Positions 1 to 44,905 of a stretch of 44,905 bases of DNA are shown piece after piece. The DNA comes from Acidobacteriota bacterium (GTDB lineage: Bacteria > Acidobacteriota > Polarisedimenticolia > Gp22-AA2): contig JAGYID010000010.1 of assembly GCA_018606725.1 (NCBI GenBank), positions 1-44,905 of the forward strand, read 5' to 3'. How positions within the stretch are numbered: the stretch's first letter is position 1; each line of letters starts with the position of its first letter. The translations under genes and the position numbers were made by a program. The notes under the pieces were generated by a model. It was not told where the DNA came from. It ran no database searches and saw only the letters and a list, made by a program, of their open reading frames with translations.

Positions 1-430
1 CGCCGAGATCGACGCTCCAGGCGGTGCGCCCGTCGGCCGCGTCGAGGCAGAACAGGGCGCCGCCGCGCGTCGCCACGTAGACCCGATCGTTGGCGGCCAG
101 CGCGCCGACGCCGATCTCGAGGCCCAGATCGACGCTCCAGACCGCCTGCCCGGTGGCCGGGTCGATTGCCGCGATTTCGCCGTCGGTGCTGGCCACCACG
201 ATGCGACCGGCCGCGGCGACCGGATCGCCCGCCAGCGCCGCCCGGAAGCCCGACCAGGCCCACGCTTTGACGAACGCCACCTGGTTCGGCTTCAGAGCGC
301 GGTCGAAGAGAGGATTCGCGTCGCCGAAGGGGCTGCGAAACACCGTGCGCTCGCGGCGCACCGCCCCCGCGGGGGCGGCAAGAAGCAGGGCACCCACCGC
401 GCCGAGCGCGGCGATTCGGAGAACTCGCAT
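1..430 (-). CDS. PQQ/BamB-like beta-propeller protein, N-terminal fragment
   Basis: The first about 143 residues of a minus-strand gene run off the left edge. A signal peptide is visible (MRVLRIAALGAVGALLLAAP, then AGA before the likely cut), with no lipobox cysteine, so export to the periplasm is likely but a BamB-type lipoprotein is not indicated. Two pyrroloquinoline-quinone type propeller blades follow, recognisable by IAAIDPATGQAVWSVDLG and LFCLDAADGRTAWSVDLG (roughly residues 85-143). The family forms WD40-like beta-propellers used as scaffolds or, with PQQ, as dehydrogenases; which applies cannot be told from this fragment. An in-frame ATG at 439 is an alternative start, but the -10 box at 443-438 overlaps it, favouring 430. 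It is divergent from hisS. Confidence 0.7.
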   Translation of the reverse strand, partial: MRVLRIAALGAVGALLLAAPAGAVRRERTVFRSPFGDANPLFDRALKPNQVAFVKAWAWSGFRAALAGDPVAAAGRIVVASTDGEIAAIDPATGQAVWSVDLGLEIGVGALAANDRVYVATRGGALFCLDAADGRTAWSVDLG

Positions 431-437
431 CGGCGGC

Positions 438-443
438 ATTATA
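438..443 (-). promoter_or_regulatory. -10 box TATAAT, likely leaderless start of the propeller gene
   Basis: A perfect TATAAT on the minus strand ends 7 bases before the ATG at 430. Transcription starting the usual 7 bases downstream would begin at about 431-430, giving a leaderless or nearly leaderless mRNA. No good -35 is seen at 16-19 bp. Confidence 0.5.
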
Positions 444-500
444 GACCGTCCTCCCGGCCCCGGCCGTCATGGCGGCGCGTCCCGGACCGGCTCGCAGATG

Positions 501-509
501 TGCTATTCT
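501..509 (+). promoter_or_regulatory. Extended -10 promoter for hisS-aspS
   Basis: TGCTATTCT is a TGn-TATTCT extended -10 lying 38 bases before the ATG at 547 and 53 before the ATG at 562. No convincing -35 box is seen, as is common for extended -10 promoters. The predicted start is near 516. Confidence 0.45.
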
Positions 510-561
510 GCACGCCTTTCGGCGGATCCGGCGCGCGCCGATCCGCATGGGAACCGCTGCC

Positions 562-1821
562 ATGATCGAGTCGGTCAAGGGCGCGCGCGACATCCTCCCG
601 GAGGAAATCGCGCGCTGGCATTTCGTCGAACGCACGGCGCACGAGCTGTTCGCGCGCTATGGCTTCCGCGAGATCCGCACGCCGATCTTCGAGCCCACCG
701 AACTGTTCGCGCGCGGCATCGGCGAAGGCTCGGACATCGTCGCCAAGGAGATGTATACGTTTCTGGACCGCAAGGGTCGGTCGCTGACGCTGCGGCCGGA
801 GAACACCGCCCCGGTGGCGCGTGCCTACATCCAGCACCAGCTGCACCGGCGGGGCGACATCGAGAAGCTGTACTACATCGGACCGATGTTCCGCTACGAG
901 CGGCCGCAGAAGGGTCGGATGCGGCAGTTTTCGCAGATCGGCGTGGAGGTCTTCGGCAGCGACCACCCGGCGGTGGACGCCGAGACGCTGGAGATGCTGG
1001 TCGCCTTTCTGTCCCGCCTCGGCATCGAGCCGGTGCGGCTGGTCCTCAACTCGGTCGGCGATCCGGTCTGCCGTCCCTCCTACCGCCAGGCGCTGGTCGA
1101 CTACCTGACCCCCCACCGCGGGCGGCTGTGCGAGGACTGCCGCCGGCGTCTCGAGGTGAATCCGCTGCGCTGCTTCGACTGCAAGGTCCCGGCCGACCGG
1201 GAGCTGATGGCCGGAGCGCCGTCGGTCGCCGATTTCCTGTGCTCCGAGTGCGCCGCGCACTTCGACAGCGTGCGCGCCTACCTCGATGCGTTCGGGGTCG
1301 CCTACGAACTCGACCCGCGGCTGGTGCGGGGGCTGGATTACTACCGGCGCACGACCTTCGAGGTGATAGCGCCGTCGCTCGGCGCCCAGAACGCCCTCCT
1401 CGGCGGCGGGCGTTACGACGGTCTGGTCGAGTCGCTCGGCGGCCCGGCGGCGCCCGGGTTCGGGTTCGCCGTCGGCGAGGACCGGCTGGTCCTGTCGCTT
1501 CCCGATGCCGCCGCCGCGGGCGACGAGCGCCCGGAGGTCGCCATCGTGGCCCTCGGCGAGCCGGCGATCGCGCCGGCGCTCGAGGCGGCCCGCCGCCTGC
1601 GCCGCGCCGGCCGCTCGGTGATCTTCGATCCCGTTCCTGACAAGAGCCTCAAGGCGCAGATGCGCCGGGCGCACGATCGGCAGGCCGCCTTCGTGCTGAT
1701 CCTCGGGGAGGAGGAGATCGCCCGCGGCGTGCTGACGCTCAAGAAGATGTCCGACGGCGTCCAGGCGACCGTCCCGCAGGCGGAGCTGCTGACCAAGCTG
1801 CAGGAGATGGCGCATGCCTGA
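562..1821 (+). CDS. hisS: Histidyl-tRNA synthetase
   Basis: Class II aminoacyl-tRNA synthetase that charges tRNA-His; 419 residues, the usual bacterial length. Visible signatures are the N-terminal [11 protein letters not shown], motif 2 around residues 109-130 ([15 protein letters not shown]), the HisA loop LVRGLDYY near 254-260 and the HisB/motif 3 region [11 protein letters not shown]. Cysteine pairs C190/C193 and C204/C207, plus C227/C230, lie in the insertion domain. The C-terminal part carries the anticodon-binding fold. The start at 562 gives the family-typical N-terminus [10 protein letters not shown]; an in-frame ATG at 547 would add five residues. The last eight bases overlap aspS, so the two are probably translationally coupled. 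Confidence 0.96.
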
Positions 1822-3613
1822 GGCGACGCCGCGCCGGACCCACACCTGCGGCGAGCTGCGCGGCGAGCACATCGGACGCGAAGTCGTCCTGCTCGGCTGG
1901 ATCGACAGCGTGCGGGACCACGGCGGCCTGCTGTTCGCCGACGTGCGCGACCGCTATGGCATCACCCAGGCGGTCTTCAACCCGGAGAGCGCCGCGCAGG
2001 CATGGGGCGTGGCCAAGACGCTCCGGCCGGAGTACGTCATCGCGGTGCGCGGCGAGGTCGTGCCGCGCGGTGGCGGGAACGTCAACCGCGATCTGCAGAC
2101 CGGCACGATCGAAATCCGCGCCAGCGCCGTGGAGGTCCTCAACACCAGCGAGCCGCTGCCGTTTCCGCTGGCCGACGACAGCACCACCGCCGAGGAGGTG
2201 CGACTCCGCTATCGCTACCTGGATCTGCGCCGTCCCCGGCTGCAGCGGATCCTCGAGACCCGCCACCGCGTCCTGATCGCGGTGCGGCGCTACCTCGACG
2301 CGCAGCGCTTCCTGGAGATCGAAACGCCGATCCTGAACCGCAGCACGCCGGAGGGTTCGCGCGAATACCTGGTGCCGTCCCGCGTCAACCCGGGGCGGTT
2401 CTACTCGCTGCCCCAATCGCCGCAGATCTTCAAGCAGCTGCTGATGGTGGCCGGATACGACCGCTACTTCCAGGTCGCCAAGTGCTTCCGCGACGAGGAC
2501 CTGCGCGCCGATCGGCAGCCGGAATTCACCCAGATCGACATCGAGATATCCTTCCCCGATCCGGAGCTGTTGTACGGCCTGATCGAGGGGATGATGGAGG
2601 AGATCTTCCGCGCCGCCGGCCTGTCGATCGCCGGGCCCTACCCGCGGCTGGCGTACCGGGAGGCCATGAGCCGCTTCGGCAGCGACAAGCCGGACACGCG
2701 CTTCGGTCTCGAGCTGGTCGATCTGACCCGCGCCCTGGCGGCCAGCCCGCTGCGGGTTTTCTCGGACGTGTCCCAGAAGGGCGGCTCGATCAAAGGTCTG
2801 GTGGTTCCGGGGGGCGGCGCCTGGTCGCGACAGCGGATCGACAACACGGTCGATGCCGCCAAGGCGCTCGGCTCCAAAGGGCTCATCTGGATTAAGTCGG
2901 CCGGGGGAGGGGTCCAATCGTCGGTGCTCAAGCACCTGACGGAGGAAGGCTGCCGCGCCGCCTTGAAGGAGGCGGGGGCCGGCCCGGACGACCTGCTGCT
3001 GATCGTCGCCGATCGATTCAAGACCGCCTGCACCATCCTCGGCGGTCTGCGCCTGCAGATCGGCCGGGCGGAGAGGTTGATCGACGAGGGCAAGTTCCAC
3101 CTGCTGTGGATCGACCAGTTCCCTCTGTTCGAGCACAGCGACGAGGAGGGGCGGCTGGTCTCCTGCCATCACCCGTTCACGGCGCCGCGGCCGGAGGATC
3201 TCCCGCTCCTCGACGAGCGGCCCGAGGAGGTCCGCGCGCTGGCCTACGACCTGGTGCTCAACGGCAACGAGGTCGGCGGCGGCAGCATCCGGATCCATCG
3301 CAGCGACCTTCAGGCGAGGGTGTTCCGGAGTCTCGGCATCTCGGCGGAGGAGGCCGAGGCCAAGTTCGGCTTCCTGCTGTCCGCCCTCCGGATGGGCGCC
3401 CCGCCGCACGGCGGCATCGCCCTCGGCGTCGACCGGCTGGTGGCGATCCTGACCGGCTCAGCCTCGATCCGCGATGTCATCGCCTTTCCGAAGACAGCGA
3501 GCGCGGTCGACTTGATGACCGGCGCCCCCGCCGCCGTGACCGAGCGGCAGCTCAAGGACCTCAGTATCCGGGTCGAACCGCCCCCCGACAAACCATCCGC
3601 GCCGGACAGGTAA
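1814..3613 (+). CDS. aspS: Aspartyl-tRNA synthetase, probably non-discriminating (Asp/Asn)
   Basis: Class IIb synthetase of 599 residues, bacterial type. It has an N-terminal OB-fold anticodon domain (about 1-110), the catalytic core with [13 protein letters not shown] and [18 protein letters not shown], the bacterial GAD insertion, and motif 3 [10 protein letters not shown]. The position equivalent to E. coli Leu30 is His36 (in RDHGG). The loop equivalent to the discriminating enzyme's Lys is Gly88 (in RGGGNVNRD). In Pseudomonas-type enzymes, His and Gly at these places go with charging both tRNA-Asp and tRNA-Asn, followed by amidation by GatCAB. That specificity is inference. The start overlaps the hisS stop by eight bases. 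Confidence 0.96.
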
Positions 3614-3661
3614 GTTATTGGATCCTCAATACTTATAGAGATGTCCTCGGCTCGCTCCGCA

Positions 3662-3690
3662 TTGACAAGGGGTGGGCCGGGTGTTAAGTT
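3662..3690 (+). promoter_or_regulatory. Sigma-70 type promoter for the phoH run
   Basis: TTGACA (3662-3667), a 17-bp spacer and TAAGTT (3685-3690) lie in the 124-base gap between aspS and phoH. The predicted start near 3697 leaves a leader of about 40 bases. The gap is locally AT-richer than its surroundings and otherwise shows no gene or terminator. Confidence 0.6.
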
Positions 3691-3737
3691 ACCGGCGTGC
3701 AGTCACCTTCCTGAAGCCGGGAGGAACAGCCGATCGA

Positions 3738-4820
3738 ATGCGGAAACTGGCCGTTCCAGAAACCATCCTGATCGACATTTTCGGACAGCACGACGAGAAC
3801 TTGAGGGCGATCGAGCGGGACCTCGGGGTCAGGGTCTCGGCTCGCGGCACGGACGTGACGCTGCAGGGAGACCCGGACAAGGAAGCGCTCGCCGCCGGTC
3901 TGGTCGAGCAGCTCGTCGGCGTCGTCCAGAACGGCTATACGCTCAAGCGGGGTGACGTCGAGATCGCCGCGCGGCTGCTGCGCGACAACCGCTCCGCCAC
4001 CCTCCACGACTTCTTCACCGCCGGACGGCTGCGCGCCACCAGCAACCGCTACGTCACGCCGAAGAGCTTGAACCAGCGGGTCTACCTCGACGCCGTGCGC
4101 GATCATGACCTGGTGTTCGCGATCGGGCCGGCCGGAACCGGGAAGACCTTCCTGGCGGTCGCCGCGGCGGTGGCCCACCTGAGCGAAAAGAAAGTCGAGC
4201 GCATCATCCTGTGCCGGCCGGCCGTGGAGGCGGGGGAGAAACTCGGGTTCCTGCCGGGTGACATGGCGGAGAAGGTCGATCCTTACTTCCGGCCGCTGTA
4301 CGACGCGCTCTATCAGCTCGTCGACCGCGAAAAGGCGAACGCCCAGATGGAGAAGGGGACCATTGAGATCGCGCCCCTGGCATTCATGCGCGGCCGCACC
4401 CTCAACCACTCGTTCGTCATCCTGGATGAGGCCCAGAACACGACCTCGGAGCAGATGAAGATGTGCCTGACCCGACTCGGGAACGGCTCCAAGGCGGTGA
4501 TCACCGGCGACGTGACGCAGGTCGACCTGCCCCCCGGCCGCACCTCCGGCTTGATCGAGGCCCAGACGGTCATGGCCGGCGTGCCCGGGCTGCGTTTCGT
4601 GTACTTCGACGAGTCGGATGTCGTGCGCCACCCGCTGGTGCAGAACATCATCAAGGCCTACGAAGCCTACCGCAACGGCAATGGTGCAGCGGCAGGCGCG
4701 AAGCCGGCGGCGAACGCGGCACCTGCGAAACCGACGGCGAAAGTGGCGGCCCCGGCCCGGCCGCGCCGCCGCGCCGGCCGGAAGAGCCGCCCCGCCCCGG
4801 ATGCCCCGGGGCGCCGCTGA
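3738..4820 (+). CDS. phoH: PhoH/YbeZ family P-loop ATPase
   Basis: A 360-residue protein with Walker A GPAGTGKT at 130-137 and Walker B VILDEAQN at about 227-234, typical of the PhoH family (predicted ATPase/RNA helicase linked to YbeY and rRNA maturation). An N-terminal domain of about 100 residues precedes the ATPase core. The last 40 residues are a low-complexity Ala/Pro/Lys/Arg tail, possibly nucleic-acid binding. The ATG at 3738 is preferred because it follows the promoter and GGGAGGA at 3719-3725. An upstream in-frame GTG at 3672 lies inside the promoter and is rejected. The next genes, an HD phosphohydrolase and ybeY, are classic neighbours. Confidence 0.92.
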   Translation: MRKLAVPETILIDIFGQHDENLRAIERDLGVRVSARGTDVTLQGDPDKEALAAGLVEQLVGVVQNGYTLKRGDVEIAARLLRDNRSATLHDFFTAGRLRATSNRYVTPKSLNQRVYLDAVRDHDLVFAIGPAGTGKTFLAVAAAVAHLSEKKVERIILCRPAVEAGEKLGFLPGDMAEKVDPYFRPLYDALYQLVDREKANAQMEKGTIEIAPLAFMRGRTLNHSFVILDEAQNTTSEQMKMCLTRLGNGSKAVITGDVTQVDLPPGRTSGLIEAQTVMAGVPGLRFVYFDESDVVRHPLVQNIIKAYEAYRNGNGAAAGAKPAANAAPAKPTAKVAAPARPRRRAGRKSRPAPDAPGRR

Positions 4821-4830
4821 GGGGCGGGCC

Positions 4831-6417
4831 GTGACAGTCGAAGCGTCGCGGCGCCGTCATTCAGGCACGCGTTTCCCCCGCCACCCGCTGCTGCTCTGGA
4901 AGATCCGGCTCGCCGACGCCCTCGATCGACTGTACGACTCGAAACTGCTGTGGAGCGCCGTCTTTCTGTCGGCTCTCGCCCCCCTGATGATCGGGCGCGG
5001 CTGGGGCCCCGATCTGCCGGTGCCTGGGGCGGTCGCCGATCTGCTGTTCCTCGCCCTCATGCTGTTCTTCATCGCCCGGTACGTGTTCTTCTACCAGCGG
5101 GCGAACCGGAATGAGCGGCAGCTGTTCGCGCTCATGATCGTGGCGCTGGTCCTGTCGCTGGCGGTGGACCGCGGCGCGCTGTGGCTGCTCGACTCGGTCG
5201 TACAGGGTCTGCCCGGCGGCGGCGATCCGATCGCCGCCCGCACCCTGGTGCCGGTGGCGACCGGCGCGATGCTGGTGACGCTCCTCGCCAACCCGCGGGT
5301 CGGCATGGCGTACGCGCTCTTCTACGTGCCCCTGTTCGGGATGATGGTCGAGTGGGACCTGCGCTTCACGCTGTTCTGCCTGTTCAGCAATCTGGCGGGA
5401 ATCTTCGGAGTCGCCACCTACCGCCGGCGGTCGGCGCCGGTGAAGGCGGGGCTGGTCCTCGGCGCGGTGAACGCCGTGGCGGTGGTGGCGCTGCAGGGGC
5501 TGCCGGGCCCGCCGCCGGTGTCGCTCCTGACCTCGATGGGCTGGGGCTTCGCGGGCGGCATCGCGGTGGCGGTCCTGGTCTCCTTCCTGCTGCCGGTCAT
5601 GGAGGCGGCGTTCAACATCGTGACCGACGTGCGCCTGCTGGAATTGTCGAACCTCGACAACCCGCTGCTGCGGCGTCTCGCGCTGGAAGCGCCCGGCTCG
5701 TACAATCACAGCGTCATCGTCGGCACGCTCGCCGAGGCGGCGGCCGAGGCGATCGGCGCCAACGCGCTGTTCTGCCGGGTAGCCGCCTACTACCACGACG
5801 TCGGCAAGATGCTGAAGCCCGACTACTTCATCGAGAACCAGCGACGCGGTGACAACCGGCACGACCGCCTCAGCCCGCACCTGTCGGCCCTGGTGATTGC
5901 CAGCCACGTCAAGGAGGGATATGAGCTCGCCAGGAGCTACGGCCTGCCGCGCCAGGTGCTGGACATCATCCCGCAGCACCACGGCACCAGGAAGATCAAC
6001 TTCTTCTACCAGAAGGCGCGCCGCGCGCAGGGCGGCCGGGATAGCGTCGAGATCCGGGAGTCCGACTTCCGCTATCCAGGGCCGAAGCCGCAGACCCGGG
6101 AGGCGGTCATCTTCATGCTGGCCGACTCGATCGAGGCGGCGGCCCGCACGCTCGAGGACCCGTCGCCGGCGCGCTTCAAGGGGCTCATCCGCCGCGTCGC
6201 CTCCGACGTGATGCTCGACGCCCAGCTCGACGAGAGCGACATGACCTTCGCCGAGCTGGAGAAGGTATGCGCCTCCTTCCTGCACACGCTCGGGAGCATC
6301 TATCATCACCGCATCGACTATCCCGGCTTCGATTTCGAGAAGGTGCCCGAGCGGGCGTTCCGTGCCAGCCGCACGCATGATGAGCCGCCGGACCTGAACG
6401 CGCGATGGGGACGATAG
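4831..6417 (+). CDS. pgpH: 7TM-HD phosphohydrolase (PgpH-like), lacking the extracellular domain
   Basis: Membrane protein of 528 residues with a cytosolic HD domain. PgpH-type members hydrolyse cyclic di-AMP. Hydrophobic segments lie at about 39-55, 66-88, 98-120, 137-152, 157-173, 178-197, 205-222 and 235-258. The HD domain follows: SYNHS (H293), YHDVGK (H322-D323), then H345/H350 and the PQHHGT region near 381. Full-length PgpH is about 700 residues and carries a large extracellular domain between its first two membrane segments; here only about ten residues separate them. Start GTG 4831 sits just after phoH behind GAGGGG; its end overlaps ybeY by 13 bases. Substrate is inferred from family only. 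Confidence 0.85.
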   Translation: MTVEASRRRHSGTRFPRHPLLLWKIRLADALDRLYDSKLLWSAVFLSALAPLMIGRGWGPDLPVPGAVADLLFLALMLFFIARYVFFYQRANRNERQLFALMIVALVLSLAVDRGALWLLDSVVQGLPGGGDPIAARTLVPVATGAMLVTLLANPRVGMAYALFYVPLFGMMVEWDLRFTLFCLFSNLAGIFGVATYRRRSAPVKAGLVLGAVNAVAVVALQGLPGPPPVSLLTSMGWGFAGGIAVAVLVSFLLPVMEAAFNIVTDVRLLELSNLDNPLLRRLALEAPGSYNHSVIVGTLAEAAAEAIGANALFCRVAAYYHDVGKMLKPDYFIENQRRGDNRHDRLSPHLSALVIASHVKEGYELARSYGLPRQVLDIIPQHHGTRKINFFYQKARRAQGGRDSVEIRESDFRYPGPKPQTREAVIFMLADSIEAAARTLEDPSPARFKGLIRRVASDVMLDAQLDESDMTFAELEKVCASFLHTLGSIYHHRIDYPGFDFEKVPERAFRASRTHDEPPDLNARWGR

Positions 6418-6914
6418 AGGTCCTCGTCCGCCACCCCGCCGGCCGGCTGCACGCGGCGCGCTGCGCCGCGCTACTGGCCCGGCTGCGACACGTCCTGCGC
6501 CGTCCCCGCCACGGCGTCGTGCTGCTGCTGGCGCCGGACGCCGTCGTCCGGCGCCTGAACCGCGCGCATCGCGGCATCGATCGGGTGACCGACGTGCTGT
6601 CGTTCCCCGCCGCAGGCGATCTGGAGCCGGGATCCCGGCACCTGGGCGAGATCGCCATCGCGGTGCCGCGGGCCGCCCGGCAGGCACGCCGCGCCGGCTG
6701 GCCGGCGCGAGCCGAGATGTCGCTCCTGGTGGTGCATGGATTCCTGCACCTGCTGGGGTACGATCACGAGACGGACGACGGCACCATGCGCCGGCTCGAG
6801 GCGCGGCTGCTGCGGCGGACGGCGGGCGTGGCTCTGGCGCGCCGCCGCCTTCCCTGGGGGGAGGCGGGGCCGGTGCGGCGGGCGCGTCGCGGCCGCCGGG
6901 AGGGAAGGGCATGA
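6405..6914 (+). CDS. ybeY: Endoribonuclease YbeY
   Basis: A 169-residue metal-dependent RNase of 16S rRNA 3'-end maturation and ribosome quality control. The zinc motif is complete: H111-GFLH115-LLGYDH121, preceded by the family segment TDVLSFPA (62-69) and HLGEIAIA. The C-terminus has an Arg-rich tail of about 30 residues beyond the usual end. It overlaps the previous gene by 13 bases and era by four (ATGA), so coupled translation within a ribosome-maturation operon is likely. Confidence 0.92.
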   Translation: MGTIEVLVRHPAGRLHAARCAALLARLRHVLRRPRHGVVLLLAPDAVVRRLNRAHRGIDRVTDVLSFPAAGDLEPGSRHLGEIAIAVPRAARQARRAGWPARAEMSLLVVHGFLHLLGYDHETDDGTMRRLEARLLRRTAGVALARRRLPWGEAGPVRRARRGRREGRA

Positions 6915-7834
6915 GCGAGGTTCCGCAGCCGCCGGAGATCCCGGAAGATTTCCGGTGCGGCTTCGTGGCCCTGGTCGGGCGGGCCAACGTCGGCAAGTCG
7001 ACGTTGATGAACCAGCTGATCGGCACCAAGGTGTCGATCGTCTCGGACGTCCCGCAGACGACCCGCTTCCCGATCCGCGGCATCCTGCATCGCGACCGGC
7101 GCCAGGTGGTGTTCATCGACACGCCCGGGGTGCACAAGCCGCGCTACCGCATGAATCAGGAGATGGTCCGCCTGACGACGCGCCTGCTGCGGGAGGTCGA
7201 TCTGGTCGTTGCGCTGGCGGATGCCTCGGAGGGGTTCGGACCGGGGGACCGCTTCGTGTTCGACCTGCTGCGCGATGCCGGCTCGCGCACCCTGCTGGTC
7301 CTCAACAAGGTCGACCTGATGCGGCGCGAGACGCTCCTGCCGCTGATCGACGAGGCCGCGAAGACCGGGCTGTTTCAGGAGATCGTGCCGTTGTCGGCGC
7401 TCTCCGGGGAGAACTGCGAGCGCCTGGAGGCCGTTCTCCTGGAGCGCATCCCCGCGGGTCCGCCGCATTTCCCGCCCGACATGCTGACCGACCTGCCGCA
7501 GCGTCTGGCGATCGCCGAGATCATCCGCGAGCAGGTCCTCAAGGCGACGCGCCAGGAGGTGCCGCACGCCACCGCGGTGATGGTCGAGCGGCTGACGACC
7601 GACGAGTCCGGGCTCACCAGGATCGACGCGGTCATCTATGCCGACAAGGATTCCCAGAAGGGGATCCTCATCGGCGCCGGCGGCCGGATGATGAAGACGA
7701 TTGGCACCGCCGCCCGCCACGCCCTGGAGGCCCATCTGGGCACGAAGGTCTACCTCGCCCTCTGGGTCAAGGTCAGGGAGGGGTGGCGCGACGACGCGGA
7801 GATCCTGCGCCTGCTCGGTCTGCCGATCGGCTGA
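6911..7834 (+). CDS. era: GTPase Era
   Basis: Ribosome-assembly GTPase that binds the 3' end of 16S rRNA; 307 residues. G1 GRANVGKS is at 23-30, G2 in DVPQTTR (46-52), G3 DTPGVHKP at 70-77, G4 NKVD at 132-135 and G5 SALSGEN at 162-168. A C-terminal KH domain is marked by GILIGAGGRMMKTIG. The start overlaps the ybeY stop. ybeY and era act on the same rRNA end, in keeping with their coupling. Confidence 0.96.
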   Translation: MSEVPQPPEIPEDFRCGFVALVGRANVGKSTLMNQLIGTKVSIVSDVPQTTRFPIRGILHRDRRQVVFIDTPGVHKPRYRMNQEMVRLTTRLLREVDLVVALADASEGFGPGDRFVFDLLRDAGSRTLLVLNKVDLMRRETLLPLIDEAAKTGLFQEIVPLSALSGENCERLEAVLLERIPAGPPHFPPDMLTDLPQRLAIAEIIREQVLKATRQEVPHATAVMVERLTTDESGLTRIDAVIYADKDSQKGILIGAGGRMMKTIGTAARHALEAHLGTKVYLALWVKVREGWRDDAEILRLLGLPIG

Positions 7835-7876
7835 CGGCACTGGACCGACGCCCACTCAGTTTCCGCGCGCTTGCAG

Positions 7877-7882
7877 TAGAAT
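7877..7882 (+). promoter_or_regulatory. Possible -10 box for mgtE
   Basis: TAGAAT lies 24 bases before the mgtE ATG in the 72-base era-mgtE gap. No good -35 is seen. The gap is too short for a magnesium riboswitch. Confidence 0.3.
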
Positions 7883-7906
7883 GACGGCCTTTCCGGGGCC
7901 GCCCGC

Positions 7907-9262
7907 ATGAAAGACGTCACCATCCTCGTCGAATCGGTCAAGAAGCTCCTGCGCCGGGGCGCCACCGCCCCGCTCGTCAACATGCTGCAGCGGGCCCGGG
8001 CCGCCGATCTGGCCGAGGCGTTCGTCGCCCTGGGCGAGGACGAGCGCGCCGCGGCCTTCCGGCTGCTGGCCGGCAGCGCCATCGGGCAGGCAGCCGCCCT
8101 GCTCACCACCACCCATCCGGCGCATCGGGCCGACCTGATCCGCGGCCTGCCCCCGGAGGGGCTGGCGCACGTCCTGCAGCGGCTGTCCGACGACGACGCC
8201 GCCGAGATCCTGTCGGTCTGCCCGGATGAGGACCGCGAGGTGGTGCTCGGGCTGATGCAGAAGGAGGCCTCCGAGGAGGTCCAGGATCTCCTGACCTACG
8301 AGGAGGACACGGCGGGCCGCATCATGACCAGCCGCTTCCTGGCGTTGCCGGAAGAAACCACGGTCCAGGAGGGAATCGCGGCAGTCCAGAAGGCCCAGGA
8401 GGCGGAGATCGTCTTCTATGTCTACGTGGTCGAGCCGCACGGCCGCCTGCAGGGCGTGCTGTCGCTGCGGCAGCTCCTGTCGGTGCCCCCCTCGACCCGG
8501 CTGCGCGAGGTGATGACCACCGACGTGATCTCGGTGCGCCCGGAGACGGATCAGGAGGAGGTCGCCCGGGTCGTCTCGCAATACGATCTCCTGGCGGTGC
8601 CGGTCGTGGACGCCGAGAACTCCCTGGTCGGCATCGTGACCGTGGACGACGTCGTCGACGTCATGCGCGAGGAGGCGACCGAGGACTTCTACAAGCTGGC
8701 CGGGACCTCCGACGAGGAACGGCTCATGAAGTCCACGCTGCGGGCCGCCCAGGTCCGCCTGCCATGGCTGTTCGCCGCCTTCGTCGGCGGCCTGCTCGGC
8801 GCGCTGATCATCAAGGCCTACGCGCCACTCCTCAGCCGGGCCGTCAACCTGGCCTGCTTCATCCCCGTCGTCCTCGGCATGGGCGGCAACATCGGCACGC
8901 AGGCGGCGACCATCATGGTGCGCGGGCTGTCCACCGGCCGGATCAAGTTGCGCGAAGTCGGTTGGGCCATTTTCAAGGAGATCCGCATCGCCCTCCTGCT
9001 CGGCTTCATCTACGGCGCGCTGCTCGGCATCGCGGCGGCGCTCTTGGTCGGGCTGCGGCCGGCGGCGGGGCTGGTGGTCGGCATGTCGCTCTGGCTGTCG
9101 ATGGGTCTGGCGGCGATCGTCGGCTCGGTCCTGCCGATGGTCCTCAAGACGCTGCACATCGACCCGGCGGTGGCGACCAGCCCGTTCGTGACCACCGCGG
9201 TCGACCTGCTGGGTCTCCTGGTCTTCTTCGGCCTCGCCGGGCCGCACCTGGTGGAGGGATGA
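7907..9262 (+). CDS. mgtE: Magnesium transporter MgtE
   Basis: Dimeric Mg2+ channel of 451 residues, the normal length. An N-terminal superhelical MgtE_N domain occupies about 1-130. Two CBS domains follow to about residue 260; they gate the pore by sensing cytosolic Mg2+. Five membrane helices fill 280-451, with the family signature GMGGNIGTQA near 325. It sits between era and reco, where other genomes often have recO directly or dgkA/cdd, so it looks like an insertion into a conserved order. A weak -10 upstream could give separate expression. Confidence 0.93.
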   Translation: MKDVTILVESVKKLLRRGATAPLVNMLQRARAADLAEAFVALGEDERAAAFRLLAGSAIGQAAALLTTTHPAHRADLIRGLPPEGLAHVLQRLSDDDAAEILSVCPDEDREVVLGLMQKEASEEVQDLLTYEEDTAGRIMTSRFLALPEETTVQEGIAAVQKAQEAEIVFYVYVVEPHGRLQGVLSLRQLLSVPPSTRLREVMTTDVISVRPETDQEEVARVVSQYDLLAVPVVDAENSLVGIVTVDDVVDVMREEATEDFYKLAGTSDEERLMKSTLRAAQVRLPWLFAAFVGGLLGALIIKAYAPLLSRAVNLACFIPVVLGMGGNIGTQAATIMVRGLSTGRIKLREVGWAIFKEIRIALLLGFIYGALLGIAAALLVGLRPAAGLVVGMSLWLSMGLAAIVGSVLPMVLKTLHIDPAVATSPFVTTAVDLLGLLVFFGLAGPHLVEG

Positions 9263-9277
9263 AGGGAGGTGCCGGCC

Positions 9278-10050
9278 GTGCCCGTCAAGGACACCGAGGC
9301 CATCGTGCTCCGAACGCAGCCGCTCGGTGAATCGGATCGGATCGTCACCTTCCTGACCCGTGCGGTCGGCAAGCTGCGCGGCGTGGCGAAGGGGGCCCGG
9401 CGCAGCGTGCGGCGCTTCGGGAGCAACCTCGAGCCGATGAGCCGCGTGCGGCTCACGTATTTCGAGACCGAGGGACGCGACCTGGCGCGGGTGGAGTCCG
9501 CCGACCTGCTGGAGTCGTTCTATCGCCTGCAGGAAGATCCCGAGCGGGCGGCGGTGCTGGCGTGCTTCGCGGAGGTCGCCGACGCGTTTGCGCGCGAGCA
9601 GCAGGAGGACGATGCGTCCTACCGGCTCCTGCACGCCGTCCTGAGGGCGGTGCGCGACGGGGTCGACCTCGACGTCGCGGCGCGCTATTTCGAGATCTGG
9701 ACGCTGCGGCTGCACGGCGTGCTGCCGGACCTGATGGCGTGCGGGCGCTGCGGCGGCGCCCTCGGCGCGGCGGACGGGTTCTACGATCGACGCGAAACGG
9801 TGGTCGTCTGCGGCAGCTGTGCGCCGGGCGCCGCCGGCGGCGCGGTCCCGGTGCCGGCGGCGGCGCGGCGCACGGCGCTGGAGATGCTGCGACGCGGACC
9901 GGAGACATTCGCTGGAACGCCGCGGCCCGAGGGGCTGCCGGCCCTGGCGCAGCTGGCGCAGGTGGTCTTCCTCGACGTGACCGAGAAGACCTTCCGCAGC
10001 TACCGGGTGCTGCAGACCCTGCGCGGCGGCGCGCCAGCCGAGAGGATCGG

Positions 10051-10060
<10 letters not shown>
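9278..10060 (+). CDS. recO: DNA repair protein RecO
   Basis: RecFOR-pathway mediator that helps load RecA on SSB-coated DNA; 260 residues. The N-terminal OB fold has [20 protein letters not shown], and the C-terminal part has a zinc finger CGRCGG...CGSC. GTG 9278 is chosen because GGAGGT (9265-9270) sits seven bases before it and [11 protein letters not shown] is a typical RecO start; a GTG at 9269 overlaps that ribosome site. It ends inside the first codons of glyQ (10-base overlap). Confidence 0.9.
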
Positions 10061-10946
<886 letters not shown>

Positions 10947-10950
<4 letters not shown>

Positions 10951-13163
10951 GCGCCACCGGCGCCACGTTCCTGCTGGAGATCTCCACGGAGGAGATCCCG
11001 GCCCGGATGATCGACGGGGCGTTGCGCGATCTCGGGCGCAGCGTGTTGCAGGAGATCGAGGCGGCGGGTCTCCTCGCTGCGACCGGCGCCGCCGCCTCGT
11101 CGCGGTTGCGCAGCTTCGGCACGCCTCGCAGGCTGGCGGTCGAAGTCACCGGGATTCTCGACCGGCAGCCGGACGCCGAGCAGGAGGCGATCGGCCCGTC
11201 CGTCACGATCGCCTACGATGCCCGGGGGACGCCCACCAGGGCGGCGGAGGGATTCGCGCGCGCCCAGGGGGCGACGGTCGCCGAGCTCAGGACGATCGCG
11301 ACCCCGAAGGGCGACTGCATCGCCGTGCGCCGGCTGGTGCGCGGGCGGGCCGCCGGCGAGGTGCTGGCGGAGCTGGTGCCGGAGGTGCTCGGCCGCATGA
11401 CCTTCCCGAAGATGATGCGCTGGGGGAGCGGCACGTTCCGGTTCGTGCGACCGGTTCACGGTCTGGTGGCCCTGCTCGAGCGGGACGAAGTGCCGCTGAC
11501 GTTCGCGGGCGTGCGCGCCGGCCGCGCGACATCCGGCCACCGGCAGAGAGGCGGCGCGCCGATCGTCATCGACGATCCGCGCCGGTATGTCGAGAGACTG
11601 CGCGAGGCGATGGTGCTGGCCGACCCTGCCGAGCGCGGGAGGGCCATCGAGCGCGGGCTGGAGGAGCAGGCGCGCGCCAGCGGCGGCCGGGTGGCGGCCC
11701 CTCCCGGGGCGCCGCCCGGGGCGACGGGCGACCCCGCGCTGCTGGCGGAGGTCACGCACCTCGTCGAATGGCCCCTGGTCATCGCCGGGGAGATCGACGC
11801 GGCGTTCCTCGATCTGCCGGAGGAGATCCTGGTGACCGCGATGCGTCACCACCAGAAGTTCTTCGCCCTGCGGGCGGAGTCGGGGCGGCTGCTGAACCGC
11901 TTCCTGGCGGTTGCGAACGCGTCGGAGGATCGGACCGGCGCGATCCGCCGCGGCTACGAGTGGGTGCTGCGCGCCCGCCTCGTCGACGCCCGCTTCTTCC
12001 ACGACGAGGATCGCAAGGCGCCGCTGCGGCGGCACGCGGAGGGTCTCGGGCGGGTGACCTTCCACGAACGTCTCGGCTCGTACGCCGGGAAGCTCGACCG
12101 CATGGCGACGGTGGCCGATGGCCTGCTGCCGGCTTTCGCCGCGGCCGGTCTGCGGCTGGACGCCGGGACGGTGCGCGAGGCGGTGCAGCTGTGCAAGGCC
12201 GACCTGACGACCCAGATCGTCAAGGAATTCCCCGAGCTCGAGGGGATCGTCGGCGGGCTGTACGCCGCGGCCGATGGCGCCTCCGCGCAGGTGGCCGAGG
12301 CGATCCGCGAGCACTACCTGCCACGCGGCGTCGATGACCCCCTGCCCTCCGGAGCGGCGGGCGCGGTCGTCTCGCTGGCGGATCGGCTCGACACGCAGGC
12401 CGGGATCTTCCTCCTCGGGATCGTGCCCACCGGCTCGCGCGATCCCTACGGCCTGCGCCGTTCGGTGCTGGGCGCCTGCCGGATCCTGATCGACAAGGGC
12501 ATCCATCTGAAGCTGTCCGAGACCCTGGACGCCGCGCTGGCCGGCTACGCCGCGGCGCAGGTGAGCGAGGCGATCCCCGCCGCCGCGGCGCGGGCGGCCC
12601 TCCTGGAGTTCTATCGCGGCCGCCTCGAGCATCTGGGCGAGACGGCCGGGCTGCGCCCGGACTCGGTGCGGGCCGCGCTCGGCGCCGGGGCCGACGATCC
12701 GTGCGACGCCTGGCTGCGGATGAAGGCGCTCGACGCGGCGCGGGACGGCGCCGGATTCGAGGCGCTGGCGCTGGCGCACAAGCGCATCAAGAACATCCTG
12801 TCCGGGCAGCAACCTCAGGATTTGCACCGGAACGATCTGCGGGAGAAGGCGGAGCTCGGGCTCGACCGGGCGGTGCGGGAGGCCGGCCCGGCGCTCGAGG
12901 CGGCGCTGCGAACGCACGATTACGCCGAAGCTCTCCGGACGATCGCCCGGCTGCGCGGCGATCTGGAACGATTCTTCGACGAGGTTCTGGTCATGGCGCC
13001 GGAGCCCGCCGTCCGCGCCGCCCGGCTGGCGCTGTTGCAATCGATCGCCGACCTGTTTCTGCGCGTCGGCGACTTTTCGGAAATCGTCCTGGAGGGGGAG
13101 CCGGCGGCGACCGCGGCGAAGCGGACCCGGCCCGACTCCCCGCGGACGGGGAGGGAGCGCTGA
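10947..13163 (+). CDS. glyS: Glycyl-tRNA synthetase beta subunit
   Basis: Beta subunit of GlyRS, 738 residues, needed for tRNA binding and activity. It begins [15 protein letters not shown], the usual N-terminal signature. It has an HD-like middle region with [11 protein letters not shown] and the conserved [16 protein letters not shown] stretch, and a C-terminal DALR-type anticodon-binding domain with FDEVLVM. Start GTG 10947 overlaps the glyQ stop as GTGA. About 15 Arg/Pro/Thr-rich residues form a short tail beyond the usual end. Confidence 0.96.
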
Positions 13164-15922
13164 TGGCGCGTCGTTACGTCTACTTCTTCGGCAAGGGCAA
13201 GGCCGAAGGGAACGGCACCATGAAGGAGGAGCTCGGCGGCAAGGGGGCCGGCCTGATGGAGATGACCCGCATCGGCCTGCCGGTGCCGGCCGGTTTCGTC
13301 ATCAGCACCGAGGCCTGCGCGCTGTACGAGCAGCGCGGGAAGGTGGCGCTCCGGAAGGCGATCGGTCGCGAGGTCGAGCGTCATCTCGCCCGGCTGGAGC
13401 GGGTCGCCGGCCGCCGCCTGGGCGACCCGCGCGACCCGCTGCTGGTGTCGGTGCGCTCCGGCGCGGCCCGCTCGATGCCGGGGATGATGGAGACGATTCT
13501 CAACCTCGGGCTGAACGATACGACCGTGGGCGCCCTGGCGTCGCGCACGGGCAACCCGCGCTTCGCCTACGATGCCTATCGCCGCTTCCTGCAGATGTAC
13601 GGCAGCGTCGTGGACGGGGTGCCGCGCGAGGAGCTCGATGCCCTGCACCGGGAGACCAAGCGCAAGCTCAAGGTCACGCAGGACACCGAGATCCCGGCGG
13701 AGGCGCTCGAGGCGTTGTGCGCCAGGCTGCAGAAGGCGATCGCGGCGCGCACCGGCCGGCCGTTCCCCCAAGATGTCGTCGCGCTGCTGTGGGGGGCGAT
13801 CGAGGCGGTGTTCCGTTCCTGGATGGCCGACAAGGCGGTCACCTACCGCCGGGTCGAGCGGATCACCGGCCTGCGCGGCACGGCGGTCAACGTCGTGCAG
13901 ATGGTGTTCGGCAATCTCGGTGAGACCTCCGGCACCGGCGTCTGCTTCACCCGCGACCCGAACACCGGCGAGAAGGTGCTGTACGGTGATTTCCTGATCA
14001 ACGCCCAGGGCGAGGACGTCGTCGCCGGCATCAGGACCCCGATGCCGGTGCGCGAGCTCGCCCGCCGGATGCCGAAGGTGGCCCGCCAGCTGCGGGAGGT
14101 TCAGGACAGGCTGGAGCGTCATTATCGCGACATGCAGGACCTGGAGTTCACCATCGAGGAAGGCACCCTGTACATGCTGCAATGCCGCACCGGCAAACGC
14201 TCGCCGCGCGCCGTCTTCCAGATCGCCGTCGACATGGCGGAGGAGGGATTGATCGGGCGCGATGAGGCGGTGCGCCGGATCGCGCCGGAGGACATCGAGC
14301 GGTTGTTCTATCCCGTCCTCGACCCGGCCGTCCCGGTCCGCGATCTGGACCAACGGCGGATGGGAGCGGGCATCGGGGCGGTCCCGGGAGCGGCCTCCGG
14401 GGAGGTCGCCTTCACGGCCCATGACGCGGAGGCGCAGGCCCTGGCCGGCCGCCGGGTCATCCTGGTACGGCGCGAGACCTCCCCGGAGGATGTCGCCGGA
14501 ATGCACGCCGCCCAGGGGATCCTGACCGCCACCGGCGGGAAGACGTCGCACGCCGCGGTCGTGGCGCGCGGCTGGGGGAAGACCTGCATCGTCGGCTGCG
14601 AGGCGCTGGCGATCGACGAGCGGGCCGGGACCCTGACCCTGGGCGGGAAGACGCTGCGCGCCGGTGAGGTGGTCACCCTCGACGGCACCAGCGGCGCGGT
14701 CTACGCCGGGCCGATCGCCACGGTGCAGCCGGAGCTGCCGGAGGCCTACCGCAAGGTCACCGCCTGGGCGGACGCCATCCGGCGCCTCGGCGTGCGCGCC
14801 AACGTCGACACGCCCTACGACGCCCGCAAGGCGGTGGAGATGGGCGCCGAAGGGATCGGTCTGTGCCGTACCGAGCACATGTTCTTCGACAGCGAGGAGC
14901 GGCGCCTCGCGATCCGCGAGATGATCCTGGCGGCCGATCCGGCGGCGCGCTCCGCCGCGCTCGGGCGCCTGCTGCCGTTCCAGCGCGCCGACTTCGAGGG
15001 GATCTTCGAGGCGATGGACGGCCGCCCGGTGACCATCCGCCTCCTCGATCCGCCACTGCACGAGTTCCTGCCGCACGGGGCGGACGAGCAGAAGACCCTG
15101 GCGGCGGCGCTCGGCCTGCCGCTCGACGCGGTGACCCGGCGCATCGAGCAGCTGCACGAGGCGAACCCGATGCTGGGCCACCGCGGCTGCCGGCTCTGCC
15201 TGATCTACCCCGAGATTCTCGAGATGCAGGTTCGGGCGATCATGGAGGCCGCCGTCGCCGTGCACCGCCGCGGCATCGCCGTACGGCCGGAGATCATGCA
15301 CCCGCTGGTCATGGACGCGCGCGAGCTCAAGCTGCTGCGGGAGCGCACCGCCCGCGTCGCCGACGAGGTCCTCAAGGCCGCCCGCGTCAAGGTGCCGTAC
15401 CTGATCGGCACGATGATCGAAGTGCCGCGCGCCGCCCTGCTTGCCGACGAGGTGGCGCTCGAGGCCGACTTCTTCTCGTTCGGGACCAACGACCTGACCC
15501 AGATGACCATGGGGCTGTCGCGCGACGACGCCGGCCGCTTCCTGCCCGATTACGTCGACGAGAAGAAGCTGGCGGTGTTCCCGGATGACCCGTTCCAGTC
15601 CCTCGACCAGGCGGGCGTCGGCCAACTCGTCAGCCTGGCGATCGAGCGCGGCCGCCGGGCCCGCCCGGGGCTGAAGATCGGCATCTGCGGGGAACACGGC
15701 GGCGAGGCGCGCTCGGTGAAGTTCTGCCACCGCGCCGGCATGGACTACGTCAGCTGCTCGCCGTACCGGATTCCGATCGCCCGCCTGGCGGCCGCCCAGG
15801 CGGTCCTCGAGGAGGGCGGTTCGGGCAAGTCGGCGGCCCGGCGGCGGGCGGGCGGCGACGGCCGGGCCCGCCGGGGCGCGGGGAGGGCGCGTGATCGTCG
15901 GCATCCTGTCGCGCAGCCATAG
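13163..15922 (+). CDS. ppdK: Pyruvate, phosphate dikinase
   Basis: Reversibly converts ATP, Pi and pyruvate to AMP, PPi and phosphoenolpyruvate; 919 residues. The N-terminal ATP-grasp part begins YFFGKGKAEGN and includes SVRSGAARSMPGMMETILNLG. The phosphohistidine domain has TGGKTSHAAVV with the swivelling His463 and Thr461, the residue that regulatory proteins phosphorylate in some organisms. The C-terminal PEP/pyruvate barrel has SFGTNDLTQMTMG and GICGEHGG. It starts in a TGATG overlap with glyS. A basic tail of about 30 residues beyond the core overlaps the next gene by 32 bases. The glyS-ppdK link is also known in Firmicutes. No dedicated PPDK regulator is next to it. Confidence 0.96.
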   Translation: MARRYVYFFGKGKAEGNGTMKEELGGKGAGLMEMTRIGLPVPAGFVISTEACALYEQRGKVALRKAIGREVERHLARLERVAGRRLGDPRDPLLVSVRSGAARSMPGMMETILNLGLNDTTVGALASRTGNPRFAYDAYRRFLQMYGSVVDGVPREELDALHRETKRKLKVTQDTEIPAEALEALCARLQKAIAARTGRPFPQDVVALLWGAIEAVFRSWMADKAVTYRRVERITGLRGTAVNVVQMVFGNLGETSGTGVCFTRDPNTGEKVLYGDFLINAQGEDVVAGIRTPMPVRELARRMPKVARQLREVQDRLERHYRDMQDLEFTIEEGTLYMLQCRTGKRSPRAVFQIAVDMAEEGLIGRDEAVRRIAPEDIERLFYPVLDPAVPVRDLDQRRMGAGIGAVPGAASGEVAFTAHDAEAQALAGRRVILVRRETSPEDVAGMHAAQGILTATGGKTSHAAVVARGWGKTCIVGCEALAIDERAGTLTLGGKTLRAGEVVTLDGTSGAVYAGPIATVQPELPEAYRKVTAWADAIRRLGVRANVDTPYDARKAVEMGAEGIGLCRTEHMFFDSEERRLAIREMILAADPAARSAALGRLLPFQRADFEGIFEAMDGRPVTIRLLDPPLHEFLPHGADEQKTLAAALGLPLDAVTRRIEQLHEANPMLGHRGCRLCLIYPEILEMQVRAIMEAAVAVHRRGIAVRPEIMHPLVMDARELKLLRERTARVADEVLKAARVKVPYLIGTMIEVPRAALLADEVALEADFFSFGTNDLTQMTMGLSRDDAGRFLPDYVDEKKLAVFPDDPFQSLDQAGVGQLVSLAIERGRRARPGLKIGICGEHGGEARSVKFCHRAGMDYVSCSPYRIPIARLAAAQAVLEEGGSGKSAARRRAGGDGRARRGAGRARDRRHPVAQP

Positions 15923-16832
15923 GCTCTACACGACCGGCCGGCTGGTCGAGAGCGCCGGGCGCGCCGGCCACGAGGCGCGGGTGATCAACCCGCTGCTCTG
16001 CTCCCTCGTCCTCAGCCGCGGCCAGCCCGGGATCTTCTACCGCGGCACCGATCGGGCGCTCCCGGACCTGGACGTCGTGGTGCCGCGCATCGGCGCCTCG
16101 GTGACGGCCCAGGGCCTGGCGGTGGTGCGCCAGCTCGAGCTGATGAAGGTGCCGCTGGTCAACGACGCGCGGGGGATCGCCCGCTCGCGCGACAAGCTGC
16201 GGTCGCTGCAGCTGTTGACCCGGGCCGGCATCGACATCCCGAAGACGGTGCTGGTGTCGCACCCGGCGCAGGTGCACCGCGCCCTCGAGATCGTCGGCGG
16301 GCCGCCGGTGGTGCTCAAGGTCGTCGAAGGGACGCAGGGCATCGGGGTCATCCTGGCCGAGACCGAGCAGGCGGCGCAGACGGTCATGGAGACCTTCGCC
16401 AGCCTCGGCAAGAACATCCTCATCCAGGAGTTCATCGAGGAATCGGAAGGGCGCGACGTGCGGGCGCTGGTGGTCGGGCGCCGGGTCGTCGCCGCGATGC
16501 GCCGGCAGGCCCGCCTGGGCGAATTCCGCTCCAATGTCCACCGCGGCGGCACCGGGGCGGTCGTCGACCTGCCCGAGGCCTACGCCCGCGCCGCGCTGCG
16601 CGCCACGGAGGTCATGGGGCTGCAGCTCGCCGGCGTCGACATGCTGGAATCGCGCGGCGGGCCGAAGATCATCGAGATCAACTCGTCGCCCGGCTTTGAA
16701 GGGCTGGAGCGCTGGAGCGGCATCGACATCGCGGCGGCGATCATCGACTATGCGTCGTCATTCGCGCGTCGCGCGGTGCGGCGCCGATCGGTGCGGCGCG
16801 CGGCCGGCCCGGTCGCGGCCAAGGGATCCTGA
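15891..16832 (+). CDS. rimK: RimK-like ATP-grasp ligase
   Basis: A 313-residue ATP-grasp protein of the RimK family (amino-acid ligases such as the one adding glutamates to ribosomal protein S6). The RimK N-terminus IVGILSRSHRLYTTGRLVES is followed by the pre-ATP-grasp PRIGASVT, then ATP-grasp features VVLKVVEGTQGIGV, QEFIEESEGRDVRALVV and the metal-binding EINSSPGFEGLE near 262. An Arg-rich tail ends it. It starts with GTG inside ppdK and is one base from an AstE/AspA-like hydrolase. That pairing suggests one enzyme adds and the other removes an amino-acid modification; the target is unknown. Confidence 0.88.
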   Translation: MIVGILSRSHRLYTTGRLVESAGRAGHEARVINPLLCSLVLSRGQPGIFYRGTDRALPDLDVVVPRIGASVTAQGLAVVRQLELMKVPLVNDARGIARSRDKLRSLQLLTRAGIDIPKTVLVSHPAQVHRALEIVGGPPVVLKVVEGTQGIGVILAETEQAAQTVMETFASLGKNILIQEFIEESEGRDVRALVVGRRVVAAMRRQARLGEFRSNVHRGGTGAVVDLPEAYARAALRATEVMGLQLAGVDMLESRGGPKIIEINSSPGFEGLERWSGIDIAAAIIDYASSFARRAVRRRSVRRAAGPVAAKGS

Positions 16833-16833
16833 C

Positions 16834-17841
16834 GTGACGCTGCGCATCGGCGGTCGGACGATTCGCCGCGGGACGACCGAGCAGATCCAGCTCAAGGTGA
16901 GCGAGTTCTACACCTCCACGCCGGTCAATGTGGCGGTGACGGTCATCCGCGGGCATGAGCCCGGGCCGGCCCTGTTCCTGACGGCGGCGATCCACGGCGA
17001 CGAATTGAACGGCGTGGAGATCGTCCGCCGGGTGATGACCAGCCTGCGACCCGAGCAGGTCCGTGGCAGCCTGATCTGCGCGCCGGTGGTCAATCGCTTC
17101 GGCTTCCTCAACCATTCCCGGTACCTGCCCGATCGGCGCGACCTGAACCGCTTCTTCCCGGGCGACCCGAACGGCAATGCCGCCGCCCGCACCGCCCACA
17201 TCCTGTTCCGGGAAGTCGTGACCCAGTCGCGCTACGGCATCGACCTGCACAGCGCCACGGTGCGGCGCACCAATCTGCCGCAGATCCGGGCCGACATGTC
17301 GCACAAGAAGGTGCGGCGGATCGCCAAGGCGTTCGGAGGGGAGATCATCATCGACGCGCCCGGCTCGCCCCACACGCTGCGCGCCGCAGCCACCCGCGCC
17401 GGCGTGCCGACGATCATCTTCGAAGCCGGCGAGACATATCGATTCCAGAAGAATATCGTGGCGCGCGGCATCGCCGGCGTGCGCAATGTGCTGGCGGGCC
17501 TGGACATGATCGAGGAGGAGCCGCGCGAGCCGCGTTTCCAGGTCATCGTCAAGGTGTCGGAGTGGGTGCGGGCGCCGCGCGGGGGGATCCTCGACATCCT
17601 GGTGCGGCCCGGCGAGATCGTGCATGCCGACGAGGAGATCGGCGTCATCACCAATCCGTTCGGCCGCGAGGTGTCGTCGGTGCGCTCGCATCTCACCGGC
17701 CTGGTCATCGGCACCACCACCGTGCCGATGGCCAATCCGGGTGATGCGGTCTGTCACGTCGCCAAGCTGGAGAAGACCCTGCACACGGTCGAGAAGTACT
17801 GCGTCGCCGACTCGCGCGGCAGGAAGACGCTGCTCCTCTGA
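16834..17841 (+). CDS. Succinylglutamate desuccinylase/aspartoacylase-family zinc hydrolase
   Basis: A 335-residue M14-like zinc amidohydrolase. The HxxE zinc motif is IHGDE (H54, E57), the third ligand is in GIDLHS (H139), DRRDLNRFFPG (100-110) matches the substrate Arg/Asn region, and FEAGE carries the likely catalytic Glu. The C-terminal about 100 residues look like a biotinyl/barrel-sandwich type module (GGILDILVRPGEIVHADEEIG). AstE itself acts in arginine degradation, but no ast genes are nearby. The contact with rimK (one-base gap) suggests a role linked to that ligase. GTG start; the stop overlaps mutL as TGATG. Confidence 0.85.
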   Translation: MTLRIGGRTIRRGTTEQIQLKVSEFYTSTPVNVAVTVIRGHEPGPALFLTAAIHGDELNGVEIVRRVMTSLRPEQVRGSLICAPVVNRFGFLNHSRYLPDRRDLNRFFPGDPNGNAAARTAHILFREVVTQSRYGIDLHSATVRRTNLPQIRADMSHKKVRRIAKAFGGEIIIDAPGSPHTLRAAATRAGVPTIIFEAGETYRFQKNIVARGIAGVRNVLAGLDMIEEEPREPRFQVIVKVSEWVRAPRGGILDILVRPGEIVHADEEIGVITNPFGREVSSVRSHLTGLVIGTTTVPMANPGDAVCHVAKLEKTLHTVEKYCVADSRGRKTLLL

Positions 17842-19604
17842 TGGGCGTCATCCGGATCCTGGACGAGACGGTCGCCAACCAGATCGCCGCCGGCGAGGTG
17901 GTCGAGCGGCCCGCCTCGGTCGTCAAGGAGCTGGTCGAGAACGCCCTCGACGCCGGCGCGACGCGCATCGAGGTGGCGATCGAGTCGGGCGGCGCCGATC
18001 GCCTCCGGGTCTCCGACGATGGTTGCGGCATGGAGCGCGACGACGCGGGGCTCGCGCTCGAGCGTCACGCCACCAGCAAGATCGGCGGCGCCGCCGATCT
18101 GAAGTCGATCGCCAGCTTCGGCTTCCGCGGCGAGGCGCTACCGGCGATCGCCTCGGTGTCCCGATTGACTTTGACGACGGCGACCGGGGATGGCCGCGGC
18201 ACGCGGGTGGTGATCCACGGCGGGCGGCGCCGGGACGAGTCTCCGGCGCCGCACCCGCGCGGCACGACCGTCGAGGTGGAGGGGCTGTTCTACAACGCCC
18301 CGGCGCGCCGCAAGTTCCTGCGCGCCCCGGGGACCGAGACGGCGCACGTCGCCGACATGCTCGCCCGTCTGGCTGCCGCCCACCCGGCGGTCGCCTTCCG
18401 CCTCCAGAGCGGCGGCCGGACCCTCGCGTCCTGGCCGGAGGTGGCCTCGTTCCGCGAGCGCGTGGCGCAGATCGTCGGGGCGGCGGATGCCGCCTGCCTG
18501 GTGCCGGTCGATCGCCGCGAGGGATCGCTGCGCCTGGTGGGGCTCGCCTCCTCGCCGGCCCTGGGGCGATCGACCTCGCGCGACGAGCACCTGTTCGTCA
18601 ACGGGCGGCCGATCCGCGACCGCCGCCTGCTGCACGCCGTGCAGGCGGCGTACGCCGCGTTCCTGACGCGCGGACGCTTTCCGATCGTCTACCTGTTCCT
18701 GGAGGTCCCGCTGGAGGAGGTCGACGTCAATGTGCACCCGGCCAAGCTGGAGGTCCGGTTCCGCCATCCCGGGGCGGTGCATGACCTCGTCCGCGACAGC
18801 CTGCGCGCGGCGCTCGAGGGGTCGGGGGCCTCCGGCAGGGTGACCTGGGGGAGCCTCCGGGCGCCCGCCGGCGCCGCGCCCGCCCCGGCGATCGGCGGTG
18901 CGACAGGCGTCGGTGAGAGCACCGCAGGCTACGGCGATATTGCCCCGGCCGGAGCGCGCGACCAGGGCCGGTCCGTCCACGACCGCCAGCAGGCGGAGGG
19001 CGCCGTCGATGCGCCGCCGCTGGACGCCGTGGCCGTCGCGCCATTGGCGCAATTCCGCGATACCTACATTCTCGCGTCGTCGCCCGACGGCCTGGTCATC
19101 GTCGATCAGCACGCGGCACACGAGCGAATTCTGTACGACCGGCTGGTCGGGCAGGAGCGCAGCCGCGGCGTCGAACGCCAGCGGCTGTTGTTCCCGATCA
19201 CCATCGAGCTGCGGCCGTCGGAGCAGCAGGCGCTGGATGCGGCGCACGACAGCCTCGAGGCCCTGGGATTCGGAATCGCGCCGTTCGGCGCCGGGGCGGT
19301 GATCGTCGACGAGGTGCCGGCCCTGCTCGGCGGCGCCGAACCGGGGCGTCTGGTCCGCGAGCTGCTCGCCGAGATCCTCGAGTGGGACCGAGCCGAAGGG
19401 GTCGATCAGCTGCGACACCGACTCCTCGCGTCCGCCGCCTGCCACGCGGCCGTCACCGCCAACGAGCGCCTCGGGGAGGGCCGGATGCGCCAGATCCTTG
19501 ACGATCTCCTGAGGCCGGGCCGGCCGCTGACCTGCCCGCACGGACGCCCGGCGATCCTCCGGCTCAGCGTCGAGCAGCTCGAAAAGGAGTTCCGCAGGCG
19601 GTGA
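17841..19604 (+). CDS. mutL: DNA mismatch repair protein MutL
   Basis: GHKL ATPase of mismatch repair, 587 residues. The N-terminal ATPase has ETVANQIAAGEVVERPASVV, VENALDAGA and DDGCGM, then GFRGEALPAIASV. A variable Pro/Ala/Gly linker (about 330-395) leads to the C-terminal domain, which carries an endonuclease-type motif DQHAAHERILYD at 422-433, ACHAAV and CPHGRP. The usual motif is DQHA-x2-E-x4-E, but the last acid is Asp433 here. Nicking by this MutL is therefore likely but not certain. No mutS is in the window. Confidence 0.94.
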   Translation: MGVIRILDETVANQIAAGEVVERPASVVKELVENALDAGATRIEVAIESGGADRLRVSDDGCGMERDDAGLALERHATSKIGGAADLKSIASFGFRGEALPAIASVSRLTLTTATGDGRGTRVVIHGGRRRDESPAPHPRGTTVEVEGLFYNAPARRKFLRAPGTETAHVADMLARLAAAHPAVAFRLQSGGRTLASWPEVASFRERVAQIVGAADAACLVPVDRREGSLRLVGLASSPALGRSTSRDEHLFVNGRPIRDRRLLHAVQAAYAAFLTRGRFPIVYLFLEVPLEEVDVNVHPAKLEVRFRHPGAVHDLVRDSLRAALEGSGASGRVTWGSLRAPAGAAPAPAIGGATGVGESTAGYGDIAPAGARDQGRSVHDRQQAEGAVDAPPLDAVAVAPLAQFRDTYILASSPDGLVIVDQHAAHERILYDRLVGQERSRGVERQRLLFPITIELRPSEQQALDAAHDSLEALGFGIAPFGAGAVIVDEVPALLGGAEPGRLVRELLAEILEWDRAEGVDQLRHRLLASAACHAAVTANERLGEGRMRQILDDLLRPGRPLTCPHGRPAILRLSVEQLEKEFRRR

Positions 19605-19644
19605 GGGGGCCGCGGTTCGGCATTGCCGGGCGCCCCCGCTCACC
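19600..19644 (+). other. GC-rich hairpin at the end of mutL
   Basis: GGTGAG-GGGGC (19600-19610) can pair with GCCCC-cg-CTCACC (19632-19644), with CGGC/GCCG inside. It includes the mutL stop codon and spans the -35 and spacer of the next promoter. There is no T tract, so it is at best an atypical terminator or an mRNA 3'-end structure. Confidence 0.3.
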
Positions 19645-19651
19645 GTATACT
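19623..19651 (+). promoter_or_regulatory. Sigma-70 type promoter for the lytic transglycosylase
   Basis: TTGCCG (19623-19628), a 17-bp spacer and TATACT (19646-19651). The predicted start near 19658 leaves a leader of about 65 bases before ATG 19723. Confidence 0.55.
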
Positions 19652-19722
19652 CCCGGCCGAGCCGATCGCGCCTCCCTTGGGCGATCAGGCCCCGACCCGC
19701 GACGGACAAGGAAACGACCCCG

Positions 19723-20469
19723 ATGGCCACGAGGCCCGCGATCCCCGGAAGGAAACTGCGCCTGGCGCTGTCTCTGTGTCTGGGCGCCACGGTGGTGGCG
19801 CATGCCGACACGGCGGTCCTGCGCAACGGCCGGACTCTTGCGATCACCGACTTCCGCAGCGAAGGGGACCGGGTCGTGCTGGTGATGGATGGCGGGGGCG
19901 AACTCGCCCTTCCGAACGGACAGATCATGGCGATCCGGCGCGAGCCGGCTGCCGCGGCGCCGCCGGCGCCGCTTCCCGGGTCGGACGATGCGACGCGGCT
20001 GGCGCCGCCCCCGGCGGGCACGCCCCGGTTGGGCGAGATGAACTCCGTGAACGAGCCGGAGATCCGGATCCTGCCGGGGCAGGTGTTCGACCGCGGCGCG
20101 CTCAGGGGCCTGGCGGCCCGCATCGCCCGCAAGCACGCGGTCGACGAGACGCTCATCCAGGCGGTGATCGAGGTCGAATCGCGCTACGACGCCTTCGCGG
20201 TCTCGCCGCGCGGCGCCATGGGGCTGATGCAGCTGATGCCCCGGACGGCGGCGCGCTTCGATGTCCGCAACACCTTCGACCCGATTCAGAACGTCGACGG
20301 CGGGGTGCGTTATCTCAAGGAGCTCCTGGCGCGGTACGGCGGTGAAGTCAGACTGGCGCTGGCGGCCTACAACGCCGGCGAGGACGCGGTCGATCGCTTC
20401 GGGGGCATCCCGCCGTATCCCGAAACCCGGCAGTACGTCGTCCGGGTCCTGCGGCTGCTGCCGCGCTGA
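19723..20469 (+). CDS. Secreted lytic transglycosylase (SLT domain)
   Basis: A 248-residue exported peptidoglycan-cleaving enzyme. A signal peptide (KLRLALSLCLGATVVAHA) is cut near residue 28. A small N-terminal domain (about 29-72) has the NGRTLAITDFRSEGDRVVLV pattern often seen ahead of SLT domains. A Pro/Ala linker is followed by the Slt35/MltC-like catalytic domain: AVIEVESRYD with Glu152 as likely catalytic acid, GAMGLMQLMP, and LALAAYNAGEDAV. AAGGA at 19708 is an acceptable ribosome site. It has its own promoter after mutL and converges on the next gene with a nine-base gap. Confidence 0.9.
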   Translation: MATRPAIPGRKLRLALSLCLGATVVAHADTAVLRNGRTLAITDFRSEGDRVVLVMDGGGELALPNGQIMAIRREPAAAAPPAPLPGSDDATRLAPPPAGTPRLGEMNSVNEPEIRILPGQVFDRGALRGLAARIARKHAVDETLIQAVIEVESRYDAFAVSPRGAMGLMQLMPRTAARFDVRNTFDPIQNVDGGVRYLKELLARYGGEVRLALAAYNAGEDAVDRFGGIPPYPETRQYVVRVLRLLPR

Positions 20470-20484
20470 ACCCCGTCCTCAGCG
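20464..20484. other. Small palindrome covering two convergent stop codons
   Basis: CGCTGA (20464-20469) and TCAGCG (20479-20484) form a 6-bp stem with a 9-base loop, each arm containing one of the two facing stop codons. No U tract, so terminator function is doubtful. Confidence 0.25.
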
Positions 20485-21924
20485 GGCGCAGCGCGCCGAG
20501 GGCGGGCGCCCCGCCTGCAGCTCCAGGGTGGCCCGGTCGGCGGCCCTGAAGCGACGCAGCGCGGCGGCGCGGCGGAACTGTTCAAGCGCCGCCGATTCGT
20601 TCCCCAAGGAGCGCTCCGCCAGGCCGCGGTAGAGCGCGATCCAGCCGTCCATCCATTGCGGCCGCGCCACGTCCGCCTCGGCGGCCGCCGCCAGATCGGG
20701 CTCGGCGTCGGCGCAGCGATCGCCGAGATACAGCAGACGGCCGCGCAGGAAGCGCGGCAGCGGCTCGAGCGGGAAAGCCGCCGATCCCTCATGCAGCAAG
20801 GCCAGCGCCTCATCGGACCTGCCGGCCTGCCATGCCGCCAGCGCCTCCCGGACCTTCCACGCCGGCCGCCCCCGTCTCTGGTCGATCTCGGCGCGCAGCC
20901 GCTCGACCGTCTCGGATTCCCTTTCGGACAGAGGCCCGGGTCCGCTGGCGGCGCGGGCCAGCTCCGCCTCGGCTTCATCCAGGCGGAAGTCACCCGCCAG
21001 CGCCTCGGCCAGCAACAGCCGCAAGCCCCGCCGCTGGCGCACCCTCTCGGGGACCGGCTCATTGGCCGCCTGCAGGGCCTGTTCGAACTGGGTCACCGCC
21101 TCACCGTAGAAGCCAAGCCGCATCCGCAGGCCGCCGATCGACCCGAGGATGAGCGGTGAACCGGGGTTCTCCTGGAGAGCCGCGTCGAGGTGCGCCTCTG
21201 CCTCGTCGAAACAATGCTCGTCGCGGCTGCCCAGGATGAGGGCGAGCAGCAGGCGGGCCTCGGTGTGGAACCAGCCGGGCGCCGAGGCGACCGCCCGCAG
21301 CTGATCGAGGCCACGCTCGGCATCGCCGGAAGGGATGAACAGCAGGCCGCGGGCGATCGCCGGCACCCGGTCGGCGAAGTAGTTGTAACCGCCGAGGGCG
21401 AACACCGCCTCGCTCTGGGCGGGATCGCGCTTCACCACCGCCTCGAGGGCCTTGTGACCGCGGCGCGCGGCCTGGGCCGCCTTCAGGTAGTTGCGGCGCA
21501 GTCCCTGGACCGTGAAATCGAAGATCTGCGCCGCGCCGATGGCGGCCATGGCGCGGAGATCGTCGGGCGCCTGCAGCAGCCGCCCATCGGCGGTTTCGAG
21601 CGCGCTCCCGATCGCCTCGCGGAACGGCGCATCGTAGGAGGGGTCGGAGCGGTCCTGGAAGATGCGCCACACGTAGCTGAAGGCGAGCAGCAGGTGCGGG
21701 TCGGGATCGGACGGATCGGCCGCCGCCGCGGCCCGGAAGGCCACCTCGGCCCCCTCGAAGCGGCCCCGGTGCATCAACTCCAGGCCGGACCGGATCTGGT
21801 CGGCCGCTCCGGCCGGGGCGGCCGATTCGGGATGGGGCGCGGCCGCAGGACCGTGGAACAGGCCGAGCGCGAGAATCGCGGAGATCGACAGGAATCGGAG
21901 GCGCGTCGCGGCGCGATGTCGCAT
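20479..21924 (-). CDS. Secreted TPR-repeat protein of unknown function
   Basis: A 481-residue protein with an N-terminal signal or anchor (FLSISAILALGLFHGPAAA) and many tetratricopeptide-like helices, for example GLELMHRGRFEGAEVAFRAA near 48-67, EAEAHLDAALQENPGSPLI and EAVTQFEQALQAANEP. These repeats usually hold protein partners; no enzyme motif is seen. ATG 21924 is preferred over the adjoining GTG 21927 because AGGGA sits four bases upstream. It is divergent from the signalling unit that begins at 22168, with 243 bases between them. The function cannot be named. Confidence 0.75.
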   Translation of the reverse strand: MRHRAATRLRFLSISAILALGLFHGPAAAPHPESAAPAGAADQIRSGLELMHRGRFEGAEVAFRAAAAADPSDPDPHLLLAFSYVWRIFQDRSDPSYDAPFREAIGSALETADGRLLQAPDDLRAMAAIGAAQIFDFTVQGLRRNYLKAAQAARRGHKALEAVVKRDPAQSEAVFALGGYNYFADRVPAIARGLLFIPSGDAERGLDQLRAVASAPGWFHTEARLLLALILGSRDEHCFDEAEAHLDAALQENPGSPLILGSIGGLRMRLGFYGEAVTQFEQALQAANEPVPERVRQRRGLRLLLAEALAGDFRLDEAEAELARAASGPGPLSERESETVERLRAEIDQRRGRPAWKVREALAAWQAGRSDEALALLHEGSAAFPLEPLPRFLRGRLLYLGDRCADAEPDLAAAAEADVARPQWMDGWIALYRGLAERSLGNESAALEQFRRAAALRRFRAADRATLELQAGRPPSARCAR

Positions 21925-22114
21925 CACGTCCCTGGAACTCTACACCAAACGTCGTGGAGCCGACGGCTGGGACCCCCGAGCCGCGTTACATTTCCCGTCG
22001 CTCCCCCTACCAAATTCGTCGCGATTGTGGGCACGGACGGACGATTGCACATTGGTGATCAGCGCAAACGCCCGTGTGACAGCCACTTCGCCGGGGAGCG
22101 CCGACCGGTGTCCG

Positions 22115-22130
22115 TGGAATGTTTCTTGCT
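22115..22130 (+). promoter_or_regulatory. Sigma-54 (-24/-12) promoter match
   Basis: TGGAATgtttcTTGCT matches the TGGCAC-N5-TTGCA/T consensus with the invariant GG and GC separated by exactly 10 bases. A start near 22141 would leave about 26 bases before the GTG at 22168. It precedes a sigma-54 activator gene, suggesting autoactivation. The rest of the 243-base divergent gap holds nothing else I can name. Confidence 0.55.
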
Positions 22131-22167
22131 GCCCTTCTGGACACTGAGGACCAAGGAGGAGGGCGGC

Positions 22168-23568
22168 GTGAACCCCAAGGCCAACATTCTGCTCGTGGAC
22201 GGCGACGCGGAGTTCGCGCGGGCGCAGACGGCTGTCCTGGTACGGGCCGGGCACCGCGTGACCGCCGCCGAATCGGGCGCGACGGCGCTGGATCGCCTGA
22301 CCGGCCAAACGTTCGACCTGGTGGTTGTCAACCTCAAGCTGCCCGACGCAGGCGGCGTGGAGATCCTCGAGAAATTCAAGCAGGCGGCCCCCGAGACGCC
22401 GGTGGCGATCATCGCGCACGAGCCGGAGGTCGATGCCGCCATCGAGGCGCTGCGCAAGGGCGCCTATGACTTTCTGAGAATGCCGATCGCCGACGAGGAG
22501 ATGGTTCGCCTCGCCGACCGGGCGGCGCAGATCAAGCAGATGGGCTACGAGCGCCGGCGCGCCGCGGAGGAGCTCCAAACGGAGCGGGTGAAGAACTTCG
22601 AGCTCCGGCGGAGCCTGCGCAGCCAGTATGCGTTTGACTCCATCCTGGGGCGCAGCCCCAACATGAAGCAGATTCACGACCTGCTTCACGAGGTGACCGC
22701 GACCGACTCCACCGTGCTGATCACCGGCGAGAGCGGCACCGGCAAGGGTCTGCTGGCGCGGGTCATGCACTACAACTCGCTGCGCGCCGACAAGCCGTTC
22801 ATCGAGGCCAATTGCGCCGTGTACTCCGAGGGAATCCTGCACTCGGAGCTGTTCGGGCACGACAAGGGCGCCTTCACCGGCGCCGTGCGGCAGAAGAAGG
22901 GGCGCTTCGAGCTGGCGCACACGGGCACCATCTTCCTCGACGAAATCGGCGACCTGACACCGGCGACCCAGCTCATGCTGCTGCGCTTCCTCCAGGAGCG
23001 CCGTTTCGAGCGCGTTGGCGGAGAGCAGACGATCGAGGTCGACGTGCGGGTCATCGCCGCCACCAATCGCAGCCTGCAGGACGGGATGGAGCGTGGCAGT
23101 TTCCGCAACGATCTCTTCTATCGGTTGAATGTCATCCCGATCCATGTGCCGCCGCTGCGCGAGCGGGTCGAGGACATCCCGATCCTGGGCATGAACTTCC
23201 TCGAAAAGGTGGCGCAGAAGCTCGGCAAGCCGATGCGCGGGTTCTCGCGCGAGGCGATGGACCTCATGACCCGCTATGGCTGGCCGGGCAATGTGCGCGA
23301 GCTGGAGAACGTCATCGAGCGGGCGATGATCCTCGCCAAGGGCGACGTCATCGAGTCCGGCGACCTGCCACCGAACCTGAAGGACGGGCCGGGCGCCGGT
23401 GCCGATGTGCGGCTGTCGCTGCACGAAAATGAGCGGCTCTATATCCTGAAGACCCTCGCCGAGTGCAATTGGAACAAGAAGCTTGCCGCTTCGATCCTCG
23501 GGATCAACCGCAGCAGTCTTTACAGCAAGCTCAAGAAGCACGCCATCGGACGGGAGAGGATGAACTGA
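22168..23568 (+). CDS. Sigma-54-dependent activator with a degenerate receiver domain
   Basis: NtrC-type regulator of 466 residues: receiver-like domain (about 5-120), AAA+ domain (about 150-390) and Fis-type helix-turn-helix at the C-terminus (NWNKKLAASILGINRSSLYS). The AAA+ part is intact, with Walker A GESGTGKG near 188 and the sigma-54 contact loop GAFTGA near 234. The receiver has lost the residues for phosphorylation: Asn55 replaces the phosphoacceptor Asp (VVVNLKLPDAGG), Ala83 the switch Thr and Met105 the Lys, though D11/D13 remain. It is thus probably not controlled by phosphorylation. AAGGAGG (22153-22159) fixes GTG 22168. It heads a run of signalling genes. Confidence 0.9.
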   Translation: MNPKANILLVDGDAEFARAQTAVLVRAGHRVTAAESGATALDRLTGQTFDLVVVNLKLPDAGGVEILEKFKQAAPETPVAIIAHEPEVDAAIEALRKGAYDFLRMPIADEEMVRLADRAAQIKQMGYERRRAAEELQTERVKNFELRRSLRSQYAFDSILGRSPNMKQIHDLLHEVTATDSTVLITGESGTGKGLLARVMHYNSLRADKPFIEANCAVYSEGILHSELFGHDKGAFTGAVRQKKGRFELAHTGTIFLDEIGDLTPATQLMLLRFLQERRFERVGGEQTIEVDVRVIAATNRSLQDGMERGSFRNDLFYRLNVIPIHVPPLRERVEDIPILGMNFLEKVAQKLGKPMRGFSREAMDLMTRYGWPGNVRELENVIERAMILAKGDVIESGDLPPNLKDGPGAGADVRLSLHENERLYILKTLAECNWNKKLAASILGINRSSLYSKLKKHAIGRERMN

Positions 23569-23599
23569 GGAGCCGCCCGATGGTGATCGGGGACGCGGC

Positions 23600-25567
<1,968 letters not shown>

Positions 25568-25571
25568 AGCG

Positions 25572-26810
25572 ATGACCGAGCCGGCATCGGACGTCACGGC
25601 CGTGGAGGGGCGCGAGGCGACCCAGGGCTCCCCCATCCTGGTGGTCGACGACGATCAGCGCAATGTCCGGCTGATGGAGTCGATCCTGCGCACCCAGGGC
25701 TATCACGTCCTCCGGGCCTTCAACGGCGAGGAGGCGCTGCGCGTGGTCGAATCCGATCGGCCCGATCTCATTCTCCTCGACGTCATGATGCCGAAGATGA
25801 GCGGCTTCGAGGTCTGCCAGCGACTGAAGGGGCGGTACGAAACGCGCCTGCTGCCGATCATCATCGTCACGGCGCTCAACTCGCTCGAGGACAAGGTCCA
25901 GGCCCTGGAAATCGGCGCCGACGATTTCCTCAGCAAGCCGATCAACAAGGTCGAGCTGCTCGCCAAGGTGCGGGCCATCCTCCGGGTCAAGTCATTGCAG
26001 GACGAGGTCGAGAGGCAGAAGAAGGCGCTCGAAACCTCCAATGACGAGATCCTCAGAATGCAGGGCTTCAAGGAATCGATGGCGCAGATGGTGGTGCACG
26101 ATCTCAAGAATCCGCTGGCGAGCATCATGGGGAATGTCCAGCTTATCCAGATGCAGCACGGCGCGATGCCGCCGCAGCGGCTGGAGGAGCTGCTGGATCG
26201 CACCCAGGAGAGCGCCCGCCAGCTGATGCGGATGATCCTCAACATCCTGCACATCGGCAAGCTCGAAGAGCAGAAGATGCCGCTGCGCCTGGAGCCGATC
26301 GCCCTGCGCGACGTCATCCGCGAGCATGTGGAGGAGATGGCCGGGCTGGCCACGCGCGACGGTATCGTCATCGACAATGCCGTTGCGGCCGACCTCCCGG
26401 CGCTGCACGCGGATCGGGAGCTCATCGGACGCGTGATCGCCAACCTGCTGAGTAACGCCCTCAAGCACACGCCCGGCGGCGGCCGGGTCACCCTCGCCGC
26501 CAGGCTCGAGGGGGACGAGGTGGTGCTGTCGGTGAAGGACACCGGCGCCGGCATCCCGGAGGATCTGCTGCCGACCATCTTCGAGAAATTCGTCGCCGGT
26601 CAGACGGACAACAGGAAGAGGATGCTGTACGACTCGGGTCTCGGACTGACCTTCTGCCGCCTGGCGATCCAGTGTCACGGCGGGCGCATCTGGCTGCACA
26701 GCCGTCCCGGAGAGGGGACGGAGGTGTTCGTCGCCCTGAAACTTCGTGGCCCGGCGGACGCCGCGGCGCCGGCAGCCGCCGCGGCATCCGGCCCGCGCGC
26801 CGCCGCATAG
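25572..26810 (+). CDS. Receiver-histidine kinase fusion protein (soluble)
   Basis: A 412-residue cytosolic protein with the order REC, coiled coil, HisKA, HATPase_c. The receiver is intact: VVDDDQ, phosphoacceptor Asp70 (LILLDVMMPKMSG), Thr100, Lys122 (FLSKPIN). HisKA has MAQMVVHDLKNPLASIM with H177. HATPase_c shows NLLSNALKHTPGGG, DTGAGIPEDL and DSGLGLTFCRLA. The tail is Ala/Pro-rich. The architecture suggests it is phosphorylated, perhaps by the preceding hybrid kinase, and then signals on to a partner not seen here. It is nearly contiguous with both neighbours, so one transcript is likely. Confidence 0.9.
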   Translation: MTEPASDVTAVEGREATQGSPILVVDDDQRNVRLMESILRTQGYHVLRAFNGEEALRVVESDRPDLILLDVMMPKMSGFEVCQRLKGRYETRLLPIIIVTALNSLEDKVQALEIGADDFLSKPINKVELLAKVRAILRVKSLQDEVERQKKALETSNDEILRMQGFKESMAQMVVHDLKNPLASIMGNVQLIQMQHGAMPPQRLEELLDRTQESARQLMRMILNILHIGKLEEQKMPLRLEPIALRDVIREHVEEMAGLATRDGIVIDNAVAADLPALHADRELIGRVIANLLSNALKHTPGGGRVTLAARLEGDEVVLSVKDTGAGIPEDLLPTIFEKFVAGQTDNRKRMLYDSGLGLTFCRLAIQCHGGRIWLHSRPGEGTEVFVALKLRGPADAAAPAAAAASGPRAAA

Positions 26811-26819
26811 GAGAAGAAC

Positions 26820-28352
26820 GTGTCTGCGCCAGCCACCGGCCCCGCCCCGTCGCCCGCGCTGCACGGCTTCTGTACGCCGCCGTCGATGGCGGAGCTGATC
26901 CGCGACTTGTACCTCGACGAGCGCTCCGGCGCCCTCGTGGTCAGCCGCGGCGGTGCGGAGAAGCGCATCTATCTCGACCGCGGCATGATCCTCACGGTCA
27001 CTTCGACGCTGCCGGATGAGAAGCTGCTGGCGTTCCTGGTGGCGCGCCAGCTGGTTCGCGCCGACGAGGCGGAGGCGCTCAAGGGGCTGGACGATCGCCA
27101 GGCGATCGGGGTCCTGACGTCGCGTGGGGTCCTCTCCGGCGACGCCCTCCAGCAGGTGAACCGCGACCTGGCCCAGCAGATCCTCGCCGCCATTTTCCGA
27201 TGGGATGACCTCGAGTACCGCTTTGACGAGGGACCGATCGCGGCCGGCCCGTTACAGACCAACGTCGTCATCAGCTTCGAGTTGATCATCCGGGCTCTGC
27301 GTTCGATGACCGGTTTCGAGCAGGTGAAGGAGGCGATGCTGCGGCAGGATCGGGCGCTGCGCTTTTCCGATCAGATCTACCTGCCGTTCGAGCAGCTCAA
27401 GCTGACCCCGGTCGAGGGGTTCCTGGTGTCGCGACTCGACGGCCAGACGAAAATCCGCGACGTTCTGGCGCAGACTCCGCCCGATGAGGAAGAGTCGGCG
27501 GCACGCTTCCTGTTCGGATTGCTGATCCTCGGTCTGGTGCAGTTCGTCCCGGCCATCGGCTCCGGCCCCCTGAGCTGTCGCGATCTGGTGAAGGGGGACG
27601 AGGAGAAGCAGCAGCGCGAGTCCCGCGAGAAGGAGGAGATCCTCGATTTCTACAAGCTGGCCCACGAGAACCGGCCGGATGCCCTCCTGGGCGTGAACGA
27701 GAGTGCCACCTCCGAACAGGTCAAGGCGGCCTACCTGGAGCGCAAGGAGCGCTACCAGGCGAGCCGCTTCCTGAAAAAGGTGCAGACCGACTGCCGCGAG
27801 GAGCTGCAGATCATCGAGGCGCGCCTGCTGGAGGGCTTCCTGGCGCTGCGATCGCGCAAGCTGGGCGCGGCGCGGGCGGCCGGCAACAACAGCGAGCGGG
27901 TCGTCAGCCTCGATCTCGAGCAGTTGTCGATGCGCAAGGAGCTCAGCAAGACCGAGAGGCAATCGAACGAGGAAGAGCGCTCCCGGATGGCCGACCAGTT
28001 CTTCTCCAAGGCACGGGACTACTGGAAGATGGGCGATTACTTCAACTGCATCCGCTATTGCGAGTTCGCCGGCGGCTACAACGACAAGCTCGCCGCCGTC
28101 TGGAGCCTGCTCGGCCAGGCGCTGTCGCGCAACCCCGACTATCGCTGGCAGAAGCGGGCCGAGACCGCGCTGCAGAAGGCTGCGGAACTCGAGGCGTTCA
28201 ACCCGGGTCATTTCATCCTGCTCGGCGACTTCTACCGCACCCACGGCCTGAACGCGAAGTCGAAGAAGGAGTATGAGAAGGCGCTTGCCCTCGTCCCCAA
28301 CCATGCGCAGGCGCTGCAAGCCCTCAAGGAACTCTCCAAGATCAAGGACTGA
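26820..28352 (+). CDS. DUF4388 (PATAN-like) protein with J-like and TPR regions
   Basis: A 510-residue cytosolic protein. Residues about 15-145 fit the DUF4388/PATAN type domain found in bacterial two-component systems: SMAELIRDLYLDERSGALVV, KRIYLDRGMILTVTSTLPDE. Residues about 280-320 resemble a DnaJ J-domain (DFYKL...LLGVNESATSEQVKAAYLERKERY), but the HPD tripeptide is missing. A charged coiled region (365-400) leads to TPR-like helices to the end (EYEKALALVPNHAQALQAL). GTG 26820 follows AGGAGA. As the last gene of the signalling run, it is a candidate output or adaptor; the function is inferred only from context. Confidence 0.75.
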   Translation: MSAPATGPAPSPALHGFCTPPSMAELIRDLYLDERSGALVVSRGGAEKRIYLDRGMILTVTSTLPDEKLLAFLVARQLVRADEAEALKGLDDRQAIGVLTSRGVLSGDALQQVNRDLAQQILAAIFRWDDLEYRFDEGPIAAGPLQTNVVISFELIIRALRSMTGFEQVKEAMLRQDRALRFSDQIYLPFEQLKLTPVEGFLVSRLDGQTKIRDVLAQTPPDEEESAARFLFGLLILGLVQFVPAIGSGPLSCRDLVKGDEEKQQRESREKEEILDFYKLAHENRPDALLGVNESATSEQVKAAYLERKERYQASRFLKKVQTDCREELQIIEARLLEGFLALRSRKLGAARAAGNNSERVVSLDLEQLSMRKELSKTERQSNEEERSRMADQFFSKARDYWKMGDYFNCIRYCEFAGGYNDKLAAVWSLLGQALSRNPDYRWQKRAETALQKAAELEAFNPGHFILLGDFYRTHGLNAKSKKEYEKALALVPNHAQALQALKELSKIKD

Positions 28353-28360
28353 TCACGCCC

Positions 28361-28433
28361 GACCGGGACCGGCCGGGGCGGTTCCACCCACGCCCGACCC
28401 CCGCCGCGCAGCCTGACGATCGCCGGCCCGGTC
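28361..28433 (+). other. Inverted repeat after the signalling operon
   Basis: GACCGGGaCCGGC (28361-28373) pairs with GCCGGCCCGGTC (28422-28433), 12 bp with one bulge, directly downstream of the last signalling gene. No U tract is present, so a terminator role is uncertain. The rest of the 178-base gap is GC-rich and otherwise empty until the yceD promoter. Confidence 0.3.
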
Positions 28434-28477
28434 CGCCGCAAGGTCGCGCCCGGGGAGGCCCGGGGCCGGGGCTCGGA

Positions 28478-28505
28478 TTGACAGGCGGGACCGCCGTGCT
28501 ATAAT
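28478..28505 (+). promoter_or_regulatory. Consensus sigma-70 promoter for yceD-rpmF-fab operon
   Basis: TTGACA (28478-28483), a 16-bp spacer and TATAAT (28500-28505), with a TGC extension before the -10. This is the best housekeeping promoter in the window. The predicted start near 28512 gives a leader of about 19 bases. Confidence 0.75.
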
Positions 28506-28530
28506 TCGCGCTCCGCACGGGCCGATAGAG

Positions 28531-29046
28531 ATGTACATAGAAATCAAGGAGATAGAGTCGGAGGGTCTGGTTGTCGACCGACTCCTGAATGAGCCTTCGC
28601 TGCCTCTCGAAGGAAGCGAGGTCGTCGCTCTGGAGCCGGTCCACCTGCTCGGGACCCTGATGAAGGAGGAGGAAGGGATCTCCTTCGCCGGGCATCTGGA
28701 GACGGTCGCCACGCTGTCCTGCAGCCGCTGCCTGGAGGCCTATCGGCAGCCACTGCGGCAGAACTTCGACCTTCTTTATGTGACCGGCCAGGAGGCCCCG
28801 GAGGGGGGTGAGGCCCGCATGAACGAGGATCGCGTGACGTTGACGCCCTTCGACGGCCACCGAATCGAGCTCGACCCCCTGGTGGCCGAGCAGGTGTATC
28901 TCGGCCTGCCGCTGAAGCCACTCTGCCGCGACGACTGTCGCGGGTTGTGCCCGCGCTGCGGGACGAACCTGAACCAGAGCACCTGCGCCTGCCAGGAGGA
29001 AAGGGCCGAGGATCCCCGCCTCCTGGTGCTGAAGAAGCTCCTCTAG
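28531..29046 (+). CDS. yceD: YceD/DUF177 family protein
   Basis: A 171-residue member of DUF177, a family linked to large-subunit rRNA accumulation and nearly always beside rpmF. Cysteine pairs are LSCSRCLEAY (about 71) and, near the end, CRDDCRGLCPRCGTNLN with a final CAC, consistent with metal binding. ATG 28531 gives MYIEIKEIESEG, a typical beginning, though the ribosome site is weak. It is followed 20 bases later by rpmF, then the lipid genes. Confidence 0.9.
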   Translation: MYIEIKEIESEGLVVDRLLNEPSLPLEGSEVVALEPVHLLGTLMKEEEGISFAGHLETVATLSCSRCLEAYRQPLRQNFDLLYVTGQEAPEGGEARMNEDRVTLTPFDGHRIELDPLVAEQVYLGLPLKPLCRDDCRGLCPRCGTNLNQSTCACQEERAEDPRLLVLKKLL

Positions 29047-29066
29047 CCAACACAGGAACGCACCCG

Positions 29067-29249
29067 ATGCCGAATCCCAAACGCCGTCATTCGCGCGCCC
29101 GGCGCGACAAACGCCGCGCGCACGACGCCCTGAGTCGCCCTTCCCTTTCCAACTGCCCGAACTGCCACGAGGCGAAGCTGCCGCACCGGGTCTGCCCGCA
29201 CTGCGGCCAGTACAAGGGTCGGGAGGTCATTGAAGTCGGCGAAGTCTGA
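29067..29249 (+). CDS. rpmF: Ribosomal protein L32
   Basis: A 60-residue L32 with the standard start MPNPKRRHSRARRDKRRAHD and a complete zinc ribbon CPNC...CPHCGQYKGREV. This is the zinc-binding (C+) form. It lies between yceD and plsX, the usual bacterial arrangement linking ribosome and phospholipid synthesis. Confidence 0.96.
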   Translation: MPNPKRRHSRARRDKRRAHDALSRPSLSNCPNCHEAKLPHRVCPHCGQYKGREVIEVGEV

Positions 29250-29261
29250 GATCTTCTGCTG

Positions 29262-30308
29262 ATGGACGTCAGCGTAGCGATCGATGCCATGGGCGGGGAC
29301 TTCGCCCCCGCCCACCCCGTGGCCGGCGCCGTGCAGGCGGCGCGCGAGCTCGGGGTCCGCATCCTGCTGGTCGGGCGCCGCGAGGAAGTGGCGGCCGAGC
29401 TCGCCAAGCAGCATCACGCCGGGCTGCCGATCGAGATCGTCCACGCCAGCGAGGCGGTGGAGATGCACGAGTCGCCGGTCACGGCGTTCCGGCGCAAGAA
29501 GGACTCGTCGATCCGGGTCGCGGCCCAGCTGGTGCGGGACGGAGTGGCGCACGGGGTCGTGAGCGCCGGCAACACCGGCGCGGTGATGACCACCGTCAAG
29601 ATGATCTGCGGCGTCCTCGAGGGCGTCGAGCGGCCGGCGCTGTGCGCCGTGGTGCCGAACCTGCGCGGACCGTCGGTGTGGCTCGACGTCGGGGCGAATA
29701 TCGACTGCCGGCCGGAGCATCTGGTGCAGTTCGCCGTGATGGGGCACCTGTATTCCCGCGAAGTGCTCGGCATCCCGACGCCCCGCGTGGGGTTGATGAG
29801 CATCGGCGAAGAGGACAGCAAGGGGAACGAGGTGACCCGGGAGGCCTTCCGCGTCCTCAAGGAAGCGCCGCTCAACTTCATCGGCAATGTCGAGGGACGC
29901 GACATCTTCAACGGCAAGGCCGACGTGATCGTCTGCGACGGCTTCATCGGGAACGTGTCGCTCAAAGCGGTCGAGAGCGCCACGGAGGCGATCTTCCACT
30001 TCATGCGTGAAGAGATCTCCAAGTCGTTCATGGCCAAGCTCGGATACCTGCTGGCCAAGCCGGCGTTCCGCAGCTTCCGCAAGAAGGTCGACTATGCCGA
30101 GTATGGCGGCGTGCCGCTCCTCGGGCTGCGGGCCGCGGCGATCGTCTGCCACGGCGGGTCGTCCCCCCGTGCCATCAAGAACGCCGTGCGGGTCAATCTC
30201 GAGTTCGTCAGGAACCGCGTCAACGATCGGATCCGCGACGAAATCCTGAAGCTGACTGCGGAGCCCCGCGTGCCGCTGTCGGGCGACACGGCGCGGGCGG
30301 GAGAGTGA
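29262..30308 (+). CDS. plsX: Phosphate acyltransferase PlsX
   Basis: Makes acyl-phosphate from acyl-ACP for phospholipid synthesis; peripheral membrane enzyme, 348 residues. Signatures are AIDAMGGDFAP at the N-terminus, SAGNTGAVM near 104, LDVGANIDCRPEHLVQFAVM, MSIGEEDSKGNE and VCDGFIGNVSLK. It lies 12 bases after rpmF and is followed by fabH after a one-base gap. Confidence 0.96.
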   Translation: MDVSVAIDAMGGDFAPAHPVAGAVQAARELGVRILLVGRREEVAAELAKQHHAGLPIEIVHASEAVEMHESPVTAFRRKKDSSIRVAAQLVRDGVAHGVVSAGNTGAVMTTVKMICGVLEGVERPALCAVVPNLRGPSVWLDVGANIDCRPEHLVQFAVMGHLYSREVLGIPTPRVGLMSIGEEDSKGNEVTREAFRVLKEAPLNFIGNVEGRDIFNGKADVIVCDGFIGNVSLKAVESATEAIFHFMREEISKSFMAKLGYLLAKPAFRSFRKKVDYAEYGGVPLLGLRAAAIVCHGGSSPRAIKNAVRVNLEFVRNRVNDRIRDEILKLTAEPRVPLSGDTARAGE

Positions 30309-30309
30309 C

Positions 30310-31308
30310 ATGGTCCGGACGGAACTCAGGGCGGTGATCCGGGGCACCGGCTCCTCCCTTCCGGAGCGGGTCCTCAGCAATGCCGACCTCGAGAAGATGG
30401 TCGACACCTCCGACGAGTGGATCACCACGCGTACCGGCATCCGCGAGCGGCGCATCGCCGGGCCGGATGAGCCGATGTCGCTGTTCGCCACGCGGGCCGG
30501 CGAGGCCGCCCTGGCCGACGCGGGCGTGAAGGCGGAGGATCTCGACCTGGTGATCTGCGCCACCGTCACGCCCGACATGCCGATCCCGGCCACCGCCTGC
30601 GTCATCCAGGATCGACTGGGCGCGCGGCGCGCCGCCGCCTTCGACATGGCGGCCGGCTGCTCCGGCTTCATCTATGCCCTGTCGGTGGCGGACCAGTTCA
30701 TCGGCTCCGGCACCTTCCGCCGCATCCTGATCATCGGCGCCGAGCTGTTGTCGAAGTACGTCGACTACCAGGATCGCTCGACCTGCGTGCTGTTCGGCGA
30801 CGGCGCGGGCGCGGTGGTGGTGACGGCGGGGGAGGCCCCCTTCGGGGTGCTGGCCACCTCGATGGGCGCCGATGGCAGCATGGCCGAGTTCATCTACGTC
30901 CCCGCCGGCGGCACCCGCGAGCCCGCCAGCGAGAAGACGGTCGCCGGGCGGCGGCATTTCATCCGAATGAAGGGGAACGAAACCTTCAAGATGGCGGTGC
31001 GCTCGATGGAGGAGGCCTCGCGCCAGGTGCTCGAGCAGGCCGGTCTGCGGACCACCGACATCGGGCTGTTCGTCCCGCACCAGGCCAACCGGAGGATCAT
31101 CGACGCCGTCGGCAGCCGTCTCGGCCTGCGCGAGGATCAGGTCTACGTCAACATCGAGCGGGTCGGCAACACCTCCGCCGCCTCGATCCCGGTGGCGCTC
31201 GACGAGGCGGCCCGCAGGGGACGCCTGAAGCGGGGCGACGTGGTGCTGTTCGCCGCCTTCGGCACCGGCCTGACCTGGGGCGCGGCCGTCTGCAAGTGGG
31301 GCTGGTGA
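30310..31308 (+). CDS. fabH: 3-oxoacyl-ACP synthase III
   Basis: Starts fatty-acid synthesis by condensing an acyl-CoA with malonyl-ACP; 332 residues. The catalytic triad is visible: Cys117 (DMAAGCSGFIYAL), His257 (VPHQANRRI) and Asn287 (RVGNTSAASIPVAL). The family glycine motif GDGAGAVVV is near 163. Its end overlaps fabD by four bases (GTGA). Confidence 0.96.
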   Translation: MVRTELRAVIRGTGSSLPERVLSNADLEKMVDTSDEWITTRTGIRERRIAGPDEPMSLFATRAGEAALADAGVKAEDLDLVICATVTPDMPIPATACVIQDRLGARRAAAFDMAAGCSGFIYALSVADQFIGSGTFRRILIIGAELLSKYVDYQDRSTCVLFGDGAGAVVVTAGEAPFGVLATSMGADGSMAEFIYVPAGGTREPASEKTVAGRRHFIRMKGNETFKMAVRSMEEASRQVLEQAGLRTTDIGLFVPHQANRRIIDAVGSRLGLREDQVYVNIERVGNTSAASIPVALDEAARRGRLKRGDVVLFAAFGTGLTWGAAVCKWGW

Positions 31309-32276
31309 GCCCGCCGCGCGTCGCCCTCGCTTTCCCCGGACAGGGCTCCCAGTCGGTCGGCATGGGGAGGCTGCTGGCCGAGGCGTTCCCGGAGGCTCGC
31401 GCGGTCTTCGCCCGCGCCGACGCGGCCCTCGGCGTTCCGATCAGCCGCATCTGTTTCGAGGGTCCGGAGGAGGCGCTGCGGCTCACCGCCACCACCCAGC
31501 CGGCGATCCTGACGGTCAGCATTGCCGCCCTGGAGGCGTTGCGGTCGCGGGCCGGGGAGGCGCTGCGTGCGCGCGTCATCTGCGCCGCGGGCCACTCGCT
31601 GGGCGAATACAGCGCCCTGGTGGCGGCCGGGGCCCTCGGTCTGGATGAGGCGCTTCGCGCCGTCCGGCGACGCGGGGAATACATGCAGGAGGCGGTGCCG
31701 GTCGGCGCCGGAGCCATGGCCGCCGTGCTCGGATCGACCCTGGAGCAGGTCGAGGCGATTTGCCGGGAGGCTGCCCTGGGGGAGGTGCTGGAGCCGGCCA
31801 ACCTGAACGCCCCGGACCAGACGGTGATCTCGGGTACGGCCGCGGCCGTCGAACGCTTCGCGGCGATGGCCAGGGAGCGGGGCATCCGCAAGGTCGTCCG
31901 ATTGCCGGTGTCGGCGCCATTTCATTGCGCCCTCATGAAGCCGGCCGCGGACCGCCTGGCGGTCGATCTCGGGACGCTGCCGTTGCGCGATGCGGCGTTC
32001 CCGGTGATCCAGAACGTCAGCGCCGCGCAGGCGACCGGGGCCGATGCATTCCGGGAGGGATTGCGCGCCCAGGTGGTCGCACCGGTCCGCTGGGTCGAGA
32101 CCGTCCATCGAATGAAGAGCATGGGCGTGCAGGCGATCATCGAGGTCGGGCCGGGGAGGGTACTGACCGGCCTCGCGCGACGGATCGATTCGAACATGAC
32201 CCTCCTGAACGTCGAGGATCCGGCGGGCCTGGACGCCGCCGCGGCGGCGCTGGCGGGACTCGGAGGGACGACATGA
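31305..32276 (+). CDS. fabD: Malonyl-CoA:ACP transacylase
   Basis: Transfers malonyl from CoA to ACP; 323 residues. The N-terminal ALAFPGQGSQ loop, the nucleophile Ser98 in AAGHSLGEYSALVAAG and the catalytic His in VSAPFHCALM (about 203) are present. GTG 31305 is the natural start, overlapping the fabH stop. It overlaps fabG by four bases (ATGA). Confidence 0.95.
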   Translation: MSPPRVALAFPGQGSQSVGMGRLLAEAFPEARAVFARADAALGVPISRICFEGPEEALRLTATTQPAILTVSIAALEALRSRAGEALRARVICAAGHSLGEYSALVAAGALGLDEALRAVRRRGEYMQEAVPVGAGAMAAVLGSTLEQVEAICREAALGEVLEPANLNAPDQTVISGTAAAVERFAAMARERGIRKVVRLPVSAPFHCALMKPAADRLAVDLGTLPLRDAAFPVIQNVSAAQATGADAFREGLRAQVVAPVRWVETVHRMKSMGVQAIIEVGPGRVLTGLARRIDSNMTLLNVEDPAGLDAAAAALAGLGGTT

Positions 32277-33019
32277 GCGGGATGTTCACCGGCAAGGTCA
32301 GCCTGATCACCGGCGCGTCGCGCGGCATCGGCAGGGCGACGGCGCTGCTACTGGCGGAGCGTGGCTCGGACGTCGTGCTGGTGGCGCGCGCCCTCGACAG
32401 TCTCGGTCCCGTCGCCGAGGCGTGCGCGGCGAAGGGCGTGCGAGCCCTCGCCATCTCGATCGACGTCGCGGATGCCGCGTCGGTGCGCGCCGGCCTCGAG
32501 AAAGCGCTCGCCGAGCGCGGCCGCATCGATCATCTGGTCAACAACGCCGGGGTGACTGCCGACGGGCTGCTGATGCGGATGAAGCGCGATGACTGGGATC
32601 GCGTCCTGCAGACCAACCTGACGGGCGCCTTCGAGGTCACCCGGGCGCTCCTGCCGGCCATGGTGCGGGCGCGCCATGGCCGCATCGTCAACATCAGCTC
32701 GGTGGTCGGCCTGATGGGGAACCCGGGGCAGGCGAACTACTGCGCCGCCAAGGCCGGTCTCATCGGCTTCACCAAGTCCCTGGCGCGGGAAATCGCCTCG
32801 CGGCAGATCACCGTCAACGCCGTGGCGCCCGGCTTGATCGACACCGACATGACGCGCACCATGCCGGTCGATGCACGCGACAAGATGACCGGGGTCATTC
32901 CGCTCGGCCGGTTGGGAACGCCCGAGGACATCGCGGAGGGGGTGGCGTTCCTGCTCAGTCCGGGCGCGGCCTACATCACCGGGGAGGTGCTCAACATCAG
33001 CGGCGGTCTTTACATGTAG
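32273..33019 (+). CDS. fabG: 3-oxoacyl-ACP reductase
   Basis: Short-chain dehydrogenase of 248 residues that reduces 3-oxoacyl-ACP with NADPH. The Rossmann motif TGASRGIG is at 13-20, NNAGV at 90-94, and the catalytic Ser142/143, Tyr156 and Lys160 are in ISSVVG and NYCAAK. The end [15 protein letters not shown] is typical of FabG. It is coupled to fabD by ATGA. Confidence 0.96.
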
Positions 33020-33038
33020 GCGTCCGCGGCAACATAAT
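33009..33038 (+). promoter_or_regulatory. Possible internal promoter for acpP
   Basis: TTTACA (33009-33014), an 18-bp spacer and CATAAT (33033-33038), with the -35 inside the end of fabG. Extra transcription of acpP would fit the large amount of ACP cells need. Confidence 0.4.
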
Positions 33039-33042
33039 GCCT

Positions 33043-33060
33043 CGCCCCGCCAGCGGGGCG
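33043..33060 (+). other. Stem-loop in the acpP leader
   Basis: CGCCCCG and CGGGGCG form a 7-bp GC stem with a CCAG loop, right after the possible acpP promoter and about 40 bases before the ATG. It has no U tract; it may be an mRNA 5' stabiliser or a processing site between fabG and acpP. Confidence 0.4.
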
Positions 33061-33101
33061 GCGCACAACGCGCCCGGCGGGCGGCGCAGGGAGGAGGACA
33101 G

Positions 33102-33338
33102 ATGGCACAGAACATCGAAGAGAAGGTGAAGAGCATCATCGTCGAGCAGCTCGGTGTCGATCCCGAGGAGGTCACGCCGGAGGCTTCATTCGTCAACGAC
33201 CTCGGTGCCGACTCGCTCGACACCGTCGAGCTGGTGATGGCCCTCGAGGAAGCGTTCAAGATCGAGATCAGCGACGAGGACGCCGAAAAGATCCATTCAG
33301 TCGGCGACGCGGTGCGATACATCCAGACCCACGCCTGA
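33102..33338 (+). CDS. acpP: Acyl carrier protein
   Basis: A 78-residue acidic ACP carrying fatty acyl chains on phosphopantetheine. Ser38 in [19 protein letters not shown] is the attachment site. GGAGGA before ATG 33102 is a strong ribosome site. It sits between fabG and fabF, as in most bacteria. Confidence 0.97.
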
Positions 33339-33359
33339 GAGACGGGAGGACCCGAAGCG

Positions 33360-34601
33360 ATGGAGCGTCGCGTCGTCATCACGGGGGTCGGGCTGGTGTC
33401 GCCCCTCGGCGTCGGAAACGAGGTGAACTGGAGCGCCCTGACCCGGGGCCAGAGCGGGATCGGGCCGATCACCCGTTTCGATGCCACCGACTACGCCTGC
33501 AAGATCGCCGGGGAGATCAAAGGCTTCCAGGCCGAGGACTGGGTGCCGAAGAAAGACGTCAAGAAGATGGACCTGTTCATCCAGTACGCCATGGCGGCCT
33601 CGGAGATCGCCATGCGCGACGCGGCCTACCGGGTGAGCCCGGCCGAGGCCGAGCGCGTCGGCGTCTACATCGGGTCGGGCATCGGCGGGCTGCCCTCGAT
33701 CGAGCGCCAGCACGCCAGCCTGCTCAAGGAAGGCCCGCGGCGCATCTCGCCCTTCTTCATCGTCGGTCTCATCGTCAACATGCCTTCGGGCCAGGTGTCG
33801 ATCCGTTACGGCGCCAAGGGCCCGAACCAGGCGGCCTGCACCGCCTGCTCGACCGGCACGCACGCCATCGGCGACGCCTTCGAGATCATCAAGCGCGGCG
33901 ATGCCGACGTCATGATCGCCGGCGGCACCGAGGGGGTGATCACCCCGCTGTGCGTCGGCGGCTTCAGCGCCATGAAGGCTCTGTCGACGCGCAATGACGA
34001 CCCGGGGCGCGCCTCGCGGCCGTTCGACGCGGATCGCGACGGCTTCGTCATCGGCGAGGGGGCGGGGATCGTCATCCTCGAGGAGATCGGTCACGCGGTG
34101 CGTCGCGGCGCGCGAATCTACGCCGAGATCGCCGGCTACGGCCTGTCGGCCGACGCCCATCACGTGGCGGCGCCGCCGGACGACGGCGAAGGCGCGGTGC
34201 GGGTCATGCAGCGGGCGATCGCCGACGCCGGCATCGACGCGTCGGCCATCGAGTACATCAACGCCCACGGCACCTCGACGCCGCAGGGGGACGCCGCCGA
34301 GACGCGCGCGATCAAGAAGGTGTTCGGCGCGCGCGCCCGCTCGGTCGCCGTCAGCAGCACTAAGTCGATGACCGGCCACCTGCTGGGTGGCGCCGGCGGG
34401 CTCGAGACGGCCATCCTCGCGCTGACCGTGCACCACGGCATCCTGCCGCCCACCATCAATTCCACGACGGCCGACCCGGAGTGCGATCTGGATTACGTCC
34501 CCAACGAGGCGAGGCGCGCCCGCGTCCGCTACGCGCTCAATAACTCCTTCGGTTTCGGCGGAACGAACGCCGCCCTCGTGCTGAAGGCTTACGAGGAATA
34601 A
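33360..34601 (+). CDS. fabF: 3-oxoacyl-ACP synthase II
   Basis: Elongating ketosynthase of 413 residues. Nucleophile Cys163 is in TACSTGTHAIGDA, and the two histidines are in NAHGTSTPQGD (about 303) and SMTGHLLGGAGG (about 341); the C-terminal NNSFGFGGTNAALVL is standard. It ends the lipid operon. A convergent minus-strand gene ends 10 bases further on, with no terminator visible between them. Confidence 0.96.
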   Translation: MERRVVITGVGLVSPLGVGNEVNWSALTRGQSGIGPITRFDATDYACKIAGEIKGFQAEDWVPKKDVKKMDLFIQYAMAASEIAMRDAAYRVSPAEAERVGVYIGSGIGGLPSIERQHASLLKEGPRRISPFFIVGLIVNMPSGQVSIRYGAKGPNQAACTACSTGTHAIGDAFEIIKRGDADVMIAGGTEGVITPLCVGGFSAMKALSTRNDDPGRASRPFDADRDGFVIGEGAGIVILEEIGHAVRRGARIYAEIAGYGLSADAHHVAAPPDDGEGAVRVMQRAIADAGIDASAIEYINAHGTSTPQGDAAETRAIKKVFGARARSVAVSSTKSMTGHLLGGAGGLETAILALTVHHGILPPTINSTTADPECDLDYVPNEARRARVRYALNNSFGFGGTNAALVLKAYEE

Positions 34602-34611
34602 GGCGCGCCGC

Positions 34612-35685
34612 TCAGACTTCCGGGAAGATCGAATCCCTCAGGCAGTTCAGCTTCTGTTCGTAGGACTCGGGATAGACGAACCAGCAGGCGGCGGCGACGC
34701 TGCTGATCAGGGCGTTGCCGTCCTGGGGGGTGAAGCAGAAGCCGACCACCTCCGTGCCGTTGTGGACGCTCAGGGCCGGGACCACCAGGACCGCCTGATT
34801 GAGGATGCGGCCGTAGTGCCCGTAGTCGCGGCCGAACGAGAAGACCGAGTTGGCCGATTGCTTGTAAGTCAGCGCCATGCGGTCGTCCGCCTTGCAGCGC
34901 TCCAGGATCGCCTCCACCGAGGTGGGCTTGCGAACCCGGATGTTGAAGTGGATGGCGTGCATGTACTGGCTGTTGACCTTGAGGGCGGAGGAGTACAAAT
35001 CGAGGTCGTGACCGAGCCCGTTGAACAGGTGCCAGGCGTCGCGCGCGTGGTGCGTCCCGAAGCGCTCGTCCTTGTGGCGGTTCACCTGGGGCGACGGCAC
35101 GAACGAGCTGTCCTGGCTGATGTCGTTGGCGCGGCGGATGCACACGAAGCGCCCGCTCAGGAAATTCGCCGGGTCGCCGTCCGGCAGGCCGATGAGATCG
35201 ATCAGCACCGCCAGATTGTGGGTGTTGCACGACACCACATGGATGAACTGATCGACGCCGTGCTTCAGGGTCCTGTCGGAGATGCCGCGGGCGTACATCT
35301 TGCCGAAGCCGAATTCCGAGCCCTGCGCGATGAAGCCCAGGGTGTTGTGGGCGTACTTCTCGTAGATCTCCTTCTTGTTCTGCAGGCCGACGTCGGAGGG
35401 TGTGCAATCGATGACCACGGTTGCCTGCCGCAGCGCCTCGTGGTGCTCGTAGGCCGATTCGATACCGATGTCACGGAAGCCGCGGCGCGCGGACTCGTCG
35501 GCGGCCAGCCGGGCACCGCGCTTGATCAGGTTGATCACCTTCGAGCGATCGGTCAGCAGCGGCGTCCGCTTGTGGAAGGTCACTTCGTCGAATCCGAGCT
35601 CGTCCTTCTTGCTGGCGAACAGACCGATCAGCGGTTCGCCGATCGTTCCGGTCCCGATGATGTGCACGACTTTTTTCGCGGCCAT
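34612..35685 (-). CDS. Archaeal-type (type II) glyceraldehyde-3-phosphate dehydrogenase homologue
   Basis: A 357-residue protein whose closest recognisable relatives are archaeal type II GAPDHs. The Rossmann start is VVHIIGTGTIGEPLIGLF. VIDCTPSDVGLQNKKEIYEK (91-110) matches the archaeal VDATPxGxGxKNKxLYE segment. VVSCNTHNL has the expected catalytic Cys153, and RRAND...THHARD supplies His212/213 at the archaeal SHH position. Residues differ widely elsewhere, so substrate and direction are unproven, and a related dehydrogenase role is possible. GGGAGA precedes the ATG. It is a single gene with its own promoter between the fab operon and the PTS cluster. Confidence 0.72.
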   Translation of the reverse strand: MAAKKVVHIIGTGTIGEPLIGLFASKKDELGFDEVTFHKRTPLLTDRSKVINLIKRGARLAADESARRGFRDIGIESAYEHHEALRQATVVIDCTPSDVGLQNKKEIYEKYAHNTLGFIAQGSEFGFGKMYARGISDRTLKHGVDQFIHVVSCNTHNLAVLIDLIGLPDGDPANFLSGRFVCIRRANDISQDSSFVPSPQVNRHKDERFGTHHARDAWHLFNGLGHDLDLYSSALKVNSQYMHAIHFNIRVRKPTSVEAILERCKADDRMALTYKQSANSVFSFGRDYGHYGRILNQAVLVVPALSVHNGTEVVGFCFTPQDGNALISSVAAACWFVYPESYEQKLNCLRDSIFPEV

Positions 35686-35708
35686 GGCGCTCTCCCGGAG
35701 GCGTGGGA

Positions 35709-35737
35709 AACATACCCCAATGGTCCCGGATGGTCAA
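35709..35737 (-). promoter_or_regulatory. Promoter for the type II GAPDH homologue
   Basis: On the minus strand, TTGACC (35737-35732), a 17-bp spacer and TATGTT (35714-35709). The predicted start near 35702 leaves a leader of about 17 bases. Confidence 0.55.
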
Positions 35738-35751
35738 TCGAGGAAATCGGG

Positions 35752-35757
35752 TAGAAT
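35752..35757 (+). promoter_or_regulatory. Possible -10 box for hprK
   Basis: TAGAAT lies 66 bases before the hprK TTG. No good -35 is seen where expected (about 35729-35734), and that place overlaps the divergent GAPDH promoter, so the two may be co-regulated or compete. Confidence 0.35.
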
Positions 35758-35823
35758 GACCGCGACTTCCAGCCTCCCGCGGGCGCCGCGGACGTCGCTC
35801 GGATCGGCGCACGGAGGGGACCA

Positions 35824-36777
35824 TTGATCCAAACCCAAACGACCCAGCCGACCCTGCCGGTGGGGGATCTCCTGGCCGACGCAATCCCGGAGCTGGCGCT
35901 GCGCTGCGCCGCCGGCTCACAGGGATTGCGGCGGTCGATCACCGTCCCGGCCGTCGATCGACCCGGTCTGGCGCTGGCCGGCCAGCCGGAGACGCTGCGG
36001 GCCGGTGCGGTCCAGGTCCTCGGCCGGAGCGAGCTGGCGTACCTGGCTCAGATCGCCGAGCAGGAGCGCCGGTCTCTTCTCGAACGGCTGTCGCGCACCT
36101 CCATCGCCTGTCTGATCCTGGCGCACGGCTCGCCGCCGCTCCCGGACCTCGTGGCGGCGGCGGATTTGGGCGGCGTGCCTCTGCTCATCACGACACGATC
36201 GACCGACCGGGCCGTCGAGCTGCTCGGCCGCTTCCTGGAGGATCACCTCGCCCCGACGATGACCATCCACGGCACGCTGATCGACATCTACGGCGTGGGG
36301 GTGCTGATCCTCGGCGAGAGCGGGGTCGGCAAGAGCGAGTCGGCCCTCGAGCTGATCCTGCGGGGCCACCGGCTGGTGTCCGACGACACGGTCACGGTGC
36401 GCCGCATCGGCAATATCCTCAACGGCACCGGCGCGGAGATCAGCCGCTACCACATGGAGCTGCGGGGACTGGGGATCATCAACATCAAGGACCTCTACGG
36501 GGTGGCGGCGGTGCGCGAGCGCAAGGACGTCGATCTGGTCGTCAAGCTCGACCCCTGGCAGGAGAACAAGGAATACGATCGCCTGGGGCTCGATGAGAAG
36601 CTCTACCCGCTCCTCGGGGTGGAGCTGCCATTCATCGAGATGCCGGTCGGACCCGGGCGCAACCTGTCGATCCTCCTCGAGGTCGCCGCCCGCCACCACC
36701 TCCTGAAGCGCAAGGGCTACCACGCCGCCAAGGAGCTGGCCGGCCGGATCCACGACGCCCTCGGAAGGAAAGCGTGA
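35824..36777 (+). CDS. hprK: HPr kinase/phosphorylase
   Basis: Bifunctional enzyme that phosphorylates HPr on Ser46 and reverses this; 317 residues. The N-terminal domain is about 1-130. The catalytic domain has IHGTLIDIYGVGVLI (H149), Walker A GESGVGKS at 164-171, Asp187/188 (VSDDTV), and the signature MELRGLGIINIKDLYG. The TTG start at 35824 follows GGAGGGG (35813-35819). It overlaps rapZ by four bases (GTGA). HPr with an intact Ser46 is encoded three genes downstream, so the regulatory pair is complete. Confidence 0.94.
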   Translation: MIQTQTTQPTLPVGDLLADAIPELALRCAAGSQGLRRSITVPAVDRPGLALAGQPETLRAGAVQVLGRSELAYLAQIAEQERRSLLERLSRTSIACLILAHGSPPLPDLVAAADLGGVPLLITTRSTDRAVELLGRFLEDHLAPTMTIHGTLIDIYGVGVLILGESGVGKSESALELILRGHRLVSDDTVTVRRIGNILNGTGAEISRYHMELRGLGIINIKDLYGVAAVRERKDVDLVVKLDPWQENKEYDRLGLDEKLYPLLGVELPFIEMPVGPGRNLSILLEVAARHHLLKRKGYHAAKELAGRIHDALGRKA

Positions 36778-37670
36778 GCGAGCCTGGCGCCGGCGCTCTC
36801 GGGGCCGAGCCGCACATCGTCATCATCACCGGGCTGTCGGGCTCCGGAAAGACCCTGGTCATCCGCGCCTTCGAGGACATGGGCTACTTCTGCGTCGACA
36901 ACCTGCCGGTGCAGCTGATCCCGGTGTTCGCCGATCTGTGCGCCCGCTCGCGTCAGGAGTTGGCGCGCGCGGCGCTGGTCGTCGACGTGCGGGAGCGCGC
37001 CTTCCTGAAGGAGTTCCCGGCCATGTTCGACGGGCTGCGGCAGCGCCGCGGCCGCAGCGTCGGTCTGCTGTTCCTGGAGGCATCCGACGAGTCGCTGATC
37101 CGCCGCTTTTCCGAGACCCGCCGGCCGCACCCTCTGGCGTCGGGGGGCTCGGTCGAGCAGGGGATCGCGCGCGAGCGCGCCGCCCTGGCGCCACTGCGGG
37201 ATCGGGCCGACCTGATCATGGACACGAGCGCCTTCAACGTGCACCAGCTGCGGCGCTATGTGCAGACCCATTTCGCCGCCCACCCGGGCGGCCAGGACCT
37301 GTCGATCGCGGTGGTGTCGTTCGGCTACAAGCACGGCCTGCCGGCCGAGTCCGACCTGCTGTTCGATACCCGCTTTCTGCCCAATCCCTTCTTCGTCGAG
37401 GACCTGCGCGGCCGGACCGGTCTCGACCCCGAAGTGGTCGCCTATCTGGAGGCGATCCCGGAATACGGCGGACTCCGCTCCCGGATCGTCGAGCTGATGA
37501 CCTTTCTGATCCCGCAGTACCAGCGGGAGGGGAAGAGCTATCTGACCGTCGCGCTGGGGTGCACCGGTGGCAAGCACCGCTCGGTGGCGATGGCGGAGGC
37601 GGTCGGCGGGGCCCTGCGCGAGGCCGGGTACGCCGTCAAGACGTCGCACCGCGATCTGGGGAAGGAATGA
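36774..37670 (+). CDS. rapZ: RapZ family nucleotide-binding protein
   Basis: A 298-residue P-loop protein (formerly YvcJ/YhbJ). In E. coli RapZ is an RNA adaptor that controls amino-sugar synthesis through small RNAs; other functions are less clear. Walker A GLSGSGKT is at 20-27, followed by FEDMGYFCVDNLP; the C-terminal part has YLTVALGCTGGKHRSV, the RNA-binding fold. The GTG start overlaps hprK. Linkage to hprK and PTS genes is common in many phyla. Confidence 0.94.
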   Translation: MSEPGAGALGAEPHIVIITGLSGSGKTLVIRAFEDMGYFCVDNLPVQLIPVFADLCARSRQELARAALVVDVRERAFLKEFPAMFDGLRQRRGRSVGLLFLEASDESLIRRFSETRRPHPLASGGSVEQGIARERAALAPLRDRADLIMDTSAFNVHQLRRYVQTHFAAHPGGQDLSIAVVSFGYKHGLPAESDLLFDTRFLPNPFFVEDLRGRTGLDPEVVAYLEAIPEYGGLRSRIVELMTFLIPQYQREGKSYLTVALGCTGGKHRSVAMAEAVGGALREAGYAVKTSHRDLGKE

Positions 37671-38104
37671 TGACCGCCGCCGAGTCGCCGCCTGCCCCCC
37701 TCGGGTTGCTTGTGGTCACGCACGGCGGTCTGGCGTTCGAGCTGGTGCGCGCCTTGGAACGCATCCTGGGGACGGTGGAGGGAATACGGGCGCTGTCGCT
37801 CGGCTGGGATGACGATCTCGCGGCGGCCCGACGCGCCGTGCAGGGGGCGATCGGCGAGGTCGACGCGGGCGCCGGCGTGTTGATCCTGACCGACATGTTC
37901 GGCGGCACGCCGACCAATGTGGCGTTGTCGTTCCTGCGCGACGGGGTCGAGATCGTCACCGGGGTCAACCTGCCGATGGTCGTCAAGTTCGCCGGCCTGC
38001 GCACGACCTGCGGCCTGAAAGAAGCCGCGGCGCGGGTGCGCGATCAGGGGCAGCGCTCGATCGCGCTGGCGACCGACTATCTCGAACCGTCCGGGCGGGG
38101 TTGA
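37670..38104 (+). CDS. PTS EIIA component, mannose family
   Basis: A 144-residue stand-alone EIIA of the mannose/sorbose class. The phosphorylated histidine is His18 in LLVVTHGGLAFE; LILTDMFGGTPTNVALSF is the second family signature. ATG 37670 is preferred over the in-frame ATG three bases earlier because GGAAGGA ends at 37665. It accepts phosphate from HPr. With no EIIB, EIIC or EIID nearby, a regulatory rather than transport role is likely, as in PTS clusters of Deltaproteobacteria. Confidence 0.9.
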   Translation: MTAAESPPAPLGLLVVTHGGLAFELVRALERILGTVEGIRALSLGWDDDLAAARRAVQGAIGEVDAGAGVLILTDMFGGTPTNVALSFLRDGVEIVTGVNLPMVVKFAGLRTTCGLKEAAARVRDQGQRSIALATDYLEPSGRG

Positions 38105-38114
38105 GGGGGCGGGC

Positions 38115-38384
38115 ATGGTGCGTCGCGAGGTCGAGATCACCAATGCGATGGGCCTGCACGCCCGCGCCGCGGCGCGCTTCGTCCAGGTGGCGACCCGGTT
38201 CCGCAGCCGGGTGCAGATCGCCCGTGACGGTCGGCTGGCCGACGGCAAGTCGATCCTCGGGCTGCTGACCCTCCTCGGCAGCCAGGGCAGCCGGCTGGTG
38301 ATCAGCGTCGACGGTTCCGACGAGCAGGAAGCCCTCCGGGCGCTGGTCGAGCTGGTGGAGGCGCGCTTCGGGGAGGAACGCTGA
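38115..38384 (+). CDS. ptsH: Phosphocarrier protein HPr
   Basis: An 89-residue HPr. Both control residues are present: His15 (AMGLHARAAARFV), phosphorylated by EI, and Ser46 (DGKSILGLLTL), the HprK target. It lies between EIIA and EI and overlaps EI as TGATG. Confidence 0.96.
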   Translation: MVRREVEITNAMGLHARAAARFVQVATRFRSRVQIARDGRLADGKSILGLLTLLGSQGSRLVISVDGSDEQEALRALVELVEARFGEER

Positions 38385-40162
38385 TGGAGAGCGCTTCCGA
38401 GACCCTGCGCGGCACCGGGGTGTCGCCGGGCATCGCCATCGGGCGGGCCCTCGTCCTCGAGTCGTCCAGCATCTCACTGTTCCGCCTCGACCTCGACCCC
38501 GACGGCGCCGAGCGCGAAGTCACCCGTTTCCAGCGCGCCATCAAGCGCGCCTGGCGGCAGCTCCGGGATCTGCGGGACCGGGTGCGCCGCGAAGCGGGGG
38601 AAGCGTATGCGCGCGTCTTCGAGGCGCAGATCCTGATCCTCAGGGATCGTCACCTGCACCGCGAGACCGCCTCCTTGATCCGCCGCGAGCGGGTCAACGC
38701 CGAGTGGGCCTTCCACACGGTCGTCGGCCGGTACACGCGGGTGTTCGCGCACCTCGGCGATCCGGACTTGCGCGAGCGCGGCACCGATATCGAGGACGTC
38801 GCCGTCCGCGTGCTGGCGGCGCTGACGGGGAGCGTCCGCCGGCACGACCTGTCCGAGCTGACCGACGACGTCATCGTCGTGAGTTCCGAGCTGTCGCCGT
38901 CCGACGCCGCCGGTCTCAACCGCGACCACGTCATTGGCCTGGCGATCGATGGCGGCGGCCCCACATCGCATACCGCGATCATCGCCAGCGCCCTCGACAT
39001 CCCGGCGGTGACCGGGCTGCGCGACGCCAGTTCCCGGGTGCGTCCCGGCGAGATGGTGATCCTCGACGGGGCGTCGGGGACCCTGCTGCGCGGCCCCGGC
39101 GAGGAGGAAATCGCCTCCTGGCGGGCCCGGCGGAACCGCCAGGCGCAGCGCGAGCTCGATTTGATGTTGCTGCGCGAGCAGCCGGCGGTGACCCTGGAAG
39201 GGGTGCGCATCAGGCTGCTTGCCAACATCGAGCTGCCGGACGAGGTGGCCACCGCGCGACGCTACGGGGCCGAGGGGGTCGGCCTGTACCGCTCGGAGTT
39301 TCTCTACCTGCGCCAGGCGCCGCGCCTGCCGGACGAGGAGGATCACTACGGCGCCTACCGCGCTCTCGCCGAGGGCGCGCTGCCGCACGCGGTCGTCATC
39401 CGCACCCTCGACCTCGGCGGCGAGAAGCGCTTTGCGGCCCTCCCGGAGCGGCGCGAGACCAACCCCGTCCTGGGGCTGCGGGCCATCCGGCTGTGCCTGC
39501 GGCATGAGGAAGTGTTCCGGGCCCAGTTGCGCGGCATCTTCCGCGCCGGCGCGCATGGCAAGGTGCGGATGATGCTGCCGATGGTGAGCGGCCTGACCGA
39601 GCTGCGGCGGGCGAAGGCGGTGATCGGGGCGGTCCGCGACGAGCTCGCCCGGGAGCGGGTGCCGTTCGATCCCGACGTGCCGTTGGGCATCATGATCGAG
39701 GTGCCGTCGGCGGCCCTGGTGGCGGAGCACCTGGCGGACGAGGTCGACTTCTTCTCCATCGGCACCAACGATCTGATCCAGTACGTCCTCGCCATCGACC
39801 GCGGCAACGAGGATGTCTCCTACCTCTACCAGCCGCTCCATCCGGCCATCCTCGCCCTGGTGCGGCGGGTGACCGAGGCGGCGGCCCGGCGCGGGCTTCC
39901 CGTTGCGGTGTGCGGCGAAATGGCCGCCCGGCCGCGGTCGGCGATGATGCTCATCGGCCTGGGGGTGACCGAGCTGAGCATGAGCCCGTCGGCCATCCCG
40001 GAGATCAAGCAGATGATTCGCGGTCTGACGATGCGCGAGGCGCGCGAACTGGCGGAGGAGGCGCTGGCCCTCGACAGCGCCGAAGCGATCGAGGAACTGG
40101 TGTCCCGGCGCCTGGCGGTCCCGGCGGTGGGAAGCGGCGGGAGGCGGGAGGCGGAGGGATGA
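38384..40162 (+). CDS. ptsI: PTS enzyme I (phosphoenolpyruvate-protein phosphotransferase)
   Basis: Transfers phosphate from PEP to HPr; 592 residues. The N-terminal HPr-binding domain contains active-site His196 in GGPTSHTAIIA. The C-terminal PEP-binding barrel has VGLYRSEFLYL, NPVLGLRAIRLCL, SIGTNDLIQYVLAIDR and the catalytic Cys in VAVCGEMAA. It is coupled to ptsH by a one-base overlap and to the cupin gene by four. Its PEP supply could come from ppdK in the same window. Confidence 0.96.
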   Translation: MESASETLRGTGVSPGIAIGRALVLESSSISLFRLDLDPDGAEREVTRFQRAIKRAWRQLRDLRDRVRREAGEAYARVFEAQILILRDRHLHRETASLIRRERVNAEWAFHTVVGRYTRVFAHLGDPDLRERGTDIEDVAVRVLAALTGSVRRHDLSELTDDVIVVSSELSPSDAAGLNRDHVIGLAIDGGGPTSHTAIIASALDIPAVTGLRDASSRVRPGEMVILDGASGTLLRGPGEEEIASWRARRNRQAQRELDLMLLREQPAVTLEGVRIRLLANIELPDEVATARRYGAEGVGLYRSEFLYLRQAPRLPDEEDHYGAYRALAEGALPHAVVIRTLDLGGEKRFAALPERRETNPVLGLRAIRLCLRHEEVFRAQLRGIFRAGAHGKVRMMLPMVSGLTELRRAKAVIGAVRDELARERVPFDPDVPLGIMIEVPSAALVAEHLADEVDFFSIGTNDLIQYVLAIDRGNEDVSYLYQPLHPAILALVRRVTEAAARRGLPVAVCGEMAARPRSAMMLIGLGVTELSMSPSAIPEIKQMIRGLTMREARELAEEALALDSAEAIEELVSRRLAVPAVGSGGRREAEG

Positions 40163-40509
40163 TCAAGCGAATCGCGAAACCGTGGGGCGAGGAGATCCTG
40201 TTCGCCCACACCGACAAGTACGCCGGCAAGCTGCTGCGGATCCGCGCCGGCGAGGCTCTCAGCCTGCAATACCACCGTCACAAGGACGAGAGCCTGTACC
40301 TTTTCGAGGGCAGCCTCCGGCTCCGCCTGGGCGAGGCCGATCAGGTAGAGGAGCGGCTCATGGGGCCGGGGGACGCGGTGCACCTGCCGCCCGGCACGCG
40401 GCATCGCCTGGAGGCGATCAGCGACTGCACCCTGTTCGAGGTAAGCACCCCGGAACTGGACGATGTGGTCCGCCTCGAGGACCGCTACGGGCGCGCCGCC
40501 CCCAAGTGA
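40159..40509 (+). CDS. Small cupin, mannose-6-phosphate isomerase type II-like
   Basis: A 116-residue single-domain cupin. It resembles the C-terminal part of bifunctional GDP-mannose pyrophosphorylase/phosphomannose isomerase: KPWGEEILFA, GKLLRIRAGEALSLQYHRHK with likely metal ligands His39 and His41, then SLYLFEGSLRL and LPPGTRHRLEA. It overlaps ptsI by four bases, so it is part of the PTS operon and may handle a sugar phosphate or act as a sensor. Activity is not established by sequence. Confidence 0.75.
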   Translation: MIKRIAKPWGEEILFAHTDKYAGKLLRIRAGEALSLQYHRHKDESLYLFEGSLRLRLGEADQVEERLMGPGDAVHLPPGTRHRLEAISDCTLFEVSTPELDDVVRLEDRYGRAAPK

Positions 40510-40547
40510 ATCTCGGAGTGGGGCCGGCCCGCGGAAAGCCGCGCGCC

Positions 40548-40718
40548 GATCATGGGGCGGCGGGCTGCGCCCCGCGGGGGACGCTGCGCGCCGCCCGGAT
40601 CGGCTGGAGAACGCCGACGGGCGGTGCTCGCTCCCGCTCCGCGCGGCGGGTTCGGCTACAGTGCGCTCTCTCCGCCGCGCTACGCGAGGCCCCCGCGAGG
40701 CGCAGCCCGCCGCCCCGT
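40548..40718 (+). repeat. Palindromic structured repeat, copy A
   Basis: A 171-bp element repeated at 44734-44904 in the same orientation (149 of 163 core bases identical by eye). Outer arms 40554-40580 and 40690-40716 are inverted repeats of 27 bp with one mismatch. Inside are hairpin 1 (CCGCCCG/CGGGCGG around TCGGC/GCCGA, loop 40605-40612) and hairpin 2 (GCGCGGCGG 40641-40649 with CCGCCGCGC 40672-40680). It lies in the 519-base gap after the cupin gene and holds no credible ORF. It could be a structured RNA, a REP/MITE-like element, or a protein-binding cruciform. Confidence 0.8.
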
Positions 40719-40791
40719 GACCACCGTGGCCTACCGCACCCGTCGCAGCTGTGCTCGAGAGGAGGACGTACTGGCAGTTCTCGGAGTTGAC

Positions 40792-40958
40792 GGGCGACCC
40801 GGAGTGGGGGTGGCGGGGCGATCGCGGACCGCGCCCGCCAGCCGCCGCTCTTCGGCGGCCGGGCGCGGGAGCGACGAGCGGCGCCGCGCCTGTGCGGCGT
40901 ACTGTGCCGCAGCCGGGCGCGGCGACCGCGTCCCCGCCAACCCCACTCCGGGCCGCCC
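40792..40958 (+). repeat. Second palindromic element with the same architecture
   Basis: A 167-bp segment with inverted outer arms of 27 bp (40792-40818 and 40932-40958, 25 of 27 pairing). They enclose hairpin 1 (CGCGCCCG/CGGGCGCG around GCCGCCG-ctctt-CGGCGGC) and hairpin 2 (GCCGCGCC/GGCGCGGC around TGCGGC/GCCGCA). Its sequence is unlike the copy A/B repeat, but arm length and the two-hairpin layout match. It ends 14 bases before the merR-type promoter. The 73 bases between it and copy A show nothing recognisable. Confidence 0.65.
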
Positions 40959-40972
40959 ACGCACGGTTCGCC

Positions 40973-41002
40973 TTGACAGGCTTCGTGGAGGGCCGGTACG
41001 AT
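40973..41002 (+). promoter_or_regulatory. Sigma-70 type promoter for the MerR-type gene
   Basis: TTGACA (40973-40978), an 18-bp spacer and TACGAT (40997-41002). The predicted start near 41009 leaves a leader of about 20 bases. Confidence 0.55.
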
Positions 41003-41028
41003 GACGCCGATTTCGCGGACCGTCGCAC

Positions 41029-41433
41029 ATGCCTGATGCCTTGCCCCGCAAGCTGTTCTACAAGATCGGTGAGGTTTGCCAGCTCACCGACACGCAGCCG
41101 TACGTGCTGCGTTTCTGGGAGTCGGAGTTCCCCCAGCTCGCCCCGAACAAGAGCCGCTCGGGGCAGCGGCTCTACCGCAAGAAGGACATCGACCTGGTGC
41201 TGGAGATCAAGCGGCTCCTCTACCAGGAGGGGTTCACCATCGCCGGCGCCCGCAAGAAGCTCGGCATGCCGGAGACCCAGGGCCCGATCGACGACCTGTT
41301 CGGCGCGGTCGAGTCGAGCGCCGCATCGCAGCCGGCGCCCACGCTTCGCATGATCGGCGCCCAGCTCGCCGAGATCGTCCGCCTCATGGAAGCGACCGAC
41401 CGCCGCATCAAGGAGCGGCGTGCGTCCCGCTGA
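41029..41433 (+). CDS. MerR-family transcriptional regulator
   Basis: A 134-residue regulator with an N-terminal MerR winged helix: [49 protein letters not shown] recognition region and [11 protein letters not shown] follow. The C-terminal half is a helical dimerisation segment with no metal-binding cysteines, so it belongs to the ligand-unknown group commonly annotated beside IHF or translation genes. It overlaps the next gene by 14 bases, so they share a transcript. Confidence 0.85.
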
Positions 41434-42307
41434 ACGCCGTCCCCAGGATGGGAGGCGCATCGCCCTCCCGATGGTGGCGATCGCCCTTGCCCTGGCGGCG
41501 CTGGCGGCCGCCCCTGCCTCGTCGCCCGCCCTGACCTCGCCGCCCGCCCGCTTTGACCCGTCGCTTTCCGATCCCCAGGCGATCGCCGTCGCCGATCTGG
41601 TCATGGGAGCGCTCGGTGGCCTGCGCGCCTGGGAGGGGACCCGCTACCTGCGATTCGCCTTCGCCGTCGATCGCGACGGCAAGCGAGTGGCGTACCGGAC
41701 CCACCTCTGGGACCGTTTCGCCGGCCGCCTGCGGTACGAGCCCGCCCCGGCGGCCGACGGCGCGCCGGTCGTCGTCCTGCTCGATGTGAACGCCCGGCGC
41801 GGCGAAGCCTACCGGGCCGGGACGGCGCTCCCGGAGGCCGCGGCGAAACCGCTCCTCGACGAGGCCTACGAGGCCTGGATCAACGACACCTACTGGCTGC
41901 TGATGCCTTACAAGATGAAGGACCCGGGCGTGCACCTGAAATACGGCGGGGTCCGCAACAGCGGGGGCGCGTCGTACGACATCGTCGAATTGAGCTTCGA
42001 CAAGGTCGGCCTGACTCCCGGGGATCGCTACTGGGCCCAGGTCAACAGGGCGACCCACCTGGTCGACCGCTGGTCCTACATCCTGCAGGATGACCCGCCG
42101 GGGTCCCGGCCGACCGCCTGGGACTGGAAGGGTTGGACCCGCCGGGGCTCGTTGATGCTGGCCCCGGAGAAGGTGTCCGTCCGCAAGGATGGGACGGTGA
42201 GGATCAGCCATCCGGTGATGGACGTCTACGAGGCTCTTCAGGAGGCGTATTTCACCAGCCCGGAGCCGCTGCCCGAGCCGCTCGCCGCCGGCTCCCGGCT
42301 CAAATAA
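41420..42307 (+). CDS. Secreted protein of unknown function
   Basis: A 295-residue protein with a signal peptide ([20 protein letters not shown]). The mature part is rich in aromatic residues and strands, with segments [32 protein letters not shown] and [15 protein letters not shown]. These recall a family of exported beta-rich proteins often labelled DUF6503, perhaps with a LolA-like fold; I could not verify this. GTG 41420 follows AAGGAG. The last eight bases overlap the end of kbl on the other strand. Its job is unknown. Confidence 0.75.
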
Positions 42308-43487
42308 CCCCGAGCTGCCTGCCGACCTCCTCGAAGATCCCCAGCGCCTCTTCGAGATCCTTGCGCGTGTGGGTCGCCATGACGATGGTGCGCACCCGCG
42401 ACTTCTCCTCGGCGACCATCGGGAAGAAGATCCCCTGAGCGAAGACGCCGCGGGCGAACAGCTCGTCGGAGAAGCGGGCGGCCCGCGCCCCCGAGCCGAT
42501 GATCACCGGCGTGATCGGGGAGACCGAGCCGCCGGTGTTGAAGCCGAGCCGCTTCAGCCCCTCCTTGAAGAAACGGGTGTTCTCCCAGAGCCGCTCGTGC
42601 CACTGCGGCTCGGTCTCCATCACCTCGACGGCGGCGCTGCAGGCGGCGACCACGGCCGGCGGATGGGACGACGAGAACAGGAACGGCCGCGCCCGGTGGG
42701 CGTAGAACTCCATCAGCTCGCGGGCGCAGCAGACGTACCCGCCCATGACCCCGAACGCCTTCGACATCGTACCGATCTGGATGTCCCAGCGGTCGCCGAC
42801 CCCGAAGTGATCGACGGTGCCGCGGCCGCCGCGCCCCATGACGCCGGTGCCGTGCGCGTCGTCGACCATCGGGATGGCGTCGTGCTCTTCGCAGGCCGCC
42901 AGGATGGCCTTCAGATCGGAGACATCGCCGTCCATCGAGAACACGCCGTCGGCGACCACCAGGATCTTGCCGGTGGACTTGCGCCGCGCCGCCTTCAGGA
43001 GCTCGCGCAGATGGTCGTAGTCCAGGTGCCGGTAGACCGCCCGGTCCGCCTTGCTCAGCCTGCAGCCATCGATGATGCTGGCGTGGTTGAGCTCGTCCGA
43101 GACGATCAGGTCCCCCTCCTGCATGAGGGTCGAGACCACCCCGACGTTGGCGGTGAAGCCCGACTGGAAGACCAGCGCCGAGTCGGTGTGCTTGAACGAG
43201 GCGAGGCGCTTCTCCAGCTCGAGGTGCAGGCTCATCGTCCCGGCGATGGTCCGCACCGCTCCGGGGCCGGCGCCGAACTCCTCGACCGCCCGCACGGCGG
43301 CGGCCACGACTTTGGGATGGGTCGTCAGGCCGAGGTAGTTGTTGGAGGACAGCTGGATGATGTCGCGGCCGTCCATGCGGACGCGCGGGCCGGCGGCGGT
43401 CTGGAGCACGCGCGGCATCCGGAAAATCCCCTTCGACTTGAGCGAGGCGATCTCGGCGTCCAGATATGTCTTCAGCCTCTGGTTCAT
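42300..43487 (-). CDS. kbl: 2-amino-3-ketobutyrate CoA ligase (glycine C-acetyltransferase)
   Basis: PLP enzyme of 395 residues that splits 2-amino-3-ketobutyrate with CoA into glycine and acetyl-CoA. The PLP lysine is Lys243 (IGTMSKAFGVMGGY), with Asp209/His212 in VDDAHGTGVMG; the N-terminal SSNNYLGLTTHP and the FGAGPGAVRTIAGTM segment are typical of alpha-oxoamine synthases. It lies seven bases downstream of tdh, its metabolic partner, which favours Kbl over the related 8-amino-7-oxononanoate synthase. Confidence 0.93.
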   Translation of the reverse strand: MNQRLKTYLDAEIASLKSKGIFRMPRVLQTAAGPRVRMDGRDIIQLSSNNYLGLTTHPKVVAAAVRAVEEFGAGPGAVRTIAGTMSLHLELEKRLASFKHTDSALVFQSGFTANVGVVSTLMQEGDLIVSDELNHASIIDGCRLSKADRAVYRHLDYDHLRELLKAARRKSTGKILVVADGVFSMDGDVSDLKAILAACEEHDAIPMVDDAHGTGVMGRGGRGTVDHFGVGDRWDIQIGTMSKAFGVMGGYVCCARELMEFYAHRARPFLFSSSHPPAVVAACSAAVEVMETEPQWHERLWENTRFFKEGLKRLGFNTGGSVSPITPVIIGSGARAARFSDELFARGVFAQGIFFPMVAEEKSRVRTIVMATHTRKDLEEALGIFEEVGRQLGVI

Positions 43488-43494
43488 CGCGGCC

Positions 43495-44634
43495 TCAATC
43501 CTGGGCGATCGTCATCACGACTTTGCCGCTGTCGCGGCCGATCATCTTGGCGAATGCCTCTTCGTAGCGGCTCAACGGGATGGTGTGCGTGATGACGGTC
43601 CGGATCTTGTCGCGCACGGCCGGGCGGGCGGTCAACGCCCGGGTCTTCTCCCACGTGCCGTAAATCTTCCGTCCGATGATCCCCTTCAGCGTCACGCCGC
43701 CGAAGATGACGTCCTCGGAGTAGCGCTCGAGGGTGACCTCCTGCCGCTTCGGCAGGCCGAACAGGATCATCTTGCCACCGCGGCGGACGGCGCGGAGGCC
43801 GGCGTCGATGGCGTCGGCGGCGCCGCTCATCTCCATGACCAGATCGGGCTCGAGCGGCGCGGCGGCGTCGCGGATCAGGCCGTTCAGCCGCTCGCGCTCG
43901 CGGCTCCGGGCCGCCTGGTCGTCCCGGGGCGGCGGCGCCGTGTGGATGGTCGTATGAGCGCCGACCTTCGCCGCCAGGTCCAGGCGGAACTGCGAGGCGT
44001 CGACGGCGATGATCCTCTCGGCCCCTTCGGCCGCCGCCACGATCACCGAGAACAGGCCGATCGGCCCCGCCCCGAACACGACGACGCAGCGGCCCGCCGG
44101 GGAGTACTCGGTGGTGGCGTGGACGGCGTTGCCGAACGGCTCCTCGATGCAGGCGACCTCGACCGGCACGACCGCCGGATCGTTGATCCAGGCGCAGGCC
44201 GCCGGCAGGGCGATGTATTCGGCGAACCCGCCGTCGCGCTGCACCCCGATGATCGTCTCGCGGGTGCAGACGTGATACTCGCCGCGCCGGCACTGGTAGC
44301 ACTGGCCGCAGACGATGTGTGATTCGGCCGACACGAAGTCGCCCGGCCGGAGCAGCTCGCGCGCTCCCTCGCCGGCGCCCCGCACCTCGCGGCCGATCTC
44401 GACGACCTCGCCGCAGAACTCGTGCCCGATGGTCAGCGGCCGGGCGAACCGGTCGGTGGCGGCGAGGATCTTGTCGCGCACCGAGCCGTCCCAGTTGTAG
44501 ATGTGGGCATCGGTGCCGCACAGCGACGCGGCGCGGACCTTGACGAGCACGTCGCGCGGCCCGCAGGCCGGGATCGGGATCTCGGCCAGCTCGAGACCGT
44601 TCGGACGTGATGCCACCTTGCGCAACGCCTTCAT
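43495..44634 (-). CDS. tdh: L-threonine 3-dehydrogenase
   Basis: Zinc medium-chain dehydrogenase of 379 residues oxidising threonine to 2-amino-3-ketobutyrate. Catalytic zinc residues are Cys39 (LCGTD), His71-Glu72 (IGHEF); the structural zinc cysteines are 109, 112, 115 and 123. The NAD-binding motif is VVFGAGPIGLFS. It is about 30 residues longer than usual because of an insert near 86-96 (GAGEGARELL) and a charged one near 238-256 (DDQAARSRERERLNG). The tdh-kbl order defines the threonine-to-glycine pathway. Confidence 0.92.
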   Translation of the reverse strand: MKALRKVASRPNGLELAEIPIPACGPRDVLVKVRAASLCGTDAHIYNWDGSVRDKILAATDRFARPLTIGHEFCGEVVEIGREVRGAGEGARELLRPGDFVSAESHIVCGQCYQCRRGEYHVCTRETIIGVQRDGGFAEYIALPAACAWINDPAVVPVEVACIEEPFGNAVHATTEYSPAGRCVVVFGAGPIGLFSVIVAAAEGAERIIAVDASQFRLDLAAKVGAHTTIHTAPPPRDDQAARSRERERLNGLIRDAAAPLEPDLVMEMSGAADAIDAGLRAVRRGGKMILFGLPKRQEVTLERYSEDVIFGGVTLKGIIGRKIYGTWEKTRALTARPAVRDKIRTVITHTIPLSRYEEAFAKMIGRDSGKVVMTIAQD

Positions 44635-44658
44635 CGCAGTTCCTCAGGAAGTCCGCGG

Positions 44659-44688
44659 AGTATAGCGTCAGGCCGCGAAGCCAGGCAA
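44659..44688 (-). promoter_or_regulatory. Promoter for tdh-kbl
   Basis: On the minus strand, TTGCCT (44688-44683), an 18-bp spacer and TATACT (44664-44659). The predicted start near 44652 leaves a leader of about 18 bases containing AGGA. Confidence 0.55.
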
Positions 44689-44733
44689 TGACGGAGGCAG
44701 CCGGCGGAACGGCGGCGCGCGCTGAACGCCCGC

Positions 44734-44904
44734 GATCATGGGGCGGCGGCGTGCGCCTCGCGGGGCACGCTGCGCGCCGCCCGGATCGGCTGGAGAACGC
44801 CGACGGGCGGTGCTCGCTCCCGCTCCGCACGGCGGGCTCGGCTACAAAGCGCTCGCTCCGCCGCGCTTCGCGACGGCCCCGCGAGGCGCACGCCGCCGCC
44901 CCGT
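44734..44904 (+). repeat. Palindromic structured repeat, copy B
   Basis: Second copy of the element at 40548-40718, same orientation and same length. Its 27-bp arms (44740-44766 and 44876-44902) pair perfectly. Relative to copy A, a GC to CG change at two adjacent arm positions and a G to C change at the arm end are each matched by the complementary change in the opposite arm. The first 62 interior bases, including hairpin 1, are identical; hairpin 2 has one mismatch. It lies upstream of the tdh promoter and reaches the window edge. Confidence 0.8.
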
Positions 44905-44905
44905 C

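Follow-up and report, generated by a model that had tools for sequence, protein, structure and literature searches.

A widespread, deep-branching lineage in the type II (archaeal) GAPDH superfamily, encoded next to PTS genes in an acidobacterium

Background

A gene resembling those for archaeal GAPDHs in the genome of an acidobacterium raises the questions of whether its product belongs with the archaeal (type II) enzymes and, if so, what such an enzyme would do in a bacterium. The gene lies in a stretch of 44,905 nucleotides (contig JAGYID010000010.1 of assembly GCA_018606725.1, positions 1 to 44,905, forward strand), the whole of which is called the window below. A preliminary description, made from the sequence alone, had placed the protein with archaeal type II GAPDHs, called that group rarely described in bacteria, and proposed a bypass, a biosynthetic or gluconeogenic enzyme, or a new aldehyde dehydrogenase as its function. 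The analysis dealt with the homology, fold and conserved residues of the protein and with its lineage; it also covered the mutual exclusion of its family and canonical type II (one archaeal sample), the adjacency of pgk in relatives from archaea and the type I GAPDHs of the host. From all these we infer the activity, cofactor and direction of the window enzyme. The reading favoured here, with a probability of about 0.72, is that the gene encodes a phosphorylating GAPDH of a deep type II branch, which in this host would be the NADP-linked, gluconeogenic or anabolic partner of NAD-linked type I enzymes.

A 2019 paper states that class II GAPDHs of bacteria lack functional evidence, and the class II bacterial GAPDH of that paper, which may belong to another lineage than the window protein, was inactive in assay (PMC6543838). 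In a 2025 review, one table gives NAD-dependent GAPDH and GAPN for bacteria (PMC12965863). No description of the present lineage was found in the open-access PMC literature, where absence is not proof.

The gene and its neighbourhood

The ORF was confirmed at 34612-35685, on the minus strand (left unstated in the preliminary description), with its ATG at 35685-35683 and its stop codon, included in these coordinates, at 34614-34612; it encodes a type II-like GAPDH of 357 amino acids. Cys153 (in SCNTH), the THH motif (T211-H212-H213) and the segment from C94 to K105 (CTPSDVGLQNKK), on which the proposed assignment had been based, could all be read in the translation. A collection scan identified 204 stretches encoding relatives, the best 80 of which were analysed; these best 80 of 204 loci, in other genomes, match over nearly the full length with 54-89% identity, and the GC3/GC2 of the frame is 0.90/0.41, both of which place the ORF far from chance.

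A possible ribosome-binding site (GGGAG, 35692-35696, minus strand) was read from the sequence a few bases 5' of the ATG, and a promoter-like site (TTGACC-17-TATGTT, 35709-35737, minus strand) is located upstream of it. Since one sigma-70-like site was found on the GAPDH strand (35737-35709) against 0.1 in shuffled sequences, and since the six close acidobacterial relatives aligned all share the TTGAC of the window, the earlier proposal that the gene has its own promoter is reasonably supported.

On one side, a beta-ketoacyl synthase (fabF-like) gene on the plus strand (33360-34601) is convergent with the GAPDH gene, with 10 bases between the two stop codons. On the other, the gene for HPr kinase/phosphorylase (hprK, 35824-36777, plus strand) is divergent, and is followed by rapZ (36774-37670) and then by ptsI (38384-40162), in keeping with the PTS regulators that had been noted there. 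The divergent GAPDH/hprK intergenic region (35686-35823) is short, and by eye the hprK strand of several relatives also shows a pair resembling TTGACAG/TAGAATG. Among the 81 loci compared, no ORF family recurred in more than about 11, leaving aside the gene itself and overlapping ORFs in other frames, so that bacterial neighbourhoods offered few clues.

Relationship to known GAPDHs

By curated models, the window protein is neither a type I nor a canonical archaeal type II GAPDH. Against Pfam, Gp_dh_C remained below threshold (13.2 of 24.4 bits) and Gp_dh_N gave no match at E values up to 10, and the active-site motif is SCNTH, as opposed to SCTTN in type I. The two type II models were matched at scores below their cut-offs, at 83.8 bits (cut-off 185; E 1.1e-23) for NCBIfam NF003251 and 53.2 bits (cut-off 232.9) for TIGR01546. 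Although GAPDH is a core enzyme, the window protein thus stays below every curated GAPDH cut-off applied to it.

Kinship with type II was evident all the same at the levels of profile, PDB sequence, fold and tree. In an alignment of the window protein with 42 of the best 80 relatives (alignment A1, assembled without deep members and later extended by 14 more), all 43 members matched both NF003251 and TIGR01546 (best E 1.4e-32), whereas type I models matched 13 of the 43 (best E 1.8e-4). The PDB sequences matched by the single window protein were the archaeal GAPDHs 2yyy, 1cf2, 1b7g and 2czc, and the same entries led a profile search against PDB (2yyy, E 6.8e-21). An AlphaFold2 model of the protein (pLDDT 92.2, pTM 0.91) was superimposed on 1b7g, 1cf2, 2czc and 2yyy over 322-328 residues with VIA Z values of 36.0-37.0 (rmsd 2.1-2.3), the next-best entries being type I GAPDHs at Z 27.1 and lower; the same four archaeal structures were the top four in Foldseek. 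The whole-chain fold is hence nearer to archaeal type II than to type I, and the active-site Cys, RR..D and His of the type II superfamily are conserved.

That the protein belongs to a different Rossmann family, be it that of aspartate-semialdehyde dehydrogenase, ArgC or the non-phosphorylating aldehyde dehydrogenases, is accordingly very improbable. Semialdehyde models do give some matches, as does one structure (2qz9, Z 25.9), but the matches in A1 are fewer and weaker than those to type II GAPDH (asd_B, 8 of 43, best E 2.3e-4), and the fold scores about 10 Z units higher against archaeal GAPDHs. Neither closer kinship to another Rossmann family nor the lack of a GAPDH fold, the two outcomes against which the preliminary description had set its proposal, was seen: every A1 member matched the type II GAPDH models, and the structural similarity extends over the whole chain. 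An affiliation with the ArsJ-linked GAPDH of arsenate resistance was also considered and rejected, as the model NF033735 missed the window protein and matched just one of the 43 A1 members (E 0.0038).

Conserved residues

Among 70 aligned family members, C153, R184, R185, D188, D216, H243, R286 and R293 were invariant and K39 was kept in 65; the columns of C153, R184, R185, D188 and H243 were invariant in 20 canonical archaeal rows as well. Features common to 57 family rows and these 20 canonical rows comprise the dinucleotide motif, Lys39, Asp93, Pro96, Gly122, Glu124, SCNT (152-155), Arg184-Arg185, Asp188, His212-His213, Asp216 and His243. H243, rather than the THH motif, is probably the catalytic His and would likely serve as the base, as its column corresponds to that of the catalytic His in M. 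fervidus GAPDH (Cys140/His219 in that protein). Lys39 stands just after the second beta strand, at the position of a Lys in the canonical archaeal enzymes; it would contact the 2'-phosphate of NADP, and its presence predicts NADP(H) use by the window protein.

The family therefore shares with canonical archaeal type II (2yyy, 1cf2, 1b7g, 2czc; NF003251, TIGR01546) the whole-chain fold, SCNT, RR..D, HH, the position of the catalytic His and the NADP-type Lys, but identity to the window protein in structural alignments is only 20-23%. The active-site motif reads SCNTT in canonical type II and SCNTH in the window family, and the blocks AQGSEFGFGKMYA, FSFGRDHG and TPQDGN distinguish the family from canonical type II. 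H156, Q240, K275, R293 and TPQDGN (319-324) are near-invariant in the family and absent from canonical type II.

Phylogeny and taxonomic distribution

In trees, the family was separated with 100/100 support from 20 canonical archaeal and 2 bacterial type II rows. With type I included, the 57 family rows formed one side of a branch with 93/90 support, recovered in 92% of 200 bootstrap trees, in a bootstrap that had not settled. A larger tree left out type I and was rooted on canonical type II; in it the 56 bacterial rows formed one clade (100/99; 100% of 200), adjoined by nine archaeal rows, with five more archaeal rows outside. This larger tree comprised 14 archaeal rows, one of 15 (L129) being left out as the same gene as another (L062), and the carrier G346, whose gene is cut short by a contig edge to about 127 codons, is included in the count of 15 archaeal carriers below and stands outside the trees. 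The family is thus its own deep lineage in the type II (archaeal) GAPDH superfamily, so that the relationship to archaeal type II that had been proposed stands, while membership of the canonical clade does not.

By their record titles, the best 80 of the 204 loci are from Acidobacteria, Planctomycetota, Neomarinimicrobiota, Krumholzibacteriota, Acidimicrobiia, Deltaproteobacteria, Bipolaricaulota, Entotheonella, one Thermoplasmatota archaeon and others. Genome samples were named by phylum after the titles of the records used as sample centres, and a strong family match was defined as one above 190 bits, weaker A1 matches (including two small fragments in G196) being scored as absent. Such matches were present in 68 of 297 genomes of the window's phylum (Acidobacteriota) and in 32 of 34 of its class (own genome, family and order counted), in 46 of 80 genomes of the phylum of a Neomarinimicrobiota record, and in 15 of 60 genomes of the phylum of the record titled Thermoplasmatota. 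With regard to the rarity in bacteria suggested earlier, the counts in Acidobacteriota and Neomarinimicrobiota point the other way: the family is a widespread but poorly catalogued branch of GAPDH, common and not rare.

The placement of the archaeal rows fits a single passage from Thermoplasmatota-like archaea to bacteria, a direction that depends on rooting and sampling. In a more extended scenario, put forward tentatively as somewhat less probable than not, the family would be a third major phosphorylating GAPDH lineage, after type I and canonical type II. Bacteria would have acquired it from a Thermoplasmatota-like archaeon; it would then have spread through many phyla as an NADP-linked enzyme of gluconeogenesis alongside type I, and have become the sole GAPDH of Entotheonella, of some archaea and of streamlined marine bacteria.

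Two peculiarities were observed among the Neomarinimicrobiota. Five members (L189-L193, in G371, G411, G377, G382 and G431) form a diverged subclade in which Lys39, Thr155 and both His residues of THH are lost while Cys153 and His243 are retained, possibly reflecting a changed cofactor or substrate. The family copy at G373:C14:143960-145021 contains three in-frame TGA codons in a full-length match, which may represent decay, error or recoding.

Co-occurrence with other GAPDHs and with PGK

The archaeal genomes were searched for three kinds of GAPDH (the family, canonical type II and type I), and the family was called the sole candidate where the other two kinds were absent; the bacterial genomes were searched for the family and type I. 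PGK was sought in the archaeal sole-candidate genomes and in the Neomarinimicrobiota without type I. In the archaeal sample, type I was called from PF00044 matches above 50 bits because canonical type II proteins score 25-36 bits there. The 60 archaeal genomes included 15 with the family, 33 with canonical type II over cut-off and 12 with type I. The family and canonical type II occurred together in none of the 60 (Fisher P 3e-7, a test that treats genomes as independent; the exclusion counts genomes and not independent events), and none of the 15 carriers had a protein over the NF003251 cut-off. Type I was also present in 4 of the 15, while 11 were without canonical type II and without any match to type I, and all 11 of these had PGK.

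In six of the 11 (G304, G325, G334, G340, G350 and G354), PGK was encoded directly upstream on the same strand, with 13-16 bases between the ORFs. Because all six pairs belong to one archaeal clade, they may stem from one event. PGK was not adjacent in G303, G315, G345 and G349, and the family gene of G358 is on a short contig without PGK.

Type I was absent from nine of the 80 Neomarinimicrobiota genomes (0.8-1.5 Mb for the six that follow), and six of the nine carried the family, all six with PGK. Since absence of type I was noted in 6 of 46 carriers versus 3 of 34 non-carriers, there is no clear association alone, and the case for this phylum rests on the six genomes that each have both the family and PGK. 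The other three have PGK and neither family nor type I GAPDH, and 5 of the 60 archaeal genomes had none of the three kinds, so that some absences may reflect incomplete genomes. For 37 of the 80 related loci the genome was searched for type I, and six of these genomes lacked it, among them that of the Entotheonella record titled chromosome.

On the sequence data, some archaea and streamlined marine bacteria appear to have no phosphorylating GAPDH other than this family. Its occurrence as the sole candidate in PGK-bearing genomes, together with adjacency to pgk, provides the strongest reasons for calling it a phosphorylating GAPDH, and the window protein itself is quite probably one. The same two observations make a new aldehyde dehydrogenase, one of the functions first proposed, less likely than a true GAPDH; of those functions, a gluconeogenic or anabolic GAPDH is favoured. 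A genome annotated by the curated models alone could seem to lack the GAPDH step, as in the six PGK-bearing Neomarinimicrobiota without type I.

Coexistence with type I was nevertheless the rule in bacteria, being found in 65 of 68 carriers in Acidobacteriota, 40 of 46 in Neomarinimicrobiota and 31 of 37 others (G440 is in the last two sets). In the window's lineage the family has consequently not replaced type I, and its substrate there could be shifted. It is conceivable that bacterial members were recruited to a different aldehyde, either phosphorylated or activated at a carboxyl group (such as erythrose-4-phosphate or a biosynthetic semialdehyde), with only the archaeal and sole-candidate members being true GAPDHs. 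Besides the presence of type I in most bacterial carriers, the residues missing from canonical type II (H156, Q240, K275, R293 and TPQDGN 319-324) count in favour of recruitment, as does the result that no PGK-like ORF (E <= 1e-15) was found in the 0-6 kb flanks of the best 80 of 204 related loci. However, A1, in which H156, Q240, K275 and R293 are invariant, includes L013, L019, L024, L045, L055, L058 and L082, all from genomes in which type I is missing, and upon addition of the 14 archaeal rows H156, K275 and R293 remained invariant and Q240 was kept in 98% of the 57. That the same residues occur in archaeal members and in those of type I-less genomes argues for one substrate throughout, and recruitment is regarded as improbable.

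Type I enzymes of the host and the proposed role

The preliminary description had suggested checking the genome for a bacterial type I gene, and three were present. Two form a tandem pair on one contig with a phosphofructokinase nearby, and the third (G000:C175, L186, 1-3.2 kb) is followed by PGK and then by an ORF reading as TPI (by eye). All three have an Asp (in NDL, CDI and NDV; by eye) at the site where this residue presumably marks an NAD-type enzyme. These proteins share the superfamily fold, and likely the reaction, with the window protein, but differ from it in this NAD-type Asp; type I structures align to it at Z of about 27 against 36-37 for the archaeal enzymes, and it lacks Gp_dh_N.

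The combination of NAD-type type I enzymes in the host with an NADP-type Lys in the window protein suggests, at about even odds, an NADP-linked, gluconeogenic or anabolic counterpart. By homology, Cys153 would form a hemithioacetal with GAP and His243 would help to pass hydride to the nicotinamide cofactor; phosphate would then resolve the thioacyl enzyme, giving 1,3-bisphosphoglycerate, or all steps would run backwards. In the host, the enzyme would most likely run mainly in the NADPH-consuming, gluconeogenic direction, in the manner of GapB, the NADP-linked GAPDH of B. subtilis. The two are alike in their proposed role as NADP-linked partners of an NAD-linked GAPDH; GapB is a type I protein, whereas the window protein is type II-like and we infer its role. 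With the family spanning many phyla, this bears on whether bacteria divide the GAPDH step between NAD-linked type I and NADP-linked type II enzymes.

Alternatively, the window protein could be a redundant or condition-specific GAPDH using NAD or both cofactors and working in the glycolytic rather than the gluconeogenic direction. The divergent hprK and the PTS genes that follow suggest a carbon-state context, and both NAD+ and NAD(P)+ appear as cofactors of archaeal GAPDHs in a review (PMC12965863). Yet with three NAD-type enzymes in the host, one of them encoded before PGK, a further NAD-linked GAPDH would be redundant, and conservation of K39 in 65 of the 70 members also argues against it, so this alternative is considered unlikely, and the NADP-linked gluconeogenic or anabolic partner is preferred.

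The genes of the host tandem pair (G000:C95, L185, approximately 3.9-6.4 kb) are about 1 kb apart, and the second has an altered active-site motif (SCTAHC). Such tandem type I pairs occurred in 28 of 46 family carriers versus 0 of 34 non-carriers among the 80 Neomarinimicrobiota genomes, and at least two type I matches in 53 of 68 carriers versus 39 of 229 other genomes in Acidobacteriota, both comparisons being uncorrected for phylogeny.

Relatives on plasmid and phage records

Plasmid and phage records contained distant type II proteins only (14 and 1 records, respectively, with 25-27% identity). The bacterial plasmid proteins (Meiothermus, Roseovarius, Rhizobium and others) belong to the type II superfamily and have the Cys and RR..D in common with the window protein, but are only about 25-27% identical to it (14 records). 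The two plasmid proteins examined group with canonical archaeal type II and have Asp at the position of Lys39. Two plasmid neighbourhoods were inspected and gave no functional clue. On the Meiothermus plasmid (L107, 3.0-5.1 kb), an orthodox bacterial type II GAPDH gene comes right after pfkA. The phage match (MT839732.1, 710-1300; H15; 25.2% identity) is a type II GAPDH in a 4-kb record titled Bacteriophage sp., from human faeces; it matches over the same span as the Rhizobium/Agrobacterium plasmid proteins, and the record is perhaps bacterial DNA rather than the source of a phage gene.
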